NCBI GenBank assembly: GCA_021810105.1
Contig: JAJZJM010000002.1
Coordinates: forward strand, 1 to 64,000
Origin: Microcaldota archaeon
GTDB lineage: Archaea; Micrarchaeota; Micrarchaeia; Micrarchaeales; Micrarchaeaceae
Length of the DNA stretch: 64,000 bases
Direction: 5' to 3'
How positions within the stretch are numbered: position 1 is the stretch's first letter; each line of letters opens with the position of its first letter. This document shows positions 1 through 64,000 of this stretch, in pieces. The position numbers and the translations under genes were made by a program. The notes beneath the pieces are model-generated. The model did not search any database, was not told where the DNA came from, and saw nothing but the letters and a program-made list of their open reading frames with translations.

Positions 1-72
1 CCTATTCAATCTTGCCTTCTGTTCCTTTGAAGGATACGCCCTGTATTTGTATGTCTTTTTCAAGATGGCCAT
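1..72 (-). CDS. tnpB: TnpB (IS200/IS605 OrfB) N-terminus, cut by window edge
   Basis: Only the first 24 codons lie in the window. They start at an ATG at 72 and read MAILKKTYKYRAYP then SKEQ, which matches the usual N-terminal strand of TnpB proteins (KTYKYRLYPTKEQ type). TnpB is the RNA-guided nuclease of IS200/IS605 and IS1341 elements. A hairpin of the kind these elements carry at the left end lies just upstream at 119-138. The nuclease domain is outside the window, so I cannot tell whether the gene is intact. Confidence 0.7.
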   Translation of the reverse strand, partial: MAILKKTYKYRAYPSKEQKARLNR

Positions 73-118
73 ATCCTTTTCACCATTAAATCTTATATGT
101 GTTGCGGTTCGCTTTCAT

Positions 119-138
119 CCCACGATTGAAATCATGGG
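119..138. repeat. Left-end hairpin of IS200/IS605-type element
   Basis: A 9-bp stem (119-127 with 130-138, one G-T pair, 2-nt loop) lies 47 bp upstream of the tnpB start. Subterminal hairpins of this form, flanked by CATC and GGTTTTC-like sequence, are typical of IS200/IS605 ends. The exact cleavage position cannot be fixed from one end. Confidence 0.5.
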
Positions 139-231
139 TTTTCCCGCTCACATTTATAAACAAAATGTAAATAATAATCAATGCTCTGTCTTTTTTTTAT
201 GCAAGCAAAACATATCTGCAGCAGCAGGTCC

Positions 232-639
232 TTACTTTATTATTTCATCTATGCGCCTGTCAAGCCTTTTGGCGTCTTTCATTGTTATAGTATAGTTCTT
301 TTCAGCTTTTGGCATCTCTGCCAGCTTTATGAAAAACCATCCCTCCCCGTTCATCCTCCATGCTATGAAAGTATCCATTTTTGTATTTGTCATCCAAGTA
401 GATAGAGACACGTACTTCTCCGGGTCTATTGATATGCTTGTGCTGTTCCATGCCTTGCACTCGAAGGCAAGCCCCTTGCCATCCTTTATTGCGATTATGT
501 CAGGACTTATCGAATTCACTCCGCTACCTGCAGCCCTCACTACAGAGTAGCCTTTAGCGTAGAGCAATGATAGGAGTTCCCTTTCGCTTCTGGCGCCTTT
601 TGTGTATCTGGTCAATACACCACACTTATAATCTTCCAT
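232..639 (-). CDS. hjc: Holliday junction resolvase Hjc
   Basis: This 135-aa protein has the archaeal Hjc architecture. An N-terminal basic GARSERELL segment is followed by GYSVVRAAGSG, the metal-binding PDIIAI motif (Asp near residue 47) and FECKAW (Glu and Lys near residues 60-62). These make up the type II restriction-endonuclease-like fold that cuts four-way junctions. Length is normal for the family. The ATG at 639 is the only good start. It sits directly downstream of a Hef-like helicase on the same strand with a 24-bp gap, so the two form a plausible recombination-repair operon. Hjc and Hef/Hjm helicases are known to work together at stalled forks in archaea. Confidence 0.92.
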   Translation of the reverse strand: MEDYKCGVLTRYTKGARSERELLSLLYAKGYSVVRAAGSGVNSISPDIIAIKDGKGLAFECKAWNSTSISIDPEKYVSLSTWMTNTKMDTFIAWRMNGEGWFFIKLAEMPKAEKNYTITMKDAKRLDRRIDEIIK

Positions 640-663
640 AAAGATATTTAATAGACAAGGTAG

Positions 664-2208
664 CTACGGGCGAAGCCTTGACTGTCTGTTGTTCATCCTA
701 AACCTTGCAGATTCTACAGCCTCTGTTAGAAGTTCATACATCCTTTTTTCTCTAGTCCTGGATATCATAAAGTATATCTCATCCTTAGTCCCCCTGGTAA
801 CCAGTATATACACTTCGCCGTATTTGATTCTTCCCGCCCTGCCTCTCCTCTGTATGTTCCTTATCTCGTTTGGTATAGGTTCGTAAAATATTACAGCATC
901 TACAGCAGGGATGTCCAGCCCTTCCTCTCCTATCGATGTGGCAACCAAGGTGCTGAATTCCCCTCTTCTGAAACTCTCTATAACCGCTTTCTGCCCCTCC
1001 TGAGTTACGCCGTCTTTCTTGCCTACGAATGCCTTGGCGCTTATCCCATACTGGTTAAGCAGCTCGACTATCTTTTTTATTGTGGACCTGTATTGTGCGA
1101 ATATTATCACTGTCTTGCCTTTTAGCTCGTTTATTATCAGTTCTATGATCTTGAAAATTTTTGGATGCTCTATCCCGTTATCCAAAGCCTCCTTTGCTTT
1201 CTCAATAAGCTTGATTACAGTCTCATTGCCAAGTATGCTGAGCAGCGCCCTGCTCTTCATCTCCCTCTGTTTCAGGGAATCCATGTAGCTATAGAAGGAA
1301 TAGAATCCCTCTGTGCTGAGAAGATCATACGCATGCGAAAGGTTGAGAAGGTATACATAATTGTACATCGCCATGTATTTGTAGTTTGAAGATTGCAGCT
1401 TACTTATGCTGTCTCCTATCTGGAGGATTCTGCCTTTAGGCACATTATCGTATGAGCTGAACTGACTAAGCCCGTGCTTGTGCAACTTTGAAAGGTGCTC
1501 GTCTATCAGAGCTTTTAATGAAGAGAGCATCTCTGTCATGAGCTCGTCTTTCTGCACGTATATCGCATTTGTTGACTTGTCCATTACATACTGTGCCACA
1601 TCGTAATCCGTAGACGTCCTCATCTCTATGTTGTCTATTCCAAGCCCAGATATCAGTGCATTTATCCTTTTCTTATTGCTGCCTGGCGATGCTGTAAGTC
1701 CTATAAGCTGGACACTGTGCAGGTTGCATTCATCTGCAATGTATGTGTATGCATATCTTCCTACCGCCCTATGGCACTCATCAAACACAACAAGACCGAA
1801 GTCATCTATCTTCATCCTTCCCATTCTGAGGTCATTCGACAGTGTCTGGGGGGTTGCAATTATTACTTTAGAATCAGCCTCCATTGCAGAGCGCATCTTG
1901 ATTCCGACACCTCCGGTGAGCAATAGTATCTTATCTTTTTCTATGTTAAGGAGCCTGCACAGGGACTGATAATGCTGTTCGCTTAGAGGCTTTGTGGGAG
2001 CCAGCAGTATTGCTTTCTTGCCTTTGGAAAGGGTTTCTGCGATAGCTATGACAGCTATCAGAGTCTTGCCAAGACCCGTAGGCAGCACAACAAGGCTATT
2101 ATGCCCATTCAGTATACTTTTGGCTATATTTATCTGATACGCCCTCGGCTCAATGCCATTTAGATTCAGCAATTTAGCTGCGCCTCCGAGTTCCTCCCAA
2201 GCTTCCAT
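664..2208 (-). CDS. Hef/FANCM-type SF2 helicase (no nuclease domain)
   Basis: The 514-aa protein is a superfamily 2 helicase. Motif I is LPTGLGKT (about residues 42-49), motif II is DECH (143-146), motif III is GLTASPG, and the C-terminal lobe ends in QRRGRAGR (motif VI). The HKTHP-like insertion region between the lobes is long and helical, as in Hef/MPH1/FANCM. Euryarchaeal Hef carries a C-terminal XPF nuclease; here the protein stops soon after motif VI, so only the helicase half exists, as in many DPANN archaea. A TTG start 60 nt upstream is possible, but the ATG at 2208 starts the conserved part and lies below an AT-rich promoter shared with tRNA-Phe. Role: remodelling of stalled forks and branched DNA, probably with the adjacent Hjc. 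Confidence 0.88.
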   Translation of the reverse strand: MEAWEELGGAAKLLNLNGIEPRAYQINIAKSILNGHNSLVVLPTGLGKTLIAVIAIAETLSKGKKAILLAPTKPLSEQHYQSLCRLLNIEKDKILLLTGGVGIKMRSAMEADSKVIIATPQTLSNDLRMGRMKIDDFGLVVFDECHRAVGRYAYTYIADECNLHSVQLIGLTASPGSNKKRINALISGLGIDNIEMRTSTDYDVAQYVMDKSTNAIYVQKDELMTEMLSSLKALIDEHLSKLHKHGLSQFSSYDNVPKGRILQIGDSISKLQSSNYKYMAMYNYVYLLNLSHAYDLLSTEGFYSFYSYMDSLKQREMKSRALLSILGNETVIKLIEKAKEALDNGIEHPKIFKIIELIINELKGKTVIIFAQYRSTIKKIVELLNQYGISAKAFVGKKDGVTQEGQKAVIESFRRGEFSTLVATSIGEEGLDIPAVDAVIFYEPIPNEIRNIQRRGRAGRIKYGEVYILVTRGTKDEIYFMISRTREKRMYELLTEAVESARFRMNNRQSRLRP

Positions 2209-2286
2209 AGAATGAGTTTGAATTGAATCTTTATAGAGTTTCTGCAACAATAATAATTTATATACCAATAATTAATACTCTCTTGC

Positions 2287-2358
2287 GCCGCAATAGCTCA
2301 GTGGGAGAGCGTCCGGCTGAAGACCGGAATGTCGCAGGTTCAAATCCTGCTTGCGGCA
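2287..2358 (+). tRNA. tRNA-Phe (GAA)
   Basis: Full cloverleaf of 72 nt. The acceptor GCCGCAA pairs with TTGCGGC, the anticodon GAA sits in a CTGAAGA loop, and the T-loop is GGTTCAAATCC. The discriminator is A and CCA is not encoded. A TATA-like box (2257-2264) lies about 25 bp upstream. Confidence 0.95.
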
Positions 2359-2485
2359 ATTATTTATGCCTGATAGTATTAGGAGTATAGGAATTGCATA
2401 TCGGACGATTTTAGAAAAGAAACTTACTTTAAGCATGGCCCTCTACGATAGGTATTGCTAAGAAACTGGATTATTTAAAGCTCGT

Positions 2486-4642
2486 TCAAGTAAAATGTTT
2501 TAAAGCCTCAGCGAATAGCGCCCTATAATCTTTTTTATTATTGCCGATTCTATTCAGAGTTTTTGCAAGTTCATCTTGTTCTTCTTCAAACTTATCTCCC
2601 GTTGCACCGATTCCAGTATAAACGGGATAAGATTCCTCCTTCCAGCGTTTTGCTATGATATAGTACTGTGCTGCCTTATTTATGAGATTAAGCTCTGTAT
2701 TTTTTAAAGAATTCATATCCAGAGGCAGAGATGTTGCCTCACTACCAATGGATTTCAGTAAGCCGGAAAAGCTTATCCCATACTTCCCGATAATTGGCTC
2801 TAGGATATTGTAAAGCGTCCGTATGCAATATCCCTCGCATAGTATCGTATTAACTAACAGGTAAGCAAGATTAGCCCTACGATAATGCAGAAATTTTTTG
2901 AGGTAATCGGCATATGTTGTAGGATCCTTTAAGTTTTTAGCCTTACTAATCTCACCACTAGCATATTGTTTTATTTTATCCATTGTATAAGCTAGGATCT
3001 TAGGGGAGAATTCCTGAACTGACTTTATAGATTCAGAATAAAGTATTTTCAATCCCTTATCCTTAAAATAGATCGGCAAGCCCTCAATTATGTAAGATTT
3101 AATCATGTTACCACGCACAATTTTATTAAAATCTAGATGGGAGTTTTTAGCATATAGCTCAACTTCGGACTTTGTTATTTTGTCGCTCGTATAATAGGTT
3201 ATTATATTGTCAAATATCTCATAATAGAAAGATTTGGATGCCAGGACTGCATGCTTTGCCGCGTCTATGCAATATAGAGATGATGGGTCTAGCGCATCAT
3301 TTGCCTTATTTAATCGGCTTATCTGCTTGTTTGTCTGCTTGTGGCTTACCTTCTTATCAACAAGGTAGACTATTCCTGATGTTCCATCGAGTACTACATT
3401 AGCGCTATCTCCTATAAGCCGCATGGCATTTTTTATGCCAACAACACATGGTAAGTCTAGTTCTCTCGACACTATGGCCGCATGCGAGAGTATCCCACCT
3501 TCTTCGGTTATTAATCCCTTTGCCTTGCGCATAAGTGGAAGATAATCGGTGTCTGTATATTTTAACACTAAAATTGAACCCGCTTTTACTTTATCTTCTG
3601 GACTCTTGATTGTTAGTGTCTTTCCTTTGGCAATTCCTCCAGAGGCTGGATAACCTCTTAGTATCTTACCGCCAAAGTTAGCACTTAATATGACCAGCTT
3701 TTGTTTTGTTGTTATCGCCCTGCTCTGAAGTATATACAAGCTCTTGCGCCTTATTGTCCATTCTATATCCTGTGGACGTTTATAGATAGATTCAATTTGC
3801 AATCCGATTTTCACCAATTCTTTTAATTGATTAACCGTAAACAAATTTCCTATTTTCTTCTTATTAACAATGAACTTTGTGCCTTTATCTGATAGTACTT
3901 GAGCACGACGCTGTATTTTGTGTTCCTTATGTACGATCTCGTTTGTTAACGGATTGACTTCAAATCTGCTTGGGGTGATTTTCCCAGATACTAATGCATC
4001 ATTAAGTCCTACAGCCACTTCAACTAGGAATAGATTATTGTTAATCGGATCTTTTGTAAATGCTACTCCTGAAACATCGCCAGCAATCATCTCTTGGATG
4101 ACAATTGCCATTCTTACTTTTTGTTTCTGCAATTTTAGATTATTTAAATATTCAACGACTTTATCACTAAACATGGAGTTATAAATTTCTCTGATACATT
4201 TTATAATGTCGTCTATGGATTTTATATTTATAAAACTTTTAAATAGACCTGCAAAACTTGCAGTATTTGAATCTTCTATAGTTGCTGAACTTCGAACTAC
4301 CAGACTTTTACCGTATAAACCTTTCCTTTCTAAAGCATCAACTATGCCCTTGTTTATAGGCTTTGGCACATACGCATTGGCAAGACAGTCCTGAACTCTT
4401 GTCCGAATGGTTTTATTCTTGTAATCTTCAAACAGGCCTATATTTTTCAATCCATTCAAAGACAGATAGTTATCAAAGCCCTCTACGGTAAGTATTATCC
4501 CATCGGGTACATTAAATCCTGCTTTGACTAGATTAACTATTGATCCGCCCTTCCCTCCAAGATAATTGACACTGTTATACCCTAAACTTTCTACATCTTC
4601 CTTGCTTTTTATATCAATTATTAGTTTTTTTCTGTATCCCAT
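2486..4642 (-). CDS. PEP-synthase-like phosphotransferase with a different C-terminal domain
   Basis: This 718-aa protein begins with the PPDK_N ATP-grasp domain (about residues 10-315: LGGKGGS near 28-34, VVRSSATIED near 115-124, QDIEWTI near 291). It continues with the swivelling phosphohistidine domain (about 325-430), whose GGILSHAAIVSRE motif puts the catalytic His at 387. True PEP synthase and PPDK then have a PEP/pyruvate TIM barrel. Here the last 285 residues are Lys/Ile/Tyr-rich and apparently helical, with none of the barrel motifs. Like rifampicin phosphotransferase, it may transfer phosphate from ATP via the His to another acceptor, which is unknown. ATG at 4642 preferred over a TTG two codons earlier. 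Confidence 0.8.
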   Translation of the reverse strand: MGYRKKLIIDIKSKEDVESLGYNSVNYLGGKGGSIVNLVKAGFNVPDGIILTVEGFDNYLSLNGLKNIGLFEDYKNKTIRTRVQDCLANAYVPKPINKGIVDALERKGLYGKSLVVRSSATIEDSNTASFAGLFKSFINIKSIDDIIKCIREIYNSMFSDKVVEYLNNLKLQKQKVRMAIVIQEMIAGDVSGVAFTKDPINNNLFLVEVAVGLNDALVSGKITPSRFEVNPLTNEIVHKEHKIQRRAQVLSDKGTKFIVNKKKIGNLFTVNQLKELVKIGLQIESIYKRPQDIEWTIRRKSLYILQSRAITTKQKLVILSANFGGKILRGYPASGGIAKGKTLTIKSPEDKVKAGSILVLKYTDTDYLPLMRKAKGLITEEGGILSHAAIVSRELDLPCVVGIKNAMRLIGDSANVVLDGTSGIVYLVDKKVSHKQTNKQISRLNKANDALDPSSLYCIDAAKHAVLASKSFYYEIFDNIITYYTSDKITKSEVELYAKNSHLDFNKIVRGNMIKSYIIEGLPIYFKDKGLKILYSESIKSVQEFSPKILAYTMDKIKQYASGEISKAKNLKDPTTYADYLKKFLHYRRANLAYLLVNTILCEGYCIRTLYNILEPIIGKYGISFSGLLKSIGSEATSLPLDMNSLKNTELNLINKAAQYYIIAKRWKEESYPVYTGIGATGDKFEEEQDELAKTLNRIGNNKKDYRALFAEALKHFT

Positions 4643-4666
4643 AGGCAACTCCGAATATATGTCTAC

Positions 4667-5390
4667 CTATCTCCTTATATTTGATCTTGTAAAGCCTATA
4701 AAATTTATAACTTGAACCAATAGTGTGGTCGCAAGATCTACAGTCATGTTGTTTATATCATACGCGGTTACTTCCATCAAGTCGACACCAATATTTATGT
4801 GTTTAGAAAGCTGATCTATTAGATAAAGTATGTCTCTCGATGAAAGGCCTCCATAAGCTGGTTCACTTACTCATGGTTCAAAGGTAGGGTCTATGCAATC
4901 AATGTCTATTGATAGATATACATTACCTGTCAGGTTATCACTTACTCTTCTGCACATATTTTTCATTCCCTCTTCGATTATTTCTGCAGGAGTTACCAGA
5001 TTTATACCTATTTCATCTACAATTGCAACTTCTTCTTGGTCCCAGGCTCTTACACCTATTATGTAACTTGATTTCATGTCAATATTGGTTAGTTTTGACG
5101 CATCGTATATAACCGAGCCATAATAATGTGGCAGCGTGGGCACTGCATCCGGATGCGCATCCAAGTATACCAAGCTAAATTTAGACTGACCCTCATCTAC
5201 CGCTTTCAATGATTCAAAAGTAACTGAATGATCGAAGCTAACCATTAGGCATTTTTCCTTCGCGCAGTATATCTGATATTGTGTGCTGGACTTTTAATTT
5301 TGGAATGTTTCCAATATCACAGAGTTTAGGATTAAAGCTACCCCTGATTGATGGATACAATAACTCGTTTCCCGCGGAAAACCTTTAATA
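4667..5390 (-). pseudogene. Agmatinase/arginase-family pseudogene
   Basis: Three pieces of an ureohydrolase read in the same direction. The 5' piece (about 5390-5255) encodes FNPKLCDIGNIPKLKV and ISDILREGKMP. The middle piece, one frame off, has FDHSVT (for GGDHSVT), YLDAHPDA and SIDIDCIDPTFEP, the Mn-binding Asp/His motifs. After DPTFEP there is an in-frame TGA (4871-4873), then 67 more codons in the same frame, including EPAYGGLSSRD, to a TAG at 4667. The TGA falls exactly where the family has a conserved Gly, so it looks like a GGA-to-TGA change. The frameshift near 5245 and the missing N-terminus, now overlapped by the methyltransferase promoter, show real decay. Intact enzymes convert agmatine to putrescine plus urea. 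Confidence 0.82.
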
Positions 5391-5413
5391 TCACCATTGA
5401 TGCATATTCCAGC

Positions 5414-6094
5414 ATGCAAGAAAAAAGCGTATCGCATGATACCGTCTGGGATAGATTATGGCGGGAGGGGAATGTCGATGCTGCAGAATATCCGCTTCGT
5501 CTTATCAATATTGATGAATTAGCTGGAAAAAAAGTTCTAGAGGTAGGTTGCGGTGCTTTGGAATGCAGCCCTTCGCGCTTCGCAAAGATGGACCTTGTTG
5601 GAGTAGACATATCTGATGTGGCTTTAAGAACGTACGAACACAGCAGCAAAATCGCCTCTTTAATCAGAGCTGATGCAAAATCCCTTCCTTTTAATGATGA
5701 ATCGTTTGATTTTGTTATAGCGAATGAAACGCTTACCTGGCTCGGAAGAGGGGCATTTGTAGGATTAAACGAGGTCGCCAGAGTCTGCAAAAAGGGCGGC
5801 AGATGCGTATTTACTTTCAAGCATATAGAGGTTATATCTGATATGGCAAAAATGCCAGACGAGGTAATAGAGAATAGCTGGGCGATAGCCCATGTTGATA
5901 AAGAGAGAGATGCAATAGTTGTCAGTGAAAAAATTGTAAAAGAGGCAATGGATAGAATTGGGTTGATTCCTTTGAGATTTATGGTGCTTACAGAGAGCAT
6001 GATATGGAAGCTCTGCGAGCCTTTCAACATGACAGCACAGTCTGCGCCGCAGGGCAAGAAGGAGGGGATCTTTGTAGACGCTGTAAAAACATAA
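5414..6094 (+). CDS. SAM-dependent class I methyltransferase
   Basis: This 226-aa protein has a Rossmann methyltransferase core: VLEVGCGAL (motif I, about residues 41-49), DLVGVDISD (motif II), DAKSLPFNDESFDFVIAN (motifs III-IV) and KKGGRCVFTFKH (motif VI). It belongs to the Methyltransf_11 (UbiE-like) type; the substrate is not predictable. The ATG at 5414 lies 24-30 nt after a TTTAATA box (5384-5390), fitting a leaderless transcript. An earlier ATG at 5351 would add 21 residues that overlap the decaying agmatinase on the other strand, so I prefer 5414. Confidence 0.82.
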   Translation: MQEKSVSHDTVWDRLWREGNVDAAEYPLRLINIDELAGKKVLEVGCGALECSPSRFAKMDLVGVDISDVALRTYEHSSKIASLIRADAKSLPFNDESFDFVIANETLTWLGRGAFVGLNEVARVCKKGGRCVFTFKHIEVISDMAKMPDEVIENSWAIAHVDKERDAIVVSEKIVKEAMDRIGLIPLRFMVLTESMIWKLCEPFNMTAQSAPQGKKEGIFVDAVKT

Positions 6095-6292
6095 ATAGAA
6101 CTGTTATAGCTTTCCTTGAAAGTTTAGCAACTATTTTTGGACGAGTATGGGCGCACTAATCGGCGAATAATGCAATGCTTCTTATCATCTATCGCTTTGC
6201 TTGTCATGTTTTTATATATAAAATTATTTTATAATTCAGTAAAATCATTCCGAAAACATATAAATATCTAAATATACTAAGCAAAAGTGAAG

Positions 6293-6649
6293 ATGGGTGA
6301 TTTCATCGGTAGAAAACCAGGAAAAATAAGCGGGGAATCCAATTTCAAAAGAGTGATTGAGGATTTCGAATGTGGACTTTGCGGGACTGTTGTTAAGGGA
6401 AAAGGGTATACTAATCATTGCCCAGAGTGCCTTTGGAGCAAGCATGTAGATGTTAATCCTGGAGATAGGGCTGACGACTGTGAAGGGCTTATGAAACCAA
6501 AATCCTCATTGTATGATAGGGGCGGCAACTTTACTATAATACACGAATGCCTTAAATGCGGAAGGACGAAAAGAGTAAAGGCAGCGGAAAATGACAATAG
6601 AGAACTTCTTTCAAAACTCCAGAAGAGCGGCCCTTTAATTATAGAATAA
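6293..6649 (+). CDS. RNHCP-domain zinc-binding protein
   Basis: This 118-aa protein has three cysteine pairs: CGLC, the diagnostic NHCPEC (about residue 44) and CLKC. It ends in a short helix. The central block CPEC followed by SKHVD and GDR is the signature of the RNHCP family, small bacterial and archaeal proteins of unknown function that probably bind zinc. A GTG two codons earlier (6287) is equally close to the TATAAATA box at about 6259-6266, so the start is uncertain by six bases. It stands alone between two transcription units. Confidence 0.8.
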   Translation: MGDFIGRKPGKISGESNFKRVIEDFECGLCGTVVKGKGYTNHCPECLWSKHVDVNPGDRADDCEGLMKPKSSLYDRGGNFTIIHECLKCGRTKRVKAAENDNRELLSKLQKSGPLIIE

Positions 6650-6738
6650 GAGCTTACTTCTGCCATTTCTCCTTTTGTTACCTTAGTCCAGCCTAACCTG
6701 TAAAGGTTTTTAGATTAGAATGTGCAATCCTGATGTGT

Positions 6739-6811
6739 GCGATAGTAGTCTAGCCTGGTAGGACATTGCCTTGCCAAGGCAGTAACCCGGGTTCAAATCC
6801 CGGCTATCGCA
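6739..6811 (+). tRNA. tRNA-Gly (GCC)
   Basis: Cloverleaf of 73 nt. The acceptor GCGATAG pairs with CTATCGC, the anticodon GCC sits in a TTGCCAA loop, and the T arm is CCGGGTTCAAATCCCGG. The discriminator is A and no CCA is encoded. Confidence 0.95.
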
Positions 6812-6883
6812 CTTCACTATTTAGCCAAAATAGTTCACATCCCCTACACAAAGCTTTATACAGAGCATTCCATAACCCTATCT

Positions 6884-6979
6884 ATGGTGGATTACTACAA
6901 TACGGCGAAGAGGATACAGGTCGTATACGCCAAGGTACTGGCGCGCGAAAGCGTCGCCGCCGCCAATTTTAGACCCTGA
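6884..6979 (+). CDS. Possible 31-aa leaderless small protein
   Basis: ATG to TGA encodes MVDYYNTAKRIQVVYAKVLA and then a short Ala/Arg-rich tail ending NFRP. A TATA-like GCTTTATA box at 6853-6860 lies at the distance seen for leaderless genes here. It sits between tRNA-Gly and the RBBP9-like hydrolase. No family is recognised. The placement of the box supports it, but so short an ORF can occur by chance. Confidence 0.35.
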   Translation: MVDYYNTAKRIQVVYAKVLARESVAAANFRP

Positions 6980-7024
6980 TGTGCAGGGTATAAATTATTG
7001 ATTCGCGCAATAAGGTCAGATTGT

Positions 7025-7606
7025 ATGGGAGGAAAAAGGGTCGTAATAGTGCATGGGTGGGGCGCCACACCCGATTCCGATTGGCATCCGTGGCTGAAAA
7101 GGATGCTTATCGAGAGAGGCTTTGAAGTGATTGTGCCGCAGATGCCGGATTCCGATAATCCCCACATAAACACATGGGTGCCTTACCTTGCCGAGGTCGC
7201 GGGCAGGGTCGATGAAAACACATATTTCGTGGGGCACAGCATAGGTTGCCAGGCGATAATAAGGTATGCTGCGGGGCTCCTTCCGGGTATAAAAATTGCC
7301 GGCGCAATTTTTGTTGCCGGCTGGTTCCACCTCAATCAGGATGGCATGACTGATGAGGAGAAGGAGGTGGTTGCGGAGTGGTCCTATTCTACAGTTAACC
7401 TGCCGAGGATCAGGGAGCACATCTCGAAATCTGTGGCGCTGTTTTCCGATAATGACCCATATGTGCCGATATCCGAAGCCGACATTTTTGAGAGGGAGCT
7501 TGGATCGAAAATAATAGTGCATCCCAAAAGGGGCCACTTTACATCCGAGGACGGAGTGCTTGAATTGCATGCCGCGCTGAATGAGATATTGAAAATGGCC
7601 AAATAG
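7025..7606 (+). CDS. RBBP9/YdeN-family alpha/beta serine hydrolase
   Basis: This 193-aa protein starts with the VVIVHGWG oxyanion strand. The nucleophile elbow is GHSIG (Ser72), followed by SDNDPYVP (catalytic Asp near 144) and GHFT (catalytic His171). This is the complete triad of the RBBP9/DUF1234 family of small esterase-like hydrolases, with a typical length of about 190 aa. The substrate is unknown. The ATG at 7025 begins the conserved strand, and a TATAAA at 6989-6994 precedes it. The ORF could extend to a TTG at 6998 but gains nothing conserved. Confidence 0.88.
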   Translation: MGGKRVVIVHGWGATPDSDWHPWLKRMLIERGFEVIVPQMPDSDNPHINTWVPYLAEVAGRVDENTYFVGHSIGCQAIIRYAAGLLPGIKIAGAIFVAGWFHLNQDGMTDEEKEVVAEWSYSTVNLPRIREHISKSVALFSDNDPYVPISEADIFERELGSKIIVHPKRGHFTSEDGVLELHAALNEILKMAK

Positions 7607-7697
7607 GTGCTTGGCGCACATCAGAAAACCTTTTTATTACTTTAGCGCATAAATAGATCTAGGCAAACGGACTTTTCCTGTTTTGCAAGGTAATGCT

Positions 7698-8144
7698 ATG
7701 AAAATAGTTTATTCGGACCCAAAGAGCGGAAGAAGCGCGCAGGCGGACCTGCCGAAGGACAAGGCAGGCCTCGTGCTGAACTACAAGATAGGAGATATCA
7801 TAGAAGGGGATCTTATAGGGCTTGCAGGCTATAAGCTGAAGATAACAGGAGGGAGTGACAACAGCGGCTTTCCCTTGCACCCAAGCATACAAGGAAGCAT
7901 AAAAACCCACATATTCAAGCGCGCAAAGCGCTCTGGGAAGTCGAAAGGTATATTCACGAGGCATATGGTGAGGGGGAATACGGTAGGGGGAGACGTAGAG
8001 CGGATCAATACAGTGATCGTTGAGTACGGATCAAAGGACCCCTCTGAGCTATTCCCAAAGGGCGAGCCAGCTCCTGGTATTTCAATGCAAGGACGGCAAA
8101 AGGATAAAAGGCTTCCTGACTATGCTCTTGCAGGCCCGTTCTGA
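7698..8144 (+). CDS. rps6e: 30S ribosomal protein S6e
   Basis: This 148-aa protein has the archaeal/eukaryotic eS6 fold. The N-terminal MKIVYSDPKSG strand leads to GDIIEGDLIGLAGYKL, ITGGSDNSGFP and MVRGNTV. It is a component of the small subunit with no bacterial counterpart. Archaeal S6e is usually about 125-145 aa, so the length is normal. ATG at 7698 starts the conserved strand. A hairpin terminator (8297-8314) separates it from the convergent PhoU/AbrB gene. Confidence 0.93.
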   Translation: MKIVYSDPKSGRSAQADLPKDKAGLVLNYKIGDIIEGDLIGLAGYKLKITGGSDNSGFPLHPSIQGSIKTHIFKRAKRSGKSKGIFTRHMVRGNTVGGDVERINTVIVEYGSKDPSELFPKGEPAPGISMQGRQKDKRLPDYALAGPF

Positions 8145-8296
8145 AAAACTTGCCCTTTAATTTGCGTTAGGTTGCACGATCATGTGCGGACTTGAAACAG
8201 CATTAGCTTAAAGAGCAAAATACAAATAAACGCAAAAGAAGGCGTATTGCATTGTATTTAATTGTATATTGTTAATAAGGTGATTAATTAACAGGC

Positions 8297-8314
8297 GCCC
8301 CTCTTGGGGCTTTT
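8297..8314 (+). terminator. Hairpin-plus-T terminator between convergent genes
   Basis: GCCCC (8297-8301), a TCTT loop and GGGGC (8306-8310) followed by TTTT. It lies 150 bp after rps6e and touches the stop codon of the opposing PhoU/AbrB gene. A short T-run is the usual archaeal termination signal; the hairpin is an extra. Confidence 0.5.
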
Positions 8315-9191
8315 ACATTATGTCTAGCTCTTTCTGGAGTACTGGTAGTCCCAACTCCGACACCTTCATGATGTTTTTCGCCACCTCACCTATAAGATAA
8401 TATTCTAAGCTTGTGACGCCTTTTGTTTTTGCAGCAGACTTAATTATAAGATCCTTTGTCTTTACGCATTTCTCTATTGCGTTATGATCTCCGACCAAGC
8501 CTTCGAAGCACAGCTGGAGATCCCCCTTAAGCTGGTCGAAAATTGGGCGGTTCTTGGATGCGCCTGCCTGTTTCGAAAGAAGGTAAAGCTGGTCTGAAAC
8601 AGTCTCAAGTAGCTGGAATATCTTGAAGTTCTTTGTTGCGTCCCTACCCTGTGTGATGTTTATGTAACGTATGCCCAGCGAGAAGAACCTGTTTACCAGC
8701 CCTTCGAGTTTGCCTATTTCGGAGCTATCCTGCCGGCCAATCTCCTCCAGTTCCTCGGCTATCAGCGATCTTAAACGATGTAAGAGCTTGTCAGTTGAGA
8801 TTTCTCTCATATCATTCAGGTCTTCGAATTCTATCACTTTGGCAGACCTGTCTGATACCTCGAAACCGGGGCAGAGCCTATCCACGAACTCCTCAACAGC
8901 CTCGAACTGCTTTGTTGCTCCTCCTTCTCTTGAATAGACCTTAAGTCTCTTTACACCCTGCCTGTAGAATATTACCACCCATCTCCCTAGGGCTTCGGCA
9001 TCCACGCTCTTGCCGATAAGTACCTCTGATTCGGAAGGACCAATCGCGTTAGCCGATATCACAACGTTGCCGTATTCGTCCTCATGCACGTCCACTTGCG
9101 CCTTGCCATCCAGTTTGTTCTTATCTACCCAAGGTTTTGGCACGACTATGGCCCAGCTCCCCGCGCCGAACTTGAATATCCGCTTCTGCAT
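8313..9191 (-). CDS. AbrB-PhoU fusion: phosphate-uptake-type regulator
   Basis: This 292-aa protein joins an N-terminal SpoVT/AbrB swapped-hairpin DNA-binding domain (residues 1-50, containing GAGSWAIVVPKPWVDK) to PhoU-like helical bundles (about 120-290). This is the common archaeal form of PhoU, thought to sense phosphate-transporter state and bind DNA directly. No pst transporter genes are nearby, so its target here may be its own promoter: a perfect 14-bp inverted repeat (9195-9229) lies 4 bp upstream of its ATG and spans the TATA region shared with the divergent gene at 9275. Confidence 0.85.
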   Translation of the reverse strand: MQKRIFKFGAGSWAIVVPKPWVDKNKLDGKAQVDVHEDEYGNVVISANAIGPSESEVLIGKSVDAEALGRWVVIFYRQGVKRLKVYSREGGATKQFEAVEEFVDRLCPGFEVSDRSAKVIEFEDLNDMREISTDKLLHRLRSLIAEELEEIGRQDSSEIGKLEGLVNRFFSLGIRYINITQGRDATKNFKIFQLLETVSDQLYLLSKQAGASKNRPIFDQLKGDLQLCFEGLVGDHNAIEKCVKTKDLIIKSAAKTKGVTSLEYYLIGEVAKNIMKVSELGLPVLQKELDIM

Positions 9192-9194
9192 GAT

Positions 9195-9229
9195 GCATAT
9201 AGTATATACAAGATATATATACTATATGC
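9195..9229. promoter_or_regulatory. Perfect 14-bp inverted repeat in divergent promoter (likely operator)
   Basis: The arms GCATATAGTATATA (9195-9208) and TATATACTATATGC (9216-9229) are exact reverse complements with a 7-bp spacer. The repeat lies between the start codons of the AbrB-PhoU gene and the unknown gene at 9275, and it contains TATA sequences for at least the former. AbrB domains bind AT-rich palindromic DNA, so autoregulation is a reasonable inference. Confidence 0.7.
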
Positions 9230-9274
9230 GATTTCCATATATACTAGATTACACATTATATTATTAGTGATTGA

Positions 9275-9820
9275 ATGGCACAAAAAACAAAAGCAATAGA
9301 TGAACGTTATCCAGAGATATCGGACACTGAGCTGAAGATAAGATATGAAATAATAAAACCGGTGGTGAAGGGAAGCAATATCGAGGAGCGCAAGCTCAAC
9401 TCATTCATAACAAGGTGGGCAACAGAGCAAGGCCTTAGCAAAGAGGAAAAGAGAAGATTAAGGAGAGATGCCAACTCTACATTGTTCTGGATAAAAGACG
9501 TAGACCCGAAGAAGATAGCGTTCAACTGGGACCCGACACCTATCGGCGTAGCCACCAGTCTGCAACCGGTTTCTAGCCAGATCACGTACCACACCTATGG
9601 TTATCATGGTTTCTTCAAGGCAGGGGTGGGCGAAGTGCTTGCACAGATAAACGATGAAGATTTGGATAGGGCACGCGCATTCAGCATCGAGCCTAAATCC
9701 ATGAAGGCATACGAGAACCTTACAGAGGACTATAAGTACCTGATGGGTAAAGTGACATTCTATGTAAAGAGCGACGGTGGCGCAAGGAGGCTGTTGCGTG
9801 GCAAGGGCACAAATGAATAG
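9275..9820 (+). CDS. Unknown protein, 181 aa, divergent from AbrB-PhoU
   Basis: I do not recognise a family. The N-terminal 70 residues are charged and helical (KLNSFITRWATEQGLSKEEK), perhaps a DNA-binding or adaptor bundle. The C-terminal half is a mixed alpha/beta region with TYHTYGYHGFFKAGVGE and FYVKSDGG. There is no signal peptide or membrane segment. The ATG at 9275 follows an ATTATATTA box. It shares the palindromic promoter region with the AbrB-PhoU gene, so the two may be co-regulated. Confidence 0.7.
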   Translation: MAQKTKAIDERYPEISDTELKIRYEIIKPVVKGSNIEERKLNSFITRWATEQGLSKEEKRRLRRDANSTLFWIKDVDPKKIAFNWDPTPIGVATSLQPVSSQITYHTYGYHGFFKAGVGEVLAQINDEDLDRARAFSIEPKSMKAYENLTEDYKYLMGKVTFYVKSDGGARRLLRGKGTNE

Positions 9821-10640
9821 AAGAATATGCTGAAGGGAGTTATGCGAAACCATCCGCTTTGTAAGTGTGGCTGTGGTAGATAGCCCGCATAACCTTATTG
9901 AGCTGTCGCTCTCAAATGCGGTTTGATTACATTAACAGCGCAAATATAGTGGCGATAGAGAGGACTGGGGCTTTCTGCGGACTATTGCCGACTTACGATC
10001 CATACGTTTAGAATAACTCTAAGCACCATGCGGTTAACATACTGGGATAGAAGATTAACTTTAGAGCATGCTTACAAAGTATCCTTAGAGAGCCGGTTCT
10101 ACAAGGGAGGTACAAAGAAGTAAAGACTTTCCTAACATAAAAGATTAATCGTGATTGAGATGTACAGATATGAAAGGGGAGCGAGGGGCGGAGCCCCGAG
10201 AACGCCCGAGCCACATCAGGTTTACGAGGAGAACATGTATAAAGAACGTCTGCTGTATTATTTAATTTATACTAAAAATTTAATTTGAACCAAAAGAGAC
10301 AGTCAGAAACTAAAGCCTATGCGGCTGTCGGCTCCCATTAACCTCCTCATGCAAATTGCAGTAAACGGGAAAGCGGACTCCGTATAATGGCGAAATGGGT
10401 TTATAATGTTTGTTCCGGAAGGGACATAGTGGTGCTGAAAGCTCAACTTCCGTATAAGTGATGTTACCTCATTGTGCGTGGTCTATAACATACTGGTGGA
10501 AATCAATTCTCCTCTAATAAAAACAAAAAATATAGTATCATTCCAGAATTTTGAGTGGTTTAAATCTACCGAAGGCCTACAACCTCCTGACATGTAGGTA
10601 TTGGCTTTATCCCTAGTATTAAACCACGAATTTGAGCCGA
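9821..10640. other. Gene-free region of 820 bp
   Basis: No convincing gene on either strand. It holds a GC-rich tract near 10185-10215 with a GGGGC/GCCCC hairpin, a 13-codon ORF at about 9842 ending in CKCGCGR (possibly the remnant of a zinc-finger or HNH protein), and a poly-A tract at 10517-10531 that would act as a T-run terminator for the ABC operon on the minus strand. Unlike most gaps here it is not simply AT-rich, so decayed genes or an unrecognised RNA are possible. Confidence 0.5.
10517..10531 (-). terminator. T-run terminator downstream of ABC-2 operon
   Basis: On the minus strand the sequence reads as two T-tracts (TTTTTTGTTTTTATT). This is the normal archaeal termination signal, located 110 bp after the last stop codon of the exporter operon. 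Confidence 0.4.
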
Positions 10641-11432
10641 TTAGCCGCCTCCACTTGTATAGAATTTTAGCAGCCACTTTGAGGTTTTATAGAAGATGAT
10701 GAAGAGCACAACTGAGAGCACCAGTATGGCCAAAAAATAGACATAATTTATCTTCAAGAACAGCATTTCTGCTGGGTAAAACGACGCTAGACCGATTGGA
10801 AATCCTACCGTAAGCAGCAGCGTTCCTGCAAGCCCGTATATAGCCAAAGGATACTGCGACGCACTTGTAGTGATGGCGGTTATCCACTGCAGGTAATTCC
10901 CACTCCTGAAAAGGACATATGAAACGAGCGATATCATCACCAGAAACATCACCACTGCAGCGGCTCCGAATCCGAATAGCAATATAGAAGAAACGATTGA
11001 TAACGCATTAACCGCAGTGTTGCTTAGCGCATATGCGAGCAACCCGATGCCGCTGATTATCCCCCCGATGTTATATGGCGTCCCATAACGCGCAAAAATC
11101 GATATAATTGGGTCATACGGCTTGGTGAGCGCCTGGTCAAACCCCCCATTCCTTAGAGCCCTTACAAACGTTTGCGGACCTATCATGAAGTTTATGATAC
11201 TATAGACCATGTTCGCCATTCCAACCAGGGCAAGCATCTGGAAGTAACTCCACCCTGGCAACCCGCCGGAGATGCTGTAGATTACGCTTATGCTTATGAG
11301 GCCGCTCAAGGTCGAAAAAGTGCTTACCACCATCCACACAAAAGCCTGAGTCCTGTAGACTAGGAATGAAAGCCAGTTGTATTTCAACGACAACAGGAAG
11401 AATCTCAAATTCTTTGTAACATCTTCAAACAT
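10641..11432 (-). CDS. ABC-2 type permease subunit (second)
   Basis: A 263-aa integral membrane protein with about six transmembrane segments and a Lys-rich C-terminus. Together with the next permease and the ATPase it matches the uncharacterised ABC-2 exporter family in which one ATPase pairs with two different permeases (COG4586/4587/3694 arrangement). The amphipathic FMIGPQTFVRALRNGGFDQA stretch is a family hallmark. Its ATG is immediately adjacent to the upstream stop, so it is cotranslated. The substrate is unknown; relatives are often annotated as antibiotic or lipid exporters. Confidence 0.85.
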   Translation of the reverse strand: MFEDVTKNLRFFLLSLKYNWLSFLVYRTQAFVWMVVSTFSTLSGLISISVIYSISGGLPGWSYFQMLALVGMANMVYSIINFMIGPQTFVRALRNGGFDQALTKPYDPIISIFARYGTPYNIGGIISGIGLLAYALSNTAVNALSIVSSILLFGFGAAAVVMFLVMISLVSYVLFRSGNYLQWITAITTSASQYPLAIYGLAGTLLLTVGFPIGLASFYPAEMLFLKINYVYFLAILVLSVVLFIIFYKTSKWLLKFYTSGGG

Positions 11433-12236
11433 TCAAACACCTACTGCATTGAGCTTCTTACTGATCTTCGTCCACTCAAACCATGCTATCAATGCCAGTA
11501 TGACTATCCAAACCAATCCGACAACTATGCTTTGAATTGCAATGCTGCTGGGAATCATCCCAAGTATCGTAGCTGCTGGCACGTATGCTGTTATGGGTAT
11601 CGGCGTAAGCAGTAGTGCATTCGTAACTGCATGAGGGAAGAATGCAAGTGGCGCTATTCCTCCTCCCGCGATGGCGAATATCCAGCTCACTGCGCTGTAA
11701 ACCCCCCACACATTGGTTAAGTATGCAGAGAGCCCGCCGAAGATGAATCCTATGAGGTTGAATATAGAAACTCCTACCAAAATGGCTGCAATGAAGAGCA
11801 GCACCGTCACTATGCTTGGTGCAAAGTTGCCCAACAGCACGACAAGGACAATTATTGGTACTGTTCCAAAACAGAATAGTATCACCATGTCCGGCGCGAT
11901 TCCCATAATCAATTGGCTTACATAGCTCATCGGCCTTATGAGTGATGTTGCGATATTTCCATATTGAAGGTCGTTCTGCATATTGCTCACAAGGCTGGAC
12001 ATTTCCACCAGGTCCACTGCTCCAATCACCAAGAAGTACGCTATGGTGGTTATCAGTGCAACGCCGTTAATCGCTGTGCTGCTAGAGAAGTAATACACTG
12101 CACTCCATACGAGTATGAAGACAAGAGAAGAAACAAGGGTCAGCACAGTGCTGAGCGCCATGTCTGCCCTGTAAACCGTCGTATTCTTGAAGTTTATCTT
12201 CAGCAGGGAGCCATAGGGCTTAAGCCATTCATTCAT
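11433..12236 (-). CDS. ABC-2 type permease subunit (first)
   Basis: A 267-aa protein with six predicted membrane helices and a cytoplasmic N-terminus. The DLQYGNIATSLIRPMS segment resembles the ABC-2 permease coupling region and the equivalent segment of its partner. The genes are packed ATPase-permease-permease with 4-bp and 0-bp gaps. The two permeases probably form a heterodimeric channel. Confidence 0.85.
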   Translation of the reverse strand: MNEWLKPYGSLLKINFKNTTVYRADMALSTVLTLVSSLVFILVWSAVYYFSSSTAINGVALITTIAYFLVIGAVDLVEMSSLVSNMQNDLQYGNIATSLIRPMSYVSQLIMGIAPDMVILFCFGTVPIIVLVVLLGNFAPSIVTVLLFIAAILVGVSIFNLIGFIFGGLSAYLTNVWGVYSAVSWIFAIAGGGIAPLAFFPHAVTNALLLTPIPITAYVPAATILGMIPSSIAIQSIVVGLVWIVILALIAWFEWTKISKKLNAVGV

Positions 12237-12240
12237 ATTC

Positions 12241-13233
12241 CTACACCTTGCCCCTATTGCTACTGTCTAGGCTCCTGTACATCTGGCTTAGCAGGAAGGT
12301 CAGGTCTGGCTCGGCAATCTTGTAATTTACGATTTTTTTGTCGTGCAACATACTGATGAACCACCCCTGCTTGATGACCGATGGGTTGACCTTGACCTTT
12401 ACATAGGTGTCTTCCTTTCTCAGCACCTTTCCAAAGCGCAGATACTTTGGCTCAACCTTCCCGGCGAAGTAGAGCTCGACGGTGACGGTCTTCTTGAAAA
12501 GGCCGCTCATACTCTGCTGCGTTCCATCGAACATCTTCTTTCCCTTGTCAAGAAGTATTATCCTGTCAACGTTCGCTATGTCCTCAACGACGTGGGTCGT
12601 TATGATGTAGGTGGTGCATAGCTCCTTCCTTGCCGAGAGGATCGCATTCGATATCGCAACCCGGGATGGAAGGTCCACTCCTATCGTTGGCTCGTCCATA
12701 AAAACTATTTTGGGGGAGTGTATATTGGCGGCAACGAACTCGCATTTCATGCGCTCTCCGAGCGAAAGCTGCCTCGTTTGGCGCGTATGAATCTTTTTTA
12801 GGTCCAGTAGGTCAATGAAGTATTTTAGCCGCTTCTCAAACTGCTTGTCAGGGATGTTGTACATACCCTTGATGTAGTTGAACGTGTCGATTGGGGGCAA
12901 GTCCCACCAGAGCTGCGGGTGAGTAGACCCGAATACAATGCCTACCTGTTGCACTAATTTTATCCTGTCCTTGGTCGGATCCAGACCCAAAACCCTTATT
13001 TTTCCCTCTTCTGGGTGCAATATCCCAATTAGCATCTTAAGCAGAGTTGACTTGCCGCTGCCATTTCTTCCAAGCATTGCAACAACCTCACCCTGCTTAA
13101 CGCTAAAGCTGACCTTGTCCAGCGCGGTTACGACCGTCTTTTCCCTGTTGAAGAGAGACTTTGCCGCTCCGCCCTTACTTTTGTAGGTCTTGAAGCGCTT
13201 GACTACATTATCAACTACTATGACGTCTTCCAT
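12241..13233 (-). CDS. ABC transporter ATP-binding protein (ABC-2 exporter)
   Basis: A 330-aa ATPase with Walker A GRNGSGKST, a Q-loop in VQQVGIVFG, signature LSLGERM, Walker B KIVFMDEPT and a switch His in TTHVVED. An N-terminal extension (KRFKTYKSKGGAAKSLF) and a C-terminal accessory domain after residue 240 match the COG4586 subgroup. ATG at 13233 is preferred to a TTG at 13245. The TTATAAAAA box at about 13264-13275 drives the three-gene operon. Confidence 0.9.
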   Translation of the reverse strand: MEDVIVVDNVVKRFKTYKSKGGAAKSLFNREKTVVTALDKVSFSVKQGEVVAMLGRNGSGKSTLLKMLIGILHPEEGKIRVLGLDPTKDRIKLVQQVGIVFGSTHPQLWWDLPPIDTFNYIKGMYNIPDKQFEKRLKYFIDLLDLKKIHTRQTRQLSLGERMKCEFVAANIHSPKIVFMDEPTIGVDLPSRVAISNAILSARKELCTTYIITTHVVEDIANVDRIILLDKGKKMFDGTQQSMSGLFKKTVTVELYFAGKVEPKYLRFGKVLRKEDTYVKVKVNPSVIKQGWFISMLHDKKIVNYKIAEPDLTFLLSQMYRSLDSSNRGKV

Positions 13234-13245
13234 AACGACACTCAA

Positions 13246-13668
13246 ACATAACTGATCTGACGGGATTTTTATAACTTCTGATTGAACGTTTGCAAAAGTT
13301 TATTTGAATCCCCAATATCAGGATCCGATGCCAGGCGCGCTGTCCAAATTGCGTCAATGACAAGCACCTTGAAAGCCAGTTTTGCATTTGGTATTTAGAT
13401 ACTTATTACTTTAGGATTTTAAAGACTTATTACGAACCTACAGCCACGAAGGAATGATGGCTAACACTTGCGCTTGGCATCATTAATATGCAGCCGCTTT
13501 GATGCCTATACTTTACCATATTTTAACTCAATCAAACAAAAATAAATTTTGTAATTAAATAGTTGATTTAAATATTTTCATGCTGTATGTCCTTTTTCAA
13601 GTTCGTTAATAGTCTAACTCAAATGCGTCATTTAATAAACTAGTTCCTAAATTATTCAGGATAGTTTT
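13246..13668. other. Divergent intergenic region, no gene seen
   Basis: A 420-bp AT-rich gap between the ABC operon and the HMG-CoA synthase gene. It holds the ABC promoter at its left end and a TTAATAAAC box near 13633 for the synthase. I see no convincing ORF or RNA gene in between. Confidence 0.5.
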
Positions 13669-15399
13669 ATGGCAGCAAAAAGCAGGACTGTGCACGCTTC
13701 AGAACGCGGAACAGTCCAGATCGGAATAAACATGATGGTAGTTTCAACTCCGTCTACTTACATAACATCGAAAGGCCTGTCTGAAGTTACTGGAGAGGAG
13801 ATAAGCAAGATAGAGCATTTTGGAGTTCATAAACAGAGGCTCCCTACGCTCTCTCAAAGCAACGTGACAATGGTAGCCGATGCCATATACCTGTTCATAA
13901 AGAGAGTGTCTGCTTGGCCTGACATGGAGAAAAAATTCTTTAAAGAGCTTCCAAAAGCCATATATTTTGGAACAGAAAGCAATGACGATTATAGCAGGCC
14001 TGAGGCAGCGCCTGCACTCGGAATGACAATATCAAGACTTTTGAATGAAGACGCTGAAAAATACAAAAGATATGCAAACGCATTGAAAAACATAGAGATA
14101 AAGCAGGTGACATTTGCATGCGCAGGAGGCGGGCTTAGCATATCTGATGCCGTAGATTCTGTATATACAGCAGCTTCGTTCGGGCGTAATGAATCCGCGA
14201 TTGTCATAACTGCAGACACTGCCGTTTACAACCCAAGAAGAGCGAGAAATGCAGAAAAGACTCAGGGATCTGCAGCCGCCTTGATGTGGATTACTAAAAA
14301 CCCAGAACTTGTAGATATAAAATATAGTAGAGGTTATGGCAGGTTCAGCATGCCTCTCTCAGATTTCACTAAATTCGGCAACTGCACCCCAATAGTTCAT
14401 GGCGAAGCTTCGAACATAGGATACGTTTATGCTGTAGCAAAAGCTGTAGAGGACCTTGAAGCCGCGTATTCTGCAAGAGCGCCCATGGGCCAATCTATAC
14501 TAGAAAGCAGGATAGTACCGAAGCAGATAGGAGAAATGATTTCTGGGATTATGCATTCTGTTCTGAAAAAGATAAATGAGAAATATGAAGGCTTGTCTTT
14601 TGCAGACTTATACGCATTCATAAGCCATGTGCCGTATCCAAAGCAGGCCAAAGAGGGTGCAGGTTACCTTTTTGTGCATTACCTGAAGAGATTTAACCCG
14701 AAACTTTACGATCAGATGCAGAAAAGGCAGGATGTTGGAAAAGATCCGCTTGCTGGAAAAAGGCTTACAGACCTTATAACTGAAAAACTCTCTTCATTCG
14801 GTGGTGATGCTGAGAATGGAGTTATATCTTATTTGGAGAGCGACAAAGATATAAAAGAGGAACTTAAATGGATCAAAAAAGTAATGAAACAGCCAGAATT
14901 TGGAGCATTTCTGAATAAACTGCATATTGATGATGCATTAGACCTTCCTTCCAAAATCGGCAATTCCTATACCACATCACTGCCAGTAGCATTGGCCAGC
15001 CTGCTTAGAAAAGTAAGCGATCAGCACCACTTTGGAGAGCATATGATAAGCAGGCCTGCGGTTCTTGTTTTCTATGGAAGCGGCCTTGTTGCAAAGGCAT
15101 TCGTTGTCGAAATAAAAGCCACCCAGAAATCCAGAGAGCACATAATTATATCTACAGAGTCAGAATCGGGCGGAATCGAGCTTCTTCCAGCAGCATATAC
15201 ATACCTGCACTCGCAGCTGATATTGGGAGATGCTTTTAGAACAATAACCACAAACGACCTTACAGAGCAGAATAGAGATTTGCTCGGAGGCAAGCTCCCG
15301 AAAGGGTTTAACCTTGTAAGAAGGCATTCCGATGGCACATGGGAGAGCGTATTCGTCAATGGGGCAGGGGTTCCTGAGCCAATTAGGCCGAGATTCTAA
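13669..15399 (+). CDS. HMG-CoA synthase, unusually long
   Basis: A 576-aa thiolase-superfamily enzyme of the mevalonate pathway, which supplies isoprenoids for archaeal ether lipids. The expected catalytic residues are present: Glu103 in FGTES, nucleophile Cys151 in FACAGGG, and His320 in SHVPYPKQAK. The two-fold thiolase repeat continues to GSGLVAKAF near residue 475. Most archaeal enzymes are about 350 aa and bacterial/eukaryotic ones 380-520. The Glu-Cys-His pattern with a YPK segment resembles the bacterial/eukaryotic MvaS type, and the extra length comes from a Lys-rich insertion of about 60 residues after residue 330. It is a lone gene with its own promoter. Confidence 0.85.
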   Translation: MAAKSRTVHASERGTVQIGINMMVVSTPSTYITSKGLSEVTGEEISKIEHFGVHKQRLPTLSQSNVTMVADAIYLFIKRVSAWPDMEKKFFKELPKAIYFGTESNDDYSRPEAAPALGMTISRLLNEDAEKYKRYANALKNIEIKQVTFACAGGGLSISDAVDSVYTAASFGRNESAIVITADTAVYNPRRARNAEKTQGSAAALMWITKNPELVDIKYSRGYGRFSMPLSDFTKFGNCTPIVHGEASNIGYVYAVAKAVEDLEAAYSARAPMGQSILESRIVPKQIGEMISGIMHSVLKKINEKYEGLSFADLYAFISHVPYPKQAKEGAGYLFVHYLKRFNPKLYDQMQKRQDVGKDPLAGKRLTDLITEKLSSFGGDAENGVISYLESDKDIKEELKWIKKVMKQPEFGAFLNKLHIDDALDLPSKIGNSYTTSLPVALASLLRKVSDQHHFGEHMISRPAVLVFYGSGLVAKAFVVEIKATQKSREHIIISTESESGGIELLPAAYTYLHSQLILGDAFRTITTNDLTEQNRDLLGGKLPKGFNLVRRHSDGTWESVFVNGAGVPEPIRPRF

Positions 15400-15580
15400 T
15401 TTGTCATTTCATTATTGCGGGCTTTCGCCCAGAAAGTTTGAATAGAGACCAATGCCTGCATAGGAGACATTGCATATACCTGTAGTTCCAGGTCTTTATT
15501 GTATTTATCGGGACACCGACTATGTAAGAATAAGTAAATTCTTTTTTGCATTTTGGGCATTTGAGCTTTACTTTTGGCAT

Positions 15581-16039
15581 TCAAGCCTCGCTCTTTTTTG
15601 TCCTTCCAAGAGGCTTCTTTATCTTGAGGTCAGGGAAGATTTTAGTCATTGCCTCCTGAGTTATATATGGATACATACCCATACTCTTCAGTATCTTTCC
15701 AAGAAGGCACGCCTCTGCAAGTTTGGCAATCTCCTTTTTGTCTCCGCAAGAGTCAGAGATGGCATCCTTTACCTCCTTTGTACCAAGGTTTGCAATAACC
15801 TCAGAGAGGGCTTGGTATCCCTTTTTCTTTCCCTCTGTGATTTTCGCTGCAAGAGCATCAAGCTTTTGCACATCTATTCCAAGAAAACTCGGGGATTTGC
15901 TGTCTATCACGCCGCTTATTCCAGCCATATGGAAACTTATCTCCTCTGGCTTGGTATCAGGCCATACCGCAAGCCTTCTTATTGATATCCATTCCTTGTA
16001 TTTCGCCATAAAGTCTATGTAGTCTCCTTCCTCTTCCAT
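15581..16039 (-). CDS. Archaeal DUF2666-like protein
   Basis: A 152-aa soluble helical protein beginning with acidic residues, then YIDFMAKYKEWISIRRLAVW and later KGYQALSEVIANLGTKEV. It resembles the archaea-specific DUF2666 family as I remember it, but I cannot verify this. Function unknown. It is the last gene of a compact minus-strand run after L40e and a small winged-helix protein (4-bp gap), a context suggesting a translation- or transcription-linked role. Confidence 0.65.
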   Translation of the reverse strand: MEEEGDYIDFMAKYKEWISIRRLAVWPDTKPEEISFHMAGISGVIDSKSPSFLGIDVQKLDALAAKITEGKKKGYQALSEVIANLGTKEVKDAISDSCGDKKEIAKLAEACLLGKILKSMGMYPYITQEAMTKIFPDLKIKKPLGRTKKSEA

Positions 16040-16043
16040 GCTT

Positions 16044-16265
16044 TCACTGCGTTGAGAGTATGTAATATCCTGATGCTTTCTCTCTTGCTACCCTTTTAAT
16101 CACGCCTTTCTGCACAAGGGTCACAAGATTGTTATTAACCATGCCTTTTGGCCTGTTGCACTTCTTAGCTATGTCGTCCGCTGTTTTGATTACGCTGTCT
16201 TTTGTAGCACCAAGCTCCTGCATGGCTTTTACTATCATTTCTTCCATTGGCGTTAACTCTGCCAT
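16044..16265 (-). CDS. Small winged-helix DNA-binding protein
   Basis: A 73-aa protein that is essentially one winged HTH: two N-terminal helices, a recognition helix (RPKGMVNNNLVTLVQKG) and a beta wing (VIKRVAREKASGYYIL). It lies between rpl40e and the DUF2666-like gene on the same strand (15-bp and 4-bp gaps). It is probably a transcription factor of the short archaeal type; target unknown. Confidence 0.75.
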   Translation of the reverse strand: MAELTPMEEMIVKAMQELGATKDSVIKTADDIAKKCNRPKGMVNNNLVTLVQKGVIKRVAREKASGYYILSTQ

Positions 16266-16280
16266 AGTTTCACCTAATCA

Positions 16281-16433
16281 TCATTTCTTTACCTTTATGT
16301 CCTTCCTCTTTGGTCTAAGATACGGGCATCCGCACTTTCTGCATTTGGTTGCGCCAACCTTGTTGCGCGCCTTGCACCTCTTGCATATCATTATTTTTGA
16401 AAGCTCTGCATCAGCTATCGGAAATTTTCCCAT
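16281..16433 (-). CDS. rpl40e: 50S ribosomal protein L40e
   Basis: A 50-aa protein starting MGKFPIADAELSK, with a four-Cys zinc ribbon (C17, C20, C31, C34 in ICKRCKARN and KCRKCGC) and a basic PYLRPKRKDIK tail. This is the standard archaeal eL40 pattern. The gene heads a likely operon with the two genes downstream and is missed if only longer ORFs are considered. Confidence 0.92.
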   Translation of the reverse strand: MGKFPIADAELSKIMICKRCKARNKVGATKCRKCGCPYLRPKRKDIKVKK

Positions 16434-16531
16434 ATGAACACTGCTCTGGTAACTAGCCTTTAAAGAGACAAAGTCAATAGATTAGTGGTATCAACCTATT
16501 TAAATCTTACTAAATCTGGGCGTATGCAATT

Positions 16532-17008
16532 TCATGACTGAAGGTTTACTTTTGCCGTTATCTTGCCGGATACGTAATGCGGCAACGATGTATCCTCATC
16601 TATATACTCTATGCTTAGCAAGCCAGTATATGAGCTTCCTATTTTTCCTCTGAATTGCGACCCTCCGGAATAGCATTGAATGGTTATAGTAGCGTTTCCA
16701 GCTATATTGGCATGCAGGTTCAGGTTAGTATCTGTAAGAGTTGTAGGATTTGTAGCATTGCACCCAGCTCCCAGTATCAGAATTGAAGATGAGGTGTCCT
16801 GCACAATGCTCAATGTTATGACTCCGTTTGTTGCCATGCTGGAGATTCCGCAGGTGAAATCACCCTGCATTATACATGAATTGCCTATGAATGCGCCAGG
16901 CTTTGTTACCCCAAGAGCAACGAATACTGCAAGCGCTATTGCAACTATAAGGATTGCCCAGCCGTAAGTTATAAGATACTGGATGGCGCTCTGGGACTTT
17001 AATATCAT
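16532..17008 (-). CDS. Class III signal peptide (type IV pilin-like) protein
   Basis: A 158-aa protein. Residues 1-30 are a class III signal peptide: a short basic leader, then QSAIQYLITYGWAILIVAIA, where the prepilin peptidase would cut before the Gln-containing hydrophobic helix. The mature part is a Cys-containing beta-rich domain (four Cys), Thr/Asn-rich, suited to an extracellular pilus or surface subunit. The TYGWAI form of the helix is characteristic of ARMAN/Micrarchaeota proteins. A second such gene is at 23855. Confidence 0.85.
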   Translation of the reverse strand: MILKSQSAIQYLITYGWAILIVAIALAVFVALGVTKPGAFIGNSCIMQGDFTCGISSMATNGVITLSIVQDTSSSILILGAGCNATNPTTLTDTNLNLHANIAGNATITIQCYSGGSQFRGKIGSSYTGLLSIEYIDEDTSLPHYVSGKITAKVNLQS

Positions 17009-17065
17009 AATAGATTTAAACTAGAGAATAAATATAAGCCTTTGTTGGGAATGTGTATCGGTTTT

Positions 17066-18190
17066 ATGGCAGATTCATTCAATGTAACCCCTTGGAATGT
17101 TGATGGCAAAGTGAATTATGAGATACTTGAAAGGAACTTTGGAATAAAACCATTGAACCAGGACCTGCTAAAGCGAATACAGAAGCATACTGGAACGCTG
17201 CACCCTTTCATTAGAAGAGAGATATACTTTGGGCACAGGGAACTGGACTGGCTCCTTGACATGTATGAAAAAGGGGAAAAGTTTTGCCTGTATACGGGAA
17301 TAGCCCCTTCAAACAAAATGACGATAGGGCATCTTCTGCCTTTCATGATGACGCTTTGGCTGCAGCAGAAATTCGATGCCGAGGTATTGATACAGATACC
17401 TGATGAGGAGAAATACCTTGCTGGAAGGAGGAAGGGGGCGGAATTGGATGAATTTCACGATCTGGCAAAAGAGGCAGCACTTGACATAGCCGCCCTTGGG
17501 TTTGACCCTAAGAAAACAAGGATATTCCTTGATACAGAATATTCTAAGACTCTTTACAAGCAGGCAGTAAGAGTGGCGCGAAGGATAACGTTCTCTACAA
17601 TAAAGGATGCTTTTGGCATGGGGAACGATACCAATATAGGAATGATATTTTACACAAGCATGCAGGCTGTGCCTTCGTTCCTAAAGTCTGTAGAGGAAGG
17701 GAAAAAGGTTCCTTGCCTTATACCTTTGGGAGTTGACCAGGATGTACATTTCAGGGTTGCTAGAGACGTAATAGAAAAGCTTGGATATTACAAACCAGCA
17801 ATAATACACGGCAAATTCCTGCCCGGCCTAAGCGGGGACTCTAAGATGTCTGCAAGCAAAGAAAACGATGCCGTATACCTTGATGATAATGAAGAAACTG
17901 TCAGGAAAAAGATAAACAAGGCCCTTACCGGGCAGCAATCCACTGCAGAACTGCAGAGGGAGAAGGGGGGAGATCCTGACAAATGCATGGTCTGCCAATA
18001 CTACAAGTTCCTATTCGAGCCTGACGACGCAAAGCTGGAGCAGATATTCGAGGCTGAAAGAAAAGGAACAATTCTCGCAGGAGAGCATAAGCAAGACCTT
18101 GCAAAACGAGTAAACCTGTTTTTGGAACAGCACAGGAAAAAGAGAAATGCGGTGAATGAGAGAATTGACGAGTTCATGGAAAGGGATTGA
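17066..18190 (+). CDS. trpS: Tryptophanyl-tRNA synthetase
   Basis: A 374-aa class I synthetase that charges tRNA-Trp. The HIGH-equivalent is TIGH (residues 86-89, in PSNKMTIGHL) and the KMSKS loop is KMSAS (260-264). The N-terminal extension VTPWNVDGKVNYE and the YTGIAPSNKMTIGH block match the archaeal/eukaryotic TrpRS type. The start at ATG 17066 gives the usual MADSFNVTPW; two earlier starts (17042 TTG, 17051 ATG) are less likely. The stop nearly touches the flippase start, so they form an operon. Confidence 0.93.
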   Translation: MADSFNVTPWNVDGKVNYEILERNFGIKPLNQDLLKRIQKHTGTLHPFIRREIYFGHRELDWLLDMYEKGEKFCLYTGIAPSNKMTIGHLLPFMMTLWLQQKFDAEVLIQIPDEEKYLAGRRKGAELDEFHDLAKEAALDIAALGFDPKKTRIFLDTEYSKTLYKQAVRVARRITFSTIKDAFGMGNDTNIGMIFYTSMQAVPSFLKSVEEGKKVPCLIPLGVDQDVHFRVARDVIEKLGYYKPAIIHGKFLPGLSGDSKMSASKENDAVYLDDNEETVRKKINKALTGQQSTAELQREKGGDPDKCMVCQYYKFLFEPDDAKLEQIFEAERKGTILAGEHKQDLAKRVNLFLEQHRKKRNAVNERIDEFMERD

Positions 18191-18195
18191 GCTTG

Positions 18196-19785
18196 ATGGA
18201 TCCTAAAGAACAGATAGATGGGGAGGGCAATGACCAGGCTTTGGAGATAGGGCTTGGAGCGGCCAAATCCGGAAGCATTTTTTTAGGGGGAGAAATACTC
18301 ACATCGATAATAACGCTGGTATTGCTGGTCTTCCTGACAAGGTATCTTGGGCCTGGGCAATTCGGTCTGTATACCATAGCGATATCTTTTGCTGGAATAC
18401 TGACAGTGGCACAGACATTTGGCATAGGCACCGCATACAGAAAGGCGCTGCCAGAAGCTTCGTATAGAGATAAGGGCAAGGCTGCAGGCTTTGTTGCTGC
18501 AGGCTTTAGAATTGCATTGCCGGTAGGGCTTATTATTGCCATAATTGGCCTGTTGATAAGCGGAGTGGTGGCAAGATACGTATATAACAACCCACTTCTG
18601 ACTCTAGCACTGGAGCTGGCTGCTCTATCGGAGTTTGCATCTGTTGCTTTCAACCTCCTCCTCGGCTCACTTGTAGGGCTGGGCAAGGTGAAGGAAGCCA
18701 CAATAGCAAATGTGGGATATTCGCTCGGGTACCTTGTAGCCGCAGTCTCTCTTGTAGTGCTTGGATACGGAGTGATGGGTGCGATAGCTGGTTTTGTGAT
18801 AGGACTGGCTTCTGGAACTATTTTGGCTTTTGCATATCAGGCAAGGGAGCTAGGCCTTAAACTCCATCCTGCTGATAAATCCGATATAAAACGCATACGC
18901 TCGTTCTCTTTGCCGATAGTTGTAAACAATATTGCAATGCAGGGGTCTATGAATTTGGCGATATTGGTGCTTGGCGCTGTTGCGATAAGCTCTGCTGTGG
19001 GCAGCTATGGTGCAGCATACAAGCTGGCCAGGTTCATAGAGCTGAGCATAACAGCGATAACATTTATACTGCTAGGCGCATATTCGATGACGCTATCAAA
19101 AGAGTCCACTTCGCAGAAGATAAACTCGATATACAACGGCAGCATCTATTACACATGCCTCTTCCTGCTTCCAGTAGTAGCATACGGCATTGTAGAGGCG
19201 GCTCCGCTTACCAACCTTCTGTTCTCTTCAAGATACGTTACCGCACCGCTGCTCTTCTCTGTGATGATTGCGGGTATGGCGGTTCAGATAATAGGAATAT
19301 ACGCCGGTACTCTTATGATAGGAAGCGGAAACACCCTAAAATTCATGAAGTACCAGCTGATAACAATAGCCATGCAGATAGGACTTGTATTTGTACTAAC
19401 GCCGATATATAAAGTGGCGGGAGCTGTTGTTGCGCTTTTCGTTGTAAGCCCCATATTGCTGGACATTATATACATACACGCATTGAAGAAGCAGTTCGGG
19501 ATCAGGCACAGGTTCAGACCTTTGGCTGCAATACTGGCTGCATCAGTGTCAGGGGGCATTGTTCTGTACATAGCGACGTTTGCATCCCATACTGGGCTTC
19601 TTTCGATTGTTTACAACGGAATAATAGGGCTGCTAATATTCCCAGCATTCCTCGGAATATTCGGTGCTGCGAAAAGGAGCAACCTCGAGTTCATTAGAAG
19701 TGCAGGGATGCGGCTCAAGCACTTCCATTTCATAACAGATGCTTTGGTGTCCTATACATCTTATTTCGTGAGAGAGCAAAAGTAA
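18196..19785 (+). CDS. Wzx-like polysaccharide/oligosaccharide flippase
   Basis: A 529-aa membrane protein of the MVF/MOP superfamily, with about 14 transmembrane segments in two halves. Family features include LLVFLTRYLGPGQFGLYTIA near residue 40 and IYAGTLMIGSGNTLKFM near 370. It would flip lipid-linked glycans across the membrane for surface glycoprotein modification, fitting the many Asn/Ser/Thr-rich surface proteins in this window. ATG at 18196, 6 bp after the trpS stop. Confidence 0.85.
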   Translation: MDPKEQIDGEGNDQALEIGLGAAKSGSIFLGGEILTSIITLVLLVFLTRYLGPGQFGLYTIAISFAGILTVAQTFGIGTAYRKALPEASYRDKGKAAGFVAAGFRIALPVGLIIAIIGLLISGVVARYVYNNPLLTLALELAALSEFASVAFNLLLGSLVGLGKVKEATIANVGYSLGYLVAAVSLVVLGYGVMGAIAGFVIGLASGTILAFAYQARELGLKLHPADKSDIKRIRSFSLPIVVNNIAMQGSMNLAILVLGAVAISSAVGSYGAAYKLARFIELSITAITFILLGAYSMTLSKESTSQKINSIYNGSIYYTCLFLLPVVAYGIVEAAPLTNLLFSSRYVTAPLLFSVMIAGMAVQIIGIYAGTLMIGSGNTLKFMKYQLITIAMQIGLVFVLTPIYKVAGAVVALFVVSPILLDIIYIHALKKQFGIRHRFRPLAAILAASVSGGIVLYIATFASHTGLLSIVYNGIIGLLIFPAFLGIFGAAKRSNLEFIRSAGMRLKHFHFITDALVSYTSYFVREQK

Positions 19786-19815
19786 TTTAAATTATTGATT
19801 GTGAATATACTTCGT

Positions 19816-19916
19816 GCCTGGGTAGCTCAATGGCAGAGCGCTTGCCTTGTATGCTTTTTGAAATCTCAAAAAGTAAAGAGAGCATGAGGTTGAGGGTTCA
19901 ATTCCCTCTCCAGGCT
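19816..19916 (+). tRNA. tRNA-Thr (UGU) with 29-nt intron
   Basis: The acceptor GCCTGGG pairs with TCCAGGC, the discriminator is T (usual for archaeal tRNA-Thr), and the anticodon TGT is at 19848-19850. An intron at 19852-19880, between positions 37 and 38, separates A37 from A38; removing it leaves a 72-nt tRNA. The intron folds through TTTTTG/CAAAAA and flanking TATGC/GCATG pairs, compatible with a bulge-helix-bulge. One T-T mismatch is seen in the anticodon stem. Confidence 0.85.
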
Positions 19917-19943
19917 TATGCTTGCTAGTTAAAGCCCATCTGA

Positions 19944-20138
19944 AATTACGCAGCGATACTTATCAAGTTTTGGGGCAGAAAGTTAGACGAGTATTTCGAA
20001 TCCATACTCAATCTGCCGTGCGATGTGGGACGGCATGATCCCGTATTGAGAATGGAGGGCTTCGGAGTCTTTAATGCAAATATCGACAAGAATTTCATAA
20101 AGGTTGCCAGGCAACACTATCCTGCTTTCAAAAAATAA
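19944..20138 (+). pseudogene. Truncated gene fragment before an IS-type hairpin
   Basis: An open frame without a start codon encodes about 64 residues with protein-like composition: KFWGRKLDEYFESILNLPCD, then RMEGFGVFNANIDKNF and ARQHYPAFKK. It begins after a TGA and has no ATG until two thirds through. I do not recognise the family. With an IS605-type end hairpin 40 bp downstream, this is most simply the remnant of a gene cut by an insertion and later deletion. Confidence 0.35.
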
Positions 20139-20178
20139 CTCTTTGATCGCCGATATGAGAGAACTCATGTGACATCCT

Positions 20179-20199
20179 CCCACCACTGAAGGTGGTGGG
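20179..20199 (-). repeat. IS200/IS605-type right-end hairpin remnant
   Basis: CCCACCAC and GTGGTGGG (20179-20186, 20192-20199) with a 5-nt TGAAG loop, flanked by GACATCCT and GCTTCC. On the minus strand it reads GAAGCCCACC...GGTGGGAGGATGTC, the usual 3' end of archaeal IS605/TnpB elements and of their guide RNA. No tnpB survives next to it (20200-20396 is non-coding), so it appears to be a leftover end. Confidence 0.6.
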
Positions 20200-20396
20200 C
20201 TTCCAATGGTGGCTTTTTGATTGGTCATCTTGAACCACCAAGTATAGTTCCTGATTCACCGACGGCTGCCTCCTATAAACAACATCGAAACGAGTCAACA
20301 AACATCACAGTTACAATGTCTGCTACTGGACGTTTCTGCAATAATCCAGCCTTCCGTGTAGATCTCCATCCGGGACTTCGGCAATAGGCAAGGTCA

Positions 20397-21110
20397 TTAT
20401 TTGTATTCCACAAGCATAGCTGTGAATCTTAGCCCTATGCTAAAATTGCTCGGGTTTTGCAGGTACATGCAGCTTTTTCCCATATTTACTGGTATAGATA
20501 TGCTTCCATTTGAGAGCGCATCTGAAGAATAGTATATGGATGACTGTTGCGATACATTTTGCTCGCATTGGTAATTAACAATCATCAAGCCATTAGGCGA
20601 GTTGGACGTGTAATTTATCATAATATATCCAGAGTTCTGCGAAGTTACATTGAAATAGAACCTCGAGTAACTGGAGTTGATGTACTGCAGAGGCGTGTAT
20701 GGAGGGTATGTGTAGGGCCTATAGTAGACATAGGTATTTGAAGGTTGGAAATACTGCAAGCTGTTAACGTTATATGACTGGCCGGTATAGCCAGGGTAGA
20801 GAAGAGACTGCAGGGTAATCTTCTTGCCAGAGAATATTGTCTGCGGTGTAAGGGTAACGTTCTTTGAAGTTAGTAATTTCTGGTAAGTGCTATTTAGAAG
20901 GGTTCCATACTTTGCGCTAAGTATAGAATAGTTATAATTCAGGTTGACATATTCTGCTGTAACATTTCCAAGATTTGCTTTTAAAGTGTCAATTTGCGAT
21001 GCGTATATTGCCAAGGTTGCAAAATAGACAACAAATGCAACTACGAGCACAGCTGCGATTATGAGCACTATGCTTATCTCTTCTGTTTCTCTTACGGTAA
21101 CCATAGCCAT
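20397..21110 (-). CDS. Membrane-anchored, Tyr/Asn/Ser-rich extracellular protein
   Basis: 237 aa: a short cytoplasmic N-terminus (MAMVTVRETEE), one transmembrane helix (about residues 13-40, ISIVLIIAAVLVVAFVVYF), a coiled-coil-like stretch (IDTLKANLGNVTAEYVNLNY), a Tyr/Pro-rich linker, and a beta-rich domain with two Cys and many N-x-S/T sites. It looks like a surface protein with a C-out topology. A TTTTAAGC box points to the ATG at 21110; an ATG at 21125 is the alternative. No family recognised. Confidence 0.7.
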   Translation of the reverse strand: MAMVTVRETEEISIVLIIAAVLVVAFVVYFATLAIYASQIDTLKANLGNVTAEYVNLNYNYSILSAKYGTLLNSTYQKLLTSKNVTLTPQTIFSGKKITLQSLLYPGYTGQSYNVNSLQYFQPSNTYVYYRPYTYPPYTPLQYINSSYSRFYFNVTSQNSGYIMINYTSNSPNGLMIVNYQCEQNVSQQSSIYYSSDALSNGSISIPVNMGKSCMYLQNPSNFSIGLRFTAMLVEYK

Positions 21111-21170
21111 ACCTCGAATACTCATTAACGTAAAAGCTTAAAAGATGGTGCACTCTTCATTGCTTTTCAT

Positions 21171-21491
21171 TCATTTTGCTTTTCCAATTAGCCCCTTAAG
21201 ATCATCTTCTGACAATCCCCGGCCCGCTTTTCCATCCACTCTTCCGGTAATCTTGCCTTCCTTGAATAAGACTATCGTAGGTATCACCTCTATTCCAAAT
21301 CTATCCCATAGAGGGTTTTCTTCTTCGTCTATTTTTGCCTCTGCCATCCTTATTCCAAGCTTAGTATTAGCAGAATATGCGTCGAATATTGGTTTGAATT
21401 TCCTGCAGAATGGGCACCAATCAGCATAGAAGAGGACTATGGAACTTCCCCCTTTTACGAATCCATCAATATTTTTTTCGTCTAAGTCCAT
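21171..21491 (-). CDS. Thioredoxin-like protein (CPFC active site)
   Basis: A 106-aa thioredoxin fold. The active site WCPFC is at residues 25-29 in YADWCPFCRKFKP and the cis-Pro region is VIPTIVLFKEGK. The CPFC dipeptide differs from canonical CGPC and is nearer glutaredoxin-like thioredoxins, which would raise the redox potential. There is no signal peptide, so it acts in the cytoplasm. ATG at 21491 preferred to a TTG one codon earlier. Confidence 0.88.
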   Translation of the reverse strand: MDLDEKNIDGFVKGGSSIVLFYADWCPFCRKFKPIFDAYSANTKLGIRMAEAKIDEEENPLWDRFGIEVIPTIVLFKEGKITGRVDGKAGRGLSEDDLKGLIGKAK

Positions 21492-21616
21492 CAAATCCCC
21501 TTATTTCAATGCATTATCGGATTTATTTTATTTAAATCTTGCTTTTAGAAAAATCAATGCCGAAGAACTCAGCAAAGTATATTAACCTTTTTAGTGAGTA
21601 TTAGAAAGGCGACGCA

Positions 21617-22591
21617 ATGATATACCTGGATGGGTATGCAATATCATTAGACAGAAGGGAGCACTCTTCAAATATAGATTTTGTATCTCATGCCCACAGC
21701 GACCACATATCAGCTGCAAAATCCTCGAAATCAGTAATAGCTAGCACGGAAACTGCGCGCCTCCTTGAAGTTGCAAAAGGAATCAAGATAAAAATATGTT
21801 CTGAGCGAATAGATGGAATACGCCTGACAGACTCGGGGCACATGCTGGGAGCAAAACAGATAAGGATAGAACCGAATGGTGGAGGAGTAATAACATATAC
21901 AGGAGACTTCATGCTGCAGCATGCGGTAACATGCAAGCCGATAGAGATCCTCGAAACAGATACATTGATAATAGATTCTACGTACTGTACCCCAGAAATT
22001 AAGTTTGATCCGAGAAAAGAGGTAGAGTCCGCAATAGAGCTTTGGGTCAGCAGAAAGCAGCCGCAGGGAATAATACTTTTCGGAGCACATAGGATGGGAA
22101 AGGCCCAAGAGCTTACGAAGCTACTTAACATGCAGGGGATTGTTCCTTTCACAACTGAAGCGATAGGAAAAATAAACTCTGTATATAATGAGAGTGGAAT
22201 CGGATTGGAATACTCGTGCGCAGGAGCTGATGAAGGCGAGCCTGAATTAGGGTGGGGAGGCGCAGTGGGCATAGTTGAGACGCATAGACTTGATGAGGTT
22301 GCATCGAGAATATCCAAGGGCACTGGAAAGCGCGTTTTTAGAGCATCAGCAACAGGCTTTGCCAAGTTCTTCAGATTCAACACAGACGTTCAGTTTCCGC
22401 TCAGCGATCATGCGGACTTCAGGCAGAGCCTTGATTACATAGAGGCAGCGCATCCTAAAAAAATACTTACTTATGGATCGAACTCTGAGATATTTGCGCA
22501 GAACCTGAGCAGGGCGGGATATAATGCAGAGCCGTTCAGGAATGAGGTTATGGAAGGATACAGAGTCATAGGCCTTGAAACCGGCACCTGA
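21617..22591 (+). CDS. Beta-CASP metallo-beta-lactamase nuclease (YSH1/FTR1-like)
   Basis: A 324-aa MBL-fold protein. The Zn ligands are in SHAHSDHIS (residues 24-32), DSGHMLGA and TGDF, with the C-terminal SDHADF typical of the RNA/DNA-processing beta-CASP branch. It lacks the KH domains of archaeal CPSF, so it resembles the short COG1236 exonuclease-like group (putative mRNA 3'-end processing). ATG at 21617. It stands alone between convergent neighbours. Confidence 0.82.
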   Translation: MIYLDGYAISLDRREHSSNIDFVSHAHSDHISAAKSSKSVIASTETARLLEVAKGIKIKICSERIDGIRLTDSGHMLGAKQIRIEPNGGGVITYTGDFMLQHAVTCKPIEILETDTLIIDSTYCTPEIKFDPRKEVESAIELWVSRKQPQGIILFGAHRMGKAQELTKLLNMQGIVPFTTEAIGKINSVYNESGIGLEYSCAGADEGEPELGWGGAVGIVETHRLDEVASRISKGTGKRVFRASATGFAKFFRFNTDVQFPLSDHADFRQSLDYIEAAHPKKILTYGSNSEIFAQNLSRAGYNAEPFRNEVMEGYRVIGLETGT

Positions 22592-22612
22592 CATGAATTC
22601 ATCTTGCAAGCC

Positions 22613-23035
22613 TTAACCTTCGGAGATGCCGTCCAGAAGCTCATTAAGGCGTTTATCAACCATCTTTATTCCTGGATGCTCCCTTGGAAGGTTATGGAAA
22701 GTAACTTTTGAAAATTTACGGACCAGCCCCATAACTTCTAAACTAAGTTTTCGCATGCTCTCGGATTTTATTTTGTACTTTCCGGTGAGCTGCCTGACTA
22801 CCAACTCGCTGTCCGAATAGAGCTCGACCTCAGAATTGGCTGGCGCTTCAATGTTTTCAGAGACCCAAGCCAGGGCGGAGATTATTGCTTTGTATTCTGC
22901 AACATTATTTGTGCATATGCCATTGTATTCCGCCTTCTCCTTAACGAGCTTTTTTCCTGAATAGATGGAAAAGCCGGATGCACTCTTTCCGGGATTTCCT
23001 CTGGCAGCCCCATCAGTGTATATTTTTATTGCCAT
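22613..23035 (-). CDS. rnhA: Ribonuclease HI
   Basis: A 140-aa type 1 RNase H. Catalytic residues are visible: Asp8 in YTDGAARGNPG, Glu47 in NVAEYKA, Asp75 in YSDSELV and Asp127 in MVDKRLNE. It degrades the RNA strand of RNA-DNA hybrids. Type 1 enzymes occur in a minority of archaea. ATG at 23035 starts the first strand; the longer frame to 23137 would overlap the divergent AMMECR1 gene. Confidence 0.93.
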   Translation of the reverse strand: MAIKIYTDGAARGNPGKSASGFSIYSGKKLVKEKAEYNGICTNNVAEYKAIISALAWVSENIEAPANSEVELYSDSELVVRQLTGKYKIKSESMRKLSLEVMGLVRKFSKVTFHNLPREHPGIKMVDKRLNELLDGISEG

Positions 23036-23088
23036 GCCATCACAATAATTATTAATTCTGGCAGATAAGATTAATTCTATGTGGGAAT

Positions 23089-23709
23089 ATGCATAAATAC
23101 TCTCTTGATGAAGGGAGGCGCCTTGTGGGCGCGGCAAGAGCAGCCATTGAGCTGAACTTGCGCATGGAGCGCCTTGACAAGCAGATGATATATAAGGAGG
23201 TCTCGGACCTTTCGTATAAGGAGGGAGTATTTGTAACTATAGAGCACTACCCTACAGGATCGCTGCGAGGATGCATAGGATATTGCATGGGGACCGAACA
23301 TATAGGAAAAGGGGCGATAGATGCGGCACTTTCGGCTGCATTTGGCGATTCCCGTTTCACCCCATTGTCGAGCAGTGAGCTTAGCCATATTACAATAGAG
23401 ATAAGCATACTGACAGAACCGAAAGAGATCACAGGCAGCGCATTAGCTAGGAGCAAAAAAATAAAAATAGGAAGAGACGGTTTGATGGTCAGATATGGTT
23501 TCCGCGAGGGGCTGCTTCTCCCGATAGTAGCCATTGATGAGGGATGGGATAGCGTAAGATTCCTCGAAGAGACCTGCATAAAAGCAGGGATAAGCCCAGA
23601 TCTGTGGAAACAGCCTGCAGTAAAATTTTACGTGTTTGAGACACAAGTATTTAAGGAGGAAACCCCTGAAGGAAATGTGATAGAGAGGCATCTTAATGAT
23701 GCGGATTAG
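23089..23709 (+). CDS. AMMECR1-domain protein
   Basis: A 206-aa protein with the AMMECR1 signature LRGCIGY (about residues 58-64), preceded by GVFVTIEHYPTGS and followed by FGDSRFTPLSSSEL. The domain is conserved from archaea to humans; its biochemical role is unknown, though a link to nucleic-acid or radical-SAM chemistry has been proposed. Length is normal. ATG at 23089. Confidence 0.92.
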   Translation: MHKYSLDEGRRLVGAARAAIELNLRMERLDKQMIYKEVSDLSYKEGVFVTIEHYPTGSLRGCIGYCMGTEHIGKGAIDAALSAAFGDSRFTPLSSSELSHITIEISILTEPKEITGSALARSKKIKIGRDGLMVRYGFREGLLLPIVAIDEGWDSVRFLEETCIKAGISPDLWKQPAVKFYVFETQVFKEETPEGNVIERHLNDAD

Positions 23710-23721
23710 ATAGTGTTTATT

Positions 23722-23796
23722 GGGCCCGTAGCTTAGCCTGGTTGGAGCGCCTGACTGATAATCAGGAGGCCCTGAGTTCAAATCTCAGCGGGCCCA
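23722..23796 (+). tRNA. tRNA-Ile (GAU)
   Basis: 75 nt. The acceptor GGGCCCG pairs with CGGGCCC, the anticodon GAT sits in a CTGATAA loop closed by CCTGA/TCAGG, and the T arm is CTGAGTTCAAATCTCAG. The discriminator is A, and CCA is not encoded. Confidence 0.95.
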
Positions 23797-23854
23797 TTTT
23801 ATATCCAGAAACAAAAACCTATTAATGTTATCAGAGCTTTAGTTCCGTGGGCAG

Positions 23855-24823
23855 ATGGTAAAAGCGCATTCTCCTAAAAAATGGCATTACGCTCTGAGAA
23901 AGCTGCAATCCGCCATGGAGTACCTTATGACATACGGATGGGCAATTCTTGTAATTGCGATTATACTAGCTGCACTTTTCTCATTGGGAGTATTCAATAC
24001 ATCCAATCTATCTGTAAGGGCGCAGCCTGGCTCCTGTGCCGTATTCAGGCCTGGAGGAGCCATGAGCGACACCAACATAGCCTTTGGCGGAGTATGTGCA
24101 AATTACCTGCCGGAGTTTGTCTTCAGGTCCCGCGGAGTTGGCGATTACATGATAGTCCCTGGCTCTAACCTCACTTCAAGCCCTCTTAATATACAGAATA
24201 ACGCCACAATAACAGCATGGATATATGTGTCTGGCAGCCCTTATCATGACATATTTGACAAAGAGAACCAGTACGGGTTGAAATTAGACTATAACAATCA
24301 GCCGCATTCGTGCTATCCTAGCAATTATATTGGGCTATGCCTTGAGTGGGACACCATAAATGACTGGGTGGGCCCTGGCTATGCTATACCAAATGCAAGT
24401 TTCAACCAGTGGATTTTTGTCGGTGCAAGCATTGCATACGACTCCTCTACAGGAAACAGCATAAAGCGCTGGTTTGCAAATGGCCAGGAGATAGGCAATT
24501 CTGTAGTTAGCGGAAGGCTCACATATGCCAATTCCATTGTAACCATAGGCGCTATATCACCGGGATATACAGGATACGGAGAGGCAGAGTGGTTCAATGG
24601 AAGCATAGCGAACGTGCAGATATACAATGCAAGCCTCCCACAGAGCCTAATTAAAAGCATGTACCTGTCAGGCATCGGCGGAGACCCGATACAGATTCAA
24701 AACCTTGTGGGATGGTGGCCGCTGAATGGAAATGCTGATGATGAAAGCGGAAACCTTAACAATGCGCAGAATGTCAACGTGATATACGGAAGCAGCTGGA
24801 TAAACAACTACCAGATCACTTGA
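23855..24823 (+). CDS. Class III signal peptide protein with LamG (concanavalin-like) domain
   Basis: 322 aa. Residues 1-48 form a class III signal (basic KKWHYALRK, then QSAMEYLMTYGWAILVIAI). The rest, from about residue 95, is a LamG/concanavalin-A jelly roll: TITAWIYV, HDIFDKENQYGLKL, NQWIFVGASIAYD, EAEWFNGSIANVQIYNASL and LVGWWPLNGNADDESGN. Such pilin-lectin fusions would display a carbohydrate-binding domain on a pilus or the cell surface, perhaps for host attachment. An ATG immediately follows GCAG at 23855. Confidence 0.85.
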   Translation: MVKAHSPKKWHYALRKLQSAMEYLMTYGWAILVIAIILAALFSLGVFNTSNLSVRAQPGSCAVFRPGGAMSDTNIAFGGVCANYLPEFVFRSRGVGDYMIVPGSNLTSSPLNIQNNATITAWIYVSGSPYHDIFDKENQYGLKLDYNNQPHSCYPSNYIGLCLEWDTINDWVGPGYAIPNASFNQWIFVGASIAYDSSTGNSIKRWFANGQEIGNSVVSGRLTYANSIVTIGAISPGYTGYGEAEWFNGSIANVQIYNASLPQSLIKSMYLSGIGGDPIQIQNLVGWWPLNGNADDESGNLNNAQNVNVIYGSSWINNYQIT

Positions 24824-24873
24824 AAAAAGGGAATAAATAAATAGGTAAATATACTGATTACCTGCGTGATAAA

Positions 24874-26415
24874 TTGGCAAAAGGAGGCGCGAACGAAACT
24901 GAGGAGCTGAAACCACAGGCGCAGCCACAGATCAATGAGCAGGCAAAGGAGCATTGGAAGAAAGGAAATGCTAATTTCGAAGCAAGCAAGATGGAAGATG
25001 CAATAGCAGAGTATACTGAAGCTTTGAAGATAGACCCTAAATACGCTGACGCATATTTCAACAGGGCGCTCACCTACAGGATACAGCAGGATTACGAAAA
25101 CGCGCAGAAAGACCTTGAGAGCGTGCTCAAACTGCAGCCGAAAAGCTGGGATGCTCCGCTGCTTATAGGAGACATGTCGGAGACTCGCAATGACTTTCTA
25201 GGTGCGCGTTTCTGGTATGAAAAAGCGCTATCTAACAACCCTGACTATACTGAGGCAAAAAGCAGGCTTGAGCACATAGATTCACTCATCCATGTTAATG
25301 CAAACGTTGGGCAGGGAGGCGGTGCTACTGCACCTGCAAAACAAAAGTATAATGCGAAAGAGGAGGAGCAGAAGACAGTAATAGAGGATGGACAGATAAA
25401 GAAGCTTGCCTTCTACAAATCTGAGAGCAACTTTGAGAGCGTGGTGGGACTTAAGAAAATAAAGGAATACCTTTCAGCCAACGTTGTGCTTGCGATAAAG
25501 AATCCAGAACTATTCAGGAAATATGGGAAGCAGCTGGGACTTGGGCTAATATTGTATGGTCCTCCTGGAGTGGGAAAAACATACATAGTGAATGCTCTTG
25601 CAGGAGAGGCGAATGCCAAAGTATTCATAGCGCAGATAAACCAGATAATAGACATGTATACAGGAAATACCGAGAAAAACCTTCATGCAATATTCGAGCA
25701 GGCAAGGCAGAACACGCCTTGCATAGTGATGTTCGATGAGCTGGATGCTCTTGGAGTAAAAAGAGGCGGGGGAGGGGGCGGCGAGCAGAGCTCTGCGATG
25801 AGGGGTGCGATAAACCAGTTCCTTGTCGAGATGAATGGCCTGGAGAAGAACCCTGAAGGCATATTCGTAATAGGCACTACAAACCAGCCATGGGACATTG
25901 ACCCTGCCCTTAAAAGGAGCGGAAGATTCGGAGACCATCTTTACCTGGGCCCGCCAACGTACAAAGAGAGGGTTGCAATGATAAAATTTGAGACAAGGAA
26001 TAAGCCAAAAGGCTTCATAAACTACGGCAGGCTTGGAAGGGCAACCGCAGGCTATTCTCCTGCTGACATAAAGAAGGCAGTGGACAAAGCGGCAATGAGG
26101 CCTCTACTGCACGAGTACCAGCACCATACGGAAAGAAAACTCACAACAGGCGACATACTTTCAGTGCTTAAGGATAAGGATGAAAGCGGGAGTTCTCTTG
26201 ATGAATGGTATTTCATGGTAAAGAAAGACGTGATAAGCAAGACTGAGACTCAGACTGTAGATGGAAAAAAGCAGGAGATAGTTAAAGAGGGCAAACTAGA
26301 TCCGCAGGAGAAACTTATGTACAAGAAGATGATAAAAGACATCAAGAAGAATACGAGCGGGTTCAGGATTTTCATCAAGAACACTACAAGGTGGATTGCC
26401 CTACACTTAATTTAG
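24874..26415 (+). CDS. TPR-AAA+ ATPase fusion (CbbX/SpoVK or Cdc48-like)
   Basis: A 513-aa cytoplasmic protein. TPR repeats cover residues 20-140 (KGNANFEASKMEDAIAEYTE and similar), followed by a linker and one AAA+ module with Walker A GPPGVGKT, Walker B IVMFDELDAL, a Gly-rich pore-loop region and the arginine segment ALKRSGRFG. The TPRs probably recruit a partner that the AAA ring unfolds or remodels. The start is TTG at 24874, supported by a TAAATATA box 21-28 nt upstream and the lack of any ATG before the second TPR. This is a leaderless TTG gene. Confidence 0.85.
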   Translation: MAKGGANETEELKPQAQPQINEQAKEHWKKGNANFEASKMEDAIAEYTEALKIDPKYADAYFNRALTYRIQQDYENAQKDLESVLKLQPKSWDAPLLIGDMSETRNDFLGARFWYEKALSNNPDYTEAKSRLEHIDSLIHVNANVGQGGGATAPAKQKYNAKEEEQKTVIEDGQIKKLAFYKSESNFESVVGLKKIKEYLSANVVLAIKNPELFRKYGKQLGLGLILYGPPGVGKTYIVNALAGEANAKVFIAQINQIIDMYTGNTEKNLHAIFEQARQNTPCIVMFDELDALGVKRGGGGGGEQSSAMRGAINQFLVEMNGLEKNPEGIFVIGTTNQPWDIDPALKRSGRFGDHLYLGPPTYKERVAMIKFETRNKPKGFINYGRLGRATAGYSPADIKKAVDKAAMRPLLHEYQHHTERKLTTGDILSVLKDKDESGSSLDEWYFMVKKDVISKTETQTVDGKKQEIVKEGKLDPQEKLMYKKMIKDIKKNTSGFRIFIKNTTRWIALHLI

Positions 26416-26888
26416 CCTTTACAAGAAGCAGAATCCGCAGTTACATGGTTTCAATCAGACAAGTCAGAATATACGATTTGCCATGAGTTTTCTCCGGTCT
26501 TTATTATTTTTACTGAGCGCTCTGAATTTGAATTTTTCTTGTTAATGTTGGCTCTGGGTTGAATGTTGAATAATTTCATCATATCGCCTGTGCATTCATG
26601 TAATAAATTGGAAGGGCGCACGGCATTGGCCATGCGCCCTGGATGGGTTTGGGACTTTATACGTTAGAAACCAGCATGATGTCTTGATATTATGCTATGC
26701 GTATTGACGCACATTAATATTATGTAGCTTCTTGTATTTATATGCTATTGCTGGATTATAATATTATATTAAGAGCTTATAGTGAATTTTAGGACTTAAT
26801 ATCATATTTATATAAAAGTAAGATATTTTATTAGTATATTAAGTAAGATAAAGAAAGACTTTTATATTAATACATACGCTAAATATAT
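26416..26888. other. Gene-free AT-rich region
   Basis: 470 bp between the AAA gene and the Lrp-like gene. A 60-codon frame on the minus strand (26451-26633) has no supporting signal. The right end (26790-26880) is extremely AT-rich, with several ATATT tracts and the TTTTATATTA box for the downstream gene. Confidence 0.5.
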
Positions 26889-28199
26889 ATGGCAAGGAAG
26901 CATATGGCATATCCTGAGAGGGTCGCAGAGGCATTGGAGAAGCTACGCGGAGAGATAAAAGGCAAAATAACATTATCTATGATAAGGGGGCGATTCTGTG
27001 CGTACGAATACAAGTATGTAACAGCACCAGGAAGGCCATACAATAAAGCAAAAAAGCAGTTTTATATAGGATGGATAGATGACCAGGGAGGTTTTCATAG
27101 GGCCGCACATAGAACTGAAAGGACACGTGCGAAAAACATTGATGAGTATATAGAAAGGGGCTTGAATGCTAGCAATGAATATGGTGACGCACTTGTTGAT
27201 GAGGTAGACTCCATTATATTAGAATCTTTGAGCAAGGATGCACGAATGCCAGTTCCTACAATTGCATCAAACGCAGGGGTTCATACCGGATCTGCATATT
27301 ATAGGATCAGGAGCCTCTTCAAGAGATACGGAATTAGGAAAACAATAGAGATCTATCCCAAAATATTCGGCTTCCATAGGTTTATAGCTGTAGTAAAATT
27401 TGTTTCGCCTCCGGATTACTCAAAAGTAAAGCGCCTGCTCGCAGCTGAGCCGCTTATACAGATGGCAGCGATTATGAAAGGAGAACACGACCTTCTGATT
27501 TATATGCTCGCAGAAAACATAGACGAAGTTGAGAAGACAGTATATAGGATAAGATCTGACAGGGTTTTTTCAGGAACAAGCTCTTTATGGGAGGTAGGCT
27601 ACCTTATGGAATGGCATGGCTATGTCCCATTAAGGGATGAGTTCTTCAAGCTGCTTGAAAGCAGAGTATGGAGGAAGAGCAGAGACTCGCCGAGAAGGAG
27701 CAAGGACCAGCTTCTTCCGAGCGAATATGCTGTTCTGCGCGAATTGAATAGCGATGGGGGAATAGAATTTACTGCAATTGATGAGAGACATGGCCTGTCT
27801 AGGGGCAATGCGCAGCATACTTACCGCAGGCTTATAGAGAACAAGGTCATAGAGAGGGCGACAATTGTAGCTACAAAGCCTAATTGCAGGTTTTCATTAT
27901 TTATCTACCTTAAGCAATTTGACATAGTTGCTTTTAATCAGGACAGGCAAAAGTACATAACTTATGTTAGGGATGACGCTATAAAATCCCCTTTCAGCAA
28001 GTTCACTCTTGTAGGGGATGCGTCTGCACCATATGGAGAGATACTTATCATGCCAGTATTCGGGCATTCGCAAGAGGGAGCCGATGCATGGCTTAGGCGA
28101 AATGTAAAAGGAGTTGAGATAGACAGTTCCATAATAACTGATTATTTGGTGGGTTACCCTGGATTCAGGAAATTGACTTACATTCTGAACGAAGAATAG
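26889..28199 (+). CDS. Large Lrp/AsnC-like regulator with tandem HTH domains
   Basis: 436 aa. The N-terminus (1-95) is a basic domain I do not recognise (KITLSMIRGRFCAYEYKYV). Then comes an HTH (about 108-150: ILESLSKDARMPVPTIASNA) and an Lrp/RAM-like sensor (about 165-240: FHRFIAVVKFVSPPDY, LIQMAAIMKGEHDLLIYMLA). A second HTH follows (about 285-330: EYAVLRELNSDGGIEF) and a second partial RAM-like region. Normal Lrp proteins are about 150 aa with one HTH-RAM unit, so this is a duplicated and extended form. Its very AT-rich promoter may hold autoregulatory sites. Confidence 0.75.
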   Translation: MARKHMAYPERVAEALEKLRGEIKGKITLSMIRGRFCAYEYKYVTAPGRPYNKAKKQFYIGWIDDQGGFHRAAHRTERTRAKNIDEYIERGLNASNEYGDALVDEVDSIILESLSKDARMPVPTIASNAGVHTGSAYYRIRSLFKRYGIRKTIEIYPKIFGFHRFIAVVKFVSPPDYSKVKRLLAAEPLIQMAAIMKGEHDLLIYMLAENIDEVEKTVYRIRSDRVFSGTSSLWEVGYLMEWHGYVPLRDEFFKLLESRVWRKSRDSPRRSKDQLLPSEYAVLRELNSDGGIEFTAIDERHGLSRGNAQHTYRRLIENKVIERATIVATKPNCRFSLFIYLKQFDIVAFNQDRQKYITYVRDDAIKSPFSKFTLVGDASAPYGEILIMPVFGHSQEGADAWLRRNVKGVEIDSSIITDYLVGYPGFRKLTYILNEE

Positions 28200-28429
28200 A
28201 CAATTAATATGTTTAATAGTGAACAAATACAAAAATCAGGTTCAAATTTAAATGTAAAAACTAGAAATACAGCTTAAGCGCTATAAAAATTACATATGCA
28301 ATAAGCTGCTAATACTAAACTTTAACTTGGTTTACCTCCGCCTCCCATTGTATTCACCTTGCTTAAATATCAATGATAAGTATTAAAAGGCTTTCTTATG
28401 GCGGGTTGTATGCATGTATAATGCCTTTT

Positions 28430-28627
28430 TCATATTTTGCCATTGAATTTAGAACCTGCGGCAAGAAGGAAGATCCCGCCAAGAAGAGCGATTAGGGCGT
28501 AGATTGGCAGGTTCAGACTTAGGCGCAGGACTACACTGCTAACGTATAGGGCGCCCAGGATGAACAGAAGAATGAAGATGTGATCTATTTTGCCCAATTT
28601 GGGCCTTTTGCTGAAACCCTTTGCCAT
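28430..28627 (-). CDS. Small two-helix membrane protein
   Basis: 65 aa: a basic N-terminus (KGFSKRPKLGK), two transmembrane segments (HIFILLFILGALYVSSVVL and ALIALLGGIFLLAAG), and a short basic tail. No family recognised. ATG at 28627. It may be expressed from a promoter in the 28630-28720 gap. Confidence 0.6.
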   Translation of the reverse strand: MAKGFSKRPKLGKIDHIFILLFILGALYVSSVVLRLSLNLPIYALIALLGGIFLLAAGSKFNGKI

Positions 28628-28721
28628 AGTTTATTTTTTATGGCATCAAAGGCATATAAGGGTGTGGTGGAGTATATGAACGTGGAATTAGGTAAATATT
28701 CCTTTAATCCCATTATTGCAC

Positions 28722-29420
28722 TCAACCTATTCCTTTAAGTTTCCCGAAAAATTCCTCCTTACTCACACCTTCAATAGTTATATATGGCTCGAAGAGAAGA
28801 ATCCCCTTCTTTGCAAATCCAGTCATATCAAAATAATACCATTTGCCTTCTTTCTTAAAAACAGCACCGCCTATCCTACCATCCTTTACAATTGCAACAT
28901 TAAAGCCAAATCTATCCAAGTCGGATACACTTTTAATCTGTTCTATAAGCGCAGCCAAACTTTTTCCATTTACCGTTGCCTCTTTACCTTGACTAGAGAA
29001 ATAAGGTGCCTCAAAGTTTTTTAGCATAGGAATTATGGCCTTCCAAGCAAACATAGTATCGTTTTCTACAGGCGTTGTGCTTTCCTCTGCTATCACTCTA
29101 AGAGATTCTCCTATTTGCTGTCCATCTTTGTTCAAGCTCGTGATGTCAAGTATAAACTTAATTTTGGTTCCTGACTTATACCTGTCTTGGTCTTTTCTAG
29201 CCCTGCTCATGTCTATTGGTACTTTTTCATCAGTGAGGTGAATATCAACTATGAATCTGCCATTCTTCTTGTCATTTATTAGACGTATAGTATAATGTAC
29301 CCCAGTAGTTTTGTCTATGAACATCATTTTTGCATCGCTGGCTACCTTTGTTCCGCCAAGTGCTAGTATAAATGGTGTATCCAATAGCCGTATTTTTTTG
29401 ACGGGGAATTCTGTAGTCAT
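28722..29420 (-). CDS. Unknown soluble protein
   Basis: About 232 aa from the ATG at 29420; the frame stays open to a TTG at 29534, which would add 38 residues and overlap the upstream gene by 38 bp. The composition is alpha/beta with many Lys/Asp (TGVHYTIRLINDKKNGRFIV, GFNVAIVKDGRIGGAVF, WYYFDMTGFAKKG). No known domain is recognised. It follows a four-helix membrane protein on the same strand and is probably cotranscribed. It belongs to an accessory stretch that precedes the tRNA-His element. Confidence 0.55.
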   Translation of the reverse strand: MTTEFPVKKIRLLDTPFILALGGTKVASDAKMMFIDKTTGVHYTIRLINDKKNGRFIVDIHLTDEKVPIDMSRARKDQDRYKSGTKIKFILDITSLNKDGQQIGESLRVIAEESTTPVENDTMFAWKAIIPMLKNFEAPYFSSQGKEATVNGKSLAALIEQIKSVSDLDRFGFNVAIVKDGRIGGAVFKKEGKWYYFDMTGFAKKGILLFEPYITIEGVSKEEFFGKLKGIG

Positions 29421-29496
29421 GCATGTCCCTATACCAGGTTTTTCTTGTAAAACATCCTGTTCTGCCTGTCCACGTATCTGTATTGTAGTTTGGTGT

Positions 29497-30063
29497 TTAT
29501 CTCTTTTTACTATTAAATGGATGGTCGGATGCAAACTTCACTGCTGCTTCTAAGTAAATATGGAGTGTCAAAATCAAGATAGCTACAATACCTATAGAAC
29601 TGATGATGGACAGCCCAAGCGCAACAAAGCTTAATGACTCAAGCGAAGCAATTGCAATAAAACTAGATACCATAAGAAAAACAACTGCGACTAGCATAAT
29701 AGACATGTAAAAAGCTTTAACTTCTACTATCCTGACTGCGGCATCTTGTGATTCGTTTGTAATCCAAAAATCAAATGCCCCCTTCACATTACTTCTATCT
29801 TTATTCCGCTTATAAAATCCTGTTGTATCCCTTAATTCAGTCAAATGGTAGGTCAATAAAAATACTGCAGCTGCTATGACCAAAGCGTTGTATGTTACCA
29901 AAGCAGCAATGTTTATGTGTAAAGTTGAGGAAAGAAGCCCTAATATTAAAATAACCACGACGATCGACACAATAGTAAAGGCAATAATTATTCTCCCATT
30001 TTTTGCGTATCTTGTCTTCTCCTCCCTCTCCATTTCTTTCTTATAAGACCTGCCTCGGGGCAT
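29497..30063 (-). CDS. Four-helix membrane protein of unknown function
   Basis: 188 aa with a basic N-terminus (PRGRSYKKEMEREEKTRYAK) and two pairs of transmembrane helices (about residues 24-48, 54-77, 112-137, 142-168) separated by a charged loop (LRDTTGFYKRNKDRS). The 2+2 layout with a cytoplasmic loop is seen in DUF-type and SLATT-like small effectors, but I cannot assign it. ATG at 30063 is chosen over a TTG at 30153. Its partner may be the downstream soluble protein. Confidence 0.6.
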   Translation of the reverse strand: MPRGRSYKKEMEREEKTRYAKNGRIIIAFTIVSIVVVILILGLLSSTLHINIAALVTYNALVIAAAVFLLTYHLTELRDTTGFYKRNKDRSNVKGAFDFWITNESQDAAVRIVEVKAFYMSIMLVAVVFLMVSSFIAIASLESLSFVALGLSIISSIGIVAILILTLHIYLEAAVKFASDHPFNSKKR

Positions 30064-30206
30064 AGCCAAGATTAGGCCCAATTTCGTAACTTCACCAATG
30101 TTTTTCTTCTTATTGAGCAAACAATCATCAAAAATTATAGTTTGACATACCAAATGATGCAGTAAATTATTGATGTAAAATTATAAAAATAACCCCTTTT
30201 CTTGGT

Positions 30207-30466
30207 AAATCTTCTTTGGCAACCCGAAAGAAGATTTTGCAGAGGCGAGCACCCCAGGGGTGTCATACACCCCTCTGACACGGGGGGTGCGAGCCAGAGG
30301 GCACGGTAGCCTGAGCATAGCGAAAGGCTAATTTTCCTAAGCGGAAAATAGGGTCCTCTGGCTCGCAGCGAGCCTCTGCATTCTTGGCTGACCTTCTTCC
30401 TAAGAAGGTCGAAGCTCAAGCCCAAGAGGGGTTAGCGCAGCGCGGGGTGAATTGGGCTGGAGCTTC
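30207..30466. repeat. Dense cluster of nested inverted repeats (structured RNA or DNA element)
   Basis: Six perfect or near-perfect stems lie in 260 bp. These are 11 bp at 30207-30217/30227-30237; 8 bp at 30239-30246/30372-30379, enclosing 10 bp at 30291-30300/30355-30364, which in turn encloses 7 bp at 30331-30337/30343-30349; 9 bp at 30390-30398/30402-30410; and 15 bp with one mismatch at 30411-30425/30452-30466. The tract is far richer in G+C than its flanks. The nested arms form a multi-branch junction. The right end overlaps the 3' end of the ORF at 30400-30843. Confidence 0.7.
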
Positions 30467-30843
30467 CTAGGCCTTGATTTTAAGCGATTTCTGCGTCCTA
30501 TGCCTTTAGCGCGCTTATCAAGCTCTAAGGCGATCTTATCCTTGCATATCTCCACAAAAAGCGCGATTGTGGGGTCGTTTATGGCCTTTGGCTCTTCTAT
30601 GAAGAAAGCCAGGGCTTCGGCGTAAGCCTGCAGCTTGGCGGCTTTCTTCTCTTCCTCAGTTTGAGCTGCCATTATGCAACGCCTCTGCCTTGCGGTAGTC
30701 GCTGAGCCCCTTGCTCTGAGATAGGAAACGAAATCTTCAACATATTGCTTGTTTACTGATAATGTCTTTGCTTCTCTTATCTGCCTTGAAAGCCTGAGCA
30801 CATCCTTATCGTAGTTCCGGACTTCATAATATGCTGCTTCCAT
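30400..30843 (-). CDS. Unknown Arg/Lys/Ala-rich protein
   Basis: 147 aa, helical and charged (EEEKKAAKLQAYAEALAFF) with a very basic segment (KRAKGIGRRNRLKSRPRK). The C-terminal 20 residues are encoded inside the hairpin cluster and look low-complexity. No family recognised. The ATG at 30843 is 72 bp from the left boundary of the tRNA-His element. It could be a nucleic-acid-binding protein, but the frame may also be partly spurious. Confidence 0.45.
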   Translation of the reverse strand: MEAAYYEVRNYDKDVLRLSRQIREAKTLSVNKQYVEDFVSYLRARGSATTARQRRCIMAAQTEEEKKAAKLQAYAEALAFFIEEPKAINDPTIALFVEICKDKIALELDKRAKGIGRRNRLKSRPRKLQPNSPRAALTPLGLELRPS

Positions 30844-30914
30844 AGGTTGTGCCGCGCAGTTCGTCTTTACATGCCTTTTGGGTGGGCCTCAAATTGCTTC
30901 CCTAGTAGTCCAAA

Positions 30915-30927
30915 AAGGCCTTAGCCG
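30915..30927. other. Far attachment site (copy of tRNA-His 3' end)
   Basis: AAGGCCTTAGCCG, identical to 39902-39914. It contains the last 11 nt of tRNA-His, and the similarity stops beyond 13 bp on both sides. It marks the probable chromosomal boundary of the element. Confidence 0.65.
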
Positions 30928-31015
30928 AGCCGTAGTGGTTCGGTTTCAGAACCTTACAGAAACAGTTTCTGAATATCCATCATCTATTTATACGATTAAT
31001 TTATTAACTCTTTCT

Positions 31016-31255
31016 ATGGAAAATGCAATGCAAGATTTTAGGAAAAAGAGAACTCATAAGATAGTCGCCAAAGATCATAGCAGAGTAATGAGGCTAGGAA
31101 ACGGTCAGCTTATTGCAACAGTACCCAGGGAGATTGCGAGATGGAAGCATATAGATAAGGCCACGCTGCTTAAATGGAGCGATGCAGGAGCGAATAGAGT
31201 GCTTATTGAGGTAGTTGTCGAGCCACAACCAGATAATGCTCCAGAAAGTAAATAA
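31016..31255 (+). CDS. AbrB-like DNA-binding protein of the element
   Basis: 79 aa. The core RVMRLGNGQLIATVPREIARW is a SpoVT/AbrB-type swapped-hairpin motif (compare Gln-Leu-Ile-x-x-Val-Pro-x-x-Ile-Ala), followed by KATLLKWSDAG and a beta strand. It is probably a transition-state-like regulator of the element. The TTTATA box at 30987-30992 places the ATG at 31016 at the leaderless distance. A nested hairpin (31258-31347) begins 3 bp after its stop. Confidence 0.7.
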   Translation: MENAMQDFRKKRTHKIVAKDHSRVMRLGNGQLIATVPREIARWKHIDKATLLKWSDAGANRVLIEVVVEPQPDNAPESK

Positions 31256-31257
31256 AC

Positions 31258-31347
31258 GCAAATAAAAAGCGCAATGGTGTGATTTCAGTCCATCCACGCA
31301 CACCATATCTTTTCAAATGCGTTTTTAGGTGGTTTCTTTTTATTTGC
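31258..31347. repeat. Nested inverted repeats after the AbrB-like gene
   Basis: An outer perfect 12-bp stem GCAAATAAAAAG (31258-31269) pairs with 31336-31347. Inside it, ATGGTGTG (31274-31281) pairs exactly with CACACCAT (31299-31306). It starts 3 bp after a stop codon, so it may be a terminator, a small RNA or a recombination or replication site of the element. Confidence 0.6.
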
Positions 31348-31426
31348 CTCATGCATTCTTCGTATAGCAAACTTAACTTCACCACATTGAACCTTTAAGG
31401 TAGGTTACGCATTCTACATTGATTAC

Positions 31427-31567
31427 ATGAAAAATAACGTAACACTACCTTTAGGTAGTATAAGTGTGATAGACAAAGTAGAAAAAGATATCGGTCTGAT
31501 ATCAGGCATCTTTGGTAACAGTTGCGGAAGATCGAGGGATTTTGTAGGAATCGCAAAACTTCAGTAA
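31427..31567 (+). CDS. Possible 46-aa small protein or gene remnant
   Basis: ATG to TAA encodes MKNNVTLPLGSISVIDKVEK and DIGLISGIFGNSCGRSRDF. The 'pVIDkV-kdiGLi-giFg' pattern recalls the N-terminus of some DDE transposases, so this could be a truncated transposase rather than a functional small protein. Low certainty. Confidence 0.3.
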   Translation: MKNNVTLPLGSISVIDKVEKDIGLISGIFGNSCGRSRDFVGIAKLQ

Positions 31568-31594
31568 GATATTGAAGAGTGAGTTGGAATTTGT

Positions 31595-33541
31595 CTACCC
31601 ACTTAAAGTTACATATGCGTGGCTATTCGAGCAAGTAGCTCCGCGTGCACCGGTGAAGAGCTTGATATAATAAGTACCAGATGGAAGGTACTCGCTTTGA
31701 GTGTTACTAAGGCAATACAGAGGGTAACTTCCGCTGGTATTTGCGTTGATATTTGATGCAAATCCATTATTGTTTGTAATATTCAGTGTAATTGCCACCA
31801 GTTGCCCCGTGCTATATGCTAAGGTCAAGTATCCACCTAACCAGCTACACGAACCGCTTGTGCTAGAGCTTGCCGAACTTTCAGTTAGTTCAAAACTGCT
31901 ACAAGAACCTGAACCAGTTGAAGATATTGTTGTTATATAAGGGACTGTTGTGTAAATAGAGGTGGTAGAATTTAATGTGTATTGTATAGTTGTTGGAAAA
32001 GTCGTTGTATATTGTGCGCCTGAATTACCAAAAATACTTGCAAAAAAGTTTTCTATTGAAGCTATAAAATTAGAAAATGTACCACCGAATCCGCTATTGC
32101 TTGTCTGATTGTTAGACGTTATTATTGTAGTAGTATTTTGAGAAGTATGTTGTATGATTGTAGTAGGTGCTGTCGTATAGAAAGGTATAGTTGTAGTCGA
32201 TATCTGAGTTATTGGAATAGTTTCATTAGAAAAACCAATTATCCCTCTCTGATAAGAAATTATTTTGTTATCTATACCAAATTTATTACCTCCGATTAAT
32301 GTACTATTAATAAGATAAATCGTGTTATTTATTCCTGAAATGCCCGCTAATATTCTGGCTTTCGCATTTTTCAAAGTCACGATATTATTTATTCCAGATA
32401 AGTCTACACTTATGTTCCCGTTTACTATTGTGATGTTGTTTCCTACCCCACTTAAATCCAACAATACAATATTGTTCATCGAAGATGACGTTATATTAAG
32501 AAGGTTACTAATTCCAGATAGATCTACGTCTGTTGGATCTGTTAAGTAAAAGTTATTTGATTGACCTATTCCAGAAACGCTGAGGATATGGCTAGAAGTG
32601 ACTATTTGTGGTAGTGTGGCATTATATTGTATTTTAACAATAGAGACATTATTTATATATGGATAATTTATTGTTGTTGTCTGAGAAAGTCCGCTAGGAA
32701 TTGTGGTGGTCGGAATGTTTGATGGTGAATAACTGCCACTTATATACGTCCGTGAATTGGCATATTCTGTAGCTCCATTAGAATAAAATTCGTAAAGAGA
32801 CGGACTGGTAAAAGATATTGGTGAGACTGTTGAGTTCCAGAATATATTCTGCTTTTGATAGCAATTTATGTCTGCACAATAAAATTCATCTGCCCAAAGC
32901 CAAGCTGCGGCATTTGATGTACTACCAAAAATAGAATAATTCACACCCTGCTCATTGCCGTAATATGGGTTAGAATGATACCATTCGGTCATAAGCCCAG
33001 TAAAATAGCCATTAGTCGCAGTAGCATAAGGATTACCTACAAAAGTGGATGCACCTTCTGCGCTGTACGACGTACTGAAGGATGACCCTGTGTTTAGATC
33101 CTTAGCCAACATTATCACACTTCCACCAGAGAAGTACAAGTTCAATAGCACTTTATCACCTTGATTAATGGGCCCATTAAACTCTAGCGTGCCTCCTCCG
33201 CCATTTTGGGGGTATATTGAGCGCCCATTAGGGTCAAAAACCTCATAACTAACGGCCCATCCCTGATTAGGTAACCAATTATAAGATAATCCTACCTGAT
33301 ACCAATATCCCGTATTAGAATATCCATTTAACAAATAGGCTGGCCCATAGCCACCACTTGAACTTTGTGCTATTGCAGTTACATTATACGCTAACGATGT
33401 ATAATCTTGTGTATAAGTAATACCTAACTGTTCATCATAAGGCGTACTTGTTCCAGACGCATGAGAGATGTTTGGCACTAGCAGAAAGACCAAAGCAAAA
33501 GTCAATATTAAGTAACTCCATCTTCTACCGTAACCGTTCAT
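31595..33541 (-). CDS. Large secreted surface protein with beta-helix-like repeats
   Basis: 648 aa. It has a Sec signal peptide (RRWSYLILTFALVFLLVPNI, cut near HASG), then a Trp/Tyr/Gly-rich beta domain (about 30-270, YGPAYLLNGYSNTGYWYQVG, reminiscent of thermopsin-like or lectin-like ARMAN proteins). Next comes a repeat region (about 330-430) with LSGISN, LSGVGNNITIVNG and LSGINNIVTLKNA, suggesting a right-handed beta-helix. A Thr-rich linker and a Cys-containing C-terminal domain follow. No C-terminal anchor is seen. It is followed (in transcription order preceded) by the anchored protein at 33547 with a 5-bp gap. It may be a virion/pilus-like or adhesin component carried by the element. 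Confidence 0.75.
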   Translation of the reverse strand: MNGYGRRWSYLILTFALVFLLVPNISHASGTSTPYDEQLGITYTQDYTSLAYNVTAIAQSSSGGYGPAYLLNGYSNTGYWYQVGLSYNWLPNQGWAVSYEVFDPNGRSIYPQNGGGGTLEFNGPINQGDKVLLNLYFSGGSVIMLAKDLNTGSSFSTSYSAEGASTFVGNPYATATNGYFTGLMTEWYHSNPYYGNEQGVNYSIFGSTSNAAAWLWADEFYCADINCYQKQNIFWNSTVSPISFTSPSLYEFYSNGATEYANSRTYISGSYSPSNIPTTTIPSGLSQTTTINYPYINNVSIVKIQYNATLPQIVTSSHILSVSGIGQSNNFYLTDPTDVDLSGISNLLNITSSSMNNIVLLDLSGVGNNITIVNGNISVDLSGINNIVTLKNAKARILAGISGINNTIYLINSTLIGGNKFGIDNKIISYQRGIIGFSNETIPITQISTTTIPFYTTAPTTIIQHTSQNTTTIITSNNQTSNSGFGGTFSNFIASIENFFASIFGNSGAQYTTTFPTTIQYTLNSTTSIYTTVPYITTISSTGSGSCSSFELTESSASSSTSGSCSWLGGYLTLAYSTGQLVAITLNITNNNGFASNINANTSGSYPLYCLSNTQSEYLPSGTYYIKLFTGARGATCSNSHAYVTLSG

Positions 33542-33546
33542 TTAAA

Positions 33547-34062
33547 TCAGTTTGTATAGTGCGCAACAATAGGATTTACTACGGTCACTGTGTCCTGAGT
33601 TATTATGCCCGGGTCGTAGAAAATCAGCGTGTATTGTCCGGCTGAAAGTTGGGCATTTATCGTAGACCCTTGTGTGTCACCATAATAGTATTGTGATGAA
33701 GCTATGCTTCCTTGATTTTGACTAAAAGCTCCGTATTGCGCTGGCGTAAGTATTGCCACCTCAACTTTACCTTGAGACGTGTAAGAGCCAGTTACGTTTA
33801 TAGAGTAAGAGCCTGATGGCACTGTGAAATTAACTCCGTAATAACCCCCAGCATTTATAGAGAAGACTTGCCCTTGCGAAAGCAGGTCTATTGTATAGAT
33901 TTGAGGTACAGTAGAAGGCGTTGATGAATATCCACCGCCCCCGTAAGGTGATGAACTTCCTCTACCAAAAACGTATGCTAAGAACGCTATTACTATTATT
34001 ACTACGACTACAGTAGCAATTATGCCTGTGTTACTCTTTTTCTTCGTATTAGTACCAGCCAT
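33547..34062 (-). CDS. Membrane-anchored small beta-sandwich protein of the element
   Basis: 171 aa: a basic N-terminus (MAGTNTKKKSNTG), one transmembrane helix (IIATVVVVIIVIAFLAYVF), a Gly/Ser/Pro-rich linker, then a beta-rich domain with NFTVPSGSYSINVTG and AGQYTLIFYDPG, resembling a PPC-like or pre-peptidase beta sandwich. It has an N-in, C-out topology. It is the first gene of a two-gene unit with the large secreted protein (5-bp gap) and diverges from a winged-helix regulator across a palindromic operator. Confidence 0.75.
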   Translation of the reverse strand: MAGTNTKKKSNTGIIATVVVVIIVIAFLAYVFGRGSSSPYGGGGYSSTPSTVPQIYTIDLLSQGQVFSINAGGYYGVNFTVPSGSYSINVTGSYTSQGKVEVAILTPAQYGAFSQNQGSIASSQYYYGDTQGSTINAQLSAGQYTLIFYDPGIITQDTVTVVNPIVAHYTN

Positions 34063-34107
34063 TTACCCACGTTAGTTCTTGTATTAGAAAGTATATAAAG
34101 GTTATTC

Positions 34108-34126
34108 GTACAAGGTATTGTACAAT
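34108..34126. promoter_or_regulatory. Palindromic operator between divergent element genes
   Basis: GTACAA-GGTA-TTGTAC (34108-34123) overlaps a perfect palindrome ATTGTACAAT (34117-34126). It lies just downstream of a TATATAAAG box (34091-34099) and 18 bp upstream of the winged-helix gene, so that regulator may bind here. Confidence 0.5.
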
Positions 34127-34143
34127 ACTCATAAGGTGCTATT

Positions 34144-34365
34144 TTGGCTAAACGATTGCATGGAGAAGAGATTGACAACGCTATTTTGAAGTATCTTACA
34201 GACCTGCCGTTTTCAGCCACTACAGAGATGGTTGCGAAGCAGCTAAACGTGGCATGGTATACTGCTCAGATGCACTTATTCAAACTGGAACAAGATCGCA
34301 AGGTGCGCTATTTCAAAATCGGCCGACAAAACCAATGGATTATTTCCTCTAAGATGACTAAGTAG
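34144..34365 (+). CDS. Winged-helix regulator of the element
   Basis: 73 aa, a single winged HTH. The helix-turn-helix lies in TTEMVAKQLNVAWYTAQMHL and the beta wing in RKVRYFKIGRQNQWII. The start is TTG at 34144, as no ATG occurs before the first helix; an AAGGTG Shine-Dalgarno-like sequence precedes it. It overlaps the next gene by a few bases, so they are cotranslated. Confidence 0.72.
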   Translation: MAKRLHGEEIDNAILKYLTDLPFSATTEMVAKQLNVAWYTAQMHLFKLEQDRKVRYFKIGRQNQWIISSKMTK

Positions 34366-34373
34366 TGAACGTA

Positions 34374-34907
34374 ATGCCTACACGCAAAAGGACTCCAAGA
34401 ACCCGAACCCCCCATGAAGAGGCTATTCTTGATTTGCTAGAATTGTTGTATAAACATTATCCTAAAGAGTATATAAGCGAAAAGGATACGCCTAAACTAG
34501 CTAAATACTCTCTTATTATTGGCGAAGCCCAAGCAAGACGCCTAGTGCAGGTTGCCCCTGCACTTCCAGCAAGTCATACTGATGCCGGTTATCCTAGATA
34601 TATGATAACGATAAAGGGCATAGAACTTCTAACTCTGTTAAGACTTGGTGACAGAGTAGTCGAAATGAGAGATTCGTCTCTAAGACTTGAGAGGTTCACT
34701 AAAGCCTTGCTTCTGCTTACTGCCATGCTTGTCAGCGTAAATCTACCTCTTATAGCAGAAGCACTAAAGAACCTTCAATGTACTGCATATCCTACTTATT
34801 GTTCACAGCCATTATGGAATGCAGTGTATTATTGGATATCGCTCGTTAGTTTATTCCTTGTACTTTGTGTGATCGTATATTACTTATGGCCTAGAAAGAA
34901 GAAATAG
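34374..34907 (+). CDS. HTH-like membrane protein of the element
   Basis: 177 aa. The N-terminal 100 residues are soluble and basic with a winged-helix-like pattern (EEAILDLLELLYKHYPKEYI then a basic helix and ITIKGIELLTLL). Two transmembrane helices follow (ALLLLTAMLVSVNLPLIAEA and WISLVSLFLVLCVIVYYL) with a Cys-pair loop between them and a C-terminal PRKKK. Membrane-tethered regulators of this shape occur in archaeal viruses and plasmids. GTG at 34365 would overlap the upstream stop; ATG at 34374 is preferred. Confidence 0.65.
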   Translation: MPTRKRTPRTRTPHEEAILDLLELLYKHYPKEYISEKDTPKLAKYSLIIGEAQARRLVQVAPALPASHTDAGYPRYMITIKGIELLTLLRLGDRVVEMRDSSLRLERFTKALLLLTAMLVSVNLPLIAEALKNLQCTAYPTYCSQPLWNAVYYWISLVSLFLVLCVIVYYLWPRKKK

Positions 34908-35218
34908 CCTTATGAAGGCATGTACTGCAACACGATAGGACTAACAATAGAAACATCAACTATATCGGTCGTGCTCGGATTATAGAAAAACCAGACAATA
35001 TTCATTACCTCCAACTACACTAAAATTTGGCTTCCTCTCCGTTGTTAAAAGTATTATAATATGGATTATATTTTCTTATCCTACTTGATCTTACCCATAA
35101 CCTTGCCATAAACCTTTATCCTCGTGCCTTCTTTTATATGTTTCTACATATACCATTCTTTTTAAATACTGCCATAATTATAAGTGTTATCAATGACGAC
35201 AAGATAACAGTGTTATCA
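34908..35218. other. Short gap with promoter of the zinc-finger gene
   Basis: About 310 bp with no gene. The right part holds a TTTTTAAATA box (about 35158-35168) and the first copy of the TGTTATC repeat element. An in-frame ATG at 35138 could extend the zinc-finger gene upstream through this region. Confidence 0.5.
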
Positions 35219-35395
35219 ATGATTCAATGCCCACATTGCGCTGAAATACGTAATTTTAACAGTAGTGCATCATTCAGGGTACATAAATCCCGTTATCATA
35301 GGGGTTTAGAGTATAAAAAGCCTATAAAGGCAGAGAAAATCAATGTTAAGGATAACGCTGTTATCACTGACGACAAGATAACACCTTCCGATAAC
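35185..35395. repeat. Cluster of GTTATC/GATAAC sites with a duplicated 25-bp element
   Basis: Eight GTTATC or GATAAC hexamers occur in 210 bp. Two are arranged as TGTTATC-N11-GATAACA at 35185-35209 and again at 35359-35383, with 24 of 25 bases identical. Single sites are at 35212, 35292, 35351 and 35390. The first copy overlaps the promoter of the zinc-finger gene and the second lies inside it. This may be an operator array or replication iterons. Confidence 0.6.
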
Positions 35396-35533
35396 AAAAA
35401 TATACAAAATCGCATAGAAAAACAGCAGGAACCGCCCGAAAATGACACTGAAACAGAGCAAGCAGAAGAAGAGGGAGATGGAATCCCAAGATACTTGTGG
35501 CATACACGCAGGCCGAGATGGCGGGATTTGTAA
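35219..35533 (+). CDS. C2H2-type zinc-finger protein of the element
   Basis: 104 aa. An N-terminal finger CPHC...HKSRYH (C2H2 spacing) is followed by an acidic, Lys/Gln/Glu-rich disordered tail ending GIPRYLWHTRRPRWRDL. Small single-finger proteins are common in archaeal viruses and plasmids and usually bind DNA. A start at 35138 would add a hydrophobic N-terminus and duplicate the VI-x-DDKIT peptide encoded by the repeat. I prefer ATG at 35219, where MIQCPHC starts the finger. Confidence 0.65.
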   Translation: MIQCPHCAEIRNFNSSASFRVHKSRYHRGLEYKKPIKAEKINVKDNAVITDDKITPSDNKNIQNRIEKQQEPPENDTETEQAEEEGDGIPRYLWHTRRPRWRDL

Positions 35534-35594
35534 CTTATTTCTTTCTGTATGCTTCTTTTTAACTACACTAACTGCATTACTACACTAACTACAC

Positions 35595-37067
35595 CTAAAA
35601 TGTGCCTTTTGCCAACTTCCAAATTCCTTCTTTTGGCTGATATATCTCGCCTGCCTTTGCCATCCCTGATAATATAGGTCTTATATTCTCTGGTGCGTTT
35701 TCAAAGTTCATACCTAATAAAACGCCTTCTTTCGCCTTTGGGTCGTTAAATAAGTCCTTAGCTTCTTGAAGTAATACTTGATTTTCTTTCAATTGCTTTT
35801 GAGGTTCTTTTAGCGTTCCTGTCTGCTCGATCAATTCTAAGGCGTGGCGTACCTGCAAATAGTTCCTAAGGCTTTCCTTATTTATGGTATATTCGTACCC
35901 TTGCTTCAGCCTGCACTTTTTCTTTATTACACCTATACGCTTTAAGCAACGACCAACCCACTTGCTATTAAGCCAATCTTGCTGCCCATTCGTGTCTTGG
36001 TGCGCTTTTATTATATCGCTTGTAGTAGTTACGGGGAAGTCGGTATTTATTGTTAGGTTATAACGGCTGACCGCTAAAGCTGTGTCCGCATCACCTTCCA
36101 GAGCCTCTTCTTCTTTTAATCTAGCCTGTATTGATGCTAAAGCTAAGGTATCTTGGAATAAATCGCTATAAGTCTGGCCTTGTATTGAGATAGTGAAAGC
36201 AATGGCGAATAATGGCAGCCATAGCTCAAAATCACGACCATTTAAATAACACATATACACCAGATTAATAAATGAGTTTATCTCGTCATTGGTGTAGTTT
36301 GGTGTAGTTAGTGTAGTATGTAGTTTAATGTTTGATGGTTGATTGCTATTTATAGAACGATGGTTTAACATTTGTTCATAATATGGGTTTAATAAGCCTT
36401 CTTCAATTGCTAAGCCTACACCGATATCTGCATTCTCGAAAAAAGCACGCAAAGCCGTAATTCTTGGGTCTAAATCAAATAATTCTAACATTCGTGTTAT
36501 ATCTTTCTTTAAAGTTTTCTGCATTATCATAGTAATGCATCTATCTTCTAGTACCGCATCCAACCCTGATATATTTGCTAAGACCACAGGATTGTAGACC
36601 TCATACTCAGCTATCTGGAAGCCACCAAGCTTATCTTTTTCAGTACGCAGAACCTTGCCACTCCTTTTATAACATACATTAAGAAGGTCTTTCAAGGTGG
36701 CTTTTTCCTTAGAATTGAGACGCTCTGCTTCATCTATGATAATGCAACGTTTTTTAGCGCATATGCGAAAGAATGCCGCCTCTGAAATATTTGGTGTGCA
36801 TATCGCTTCTGGGATCAACGCATTAATCAACCCTGCTGCCCTAGTCTTACCAGAGCCTTTGCTAGCATTTATATAAAGGATAGGAAAGGTTCGAAAAGCT
36901 TCTTTATATGGCGCAGCCATAATCCATAAGGCTAACATCCTTTTGTTAGCATCATCTAAGTCGAGATAGCTGTCAATTACTTCGATCAGCCCTTCATATA
37001 CAGATGGCAACCTCTTAGCAATCTTATCCTGTTCGGCGAGTTCAATATCTAAAGCGTTAAAATTCAT
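35595..37067 (-). CDS. AAA+/P-loop ATPase, probable replication helicase of the element
   Basis: 490 aa. Walker A is NASKGSGKTRA (residues 67-77) and Walker B is CIIIDEAERL (108-117). A sensor-like LANISGLDAVLEDRCI follows, with a C-terminal winged helix (about 380-425, TSDIIKAHQDTNGQQDWLNS). The layout fits DUF927/DUF3631-type and plasmid replication ATPases. It lacks recognisable primase motifs. It is the last gene of a coupled operon whose ATG overlaps the preceding TGA (ATGA). It would load at or unwind the element origin. Confidence 0.75.
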   Translation of the reverse strand: MNFNALDIELAEQDKIAKRLPSVYEGLIEVIDSYLDLDDANKRMLALWIMAAPYKEAFRTFPILYINASKGSGKTRAAGLINALIPEAICTPNISEAAFFRICAKKRCIIIDEAERLNSKEKATLKDLLNVCYKRSGKVLRTEKDKLGGFQIAEYEVYNPVVLANISGLDAVLEDRCITMIMQKTLKKDITRMLELFDLDPRITALRAFFENADIGVGLAIEEGLLNPYYEQMLNHRSINSNQPSNIKLHTTLTTPNYTNDEINSFINLVYMCYLNGRDFELWLPLFAIAFTISIQGQTYSDLFQDTLALASIQARLKEEEALEGDADTALAVSRYNLTINTDFPVTTTSDIIKAHQDTNGQQDWLNSKWVGRCLKRIGVIKKKCRLKQGYEYTINKESLRNYLQVRHALELIEQTGTLKEPQKQLKENQVLLQEAKDLFNDPKAKEGVLLGMNFENAPENIRPILSGMAKAGEIYQPKEGIWKLAKGTF

Positions 37068-37225
37068 ATTTTCACCTTAGACAGAACAAATATTATCGTG
37101 GCCTTAATCAGGGGCATCCCGAAATAGCTGCCCTTGCTTCCTAAAGTTTTGTACTCTTCGCTGTTAATAAATTCGTTATAAAGCTTGTCAATTTCGGCAT
37201 TAGTCGGTTTTTGCTCCTCGCTCAT
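37064..37225 (-). CDS. Small element protein coupled to the ATPase
   Basis: 53 aa: MSEEQKPTNAEIDKLYNEFI then SEEYKTLGSKGSYFGMPLIK. Its ATG overlaps the TGA of the upstream 98-aa gene and its TGA overlaps the ATG of the ATPase. Translational coupling on both sides is good evidence it is real. Function unknown; it may be a helicase accessory or loader. Confidence 0.65.
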   Translation of the reverse strand: MSEEQKPTNAEIDKLYNEFINSEEYKTLGSKGSYFGMPLIKATIIFVLSKVKI

Positions 37226-37518
37226 TGTAACACCACTTTTTTTAGAGCCTCAGCCACTCCAGGCCGTATTTTATTTGCGAATTTAAAGGCATCCTCGAAT
37301 TCAGCCTTAGTTGTTATCCTATAAAGTAGTATAACGCCGGAATTCTCATCGGCAACCGCTAGTAAGCAGTCAAAAGGATAATCAGCCAGAAAAAGCTTTG
37401 CCAGATTTTGCTTTAATAATACCTTACACATTGCACCTTGACGATAAATCTTGCAGACCTCAACGCTGAGGCTACCATTGCCATTCTCTTTAAGTACCTG
37501 TTTTTGTATTATTTTCAT
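37222..37518 (-). CDS. Small element protein of the replication operon
   Basis: 98 aa, alpha/beta, with no signal or membrane segment: MKIIQKQVLKENGNGSLSVE, then CKVLLKQNLAKLFLADY and KKVVLQ at the end. No family recognised. It is coupled to the next gene by an ATGA overlap, and an AAGGTAG Shine-Dalgarno-like sequence lies 10 bp upstream of its start. Confidence 0.65.
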   Translation of the reverse strand: MKIIQKQVLKENGNGSLSVEVCKIYRQGAMCKVLLKQNLAKLFLADYPFDCLLAVADENSGVILLYRITTKAEFEDAFKFANKIRPGVAEALKKVVLQ

Positions 37519-37615
37519 GTAAATCTACCTTATTGGCCTGCGGTGTAGAATCTGCAGGCTTCTTTTTCTGAGCTGCTGTCCATAGCAATATTTTTGGGAG
37601 AAGTTTATTTTGCAT
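37490..37615 (-). CDS. Possible 41-aa basic protein
   Basis: ATG to TAA encodes MQNKLLPKILLWTAAQKKKP followed by a polar tail. It lies 10 bp after the RHH gene and overlaps the next gene by 29 bp in another frame. Its position in the operon supports it, but it has no recognisable motif. Confidence 0.35.
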   Translation of the reverse strand: MQNKLLPKILLWTAAQKKKPADSTPQANKVDLHENNTKTGT

Positions 37616-37625
37616 TTACTCGTAC

Positions 37626-37766
37626 TTATTTCTCATCCATCATATCAAAATCAATAAGAGTTCTGATATAGCTGGATACTTTGCATCCCTGCTGAACCTT
37701 TTTATCAAGAAACTTAACTTCGCTACGGTCTAAATAGATCAAAACCGCTTTTTTTCTCATGTACAT
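37626..37766 (-). CDS. Ribbon-helix-helix (CopG-like) regulator
   Basis: 46 aa: MYMRKKAVLIYLDRSEVKFL and then VQQGCKVSSYIRTLIDFDMM. The basic beta strand followed by two helices, with the 'kvSsYIRtLI' second helix, is the RHH DNA-binding fold typical of plasmid copy-number regulators. It is the first gene of the replication operon and diverges from the 250-aa gene across a shared inverted repeat, so autoregulation is likely. Confidence 0.7.
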   Translation of the reverse strand: MYMRKKAVLIYLDRSEVKFLDKKVQQGCKVSSYIRTLIDFDMMDEK

Positions 37767-37795
37767 CACGAACCATATTTAACGATAAGGGTTAA

Positions 37796-37840
37796 TAAAC
37801 GTACCGCTGTTGTACATTTAAAAATAATTAGGTACGTTTA
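37796..37840. promoter_or_regulatory. 10-bp inverted repeat flanking a TATA box
   Basis: TAAACGTACC (37796-37805) and GGTACGTTTA (37831-37840) are exact reverse complements 25 bp apart, bracketing TTTAAAAATA (about 37816-37825). It lies between the RHH operon and the divergent 250-aa gene, a likely control point for both. Confidence 0.6.
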
Positions 37841-37842
37841 AG

Positions 37843-38595
37843 GTGAGCCTTATGAACAGACATGATCTAGTGCAGTTCTTTAAAGATAGAGACAGGGGGA
37901 GATACATGGTTCATTTTTTGAAAAAACCGATAACTATTACTGAAGTAGCAAAAAGTATGAGCATTCAGAACAGAAATAAACTTACAACTATGATTAAATC
38001 GTTATCTGATTATAAAGCTAAGAAAGCAGGGTTCCGGAGCAAAAATTCAAAACCAATCCAATTGGAATATAGAATAATTGCTGATTATGTTGCAGAATAT
38101 TTTACTCTAAATGGGGATGAAGAGAAATCTTTATTGGCATTTATATCAGAACCCACAGTAAATAAATTTTTATTGAGCAATAATAAAGACCTAGACCAAC
38201 TTTTAAACAAATTAATCCTATGGATATTTAAGTTAGATATTATATCGAGAACTCCAAAGCTTGGTCTAGCCTACGGTTCTACCTTTGATCTCCTACTTGA
38301 TGAAGGTTCCTATCATGCTGAAAAATTGGATTTAGAAATAGCCTTAACTATGTTAGCTAGGGAGGGCAAATACAAATTTACTTTTATTGATAAGATAACC
38401 AAATCGAACAAGAAAATTTATATCAGCATTAAAAATATCTACGATTTCATAGATAGTGATTTGAAAGGTAGAGAATTCCAAACAAAACGCAATCTTACAA
38501 TACACAATAGGCTAAAACAGGATAAAAACTTGATTTACGACCCTTATACTACTCATATTCAGACAAGGGCTGAGTTTATGAAACATGCCTTATGA
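37843..38595 (+). CDS. Unknown element protein with N-terminal HTH
   Basis: 250 aa. Residues 25-75 (KKPITITEVAKSMSIQNRNK) look like a winged HTH. The rest is Lys/Leu/Ile-rich helical (LLNKLILWIFKLDIISRTPK, IYISIKNIYDFIDSDLKGRE) with no known motif. It could be an initiator or regulator. The start is either GTG at 37843, 18-27 nt after the TTTAAAAATA box, or ATG at 37852. Its stop overlaps the convergent integrase by 6 bp. Confidence 0.65.
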   Translation: MSLMNRHDLVQFFKDRDRGRYMVHFLKKPITITEVAKSMSIQNRNKLTTMIKSLSDYKAKKAGFRSKNSKPIQLEYRIIADYVAEYFTLNGDEEKSLLAFISEPTVNKFLLSNNKDLDQLLNKLILWIFKLDIISRTPKLGLAYGSTFDLLLDEGSYHAEKLDLEIALTMLAREGKYKFTFIDKITKSNKKIYISIKNIYDFIDSDLKGREFQTKRNLTIHNRLKQDKNLIYDPYTTHIQTRAEFMKHAL

Positions 38596-39840
38596 TTTTA
38601 TATTCTCGATTTCTTTCTTAGTTTTGTCAGGTAAATGCTGATAAAGAAGTCCTATCGCATCCTCTAATTTTTGTATTCTCTCTTTCATCTGCTTAGCATT
38701 CTCTAAATCCTCTATCTGCCTTTTAATATCGAGAGGCAGGCTGCATTTCTTACAATATTCGACAGTAGTCTCATTATCAAAATGGCATCGCATACATCTT
38801 TTAACTGCAAGCAGAGGTCTTTCAGGCTCTTTATTAGAGGATATCCCGTTAGCTCTGAGTACAGCTTCATCTAGGTCTCTCCCTGACATATGCACATATA
38901 CAGAAGCCATCCTGCTATCGCCTGTCCATCCAAAATACATCTTAAGCTGCTGCTCTGTTAATGTTTTAGCCATGCATGTCGCTCTGCTGAACCTGAATAG
39001 ATGGGAATAAATATGCTTTTTTATCCCTGAACGCTCATTTAGCTTCCGTATAAACATCCTGAATGCTTCATAGTTCATCGGCCTATCCGTCGGTATGTTA
39101 TTGTTAAGAATGACAAAGAGAGGCTCTTCGGGATCGGCATTTTTCCTATAAGTGTTGATATAACTAATCAAGAACGGTACAGAAAACACTATCGGCACTC
39201 TTCTCGAACCTGTTTTTCCTCTGTAATCCACGATAACATAGCTCATCTCCTCCGATAGCACAACGGATTTTATCTTTAATCTAAGGAATTCCCCAGCTCG
39301 CAAGCCTGCATCGTATAATAGTGAAACCATCGCTTTGTCTCTCTGATTATTGCAACTCTCTATAAGCTTGATGATCTCTGCTTCGCTTAGCATGTCCTCT
39401 GGAAGCTTCTTTTTGCTAACCGTCTTAACCTCAATCCATGCGACCTCTTCAGGATAAGGGGTTCGCTTATTTCCACCCCTAAGCCACCTATAAAAGTCCT
39501 TAAAGGTGAGCCTAATCTTATTCTTTGTAATATCTGCCGTGCCTTCATCAGTGATCTCGCCTTGCTTATCAAGCCTTTTCATCGAGTTTATCCTTTTGAT
39601 AAGCTGCTCGATATCCGCTTTTTTAAGCTCCTTCGCATCCTTACCATCAAGGAATACCAGAATACGCCTTAACTCCCTGCATCTGCGAGCCACAGTTTGA
39701 GGCATATCGTTCATTGACAGGTAGTCCAAGTATTTCTCTGCGTATTCGAGATTGGGCTTCTGTACGTGCTTTCTGAGCCTTGCAAGCTCTTTTGATAGGC
39801 GATACTCCATACCGTTTATGTAGTCCTTTGGGGTTTCCAT
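38590..39840 (-). CDS. Tyrosine recombinase/integrase with C-terminal zinc ribbon
   Basis: 416 aa. An N-terminal SAM-like core-binding domain (about 30-125) is followed by the catalytic domain with Arg181 (DAGLRAGE), a Lys in the beta hairpin, the HLFR box (His280, Arg283), GWTGDS and the nucleophile Tyr315 (VYVHMSG). After it comes a CxxC...CxxC zinc ribbon (RCMRCHFDN, YCKKC, residues 349-366) and a coiled coil. It resembles the archaeal XerA/integrase family with a zinc-ribbon tail. An AATAAATAG box (about 39863-39872) favours ATG 39840 over 39855. It lies 64 bp from tRNA-His, its probable attachment site. Confidence 0.9.
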   Translation of the reverse strand: METPKDYINGMEYRLSKELARLRKHVQKPNLEYAEKYLDYLSMNDMPQTVARRCRELRRILVFLDGKDAKELKKADIEQLIKRINSMKRLDKQGEITDEGTADITKNKIRLTFKDFYRWLRGGNKRTPYPEEVAWIEVKTVSKKKLPEDMLSEAEIIKLIESCNNQRDKAMVSLLYDAGLRAGEFLRLKIKSVVLSEEMSYVIVDYRGKTGSRRVPIVFSVPFLISYINTYRKNADPEEPLFVILNNNIPTDRPMNYEAFRMFIRKLNERSGIKKHIYSHLFRFSRATCMAKTLTEQQLKMYFGWTGDSRMASVYVHMSGRDLDEAVLRANGISSNKEPERPLLAVKRCMRCHFDNETTVEYCKKCSLPLDIKRQIEDLENAKQMKERIQKLEDAIGLLYQHLPDKTKKEIENIKS

Positions 39841-39901
39841 AGGTTTCTTTGGCATCCGATCACTATTTATTCGAGATGGATAGCCCAGAAACTGAACCCT
39901 T

Positions 39902-39914
39902 AAGGCCTTAGCCG
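39902..39914. other. Attachment site at tRNA-His 3' end
   Basis: AAGGCCTTAGCCG, matching 30915-30927. It includes the last 11 nt of the tRNA acceptor/T-arm region plus two bases downstream of the gene. Confidence 0.65.
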
Positions 39915-39976
39915 GGAGTCGGACCCGGTCTTGAAGGTCCACAGCCTTCCGTGCGAGCCGTTACACCACTAAGGCC
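39904..39976 (-). tRNA. tRNA-His (GUG)
   Basis: 73 nt including the encoded extra G at -1 facing the discriminator C, the His identity element. The acceptor GCCTTAG pairs with CTAAGGC, the anticodon GTG sits in a CTGTGGA loop, and the T arm is CCGGG/CCCGG. Its 3' end is the attachment site of the adjacent element, and it lies wholly inside the 3' end of an open reading frame on the same strand. Confidence 0.93.
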
Positions 39977-41248
39977 ATATGCAAATGCAATTCTGCTTTT
40001 GCCATATTTAATTCTTTTGTGGGGATTGCCAAAGACTCGCATCATAAAATATGCTGCGGAGTGGCCTGCTCTCTCTGTATTATGGCCAGACAACCTAAGG
40101 TATTCTGAGCGTATCGCGATCTCATTTTCAAAGGAGGGTATGCTTGATGGATTTGTCCTAATATTGAGATTTGCAGCCTCTGAGTATTTTAACAGTGCTG
40201 AATTTATGCCCTCATTGCCCATCATATTAATCAACTTGTATCCGTACACATGTGATGATATTGTGCTCTTCTCAGCCCATTTTAGCTCCCATATGCAAGA
40301 GACCCTGCCGTTATTGTCTACTTTCACTATCAGGTCCAATGCATTAATGAGCCCCCTTGGTATGCTATAAGGGCTTGAGAGTAAGACCCTGACCACCTCT
40401 TCAGGCTCAACAGCTCCGATATTTATTGCAAAAGGAATAGCATAGCAGCCCGCCTCAAACGCCTTCCTGATACCGTTTTCTTCTGGAGTATCAGTGGCCG
40501 CAAGTACGGCCCTAAAGCCCACCATGCTTGATATTGGTTCCCCTATCTTGCTTTTCCTACAGCAGTCAGATAATACTATGTTACTGTACCCATCTAGCCA
40601 CGTCCTGTTTTTAGAGAACATGACGATTTTGCCATTGCTTGGCAATAATGACAAAAAAGAGAACATTGCCTTTGCAGCTGCGCATTCGTCTCCAATAAAT
40701 GCGATGTTCAGACCCAACTCAAGCGCCATCCAAATGTAAGATATGCACTGCAGATCTTTTGATGATGTATTATTGTAACATGAGAGAGGAAACGGGGCAC
40801 TGACATCTGCATATATAGTGGCTAACCTTAGATTCTTGAATTTCCTTTCTTTTCCATGCACTTCAACCTTTAGCCTTCCGCTTGGATGCATTTCTGCATC
40901 ATTCTTTATCCATTCTTTTGTAATTCCGAAACATTCCTCCTTTTTTATTTTAACATGCATTTGCTTATTTGATGATAGAGGCCCGTACGCAACTATATGC
41001 CCATTTGAAAAGATGTCAGCTCTATTAAAACCATATTTTTCCATTATGAAACTTGCCTTACCGTATCCTGCCAGCATATGAGATGCGATAATGCATTCAT
41101 CCCCGGAAAGCGGCGTATGCAATTCTTGCGAGAGCGCCATAAGTTTCTCTGCCACCGAACCAATCCTGGCTTCCAAAGGCATCCATTTGTCTATTGTAAA
41201 CCCGCGTTTTCGCCACGCTCCAAGAATAGTCTTGATATTATTCATCAT
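39908..41248 (-). CDS. Degenerate GspE/FlaI-type secretion ATPase homologue
   Basis: 446 aa. The layout follows type II/IV secretion ATPases: an N-terminal region with GYGKASFIMEKYG and IFSNGHIVAYGPL (like GYGPL...ISINGP), then the P-loop position IAFIGDECAAAKAMF (184-196), where the GxxxxGKT lysine is absent. Next is a Walker-B-like stretch and GYKLINMMGNEG. The loss of Walker A suggests no ATP hydrolysis, perhaps a structural paralogue in a pilus or archaellum system. The frame has no stop before tRNA-His and ends inside the tRNA 3' end (GGCTAA), an overlap of about 69 bp. Its native C-terminus is uncertain. Confidence 0.6.
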   Translation of the reverse strand: MMNNIKTILGAWRKRGFTIDKWMPLEARIGSVAEKLMALSQELHTPLSGDECIIASHMLAGYGKASFIMEKYGFNRADIFSNGHIVAYGPLSSNKQMHVKIKKEECFGITKEWIKNDAEMHPSGRLKVEVHGKERKFKNLRLATIYADVSAPFPLSCYNNTSSKDLQCISYIWMALELGLNIAFIGDECAAAKAMFSFLSLLPSNGKIVMFSKNRTWLDGYSNIVLSDCCRKSKIGEPISSMVGFRAVLAATDTPEENGIRKAFEAGCYAIPFAINIGAVEPEEVVRVLLSSPYSIPRGLINALDLIVKVDNNGRVSCIWELKWAEKSTISSHVYGYKLINMMGNEGINSALLKYSEAANLNIRTNPSSIPSFENEIAIRSEYLRLSGHNTERAGHSAAYFMMRVFGNPHKRIKYGKSRIAFAYGLSGVTARTEGCGPSRPGPTPG

Positions 41249-41444
41249 ATCCCTTTAATTATCATATACTTTAGTATATATTTATATATTTAAATATAAA
41301 TATTTTACTATAAATTAGATGTGTATACCAGGTTATAGTAATTCCTACCTTTTGCGTTTATATTTCTTTATAAGTTTTTATAAAAAAAGTACAAATTGTG
41401 AGCCAGCTACAAATATTTATAAACCTTTACTGAAATGTATCTTT

Positions 41445-41771
41445 ATGGTTGCAGGAGAGAAGCCGAAGGACGATATCTGGGCGCTTAGAAAAACGATAAC
41501 AAGGCCGAATTATGCCGTAATGGAGCTTCTGCTAAAGAAATCTCCAAGAACCACAAAAGAACTTTATTCTGTGCTTGAAAAAAAATTTACAAGAAAGACT
41601 TTGATAATAACCCTGAGGGAGCTTTCTTTGGACCTCAACGTTATACAGCCAACCCACATACGAACCGAGAAAGGGTATGGACTCGGATACAGGCTTAATC
41701 CGAGGATGAAGGATGTTGTTAAGGGAGTGCAAAAGCTTGCAACGGTTATTGAGTCCGTAATACAGAAATAG
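41445..41771 (+). CDS. Winged-helix transcription regulator
   Basis: 108 aa: a winged HTH (TRPNYAVMELLLKKSPRTTK, YSVLEKKFTRKTLIITLREL) with a wing ending GYGLGYRLNP and a short C-terminal helix (VVKGVQKLATVIESVIQ). ATG at 41445 follows an AATATTTATAAACC box. A longer frame to 41319 has no supporting signal. It is convergent with DNA ligase. Confidence 0.75.
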   Translation: MVAGEKPKDDIWALRKTITRPNYAVMELLLKKSPRTTKELYSVLEKKFTRKTLIITLRELSLDLNVIQPTHIRTEKGYGLGYRLNPRMKDVVKGVQKLATVIESVIQK

Positions 41772-41777
41772 GAATGC

Positions 41778-43553
41778 CTACGCTTCTTCTATGCTTACTC
41801 GCTTCTGGTTCCTATACATCTCTGATATCTCTTTTGTGGTTGTAGCATCTTCCGTCCCTTTATCTTTCCTTATGGCCTCTTCGCCCACAAGCCTTGGAAA
41901 CCTCAGAGCAAATCCGGCTTCGGTTCCATTATTTAGCTTTTCTTTTCCGCAAGTATGCGTTGGAGACCTTGTTATCTCGTCAGCCTTCACTGTTACTATG
42001 TACTTTGGATAGACCCAGAAATCCGGCTTTATGAGCGAATCCACCCTAACCGGCTTATTATCAGTTTTGTCTTTCTCAAGCGCCTTTCTGAGCTGCACCA
42101 TCTGCTCCTCTGTGAAACCGCTGCCTATTCTCGACACTGTTTCAAACATGTCCTTCTTCTCGTTGTACGCCGCACATAGCAGGCCTCCAAATCCGAATTC
42201 ACTGCGCATGCCTTTCCCCCTGTAGTACCCAACTACAACAAGGTCGACAGTGTCCGAGAGCTCGCCTTTGTAGCTTCTTTTCATCTTTATCCAACTGAAT
42301 TTCCGTGCACCTGCTATATAGCTGGATTTGGGATCCTTGACTACAACCCCCTCAAGCCCGTTCTCTATTGAGTTCTCAAAGAACTCTTCCAGCTCTTTCG
42401 GCTTGGATACCATAATCATTGTTGAAGGCTTTATTATCTCGCAGTTCTTAAGCAGTTTCTCTATAAAGTGCCGCCTCTCTTCGTATGGCATCTTCATCAT
42501 ATCCTTTCCATTTAAGAATAGGATGTCGAAAACAAACAGATGAAGGGGCATCTCCAGTGCCTTTTCGGCTATGCCGTGCTTTCTCTTCCTCTGTATGGTT
42601 TGCTGGAAGGGAAGGAACTCCTCTGTCTCTTCGTTATACGCCAGAGCCTCGCCGTCAAGTATTACGCTTTCCGCCTTGACCTCACGTAAAACCGCTTCTG
42701 CAAGGTCGGGAAACATCTCAGTAGTGTCTTCGAGCCTTCTTGAGAATATTTTTACCTTGCGTGCACCCATATGCAGCTGGCACCTGAATCCATCATATTT
42801 CTGTTCTGCTGCCGCCCTTCCGCCCATCTTCTCCATTATCTGCTCAGCTGTAGGAAGGCGCTCTGCTAGGGCAGGCCTTACCGGCTTGAACAGGGAGACC
42901 TCAAATCCATCTATTGCACGTATACCTTTCTTTGCCAGAGTATCGCCAACCAAGGCAAGGTCATTGCATAAGTTATATGCAGCCTCCAGTTTCTCCTTGC
43001 TTTTTCTGTCTCCGCAAAAAGCCACTGAGAGCGCTTCAAGCATTGTGGCGTCGCCAAGGCCTAGCCTGAGCGCATTCATTGGATATTTCGTGGCATATTT
43101 TGCCTCCTCTGGTGTAGATTCCGATATTATATATGAAAGCGCTTTTACCTTGGCATCCTTGCTCCCTTTTCCTGACATCTTGGCTATCTCCAGCATTTTT
43201 TCATAGAATTCAGAAACAGTCAAAGGCCTGTCCGCAAGCCTCTTTATATTTCCTTTTTTCTTTATCTCTTCAGCTGCGAGCCCTATGTCTCCCAGCTTCC
43301 TATACTCCTTTTCTACAGCTTCTTTGGATATGCCTGTTGAGAATGCTATAGCGTCCTCTATGGTCTTCTCGGCCATGCCGAACTCCACTCCTTCAAAAGG
43401 CGGAACAAGAATGCCCTGCGTTATATAGATTATGGGTTTTATCTCATCCTTGCTTGCACTCTTGAAAACTTCAGCCATTACGTCTATCATTTCCAGCCTT
43501 GAGGATATTGAAGAGAGCCTATCATAATAGCCTGCGAGTTCCTTGAACAGCAT
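41778..43553 (-). CDS. lig: ATP-dependent DNA ligase
   Basis: 591 aa, the archaeal replicative ligase. It has an N-terminal DNA-binding domain (1-215) and an adenylation domain with motif I EQKYDGFR (Lys252 is adenylated), motif III and IV segments (HLFVFDILFLNGKD, ENGLEGVVVKDP) and motif V (SWIKMKRSY). An OB domain follows, with GYYRGKGMRSEFGFGGLL and a C-terminal RFPR. It seals Okazaki fragments. Length matches euryarchaeal ligases. Confidence 0.94.
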   Translation of the reverse strand: MLFKELAGYYDRLSSISSRLEMIDVMAEVFKSASKDEIKPIIYITQGILVPPFEGVEFGMAEKTIEDAIAFSTGISKEAVEKEYRKLGDIGLAAEEIKKKGNIKRLADRPLTVSEFYEKMLEIAKMSGKGSKDAKVKALSYIISESTPEEAKYATKYPMNALRLGLGDATMLEALSVAFCGDRKSKEKLEAAYNLCNDLALVGDTLAKKGIRAIDGFEVSLFKPVRPALAERLPTAEQIMEKMGGRAAAEQKYDGFRCQLHMGARKVKIFSRRLEDTTEMFPDLAEAVLREVKAESVILDGEALAYNEETEEFLPFQQTIQRKRKHGIAEKALEMPLHLFVFDILFLNGKDMMKMPYEERRHFIEKLLKNCEIIKPSTMIMVSKPKELEEFFENSIENGLEGVVVKDPKSSYIAGARKFSWIKMKRSYKGELSDTVDLVVVGYYRGKGMRSEFGFGGLLCAAYNEKKDMFETVSRIGSGFTEEQMVQLRKALEKDKTDNKPVRVDSLIKPDFWVYPKYIVTVKADEITRSPTHTCGKEKLNNGTEAGFALRFPRLVGEEAIRKDKGTEDATTTKEISEMYRNQKRVSIEEA

Positions 43554-43575
43554 ACAAGCACTTCATAAATCTAAA

Positions 43576-46557
43576 TTAACGGCATGTTGATGACGAGGGG
43601 TTTATCCAAGTGCAACTAGTCTGAGAAGAGCAGCTGTTCCCTCCAAGGTCTGTAACATTGCTGCTTGATTGAGACCTTCCCAGGCACTGGATTCCGAAAA
43701 GCGTGCCATTGAATTGGTTGTCCTGCATGCTTATGTCTGTTGAACCGTTGAGTATTATCCCTATTCCGCTTCCAGGATATGATACATCGCGGCTGAACGA
43801 GATTCCGGATGAATTTATTATGCTGTAAGCCACAGAACCCGCTTTCACTACGTCATTCAGCACAGAACCCCTGTTTACATTTGTCAGGATTACTCCATAA
43901 TTCTGTGCAGTTATATTATCATCCTGAATGGATACACTAGTGCCTCCAGTTGCATTAAGCGCAGAATCGTACGCCATGCTTGTGGAATTAAGCAAAATGG
44001 TGTCATTAAGCAGTTTCAGCGTAGAATTTTTACCTGCAAGGACATTCTGGAAGCCTTTTATGTAGCAGTTCTGCACGATAGCTGTTGCATTCTTCGCATA
44101 CATTAGAGTTCCGCCATTGTTTGAGATTATAGTGTGCCCGTTGCAGTCTAAAGTGGTGGTGTTCCCATATATGTCGAAGCAGTTCGCGCCTGCAGAATAT
44201 TGATGGTCTGTAGATAGTGAGAACCTGTTTGAGGAAAATGATGGAGAGCAGTGCAGGTTTGAGAACGGTGTGAGAACTGCATTCCAGTGGCATCCATACT
44301 TTACCGCACCGTAATTTACCCCTCCGTTCTCGCTGCCAAGAGAGCTGCTCTGTGGAGAGCACTCATAATCGTATGCTCCGGATCCGCTCATTGTATTATT
44401 CATTATTGTATTGTTCACAGAATTGCCTAAAAGCTGCAGCCCTATGTAGTTGCTCTTTCCTTTGTTGCCCTGAACTATGTTCCTTATAGAGTTATTCAGC
44501 ATGATGCCTGAAAATGATTGTGTTGATGCGAGAGAGACGTTATTGAATGTTATAATATCAGATTTGGAGTCAGATACTGCTATTCCGTATCCCGAGGGGC
44601 TGGATACGGTATCTTTTGTTATAAACGATGAATTAACCTGTTGCAGTGCAATGCCTGTAGAGGGGCTTGTAGAGGTTATATTTGTTATGTTCAATGCTGT
44701 AGAGTTAACCGCCCGTATCGCATATGAAAAGTCGGATATCCTGCATCCTTCCACTGTGACATTGTTTGCATTAGATACCAATATCGCAGTGCCTGGAGAG
44801 GAGGCCACCGCAGGGGCGAGTCTGTAGCCATGGCATCTCAGCACAACATTGCTGGTATCGATGTTTATGCACGTACCTGTTGTTGATGGGACTATGCTGG
44901 TGCGGAGAGAATAATTTCCTCCTTTTGATATCGTGGTGCAGGAATTTACGGGATAATATGATAATGATGCGGATATGTGCGTTTTGCATGGCGCCCAGAC
45001 CGCGTTTGTGAAGCCGCACCCTGTAGAGGTCATGAGATTGTAATTCGCTTTTGATGAGAGGTTGTCTGCATATACATCGAGTGCAAGGTTGCCGTTTGCC
45101 ACCCCTCCATTGAATATGTTTCCTGTAGAATTCTCAACATATATGCCATAGCTATTATTGGATGAATTGAAATCGTTCAGATTATTTGTATAAGAACTGC
45201 TCAGAAGTATTCCTATAAGAGAGTTCTTCGCTGACAATCCTGTAAGCTTATTCTGGCTTGACTTTGCTAATGAGATTCCAGTACCTGCCCTGATGATAGT
45301 TATATTGGATATCGACGAGCCTGAGATATTGTATAGGTCTATACCCACCCCTGCTGGAGTGGAATTTATCCTGCAGTTGTTTATGCTTATGTTGCTCATG
45401 CCTTCTGCCATTATCCCTACGCTGGCATTTGTTATTGCGTAGTTATTGCAGTTAAGAGTGACCTTGCTTACGCGTACGTCTATGCATGGAACATAATTAA
45501 GGAATCCCAAAGAGCTGGTATTTACGTAGTCCTCCATGTTTATGTTGCTTGATAGAGAGTATGTTCCAGGGAAGTTTATTGCGCCGCATCCGGATACGCT
45601 GCTGCCAAGGCTTATCTGGGTTAGGTTAGGAGGGGTGTTTGAAACTCTGCATGCGAGGAATGAACAGCCTGTGTTGTTAAGACACGCATTTCCGTACCCG
45701 CGATTGCTTTTTACAAGGCCAGCATATGCGGTGCATTCAAATGCCGAGGGGGTAGAGCTAATCTTGTTATTGTAGAACGAATTGCCGGTACTGTTTATAA
45801 AAATTCCCTTGATTGCAGATTTGCCAATGGTATTGTTATATACGGCATCGCCTGATGAATTTGCTGTGATGTATACGGAACCTGTATTGCTCTCAGATCC
45901 GTATATATTATTCAGATACACATTGCTAGAGCCAGTCCCAGCCATGTATATGTTTGAAACATAATTGTAAGATAATGTATTGTTGTGTATGTTGAGCCCT
46001 GAGGAGCCGGGCATTGAGTATATGCCATATGAAAAGTTGCCTATTGTGCACCCTGTTATTCCCACATTACTGCCTTTGACAGCAATACCGTATGTGAAAG
46101 GCCCGACTCCGGAGTATGGTCCTGATCCTTTTATGCCATAACCATTGCAGCTAAGCTGCACATTACTTGCGGTTATGTTAAGACAAGATCCGGAAGACAT
46201 GCTGGTTGAAATATTTGAGCCTAATGTGTAAGTACCCGGAGCGTTTAGAGCCCTGCAGGAGCTTACAAATCCTGTATTTTGTATTGTAGTAGTTGTAGAG
46301 GTGGTAGAATTTGAAGGCTTGATGAAATGCGAGGCTACTATGACCAATACAATTATAACCATCACAGCCACTATAGGAAGAATTAATTTTTTAAATTCAA
46401 AAGAGTTTCCAGGAGCCTGCATTTTGATAATTTTTTCTGGGGGTGATGGCTGGGCAGAGCCTGCGCCCTCTTCAGAGCCAGGCTGAGGTGCAATCGGGGT
46501 GCCGCCTCCGGGCTGGGGCATGAAATCGGGATTTTGCATATAAATGTAAGGGTTCAT
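43576..46557 (-). CDS. Giant membrane-anchored beta-helix surface protein
   Basis: 993 aa. The cytoplasmic N-terminus is Pro/Gln-rich (PQPGGGTPIAPQPGSEEG) with one transmembrane helix (about 58-80, LILPIVAVMVIIVLVIVASHF) and a Thr linker. Three or more parallel beta-helix domains then contain repeats such as NISINNCRIN, GIYVENSTGNIFNGG and NYIGLQLLGNSVNNTIMNN (NosD/PbH1 pattern), each block opening with a CXXNxxGTYxL motif. It probably forms a rigid extracellular adhesin. A GATATATC box favours ATG at 46557 over 46566. Confidence 0.8.
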   Translation of the reverse strand: MNPYIYMQNPDFMPQPGGGTPIAPQPGSEEGAGSAQPSPPEKIIKMQAPGNSFEFKKLILPIVAVMVIIVLVIVASHFIKPSNSTTSTTTTIQNTGFVSSCRALNAPGTYTLGSNISTSMSSGSCLNITASNVQLSCNGYGIKGSGPYSGVGPFTYGIAVKGSNVGITGCTIGNFSYGIYSMPGSSGLNIHNNTLSYNYVSNIYMAGTGSSNVYLNNIYGSESNTGSVYITANSSGDAVYNNTIGKSAIKGIFINSTGNSFYNNKISSTPSAFECTAYAGLVKSNRGYGNACLNNTGCSFLACRVSNTPPNLTQISLGSSVSGCGAINFPGTYSLSSNINMEDYVNTSSLGFLNYVPCIDVRVSKVTLNCNNYAITNASVGIMAEGMSNISINNCRINSTPAGVGIDLYNISGSSISNITIIRAGTGISLAKSSQNKLTGLSAKNSLIGILLSSSYTNNLNDFNSSNNSYGIYVENSTGNIFNGGVANGNLALDVYADNLSSKANYNLMTSTGCGFTNAVWAPCKTHISASLSYYPVNSCTTISKGGNYSLRTSIVPSTTGTCINIDTSNVVLRCHGYRLAPAVASSPGTAILVSNANNVTVEGCRISDFSYAIRAVNSTALNITNITSTSPSTGIALQQVNSSFITKDTVSSPSGYGIAVSDSKSDIITFNNVSLASTQSFSGIMLNNSIRNIVQGNKGKSNYIGLQLLGNSVNNTIMNNTMSGSGAYDYECSPQSSSLGSENGGVNYGAVKYGCHWNAVLTPFSNLHCSPSFSSNRFSLSTDHQYSAGANCFDIYGNTTTLDCNGHTIISNNGGTLMYAKNATAIVQNCYIKGFQNVLAGKNSTLKLLNDTILLNSTSMAYDSALNATGGTSVSIQDDNITAQNYGVILTNVNRGSVLNDVVKAGSVAYSIINSSGISFSRDVSYPGSGIGIILNGSTDISMQDNQFNGTLFGIQCLGRSQSSSNVTDLGGNSCSSQTSCTWINPSSSTCR

Positions 46558-46635
46558 ACATACCATTTAGCTGTTGATATATCATATGTTATTGCATGAA
46601 CATTTTAATAACTGTGCAAAATAGCAATATAATAA

Positions 46636-46707
46636 GCCCGGGTAACTCAGTGGAAGAGTGCCAGTTTCGTAAACTGGAGGTCGGGGGTTCAAATCCCTCT
46701 CCGGGCT
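46636..46707 (+). tRNA. tRNA-Thr (CGU)
   Basis: 72 nt. The acceptor GCCCGGG pairs with TCCGGGC, the discriminator is T, the anticodon CGT sits in the TTCGTAA loop, and the T arm is GAGGG-like with GGTTCAAATCC. Its 3' half, from the anticodon loop, is repeated exactly at 48157 and in altered form at three other sites. Confidence 0.95.
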
Positions 46708-46729
46708 TACATTGCAGGGTTTAAAGCCC
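46667..46729 (+). repeat. Cassette site A (tRNA-Thr 3' half plus flank)
   Basis: The anticodon-loop-to-3'-end half of tRNA-Thr (46667-46707) plus TAC and a GGGTTTAAAGCCC palindrome at 46717-46729. The first 44 bp are identical to site C. Confidence 0.8.
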
Positions 46730-46805
46730 CTAGCATCTTATAAGCACTGTTACGTTGTACAACTAATTCTTATTTTTATCCAAACAAGTAGTGTATGGTG
46801 TGTAA

Positions 46806-47552
46806 TTGGTAAAAGAGGTAGAAGGGCAGGATTTACTCTACAAGCAGTTCGCAAAGTACTACGATTTGCTTTATAGTAAAGTGCTGGATCATAAGGAGGT
46901 GGCAAAGACCATTACAAAACTTGCCGAGAGATATGGTAAGTCTGATGGTAGAGACCTGCTAGACATAGGATGCGGAACTGGCGCGGACTTATTCTATCTG
47001 AGGCGTAAATTTAACTGTACGGGAGTCGATATAAACGTTATGATGCTGGCCATCGCAAAAAGAAACGTAAGAGGGGTACGATTCCTGAAGGGAGATATGC
47101 AGAACCTCATATTAAACAAAAGATTCGATGTTATAACAATCTTGGGTAGTGCAATAGGTTATGCCATAACTTATGCCAATCTGAAGAAAGTATTTAGAAC
47201 TATTTCAAGGCACCTTAAACCTGGCGGAATCACAATAATAGAACCATGGATAGAAAAAGGGGACTTCATATCAGGCTACATCGATATGGATACATATAAT
47301 TCAAATAACCTAAAGCTAGCGAGGGTCTCATATTCTAAGAAAAAAGGCAGTACCTCAATTGTAGAGTTTGGATTTCTTATTGCAGAAAAAAATAAAGGGA
47401 TTACGTATCTAAAAGATGTCGCAGTAGATGGATTATTTGAAGATGCTAAAATTATAAAAATGATGGGCGCTGTAGGCTTAGATGCTTGTGTTATAAAAAA
47501 CGTAAAAGGTTCATACAGAGGAAGATACATTGTGGGCACCAAAGCGGTTTAA
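46806..47552 (+). CDS. SAM-dependent methyltransferase (cassette 1)
   Basis: A 248-aa class I methyltransferase: LLDIGCGTGADLFYL (motif I, about residues 50-64), TGVDINVMML, FLKGDMQNL, FDVITILGSAIGY and KPGGITIIEPW. The C-terminal part (residues 150-248) is a lid seen in the TylM1/DesVI-type N,N-dimethyltransferase group, so an amino-sugar or small-molecule substrate is possible. The start is TTG at 46806; no ATG precedes motif I, and a TATTTTTATCC box lies about 27 nt upstream. Site B begins 13 bp after its stop, giving a 'gene plus site' cassette. Confidence 0.8.
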   Translation: MVKEVEGQDLLYKQFAKYYDLLYSKVLDHKEVAKTITKLAERYGKSDGRDLLDIGCGTGADLFYLRRKFNCTGVDINVMMLAIAKRNVRGVRFLKGDMQNLILNKRFDVITILGSAIGYAITYANLKKVFRTISRHLKPGGITIIEPWIEKGDFISGYIDMDTYNSNNLKLARVSYSKKKGSTSIVEFGFLIAEKNKGITYLKDVAVDGLFEDAKIIKMMGAVGLDACVIKNVKGSYRGRYIVGTKAV

Positions 47553-47565
47553 ATAAGATGCGACG

Positions 47566-47624
47566 AGGTTCTTATCCCTAAAGGATAAAAGGCTCTCCTG
47601 GCTATGTCTCTGGGGGTTAAAACC
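47566..47624 (+). repeat. Cassette site B (degenerate)
   Basis: Contains TTATCC-CTAAA-GGATAA (a 6-bp hairpin), CTCTCCTGGCTATGT and GGGGGTTAAAACC. It is about 80 percent identical to site E over 57 bp by eye. Confidence 0.65.
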
Positions 47625-47652
47625 AGTTAATTTCTGCTCTTGCTGCGTTTTC

Positions 47653-47838
47653 TTATAAATACTTTAAAATGTCTTCTTTTGTTAGGCCACAGTCTGTTAG
47701 AATTTTATTAAGCAGTCTTTTACCCAGTTCTCTATTATGATAGGGAATTGTTGTATAGTGGATACCGTCGGTCAGGAATATGTGACTTCCTTTTTGTCTC
47801 AGCGCCTTAAAGTTGTAGCGTTTGATTATTATCTTCAA
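47653..47838 (-). CDS. hicA: HicA-family mRNA interferase toxin, start unclear
   Basis: 61 aa from the TTG at 47838: double-stranded-RNA-binding-like fold with the catalytic RQKGSHIFL motif (HicA His). The family normally begins about 11 residues earlier; in frame upstream the codons read ARLVVKDAELL, matching that N-terminus, but the expected start position (47869-47871) is ATA, not ATG. So either ATA or TTG is used or the start has mutated. It follows hicB directly on the same strand (12 bp to the ATA). HicA cleaves mRNA and is neutralised by HicB. Confidence 0.75.
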   Translation of the reverse strand: MKIIIKRYNFKALRQKGSHIFLTDGIHYTTIPYHNRELGKRLLNKILTDCGLTKEDILKYL

Positions 47839-47883
47839 GAGCTCAGCATCCTTAACAACGAGTCGAGCTATAAAATCGCCTTA

Positions 47884-48069
47884 CTATGCAGTCGCTTTCA
47901 TCTCCAATTTTGGCTTTTTCATTTCGAGCAATCCTTCTATGGTAACCTCTATGGCTTCCTTAAGGTTCTTCTTGAGTTCCTTCAGGGTCTTTGCCTGTGT
48001 ATTTATATGTAAAGAAGGGATCCGTGCAGCATACACACCGTGTTCCTTCCATACCTCTATTTCTGACAT
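47884..48069 (-). CDS. hicB: HicB-family antitoxin
   Basis: 61 aa with the partial RNase H-like HicB fold: EIEVWKEHGVYAARIPSLHI, then TLKELKKNLKEAIEVTIEGL. Length is typical for stand-alone HicB without a DNA-binding tail. It is transcribed before hicA, the order seen in many HicBA loci. ATG at 48069. Confidence 0.85.
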   Translation of the reverse strand: MSEIEVWKEHGVYAARIPSLHINTQAKTLKELKKNLKEAIEVTIEGLLEMKKPKLEMKATA

Positions 48070-48156
48070 TTTTATTACCTATACATTATTAGACACTGAA
48101 GATATTTAAAGCCAGTACAGGGTTAGTATATCGTTTACCAATTTTATACGATAGTC

Positions 48157-48219
48157 TCGTAAACTGGAGGTCGGGGGTTCAAATCCCTCTCCGGGCTTAC
48201 TTCGCGGGGTTTAAAGCCC
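48157..48219 (+). repeat. Cassette site C (exact tRNA-Thr 3' half)
   Basis: 44 bp identical to 46667-46710, then an imperfect continuation to the GGGTTTAAAGCCC palindrome. The copy starts in the anticodon loop and lacks a 5' half, so it is not a functional tRNA; it is a typical target-site duplication from tRNA integration. Confidence 0.85.
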
Positions 48220-48230
48220 TCATTGTCTTT

Positions 48231-48710
48231 TTATTTTCCCAGCATTTCGCCAAGCTTGTCAATTTGCTGGTTCCAACCAACCTCCATCCCTTGTAGCGCA
48301 AATGCCGCCTTTGGACCTGCCTTTGTAACCACTATGTGTATTTTCATTTTAGTCTTGCCTCCAAGCCCTTCGAAATCTACAGTTGTCTCAGTCTCTAGTA
48401 AGATATCTTTGACATCGTCTAATGCATTAGCGGTATACACAAGTCTGCTTTGTGGAGTGACTTCACGGAACGTGCCTGTCATTGGCCACTTCTGGCCTGC
48501 AAAGTCACCCAATTCCTTACCCGCTAGCATGACTATGTTGATCTTGCCTCCTGGTCGTGCGTCCCATTCACATGTTGGGTTTGTAACACCTCTAGGACCC
48601 CACCATCTCTTTATCATATTTTGATCTGTCCAAGCCCTCCATACAAGCTCGCGTGGCGCATTGAATGTGCGCGTGATTACCAATTCCTTTCTATCGTTTG
48701 CCATGTTCAT
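48231..48710 (-). CDS. AHSA1/SRPBCC-domain protein
   Basis: 159 aa with the Aha1-like START fold: ELVITRTFNAPRELVWRAWT, KRWWGPRGVTNP, EWDARPGGKI and GWNQQIDKLGEML. It binds hydrophobic ligands in relatives. Its ATG overlaps the TAA of the ArsR gene, so the pair is one operon, the common ArsR-AHSA1 arrangement of bacteria and archaea. The composition and pairing suggest acquisition by transfer. Confidence 0.9.
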   Translation of the reverse strand: MNMANDRKELVITRTFNAPRELVWRAWTDQNMIKRWWGPRGVTNPTCEWDARPGGKINIVMLAGKELGDFAGQKWPMTGTFREVTPQSRLVYTANALDDVKDILLETETTVDFEGLGGKTKMKIHIVVTKAGPKAAFALQGMEVGWNQQIDKLGEMLGK

Positions 48711-49039
48711 TACCTCTTTTTATTGTGAGTTTTTTTCTTTTCCTCTTCCAGTACCTTATCAAGTGCATCAAAACGCTCTTCCCAAACCTCTATAGTGTGT
48801 TTTGCCCATCGCCCCAGCTCAGAAATAGTTTTTGGATTTAATCTGTAGATGCGTTGCTGTGCAAGCTTCTCTACGCTAACAAGCTTCGCTTCGTGCAGAA
48901 TCTGAAGATGCTGGGATACCGCAGGGTGGCTTATGCTGAATTTATCGTATATATCAGTGGCTGGTAGCTCACCTTTCTGTGAGAGTAGCTCTATAATATC
49001 TCGCCGTGCCGGTTCTGCTAGTGCTGAGAACATATCCAT
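48710..49039 (-). CDS. ArsR-family winged-helix repressor
   Basis: 109 aa: ALAEPARRDIIELLSQKGEL, then HPAVSQHLQILHEAKLVSVE as the recognition helix, and a wing QRIYRLNPK. It has no metal-binding Cys motif, as usual for the subgroup that partners with AHSA1 proteins. ATG at 49039. It probably represses its own two-gene operon. Confidence 0.92.
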   Translation of the reverse strand: MDMFSALAEPARRDIIELLSQKGELPATDIYDKFSISHPAVSQHLQILHEAKLVSVEKLAQQRIYRLNPKTISELGRWAKHTIEVWEERFDALDKVLEEEKKKTHNKKR

Positions 49040-49135
49040 AATATGTTAATAAAGTAGTCACTTAATAAAGCTTAAGCTTAAATAATATGGACCTAAGTAA
49101 ACAAGAAAGTTTATCTTAGACGTCAAAACCCAAGA

Positions 49136-49192
49136 GGGACTTAAACCCTGAAAGACTAACTCTCTCCGGGCTATGTACTTAAGGGGCAGAAC
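49136..49192 (+). repeat. Cassette site D (degenerate)
   Basis: Contains CTCTCTCCGGGCTATGT, as in site B, and AGGGGCAGAACCCT, a weakened palindrome. It is the most diverged of the five sites. Confidence 0.5.
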
Positions 49193-49355
49193 CCTCAGAT
49201 TCCCTCCAGATAGCGGGGAAATGTTGGAGGCAAGATGGTCGAATGCCTTCCATATCTTGCACAACTGGCACTTTAAATAATAGTTTGGGCATCTTTTGCC
49301 CCAATTACTTACCTCCAGCCCCTCATCTCTGTTTTAGGCGTGGTTGCCTGTTATT

Positions 49356-49622
49356 TCAATAAATATTATCGTGGTGGTCGTAATCTTCAATCCACACCGT
49401 GTGAGTGCTTTCATCTACCGAATAGATCAATACGAAGCTCTTTAGTACATGAACCCTCCTTAAATTCTGCATTGGTACGCCCAGTGGTTTAAACTTTTCT
49501 GGGTTTTCGCACACTTCTGCAAGCTTTTTGTAGATGACATCAAGGTTATATCGCTCCCTTTTGCCCATTTTAGCAAAGATCTTATCTACATGCTTTCTTA
49601 CCTTTAACTCGTAAGGTGCCAC
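49356..49622 (-). CDS. RelE/ParE-family toxin
   Basis: 88 aa with the RelE fold: LKVRKHVDKIFAKMGKRERY, NLRRVHVLKSFVLIYSVDES and a C-terminal VWIEDYDHHDNIY. It starts with GTG at 49622, preceded by GGTG, 9 bp after the antitoxin stop. It would be a ribosome-dependent mRNA interferase. Confidence 0.85.
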   Translation of the reverse strand: MAPYELKVRKHVDKIFAKMGKRERYNLDVIYKKLAEVCENPEKFKPLGVPMQNLRRVHVLKSFVLIYSVDESTHTVWIEDYDHHDNIY

Positions 49623-49631
49623 CTGAACACC

Positions 49632-49874
49632 TTAATCCATATTGTACCTTTTTCTAAAGTTCTTCAACGTGCCTATATGGATCAGGGGTTCTTTTTGAAT
49701 CTTTTTTAGTTTTCTTGCGTAAGAAGGTTTTAGTTTCGGCTCAAAAACTAGCTCTTCGTAGTCCTCGGCCATCCTATCTATAGCCTGGGATTTATCTTTA
49801 AGACCATATTCTGCCTTAACGATGTTCAGCACTCTGTTTGTTTGCTCGCTTATTGTTACCAGCGCTTTAACCAT
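49632..49874 (-). CDS. Antitoxin of the RelE pair
   Basis: 80 aa: an N-terminal RHH-like segment (MVKALVTISEQTNRVLNIVK, GLKDKSQAIDRMAEDYEELV), then a basic C-terminal arm (KPSYARKLKKIQKEP) that would wrap the toxin. ATG at 49874. The promoter lies in the AT-rich 49875-49915 stretch shared with the divergent nucleotidyltransferase remnant. Confidence 0.8.
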   Translation of the reverse strand: MVKALVTISEQTNRVLNIVKAEYGLKDKSQAIDRMAEDYEELVFEPKLKPSYARKLKKIQKEPLIHIGTLKNFRKRYNMD

Positions 49875-49909
49875 ATTAACACCATATTAATACGGACTAA
49901 TATATATAA

Positions 49910-50514
49910 ATAGCTTTCTGGGAGTATGATGGAAAAGTCCTCAGATTTAATAAAACACTTTCTGACCTTGACCTGCAAGTTATAGAATTCGTAGAGCTAC
50001 TGCAGAAAGCAAAAATCCGCTACGTTATAATCAGCGGATATGTTGCTATACTTCTGGCAAGAAGCAGGACTACGGAAGATTAGGTATTTTCATAGGCAAA
50101 ATAAATCTTCAGGAATTCTCTAGATTCTTCGACCTTCTTATAAAAAACGGCTACTGGTTGATTGATGCGAATTCTAAGGAAGATGCGTTTGACCGACTAC
50201 AGAATCCCTTATCTATAAGGGTGGCCAAAAAGGACAATGTAATTCCGAATTTTGAGATTAAGTTTCCAAAGAAGAAAACGGATTTCGCCTCTCTAAACTC
50301 TCCCATCGAGGTTCTGGTGAATAGTAAAAGGCCGCTGATATCACCTTTCGAAGTCCAGTTACCTTTCAAGGTATGGCTAGGCAGCGATAAGGATATTGAG
50401 GATGCCGTGCATCTATACGAGCTTTTTAAGGAGAAACTAGATAAAAAGTTGATGTTGGATGTGTCAAAAGAATTAAAAGTTGAAAAGGAGATGGCTAAGT
50501 ATGGCATTATCTAG
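49910..50514 (+). pseudogene. MNT/DUF6036-type nucleotidyltransferase, frameshifted
   Basis: Frame 1 (49910-50080) encodes DLDLQVIEFVELLQKAKIRY, GYVAILLARSRTTED, the nucleotidyltransferase-fold start, then hits TAG at 50081. Two bases on, frame 2 continues without gap: IFIGKINLQEFSRFFDLLIK, NGYWLIDANSKEDAFDRLQN and so on to 50514. A single-base deletion near 50081 inside the 'TED-x-D' catalytic motif explains this. No start codon exists in frame 1 after the last stop. Such proteins are putative antitoxin- or defence-linked NTases; this copy is probably dead unless frameshifting occurs. Confidence 0.8.
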
Positions 50515-50749
50515 AAGGGATTTCAAAGAAAGACTGCGATTTGTAAGGTTCTGGGCAGATTATGTAAAAAAGACACCTAACAAGGAATGGTCGAGGCAGC
50601 AAAACATCTTGATTAACTCGGTTCTCAAGTCAGCAAACCAGAATGTGGAACTTTACTTGAGGATTAAAAGGACTTTAGGCAGCCGCGCTGAAAGCAGGTC
50701 TTATCCCCAAAGAATAATGGGCTCTCCGGGCTTTATCCTTGAGGGTTAA
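50501..50749 (+). CDS. Partner of the nucleotidyltransferase, C-terminus replaced by site E
   Basis: 82 aa from ATG 50501, overlapping the pseudogene stop: MALSRRDFKERLRFVRFWAD, then WSRQQNILINSVLKSANQNV. From about residue 66 the frame runs into cassette site E, so the tail (SRSYPQRIMGSPGFILEG) is encoded by the repeat, not by the original gene. No family is recognised; position suggests it works with the NTase. Confidence 0.55.
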   Translation: MALSRRDFKERLRFVRFWADYVKKTPNKEWSRQQNILINSVLKSANQNVELYLRIKRTLGSRAESRSYPQRIMGSPGFILEG

Positions 50750-50753
50750 AACC
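50697..50753 (+). repeat. Cassette site E
   Basis: TTATCCCCAAAGAATAA, CTCTCCGGGCTT (12 bp identical to the tRNA-Thr 3' end) and GGGTTAAAACC. It truncates the upstream gene, which shows it was a recombination boundary. Confidence 0.65.
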
Positions 50754-50976
50754 ATCAGAGATATGTTAAGAATACTCACTTCTGCTATTCTTGCAAGTGC
50801 GAGTTGTGGATATAGTTGAAGCCAGACGCTCAGATTTCAGCAGAATAACCAGCTTACAAGTAGATCGCAGATTCTCGAGTTAGCTACCAAATTATTGCCA
50901 ATTTTGCTATAGAATTCGATATCGGATACCTAACCATTAAGCAAGTTATATAATAGCATTACGACAAATTAAGTAT

Positions 50977-51666
50977 ATGCCAAAACACGTCCTTAGTGTG
51001 GAGAATATAGGCAAAGTATACAAATCAGGCAGCATAACAGTAAAAGCTCTTGAACATGTATCATTCTCATTGGATAAGGGGGAGTTTGCAGCCATAGTAG
51101 GCCCGTCAGGCAGTGGCAAATCGACATTGATGAATATGCTTGGTACAATCGACAAGCCCACCAGCGGAGAGATATACATAGATGGAGTTGCAATATCAAA
51201 AATGAGCGGAGACCAGTTAGCTGATTTCAGGAACAAGAAGCTTGGCTTTGTTTTTCAGGCATTCAACCTGATAAAAGGGCTTGATGCTGAAAAGAATGTA
51301 GAGCTCCCGTTGATGGTGACCAGCCTCTCTTCAATGGAAAGAAAAAAACGCGCTGATGAGCTTCTCGTAAAGCTTGGACTTGGGCATAGATTGAAGAACA
51401 AGCCTTATCAGCTGAGCGGCGGCGAGCAGCAGAGGGTCGCAGTCGCAAGGGCACTGGTAAATAACCCTTCGATGCTTCTAGCTGACGAACCTACTGGAAA
51501 CCTTGCATCTCAGCAAAGCAATGAAGTGATAAGAATATTAAGAAAGATAAGCGAAGAGGATGATGTAACCGTAGTAATGGTAACGCATAACATGGACCTT
51601 ACTAAGTATTGCGACAGGATACTGCACATTAAAGATGGAAAACTTGAACAAAACAGGGTAATGTAA
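50977..51666 (+). CDS. MacB/LolD-type ABC ATP-binding protein
   Basis: A 229-aa ATPase with Walker A GPSGSGKST, Q-loop FVFQAFNLIKGL, signature LSGGEQQRV, Walker B LLADEPTGNL and switch VTHNMDL. The DEPTGNL form is typical of the MacB/LolD family. A TTATATAAT box at about 50945-50953 puts the ATG at the leaderless distance. It is the first of three genes, overlapping the next by TAATG. Confidence 0.92.
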   Translation: MPKHVLSVENIGKVYKSGSITVKALEHVSFSLDKGEFAAIVGPSGSGKSTLMNMLGTIDKPTSGEIYIDGVAISKMSGDQLADFRNKKLGFVFQAFNLIKGLDAEKNVELPLMVTSLSSMERKKRADELLVKLGLGHRLKNKPYQLSGGEQQRVAVARALVNNPSMLLADEPTGNLASQQSNEVIRILRKISEEDDVTVVMVTHNMDLTKYCDRILHIKDGKLEQNRVM

Positions 51667-52973
51667 TGATAAGAACAAGAACTTGGATAATGGTTTTGAT
51701 TGCTGCATTTGCTGTATCTGGAATAGCTGTCGCGGGAACTAGCGGCCCTTCGCCGATACCGAACCCACCAGCATTTTCAGTAACAAGCAATTCGCTGGTG
51801 TTTTGCAGGGGCGAGACAAATTACGTGCCTATAACCATAACGGATGGAGGACCTGCTGGCGCAAGCTATCCAAGCGTAGGAGTATCCAACCTGACAGGCA
51901 CTGCAATGGACCAGGTAGAGTTATCTGTATCTCCTGGTAAGGGGATACTGCCCGAGGGAGTAGGCACCATATATATAGGCGTGATACATGCAAACAGCTC
52001 CACTACAGCCAACATGCCATTGTTTGTCTCGTCAAACGCATCCCTGATAACATCAATAGGAGTGCAGATACAATACGCTTATGATGTTTTCTATACTGAT
52101 AGCGAGACAAGGAACCTGACATTTGAGGTGGTTTCGTGCGGAAGCCCTCTTGCTATAAGCGTAAATCCTAAGACAGTCACTTCTGGAGAGATACAGAATC
52201 TTTCTATAAACTTTACAAATTCTGGCAATACAACATTAAACAACCTATACGTTCACTATGGAGTACCTGGAGTAGATGGAGCAGTGGTTGGAAGCACCCA
52301 GGCAGAGTTAGGATCACTAGGGCCAATGATGACAGATAGGCTGAACGTAAGCCTTTTTGTATCAAGAAATGCATCCATAGAGTCTTTCCCGTTAAATCTA
52401 ACAGCAACATTCTACAAAGGGGACAACTTGGAGCAGGTGTCTAACAGCACCTCACTCATACCCATAGGCTCGATAGACCTGCTCTCTTCGGGATTGACCT
52501 TATCACCAACAACAACATCTCCGGGAGGCATAGTCTCTATCTCATTCGTGCTAACAGACATAGGAACGTCTGGTGCATCTGCTGTAAGCGTAGGTGCAAT
52601 AACTCCAAGCGGATTCAGCTCTTTCGGCTCAAATCCCGTATATGTAGGGGACATAAGCGCAGACAGCCAAGCACCAGTCACATTATCCCTAGTTGCTTCG
52701 AATACTCTCAAGCCAGGCACTTACAAGATACCGATGAGAATAAGTTATCTTAACAGCCTAAGACAGAATATAACCACTACAAGCGTAGTAAACGTGACCA
52801 TAGGATCTGGAAGCGCATACCCTACGGAAGCGAATGGTGCTACAGCAGTTCGCAGAGGATCATCAGGCCTGCTCCCACTGACTATTCTGCTTGCATTAGC
52901 TCTTGCCTGCGTTTCATACCTTTTCTTGAAGGAGAGAAAAAAGGGCAGGAAGCATAGAGAAGCCAAAGAGTAG
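51666..52973 (+). CDS. Secreted CARDB/NEW3-type protein, C-terminally anchored
   Basis: 435 aa. It has a Sec signal peptide (WIMVLIAAFAVSGIAVAGTS), three or so beta-sandwich CARDB-like repeats (NLSINFTNSGNTTLNNLYVH, GIVSISFVLTDIGTSGASAV), and a C-terminal transmembrane helix (LLPLTILLALALACVSYLFL) with a KERKKGRKH tail. It sits between the ATPase and permease genes of a MacB-like transporter, so it is probably the extracellular part of the complex. Confidence 0.82.
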   Translation: MIRTRTWIMVLIAAFAVSGIAVAGTSGPSPIPNPPAFSVTSNSLVFCRGETNYVPITITDGGPAGASYPSVGVSNLTGTAMDQVELSVSPGKGILPEGVGTIYIGVIHANSSTTANMPLFVSSNASLITSIGVQIQYAYDVFYTDSETRNLTFEVVSCGSPLAISVNPKTVTSGEIQNLSINFTNSGNTTLNNLYVHYGVPGVDGAVVGSTQAELGSLGPMMTDRLNVSLFVSRNASIESFPLNLTATFYKGDNLEQVSNSTSLIPIGSIDLLSSGLTLSPTTTSPGGIVSISFVLTDIGTSGASAVSVGAITPSGFSSFGSNPVYVGDISADSQAPVTLSLVASNTLKPGTYKIPMRISYLNSLRQNITTTSVVNVTIGSGSAYPTEANGATAVRRGSSGLLPLTILLALALACVSYLFLKERKKGRKHREAKE

Positions 52974-52992
52974 CTGATTTGGTGGATTGCCG

Positions 52993-54294
52993 ATGAATAT
53001 TCAAGATGTGCTCTTTCTGAGCTTCAAAGACCTGAAAGAGAAGAAGGTCAGAACAGCGTTGACTGTAATTATGGTGATAATAGGAGTCGCATCCATAGTT
53101 GCACTTATATCACTTACAGCTGGAATAGGAGCCAGCATAACAAAAGAGCTGTCTGCGCTTGGGCCAACTTCCATAATAGTCAGCTCAGTGGGCAGCGGGG
53201 CAGGATTTACCGCAGCAACAGCGGACCAGATGCAGTCGCTGCCTAACGTCAGCCAGGTAATCCCAATGCTGACAGGATCTGTGGACTTCAGAAGCGGAAG
53301 CGAGAATACTACAGCCACTATAATTGGTATAAGCCCTCAGGACCTTCAGCTTTTTCTTGGAACTCTGAACTTCTACCAGGGATCACTTTACCAAGACACA
53401 GTATCTCCAGAGTCTGTAATAGGATATGACCTCGCGTTTCCTTCAACCGGAGGAAGCGTGCAGAGCGTCATTGTGGGGCAGCCGGTCTCGATCACAACAG
53501 CATCCGGAAAAGGCTCAGCCAGCCTTACAGTGCCCGTGGTTGGAATTCTGCAGCCTTATGGCTCATCAATAATATCTGTAGACTCTGCAATTGTAATGTC
53601 TTTGTCGGCAGCGGAGACCATACTGCATAAGACCTCTTACACAACCATACTCGTGAAGGCGACAAACACCAGCACAGTGTCAGGAGTTGCAAATACCATA
53701 ACCGCGATATACGGCAGCACTGCAAGAGTCCTTACAACGCAGCAACTGACACAGACTGCCAACCAGATAGTAGGATCAATAAGCACACTGCTCGTCCTAA
53801 TAGCAGGCATATCGTTGCTTGTAGCCGCCATAGGAATAATGAACATAATGCTGATATCAGTCTATGAAAGGATCCATGACATAGGAGTCATGAAATCGCT
53901 GGGTTTCAAGAACAGGAATATAATGACGATATTCATAATACAGGCGCTCATAATAGGGGTATTCGGAGGCATTGCAGGACTTGTGGCTGGCGCAGCTGGA
54001 GCGTATACACTCACAGCCCTGATAAGCCATTCCTCTTCAAGCACAAGCACAACCTCATCTGGCCAGTCGCCCACTTTCGCAGCTGGCGGACGTGGAGGCG
54101 GAAGCGCAGCGTTCTCTGGAGGTGGAGGCGTTACATCAGGATCTTCATCCTCTTTATCTTTCTCCCCAGTAATATCCTTGCAGGTAGTACTCATAGCCAT
54201 GTTTGTGGCAATAATAGTGAGTGTAATAGCCGGAGCCTATCCTGCTTGGAAAGCTTCAAGGCTAGAACCAATAGATGCGTTAAGGGAACTCTGA
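52993..54294 (+). CDS. MacB-like FtsX-domain permease
   Basis: 433 aa: TM1 (residues 18-40, VRTALTVIMVIIGVASIVAL), a periplasm-type MacB core domain (45-260), then three TM helices in the FtsX domain (ISTLLVLIAGISLLVAAIGI, QALIIGVFGGIAGLVAGA, and VVLIAMFVAIIVSVIAG). It ends with AYPAWKASRLEPIDALREL, the family signature. A Ser/Gly/Thr-rich insertion of about 45 residues (GQSPTFAAGGRGGG) between TM3 and TM4 is unusual. ATG at 52993 preferred to TTG at 52987. Confidence 0.9.
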   Translation: MNIQDVLFLSFKDLKEKKVRTALTVIMVIIGVASIVALISLTAGIGASITKELSALGPTSIIVSSVGSGAGFTAATADQMQSLPNVSQVIPMLTGSVDFRSGSENTTATIIGISPQDLQLFLGTLNFYQGSLYQDTVSPESVIGYDLAFPSTGGSVQSVIVGQPVSITTASGKGSASLTVPVVGILQPYGSSIISVDSAIVMSLSAAETILHKTSYTTILVKATNTSTVSGVANTITAIYGSTARVLTTQQLTQTANQIVGSISTLLVLIAGISLLVAAIGIMNIMLISVYERIHDIGVMKSLGFKNRNIMTIFIIQALIIGVFGGIAGLVAGAAGAYTLTALISHSSSSTSTTSSGQSPTFAAGGRGGGSAAFSGGGGVTSGSSSSLSFSPVISLQVVLIAMFVAIIVSVIAGAYPAWKASRLEPIDALREL

Positions 54295-54333
54295 TTTCTG
54301 ATTTGAAACTTGAACGCAAGGAATCGGTTATAT

Positions 54334-55710
54334 TTACTTTCTATCGCTCGAGTCTCTTCTCTGAAACCTAGACTTGAACCTTCCGTCTCCGTGGTGCTTT
54401 GGCCCGTATCTGTCCCTGCTGCCGTGTGCGCCATATCCTCTCTGCCTAGGCGGCTGCTGGCGGTCGCCCTCTCCCCATCTTCTTGGGCCTCTTTCGCCAT
54501 AGTTTCTTCTTTCGCCGCCTTCGCTATAGCTTCTTCTTTCACTATAATCCCTTGATGCACGTATGTACTCTCCGTAATTTATCCTTCCAAATTTCCTGTT
54601 GTCTACCTCTATCCTGCGCATGCTCACTCCGGCAAACCTTTCTATCGCACCTATGAGACCGTGCTGATCCCTTGTGAATATTGTAAATGCCCTGCCGTTA
54701 TTGCCCATTCTTGCAGACCTTCCTATTCTGTGTATGTATACTGTAGGCTCATCAGGTGCATCGAAATTTATTACATCTGTTATGTCTTTTACGTCTATTC
54801 CTCTCGCTGCAACGTTTGTTGCTATAAGCATTCCGTTCTCGTTCCTCCTGAAAGATCCCATTGCAATCTCCCTCCTTGCCTGGGTGACTCCTCCGTGCAG
54901 CAGCACGGGACTGTAACCCTGATCCTTCAGCAGCCTGTATAGTATGTCTGCGCTTCTCTGGGTCCTTGCAAACACTACAGACTTCTTCGGGGCTCTCTCA
55001 CTAAGATACGCCAAAAGGGTTGAGAATTTATAAGAATTATCGACAACAGTATAAAGATTTTCTATTGATGTTACAGCAAGCTGCTCCTCATCGCCTACGC
55101 CTATATTTATGCTATCCTTCATCTGCTCTCTAGCTATCTCTACAATCTTCTGCGGCATTGTTGCGGAGAAAAGCATTGTCTGCTTTGACCTTGGGGTCTT
55201 GCTGAGTATCAGCCTTATGTCATCTATAAAGCCCATATCGAGCATTATGTCAGCTTCGTCTAGCACAGCAAATCTCACTTTGCTGAGATCTAACTGCCTT
55301 CGCTCCATAAGATCCAATATCCTGCCTGGAGTTCCTACCACTATCTTTGCGCCGTGCCTGATCTTCTCTGCCTGGGGCATTGTAGATACTCCGCCGTACA
55401 CTACAACTGTTTTTGCACCGATAAATCTACTCAGCTTGCTAGCCACTCCATCTATCTGCAGTGCAAGCTCCCTTGTGGGGGCTATTATAATTGCTTCGAC
55501 CCCATGGCCTTGGCCATGAAAGTTTTGCAATATTGGTATAAGGAACGCGGCGGTCTTGCCCGATCCTGTCTTGGACCTTACCACAACATCCTTTCCTTTC
55601 AGTATCTCTGGTATTGCCTTTGCCTGCACATCTGTGGGTTCTTTGAAACCCATATCTATTAGCGCTTCCATTATCTCCTTTCTTAATGAGAGTTTTTCAA
55701 AACCTTCCAT
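54334..55710 (-). CDS. DEAD-box RNA helicase with Arg/Gly-rich tail
   Basis: 458 aa: Q motif (FEKLSLRKEIMEALIDMGFK), motif I SKTGSGKTAA, DEAD, SAT, motif V NVAARGIDV and motif VI HRIGRSARMG. From residue 375 the tail is rich in Arg, Gly, Tyr and Ser (RRSYSEGGERRNYGERGPRR), a low-complexity RNA-binding tail like that of CsdA. It unwinds structured RNA, e.g. in ribosome assembly or mRNA decay. ATG at 55710. Confidence 0.93.
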   Translation of the reverse strand: MEGFEKLSLRKEIMEALIDMGFKEPTDVQAKAIPEILKGKDVVVRSKTGSGKTAAFLIPILQNFHGQGHGVEAIIIAPTRELALQIDGVASKLSRFIGAKTVVVYGGVSTMPQAEKIRHGAKIVVGTPGRILDLMERRQLDLSKVRFAVLDEADIMLDMGFIDDIRLILSKTPRSKQTMLFSATMPQKIVEIAREQMKDSINIGVGDEEQLAVTSIENLYTVVDNSYKFSTLLAYLSERAPKKSVVFARTQRSADILYRLLKDQGYSPVLLHGGVTQARREIAMGSFRRNENGMLIATNVAARGIDVKDITDVINFDAPDEPTVYIHRIGRSARMGNNGRAFTIFTRDQHGLIGAIERFAGVSMRRIEVDNRKFGRINYGEYIRASRDYSERRSYSEGGERRNYGERGPRRWGEGDRQQPPRQRGYGAHGSRDRYGPKHHGDGRFKSRFQRRDSSDRK

Positions 55711-55897
55711 ATGCTTACCTTTTTCTAATCATAAGTCCGTCTAGAGCGGAAACCGCTTATTCGGACATGATCCCTGTACTGTAGAATAAGCTTGCTTTCC
55801 TCCTTTTCAAACTTATATTGATTGTTGGGTCAGATATATAAACCCTCTTTTCTGCATCTCTTTTTATACTTTTAGAGAATATACATATTGTGATCTG

Positions 55898-56191
55898 TTG
55901 CTGACAAAGAAAGAGATAGTTGAGGCATTGTCCATGTGCCAAGACCCAGAACTGGGCTCCAATATAGTGGATATAGGCCTTATACAGGGCATACTAATAA
56001 ACCCAGATAATAGTGTAAAGGTAACGCTTACCATGACCAGCGCCATGTGCCCTGTTACAAGCATAATACTTGCGGACGTGCAACTCAGGATTGAGGCTCT
56101 GCCCGGAATAAGCAAGGCAGAGGTGGATCTGGTATGGGATCCGATGTGGACTCCTGAGATGATGAGCGATGAGCTGAAGTACAGAAGCTAA
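55898..56191 (+). CDS. MIP18-family (DUF59) Fe-S assembly protein
   Basis: 97 aa: CQDPELGSNIVDIGLIQGIL, VTLTMTSAMCPVTSIIL and VDLVWDPMWTPEMMSDEL, the full MIP18/DUF59 core including the conserved MCP Cys. Archaeal members assist iron-sulfur cluster delivery. It starts with TTG at 55898 (no ATG before the domain), 27-30 nt after a TTTTTATAC box. It overlaps convergent ndk by 4 bp. Confidence 0.9.
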   Translation: MLTKKEIVEALSMCQDPELGSNIVDIGLIQGILINPDNSVKVTLTMTSAMCPVTSIILADVQLRIEALPGISKAEVDLVWDPMWTPEMMSDELKYRS

Positions 56192-56748
56192 TATATGAAC
56201 TCTTCCTGTGCGGTTTTGTATTCGAATATTTCATTTTCCTTAAACCAGATCTTTATCTCATTCTCTGCAGTTTTTGTGCTGTCAGAAGCGTGCACGAGAT
56301 TAAGCACTGGCCTCCCTTTCTTATCTGCATTTGCATAGGAATCTATAGAGAGACTTCCTCTTATTGTAGATGGGTCTGCTTTTTCCGGAGATGTTGCTCC
56401 GACCAACTTTCTTGTTGATGATACAGCCTCGTTGCCTTCGAGGACCATCGCAATTATTGGTTTGTTAGAGATATGAGTTACGAGGTTTCCCCTTATTTTC
56501 TCTCCAAGTTCCATCGCAGTCAGGCTGAGTTTTTGGCCCTTTGCTTCGTATGCCTCTTTAGTTTTTTTCCAAAGCCCTTCGGACCATTCCTTATCCAATG
56601 GATAATGCGCCTCTGCCAGTTTCCTATCAGGCACAACCATTTTTAGGGCAACTATCTTAAGTCCCGCATCTTCGAACCTGCTTATTATCCTTCCCGAAAT
56701 TGCCCTTTTTACAGTCTCGGGCTTTAGCAACACCAGAGTTCTTTCCAT
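56188..56748 (-). CDS. ndk: Nucleoside diphosphate kinase
   Basis: 186 aa: MERTLVLLKPETVKRAISGR, then ...GATSPEKADPSTIRG and the catalytic His153 in NLVHASDS. It makes NTPs from NDPs. It is longer than the usual 150 aa because of an insertion of about 35 residues (residues 50-85, KEWSEGLWKKTKEAYEAKGQ); such longer forms exist in several archaea. ATG at 56748. Confidence 0.95.
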   Translation of the reverse strand: MERTLVLLKPETVKRAISGRIISRFEDAGLKIVALKMVVPDRKLAEAHYPLDKEWSEGLWKKTKEAYEAKGQKLSLTAMELGEKIRGNLVTHISNKPIIAMVLEGNEAVSSTRKLVGATSPEKADPSTIRGSLSIDSYANADKKGRPVLNLVHASDSTKTAENEIKIWFKENEIFEYKTAQEEFIY

Positions 56749-56895
56749 AAAATCACTTTCATTATATTCCGTAAAACATTTAATATATGTTGGATTTTTA
56801 AATTAAACATGGCTTATCCATACATAAAATTTTATAGATGCGCATTCACAGAATAATCACAAGACCATCTAAGAAGTGGAAATATTGATTATGGT

Positions 56896-57570
56896 ATGGC
56901 GACCAGAACGAAATTCAATTTCCCTTGGGCAACACTCTTTATAGCCATAATAGTCCCTGTTGTTACCATACTCTACAACTCAGCTCCGCATTATCTGCTT
57001 GGTGCGCCTTTGCTTTGGCTTACATCGCCTTTCAACATATCTTACGAGATTGCAAATGGAGGTTTTGCATACAATTACGTTCTGCTTATCATAATGTACG
57101 CAATAGTTGAACTGCACACCAGAAACCTGGCAAAGCTTCGCAATAGGGATTCGCTTATAAGAAATGCGGTAATTTTCAGTATAGCGTCCGCATATGTTGC
57201 ATCTGCCATAATATGGGCAGCCACAGGCTTTCCATCCGCCGGCACGTCCATTTTGGCGTTCAACATACTGATATTTGCATTTGCTGAGACTTATGACATA
57301 GGTGTAATCGAATTAGCTTCGAAAAAGGCAGAGAGCATTAAAAAGAAGGCGGTAGAACTGCCATTGGCGTATGGTGCTCTCGTGCTTGTTGTGGCGCTTA
57401 TCTTTTTCGTATATCTGAACGATAATGTTTATTGGTATGCCCACATATTGGGAGGGATCATATTCGCGATAGTGTACTATGTTTACCTTAACCGCAAGGT
57501 AAGGGATAAAGTGGACTCCATTGAAGACACCGTTGAGAATGATATAAAAAAAGACATCAGAAAGATTTAG
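56896..57570 (+). CDS. Rhomboid-like polytopic membrane protein
   Basis: 224 aa with about six TM helices. A TM4-like GFPSAGTSILAFNIL and a TM6-like YWYAHILGGIIFAIVYYV recall the Ser (GxS) and His (AHxxG) motifs of rhomboid proteases, though the Ser context is atypical and it may be an inactive relative. It has a charged C-terminal helix (KVDSIEDTVENDIKKDIR). Stands alone; ATG at 56896. Confidence 0.55.
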   Translation: MATRTKFNFPWATLFIAIIVPVVTILYNSAPHYLLGAPLLWLTSPFNISYEIANGGFAYNYVLLIIMYAIVELHTRNLAKLRNRDSLIRNAVIFSIASAYVASAIIWAATGFPSAGTSILAFNILIFAFAETYDIGVIELASKKAESIKKKAVELPLAYGALVLVVALIFFVYLNDNVYWYAHILGGIIFAIVYYVYLNRKVRDKVDSIEDTVENDIKKDIRKI

Positions 57571-57590
57571 CCCATCATTTCGTCTTGGCT

Positions 57591-60500
57591 TTACTTCCTT
57601 CTTTTTCCTGCCCTGAGATAAATAAGGCCAACAATTACTGCAGCAATCACGATTCCAGCCAGTATCTCTAAGTCATAAAGGCTTATGATGGGCTGTCCTG
57701 CCGCCTGCTTTGCAGGAACCTGTATTGTAGTGGTTACGGGTACGGTTGTCGTTGGCAATATCGTAGTAGTGGGCTGAGGAGCTGTTTTGGCCTGAGGTAT
57801 TGTGGTAGTTATTATTGTAGTTGTTGAGGGGATAGTTGTAGTTGTGGTCTGTATTGTGGTTGTGCTTGTGGGAGGAAGCCCTACTGTACTATAACCACCG
57901 CCTCCACTTCCGCCTCCGCCTCCACTGCCACCTCCGCCCGATGATGGAGGTATTGCGGATTGGCTAAATATTCCTATGACAGGATCAGCAGGTATGCTAA
58001 AAGAAACTGTGCAGCTTATCGAGTTTCTGCTGAAAGGAGATATTTGGGCCCACGTTCCGTTTGTTAGGGAATATGGTGCTGCTGATGTGCCTAATGAGCA
58101 GCTATAGCCCATTGTAACATTGATTGTGGATATTGAATTGGAGGCGTTTAAAATGCTGATGTTTAGAAGCGTTGTTTTTGCAAAAGAATAACCAGAGAGG
58201 GACGGTGTGGAGCTGTAATTCTTTGTTACATTTTTTATCAGTAGCCTTGCATTTATGCTATTTGAAGATATAAACGATAGAGTCGTATTTGCCTTTCTGT
58301 AAACTATATTCTTTAACGTATTTGCAGGCGCTTGAACTGTGTAATTTGCAGTTTGATTCGATATAATGCCGGTTATGTTAATGTATATCGTGTTGGAAAA
58401 CACTGCGTTTGTGCTGTCGCTTTGAGTGCCAGTTACGCTGAAGTTTCCTATTGCATCGAATAGTATGCTGTTGCCAGTCACTGCATAGCTGCCGTTAGGG
58501 GCATCTGTGGAGTATATGACATTTGAGTATGGAGGAGTTCCGTAAATTGTCAAGTTATTAAATGAAACTGCCTGGCCGGGATTTATTGTGTTAGCCGAAG
58601 GAGTTATGGAAAGGGATGGAACAGTGTGTATCGTTATCGAAATAGTATTTGATGATGTAGATATGCCATCATTTGCTTTAACGCAATACGTGTTTGAAGA
58701 TAGAGATAACGGAGTAACCGTATATATCGCATTTGTATTCAATGCCCCTCCAGTGCAAGAATTTCCTTGGTAGTACGCATATGTGTAATTTCCTGTGCCG
58801 CCTAACGCAGATGCGGTGATTGTAATATTTTGGCCTAGATCTATGGTTGTTTTGGATGCGGAAAGAATAGGTTTGCCAAGGGGAGGATTATCTGTTATGC
58901 TAAGTGTATTTGAAGCAATAGAGTTGAATGCATCAGTAATGTTGGCGCTTATTGTGTACACTGTAGTTGATGTTGCATTAGGGAGGCTGACTGTGCAATG
59001 ATTTATTGAGCTTGTTGCTGAAGAGCATGTTGAATTAAATACTATGAGAGAATTGCTTGAACTCCACAGATATGTGAAGGGGGCTGTGCCGCCAGATATG
59101 CTTGCAATAATTTGTATAGTATTTGCATTATCAAATATAACATTTCCATTTTCTGTATTAAGCTTGAGCGAAGGTTTGGCATTTACAGAGATGATATTCG
59201 ATGCAGAGTTAAAAACAAATGGCACAGAAGTGCCTTCATCTGTTGCACTTATGCCATATGTATCCTGACCCAACGGAGGTGTTATGCTGTTGAATGTAAA
59301 TACATTTCCTGCTGTTACTCCGGTAATAGTATCTACCGTATTTCCGCCAGTTACAAGGTTAACTGTGAACGGACCAGCGCCTCCAGAAATTTCTCCGTTA
59401 TACGTTACACTCTGCCCATAGTCTAATGCAGAGATGCTTGGAATTATGCTGATTATAGAAGGTGCAGGATTTATTGATATTCCGAGTGTTGTAGAGTTAA
59501 ATACAAAAGGCGTTGTAGTTCCCATGTCTACGGCGATTACATTAAAGGAATTTGTAGAGGTTGATGAGGTTTTATATGAAAGAATTGCTTGGCCTCCATT
59601 TTTAGGAGTGACTGCCGTTGCAAGTGTTTTACCTCCGGAAGTTAGGTTTACAGTAAACGGGCCTGCGCCTACATTTGCGGGTATAATTGCATTGAAAGTT
59701 GCATACTGTCCCACATCTATGGTTGAATTTATTGCATTTAGCGAGATCGATGGATCATAATATACGGTTATTGAGTTTTCTGGAAGAGGCGCATTGTAGC
59801 CATTTTCGTCAGTCGCTTCGCCGTTAACTTGCAAAGTTCCTAAAACGTTTGGGGAAACTGGTATTCTAAAGAATACCGAATTTGTAGTTAGAGAGTTTAT
59901 GGAGGTGATCTGTTTTACAACGCTGTTAGATGAGTTCTCAATCAGAGTATTGTAGGCATATGGAGGAGTACCTCCGCTTATTAGAGAGGTTATAAGTTCG
60001 CCCTGACCCTGATCAACGGTTTGATTGCTGACTTCTAAAGCAACCGCTCCAGGATCTGGGTTAACAGTTACAGGGATTGCTCCTGTTATTGCGTTGACCT
60101 CTGTTGATGAATCTTGAGATGAAAAATAGAAATATATTGTAGAGGGAGTTGTATTTGAAGGAGTATAACTTGCATTGAATGGTTCATAGCCATACGTATT
60201 AAGCGGAGTGCCTGAAGAATTGCTTTGGCTTCCGCCTGAATAGTACCATTTTTCTAATTTGTAACCTCCGCTCCCTCCAATGACATTAGCTGATAGATAA
60301 ATTTTTTGGCCAACATCAACAACATTTGGCGTTATAACCGCATTTGCAATTTGTATCTGTGGATTGACTGTTACTGTTGCACTGCTGACGTTGAATCTTA
60401 AGTCGTTATCGGTTATTGTTAAAGTGTATGTATCTGAAGTTTGCTTAGAAACATACGGCAGGTTAAAAGAGCACTTTGTATAGTTTCCAGAGATGCTGCA

Positions 60501-61316
60501 ATCAGAAGCAGGAAGAGGGCCTTCTATGCTGCCGCTAAGAGAATTTACACTGAACGGCGGTACGCCTCCTACAATATTCGCACTTAGCACCTCTTCTTGC
60601 TCAGAATAGCCATACGATAGTGATGGTGATAAGTAATAGATTTTTGGAAGAGGGGGCGGATTTATTGTTACATTTGCCATGGCAATAGTATTTTTCGTGT
60701 CTGCGTCAGCAAAAGTTATTTTATACATATCAGTTACAGTATTAGAAACATATGGCAGATAGGGTATTGTGCAATTCAGGAAGTTTAATACATTAATCTT
60801 GCAATCGGATGTTGGAAGATTGCCCTCAATGCTGCCAGAAAAGGCTATCACATTGAAAGGCGGAACTCCGTTATTAATTTGTCCTGCAAGTATCTCCGTA
60901 TTTCCAGAAAAAGCATAATATTTGGATTGACTAAGTGAATAGACAACTGCCGGTGCAACTACATTTACACCGAATGCGCGAGATATCTGCTTTGGGCGGG
61001 GGTGAGTAACTTTAAAATAAAAGTAAACGGTTGACGCAGTTTTAGATATATAATTTGATGTAAATACATTCCCATTTTGTATTGTAACTAATTTAGTTCC
61101 AGAAGCATTTGAGTTCTGAGATGTGTGATAAAAATTACCAGCATACGGCGACGTTCCGCCACTTACGCTCGCAGAGAGATTTATCGTATAATTTAGATCG
61201 ACATTGGAAGGCAGAGGTGATACGGTTATAACAGCATGTGCGCTTCCTATAATCAAGCACATGATAAATAAAGGAATTAATATCCTACCAAACATTCCGT
61301 TTATTTTAACATTCAT
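57591..61316 (-). CDS. Giant Ig-like repeat surface protein
   Basis: 1241 aa from ATG 61316: Sec signal peptide (FGRILIPLFIMCLIIGSAHA), then about ten beta-sandwich repeats of roughly 90 residues, each with 'VDxGQ...(F/L)xAxIxGGxGPFTVNL' (e.g. ISALDYGQSVTYNGEISGGA, TTIDLGQNITITASALGGTG). A C-terminal domain, a Gly/Ser hinge, a Thr-rich stalk and a final TM helix (LAGIVIAAVIVGLIYLRAGK) follow. It looks like a stalked adhesin or S-layer-associated protein. A CATATATTTG box favours ATG 61316. Confidence 0.85.
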   Translation of the reverse strand: MNVKINGMFGRILIPLFIMCLIIGSAHAVITVSPLPSNVDLNYTINLSASVSGGTSPYAGNFYHTSQNSNASGTKLVTIQNGNVFTSNYISKTASTVYFYFKVTHPRPKQISRAFGVNVVAPAVVYSLSQSKYYAFSGNTEILAGQINNGVPPFNVIAFSGSIEGNLPTSDCKINVLNFLNCTIPYLPYVSNTVTDMYKITFADADTKNTIAMANVTINPPPLPKIYYLSPSLSYGYSEQEEVLSANIVGGVPPFSVNSLSGSIEGPLPASDCSISGNYTKCSFNLPYVSKQTSDTYTLTITDNDLRFNVSSATVTVNPQIQIANAVITPNVVDVGQKIYLSANVIGGSGGYKLEKWYYSGGSQSNSSGTPLNTYGYEPFNASYTPSNTTPSTIYFYFSSQDSSTEVNAITGAIPVTVNPDPGAVALEVSNQTVDQGQGELITSLISGGTPPYAYNTLIENSSNSVVKQITSINSLTTNSVFFRIPVSPNVLGTLQVNGEATDENGYNAPLPENSITVYYDPSISLNAINSTIDVGQYATFNAIIPANVGAGPFTVNLTSGGKTLATAVTPKNGGQAILSYKTSSTSTNSFNVIAVDMGTTTPFVFNSTTLGISINPAPSIISIIPSISALDYGQSVTYNGEISGGAGPFTVNLVTGGNTVDTITGVTAGNVFTFNSITPPLGQDTYGISATDEGTSVPFVFNSASNIISVNAKPSLKLNTENGNVIFDNANTIQIIASISGGTAPFTYLWSSSNSLIVFNSTCSSATSSINHCTVSLPNATSTTVYTISANITDAFNSIASNTLSITDNPPLGKPILSASKTTIDLGQNITITASALGGTGNYTYAYYQGNSCTGGALNTNAIYTVTPLSLSSNTYCVKANDGISTSSNTISITIHTVPSLSITPSANTINPGQAVSFNNLTIYGTPPYSNVIYSTDAPNGSYAVTGNSILFDAIGNFSVTGTQSDSTNAVFSNTIYINITGIISNQTANYTVQAPANTLKNIVYRKANTTLSFISSNSINARLLIKNVTKNYSSTPSLSGYSFAKTTLLNISILNASNSISTINVTMGYSCSLGTSAAPYSLTNGTWAQISPFSRNSISCTVSFSIPADPVIGIFSQSAIPPSSGGGGSGGGGGSGGGGYSTVGLPPTSTTTIQTTTTTIPSTTTIITTTIPQAKTAPQPTTTILPTTTVPVTTTIQVPAKQAAGQPIISLYDLEILAGIVIAAVIVGLIYLRAGKRRK

Positions 61317-61525
61317 AATTATCCCATTCGTTCTGAAAGGTTTCAAATATATGGTTTTTGCTAACATCCATTCTGCCTGTTCACATTCTTATATATTGCG
61401 ATAGGCAATACTATAAAGAACTCTTACGGATTTGAGCTCAGATTGCTGCAGTTATTTTTGATTAAAAACAGCTTTAAATCCTTATATGGATACTAATATG
61501 TCTGATGTTCCTTTTTGTGATTTAG

Positions 61526-63292
61526 ATGATAAGACAGCCAATAATAGTTGTAATGGGTCACGTAGACCATGGAAAAACCTCCCTGTTAGACAGAATACGC
61601 AACAGCGCAATAGCAGCCAAAGAGGCTGGAGGTATAACACAGCACATAGGGGCGAGCGAAGTTCCTATAGATGTAATCGAAAGAATATGCGGCAATATGC
61701 TGAATAGTGCAGGCGTGAAGATCACAATACCTGGGCTTCTTTTTATAGACACGCCAGGGCACGAGGCTTTCACAAACCTAAGGAAGCGCGGGGGCAGCGT
61801 TGCAGACCTTGCAATACTTGTTGTTGACATAACAAAAGGATTCGAGCCTCAGACCATAGAGGCTGCAATGATACTCAAGGAGTATAAGACTCCATTCCTT
61901 ATAGCAGCAAATAAGATAGACTTGCTTACTGGCTGGATACCTACAGGATCGAAGAGCTTCGTAGAGTCGCTTGGAAAACAGAGCGAGGGAGTGCAGCAGG
62001 CGCTTGAGAACAGCATATTCGAGCTTATTGGCAGGGTAAGTGAACTCGGATTCAACAGTGAACGCTTCGACCGTGTTAAAAACTTCCAGAAAGAGCTCGC
62101 GATAGTGCCTCTGAGCGCAAAGACAGGCGAGGGAATTGCAGAACTGCTCATGGTTGCAACTGGACTTTCCCAGAGGTATCTTGAGATGCGGCTAAACATA
62201 GAGGTGAAAGGCCCTGGCAGAGGCACGATTTTGGAGAAGAAGGAGGTGCGCGGCCTTGGCACAACAATAGACGTAATACTTTATGACGGCTCTCTCAAGA
62301 CTAATGACACTATTGCGTTTGCAACCTCTTCCGGAGTAGGGACAGCAAAGATAAAGGCGCTGCTGAAGACCAAACCATTGCAGGAGATACGAGAGAGCTC
62401 TAGCAATTTCATGAACATAGAATCAGTAAGCGCAGCTTCCGGAGTAAAAATAAGCGGGACAGGGCTCGATGACGCTCTGCCTGGATCTCCTGTAGTACAG
62501 GTAATCAATGGAGACTATTCTACTGAGATAAAATCAGAGATAAGCAATATATTCAAGACAGACAAGCAGGGAGTCGTGCTTAAGACAGACTCTATGGGAA
62601 GCCTTGAGGCTCTTTCAAGGCTCATAGAAGCTGCAGGATTCAAAATAAGCAAAAAGGGAATAGGAAGCGTAACAAAAAGAGATGTCATTGATGCTTTTGG
62701 GCAGCTATCGGAGAACCAGATTTATTCTGTTGTGCTTGCATTCAACGTGCCTATAGAAGAGGATGCCAAAACCGCCTCTTTCGACAGCGGGATAAAGATA
62801 ATATCAGGGGACATAATATACAAGATACTCGACGAATATAAGCTTTTTGTCGATGATAGGCAGAAGAACGTGCTGAGCAAAGCGGAGAGCAGGATAGTCT
62901 TCCCTGGAATGGTGGAGGTTTTGCCGCACAGCTGCTTCAGGATGTCGCATCCCGCGATATTCGGAGTCAACGTACTTGAAGGAAGAATAAAAACAGGATG
63001 GCTCCTTATGTCTGATGAAGGCGTAGTAATAGGAAAAATAAAAGGGATACAGAATGAGAAGTCGCCGTTGGAGCTTGCCAAAGCAAATGAAAATGTTGCA
63101 ATATCAATGGATGAGCCGACATTCGGAAGGCAGGTGAGGGAGGGGCAGAAGCTCTACACGAGGGTTACAGACAGCGATGAGCGGATGCTGAAAGGCGAGT
63201 TCTCCTCTTTGATAAATGAGAGGGAATCCGCATTGCTTAAGAAGATATCCGAGATAAAGAAGGCCAGCAAAACGCCCAATAGTATAACATAA
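61526..63292 (+). CDS. infB: Translation initiation factor aIF5B/IF-2
   Basis: 588 aa: G1 GHVDHGKTS (residues 11-19), G2 GGITQHIGA, G3 DTPGHEAF, G4 NKID, then domain II, III and IV as in archaeal/eukaryotic IF5B (FPGMVEVLPHSCFRMSHPAI near 455-475). It promotes subunit joining. ATG at 61526 starts the G domain, as expected for archaea which lack the bacterial N-terminal extension. Confidence 0.96.
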   Translation: MIRQPIIVVMGHVDHGKTSLLDRIRNSAIAAKEAGGITQHIGASEVPIDVIERICGNMLNSAGVKITIPGLLFIDTPGHEAFTNLRKRGGSVADLAILVVDITKGFEPQTIEAAMILKEYKTPFLIAANKIDLLTGWIPTGSKSFVESLGKQSEGVQQALENSIFELIGRVSELGFNSERFDRVKNFQKELAIVPLSAKTGEGIAELLMVATGLSQRYLEMRLNIEVKGPGRGTILEKKEVRGLGTTIDVILYDGSLKTNDTIAFATSSGVGTAKIKALLKTKPLQEIRESSSNFMNIESVSAASGVKISGTGLDDALPGSPVVQVINGDYSTEIKSEISNIFKTDKQGVVLKTDSMGSLEALSRLIEAAGFKISKKGIGSVTKRDVIDAFGQLSENQIYSVVLAFNVPIEEDAKTASFDSGIKIISGDIIYKILDEYKLFVDDRQKNVLSKAESRIVFPGMVEVLPHSCFRMSHPAIFGVNVLEGRIKTGWLLMSDEGVVIGKIKGIQNEKSPLELAKANENVAISMDEPTFGRQVREGQKLYTRVTDSDERMLKGEFSSLINERESALLKKISEIKKASKTPNSIT

Positions 63293-63340
63293 ATATTATA
63301 AAAACACAAAAATAAATTGCAAAAAATATGTGTTGATGAA

Positions 63341-63754
63341 ATGAGCATTTTAACTAGACAGAGATCCGTATCCGAAGAGACATTGCAAAAGTTCGAGGAT
63401 TTGTTGATAAGCGAGAGGGTGGCGCTGGGCCTTTATATTAAGGATAAGATCACTAGAGAAAAGTTCTGTGACTGCCTATTTTCTACAGTAAAGAAGCTTG
63501 AGCACGTCAACACCCGCTACATATCTAAAGTGACTTTGTCAAATTTGGAGGAGACGGCACAAGAGATCAAGAATGGGCGCTACAATATTTTTAATTTCGA
63601 TACGTCTTTGTCCTTCATTCATAGGAGTTTGATAGTAGATGCATACCCAAGCCAGTTAAAGCAGGAAAAGCACTATGCTAAATTTGTATCGCATTTCTCT
63701 TCTGCTTCGTGGTATGGCACGCGCAAAAGAGTGGAAGCTCTTCTTAGAGAATGA
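63341..63754 (+). CDS. Unknown small soluble protein
   Basis: 137 aa, helical, Lys/Glu-rich: SVSEETLQKFEDLLISERVA, YIKDKITREKFCDCL and SWYGTRKRVEALLRE. No family recognised. The frame is open to TTG 63317, but ATG 63341 is preferred. It follows infB by 48 bp with its own TATA-like box, and is convergent with rps10. Confidence 0.6.
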   Translation: MSILTRQRSVSEETLQKFEDLLISERVALGLYIKDKITREKFCDCLFSTVKKLEHVNTRYISKVTLSNLEETAQEIKNGRYNIFNFDTSLSFIHRSLIVDAYPSQLKQEKHYAKFVSHFSSASWYGTRKRVEALLRE

Positions 63755-63776
63755 AAAACCTGATAAAAAAGAGTGC

Positions 63777-64000
63777 CTAACCAGCAAGGCTTATCTCTAT
63801 CTGGACCGTGTCAGGAACAGGTATTCTCATTATCTGCCTTAGGGCCTGTTCGCTTCCATCTATCTCGAGAAGCCTTTTATGGAACCTTATCTGCCACTTC
63901 TCATATGTATGGCTTCCTTGATGCGCAGGTGCTTTCCTTGTTGACTGGCTTATTATCTTTGTAGGAAGAGGTATGGGGCCCTTGCACTTTATGTTGGCCC
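63777..64000 (-). CDS. rps10: 30S ribosomal protein S10, 3' part
   Basis: Cut by the window edge. The visible C-terminal 73 residues read GPIPLPTK, EKWQIRFHKRLLEI and ALRQIMRIPVPDTVQIEISL, the standard archaeal uS10 C-terminus. The rest of the gene lies beyond 64000. Confidence 0.93.
   Translation of the reverse strand, partial: ANIKCKGPIPLPTKIISQSTRKAPAHQGSHTYEKWQIRFHKRLLEIDGSEQALRQIMRIPVPDTVQIEISLAG

Follow-up and report, generated by a model that had tools for sequence, protein, structure and literature searches.

The 64-kb window analyzed here, that is, the whole stretch of DNA under study, probably carries a plasmid-like integrative element of Micrarchaeota whose tyrosine recombinase acts at the 3′ end of a tRNA-His gene. 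The source genome comprises 821,087 bases in 5 contigs, with 93.6% completeness. A preliminary description of this DNA had supposed a DPANN host, which is supported by the placement of G051, a Candidatus Micrarchaeota, in the same family (genomes used for comparison carry handles beginning with G). The features of the element and its immediate surroundings, with the evidence for each, are as follows.

30400-30843, minus strand: 147-aa ORF outside the distal repeat, integrase-like at its N-terminus and lacking a catalytic domain (profile E=1e-3, window-wide scan)
30915-30927: distal 13-bp att copy (exact repeat search)
31016-31255, plus strand: 79-aa end gene product, AbrB-like by inspection, reading inward from the distal att (no Pfam match)
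31595-33541, minus strand: 648-aa secreted surface protein (signal-like N-terminus by inspection)
33547-34062, minus strand: 171-aa membrane-anchored protein with a predicted extracellular beta-sandwich (AlphaFold pLDDT 80.6)
34144-34365, plus strand: 73-aa winged-helix regulator (PF04703 FaeA, 25.6 bits against a cut-off of 20.7)
34365-34907, plus strand: 180-aa protein with two hydrophobic C-terminal segments (inspection)
35138-35533, plus strand: zinc-finger-like protein (CxxC...HxxxxH pattern by inspection)
35186-35395: eight GTTATC/GATAAC sites in 210 bp around the zinc-finger gene (motif count)
35595-37067, minus strand: 490-aa AAA+-like ATPase, a proposed replication helicase (Walker-type GSGKT and IIIDE by inspection)
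37064-37225, minus strand: 53-aa operon protein, overlapping by 4 bp at each side (ORF calling)
37222-37518, minus strand: 98-aa operon protein (ORF calling; no Pfam or PHROGs family)
37490-37615, minus strand: 41-aa ORF, uncertain (ORF calling alone)
37626-37769, minus strand: 47-aa ribbon-helix-helix (RHH)-like protein at the operon head (related to a G007 gene, see below; no Pfam match)
37843-38595, plus strand: 250-aa protein convergent with the integrase, winged-helix (wHTH)-like N-terminus by inspection (no Pfam match)
38590-39855, minus strand: 421-aa tyrosine recombinase (integrase) with a C-terminal zinc ribbon (PF00589, E=2e-20; PHROG integrase, E=8.5e-28)
39902-39914: proximal 13-bp att copy, the 3′ end of tRNA-His (exact repeat search)
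39903-39976, minus strand: tRNA-His (gtg), the integration target (ARAGORN)

The borders of the 9-kb element are defined by the 13-bp sequence AAGGCCTTAGCCG, which occurs in exactly two copies in the window when both strands are checked. A search of the window allowing two mismatches returned one further, weaker match, and the chance expectation for any one 13-mer in a window of this size is ~0.002. Because ARAGORN sets tRNA-His at 39903-39976 on the minus strand, the right-hand copy corresponds to the 3′ end of the tRNA, and the 13-bp att repeat listed in the preliminary description is confirmed. The two att ends are compatible with a complete element, and no exact empty tRNA-His site sharing this left flank turned up. 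The broader claim of an integrated element at tRNA-His was also upheld by the att repeat, the placement of the integrase, a related element at a tRNA-Arg gene and the different occupation of the same site within the genus.

ORF calling from the tRNA inward gives the integrase on the minus strand, the convergent 250-aa gene on the plus strand and a minus-strand operon that runs from the RHH-like gene through small ORFs to the ATPase. Beyond the ATPase lie the genes for the zinc-finger-like protein, the protein with hydrophobic segments and the small winged-helix regulator on the plus strand, then the two surface protein genes on the minus strand and finally the inward-reading end gene. The zinc-finger-like protein more likely begins at an ATG near 35220. 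The RHH-led, ATGA-coupled operon ending in an AAA+ ATPase that had been described has its genes as placed, and adjacent ORFs overlap by 4 bp at 37222-37225 and 37064-37067. The gene set had also been called unfamiliar, and mostly it is: the exception is the integrase, which alone scores well in Pfam and PHROGs. Sub-threshold Pfam matches, DUF3060 among them, were disregarded.

The integrase ORF is intact and starts 48 bp from tRNA-His. Its catalytic set (R186, K214, H285xxR288, W310 and Y320) and the zinc-ribbon cysteines C354, C357, C368 and C371 are invariant across six homologues, confirming the zinc-ribbon tyrosine recombinase that had been recognized beside the tRNA. Homologues are present in 108 of the 295 genomes sampled from the phylum, and at 22 loci we measured the distance from the tRNA 3′ end to the inferred integrase start. 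A same-strand tRNA 3′ end lies 31-52 bp before the integrase start at 18 of these loci, the focal one included, and the tRNAs concerned are of nine types (His, Asn, Arg, Thr, Ala, Val, Asp, Glu and Pro). No tRNA adjoins the integrase at three loci (G221, where the contig begins there, G079:C27 and G051), and the focal gene order is absent from all three; at the G117 integrase locus the measurement is an unreliable overlap. The fixed geometry between integrase and tRNA is the strongest evidence that this family inserts at tRNA 3′ ends. For the G051 element no att was found, its sole 13-bp match falling in unlikely places. The tRNA islands of the source genome were surveyed on selected stretches, and a second integrase of the same family is present there at tRNA-Asn together with a homologue of the 250-aa wHTH protein; these are the only two genes ahead of the contig end, which cuts this element.

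The preliminary description had suggested looking for related elements elsewhere in Micrarchaeota, and one was found in G007, a genome of the same family and another genus. This element begins at a tRNA-Arg gene. It includes an HNH nuclease. Its integrase is 45% identical to the focal integrase, and a wHTH-like gene (24% identity, E=5e-12) is convergent with it as in the focal element; homologues of the 250-aa protein thus hold the same position beside the G007 integrase and the tRNA-Asn integrase of the source genome. An RHH-like gene follows the pattern (20/40 residues identical to the focal protein), with further small RHH-like genes in the element. At the far end is an inward-reading gene of 68 aa that matches, over 67 aa and at 55% identity, the focal 79-aa gene, which by this homology is a conserved gene of the element. 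A copy of the tRNA-Arg 3′ end, the 11-bp att repeat CGGCGAGGGCG, lies just outside the end gene at +6194. Since a second copy is present at +7085, the end of the G007 element is not unique.

The four frame genes therefore share order and orientation between the focal element at tRNA-His and the G007 element at tRNA-Arg, and their att copies correspond to the same part of the tRNA. What differs is the middle, where G007 carries two nucleases with NucS_C/MrcB_N and Shedu SduA_C domains, and the focal element carries the AAA+ ATPase and surface proteins. The shared frame, the different middle and the other tRNA indicate that the focal element is one member of a modular, tRNA-targeting family. The same genes in the same order at a non-tRNA locus lacking the repeat would have spoken against integration at a tRNA; the four-gene relative instead sits at tRNA-Arg with a repeat of its own.

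The tRNA-His site appears to have a longer history. The tRNA-His sequence is identical in G032 and G213, and the region that follows it varies within the genus: G032 has flavoprotein-like and transporter-like genes, G213 has three genes and G058 has an integrase of the focal family. By inspection, the last residues of the G032 transporter resemble a truncated ORF of the window at 28430-28627, which marks old flank. The ORF at 30400-30843 matches an integrase N-terminus (38% over 52 aa) and is probably the remnant of an earlier element. Its position just outside the distal repeat suggests, with moderate support, that the site has been used repeatedly.

To place this in a wider pattern, we took 28 Micrarchaeota tRNA-His genes and searched as much as 9.5 kb of the sequence downstream of each, 224 kb altogether, for 12-mers from the 3′ end of the tRNA itself. 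This yielded eight binned hits, corresponding to seven distinct sites because one G213 copy spans two bins, against 0.05 expected; two controls gave no matches. In G213, three partial copies of 12-15 bp come after tRNA-His, each bounding one gene, and in G204 the downstream copy bears the base change of its own tRNA. One-gene islands bounded by further copies of the tRNA-His end thus occur in related genomes and may be either mobile cassettes or remnants. It is conceivable, if rather doubtful, that tRNA 3′ ends in Micrarchaeota are shared docking sites, at whose att sequences integrase-bearing elements would stack with one-gene cassettes that lack an integrase and are moved in trans by those of such elements, giving integron-like arrays without attC. 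For the stacked repeats, which are tRNA 3′ ends, an integron was weighed but we make no such claim.

The 490-aa ATPase is predicted to be the replication helicase of the element. Its relatives in the phylum are all distant and come from G130 (30% identity, with an RHH-like ORF upstream), G117 (587 aa, likewise adjoining an integrase), G238 and G253 (803 aa). Pfam finds DUF3631 in two of five members of this ATPase family and Prim-Pol in one; the focal protein itself is without DUF3631. Outside the phylum, it matches Methanobacterium virus PhiF3 and DUF3631 proteins of Streptomyces plasmids, and a scan of viral contigs gave no relatives. Its structure model (pLDDT 50.5) was too weak for structure search. 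This remote relationship to DUF3631/PrimPol-linked proteins favors a plasmid-like element equipped with a replication module of its own, and no replication initiator was recognized in the element. In G051 a different ATPase, of AAA_25 type, lies near the integrase, suggesting that replication modules are swapped between elements. The GTTATC/GATAAC cluster is a candidate origin or operator: it holds two GTTATC-N11-GATAAC units 174 bp apart, and the next densest 220-bp stretch in the window has two sites.

The preliminary description had also listed two surface proteins, and both readings stand, given the signal-like N-terminus of the 648-aa protein and the modeled transmembrane helix of the 171-aa protein. 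In the model of the latter this helix spans residues 12-32 and the ectodomain is modeled confidently, its fold matches being GOLD/CBM-like with modest TM-score. Homologues 64-68% identical to the 171-aa protein are found in integrase-bearing loci of G051 and of G221, which belongs to another family. For the 648-aa protein, a partial homologue (29% over 161 aa) lies near a G079 integrase.

The element had been offered as either a plasmid or a virus. None of its genes was recognized as coding for a capsid or for packaging, rolling-circle replication or conjugation, and for this reason a virus is unsupported; a plasmid-like nature is favored but unproven. Pfam and PHROGs revealed no viral, conjugative, casposon or IS genes among the focal proteins, nor any VirB4/VirD4-type conjugation proteins among the ten proteins scanned. 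We regard it as quite improbable that this is a provirus or virus satellite, such as a small pleomorphic membrane-vesicle virus, in which the surface and transmembrane proteins would be virion proteins and the hallmark genes too diverged. Such an origin would account for the membrane-anchored and secreted proteins, for the nearest integrases in named viruses, which belong to Geoglobus acetivorans pleomorphic virus 1 (38%) and ThalV2 (33%), both circular and 13-16 kb, and for a tailed-virus-like IMG/VR contig with a 41% identical integrase. However, phmmer against both pleomorphic virus genomes, VP3, VP4 and Rep included, matched the integrase alone at E≤1, and scanning viral contigs gave no close relative of the 171-aa protein, whose structural matches are generic beta-sandwich folds. 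Because PHROGs gave no capsid or packaging family and nothing besides the integrase matched the pleomorphic viruses, a plasmid-like cryptic integrated element is favored over a provirus. Membership in the Pleolipoviridae was rejected, as VP3-like, VP4-like and Rep genes were undetected by phmmer at E≤1.

A fixed, immobile island, in which an old integration has lost excision and its genes are now host genes, would fit the distance of the focal integrase from its relatives, none of which is closer than about 48% in the genomes searched, and the older integrase remnant alongside, which shows that elements decay here. It is nevertheless unlikely given that the integrase ORF, its catalytic residues and the two att repeats are all intact and that a search of eight genomes of the same genus for the ATPase and for the 171-aa protein showed the gene set to be missing there.

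For the plasmid-like element, we propose that the integrase recombines a circular form with the tRNA-His 3′ end through a short site identical to that end. Integration would rebuild tRNA-His, the original 3′ end being pushed aside to become the distal repeat, and the reverse reaction would excise and circularize the element. The RHH, wHTH and AbrB-like proteins may control excision or copy number, and the AAA+ ATPase may act as a helicase that replicates the element in concert with replisome proteins of the host. The surface proteins could be a cargo by which the surface of the host cell is altered. The frame of integrase, convergent wHTH, RHH and inward end gene is retained as the middle is exchanged.

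DPANN hosts have tiny genomes and are often attached to other cells, and to our knowledge their mobile elements are poorly known. The recognizable integrase and its fixed distance from the tRNA provide a simple rule for spotting such elements in metagenome-assembled genomes. The swappable cargo comprises the replication module, surface proteins, and Shedu-like and other nucleases, which suggests a route for surface and defense genes to pass among these archaea. The family also offers candidate vectors.

Several known systems bear comparison. The Pleolipoviridae of Archaeoglobales (Geoglobus acetivorans pleomorphic virus 1 and ThalV2) have a related integrase and small circular genomes; unlike them, the focal element is without a detectable VP3, VP4 or rolling-circle Rep homologue. 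Tycheposons of Prochlorococcus are bacterial elements with a tRNA-linked tyrosine recombinase and swappable cargo. They resemble the focal family in tRNA linkage and swappable cargo but are bacterial. With the SSV, pTN3 and pT26-2 elements the focal element has in common an archaeal tyrosine recombinase and a tRNA target (PMC8371274). Their suicidal integrases split upon integration (PMC8371274), and this type was rejected for the focal integrase, which is intact, with att 48 bp upstream of the gene.

The closest parallel in kind is the cryptic integrated element, already known from other archaea. We found no description of an INT-wHTH-RHH-end gene family in the open-access literature, as far as our limited coverage extended. 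More than half of thaumarchaeal integrations lie in tRNA genes, with repeats down to 8 bp, and the cryptic class there is defined by exclusion, with no signature genes (Krupovic et al., 2019; PMC6563490). The focal element is likewise integrated and integrase-bearing, with no viral, conjugative, casposon or IS genes recognized, the features by which Krupovic et al. (2019) delimit the class. Like the thaumarchaeal elements, it is small and combines a tyrosine integrase with wHTH and RHH regulators and variable cargo (PMC6563490). Their replication proteins are varied and include AAA+ helicases and primpol-S3H (PMC6563490), and the focal element has an AAA+-like ATPase. Unlike the thaumarchaeal class, however, the Micrarchaeota family is defined by a four-gene frame and a zinc-ribbon integrase.

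An integrase with a zinc ribbon, 41% identical to the recombinase of the 9-kb tRNA-His element, is encoded on IMGVR_UViG_2627853753_000003 (L126), a 24-kb viral contig. Because its gene there adjoins those of proteins that by inspection are tape-measure-like and beta-helix-like, the integrase family is used also by a tailed-virus-like element. Further loci are listed here by sequence stretch (L) and genome (G), G000 being the genome of the window itself.

L078:15102-19279 (G000:C4), second element with an integrase of this family, at tRNA-Asn
L088:8668-8705, L092 and others, second T-arm-like sequence (GGTTCAA...)
Window 46635-48199, tRNA-Thr(cgt) island; partial tRNA copy of ~42 bp at 48158-48199
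L115:511-4410 (G000:C5), tRNA-Val(gac) island; 27-bp tRNA copy at +3822
L027:6450-8940 (G213), tRNA-His and, after it, three partial copies of the tRNA end
L084:4281-6818 (G221), DndB/DpdB-like protein of 845 aa that includes EVE-like and Hjc-like parts
L106:8161-8415 (G051), 84-aa protein containing a pair of hydrophobic helices, by inspection only

The tRNA-Asn element, from the window's own genome, is incomplete, as the contig end cuts through it. Beside some integrases (G042, G134), the second T-arm-like sequence lies roughly 21 bp past the tRNA 3' end and is a possible arm-binding site for the integrase.

The interval between the tRNA-Thr(cgt) gene and its partial copy encodes a HicA/HicB-like pair along with a SAM methyltransferase and holds no integrase. 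The copy of tRNA-Val(gac) bounds an HNH-like ORF together with genes for a type II DNA methyltransferase and an AIPR/AbiU-like protein; this island also contains no integrase, and we describe it as defence-like. In G213, each interval between tRNA-end copies holds one gene (peptidase-like, short-chain-dehydrogenase-like or nucleotidyltransferase-like, by inspection), and the tRNA-His copies with their single genes possibly form a cassette array.

The 7.7-kb G221 contig bearing the DndB/DpdB-like protein also encodes integrase and surface-protein homologues. The PrimPol-ATPase of L035 (G253:C37) adjoins many membrane proteins, with a HerA-like ATPase and a reverse-transcriptase-like ORF (both by inspection) also nearby, and this region may be a larger element. 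In G051, the gene on the far side of the integrase region encodes the two-helix protein, which on inspection recalls either holins or the capsid proteins of spindle viruses.
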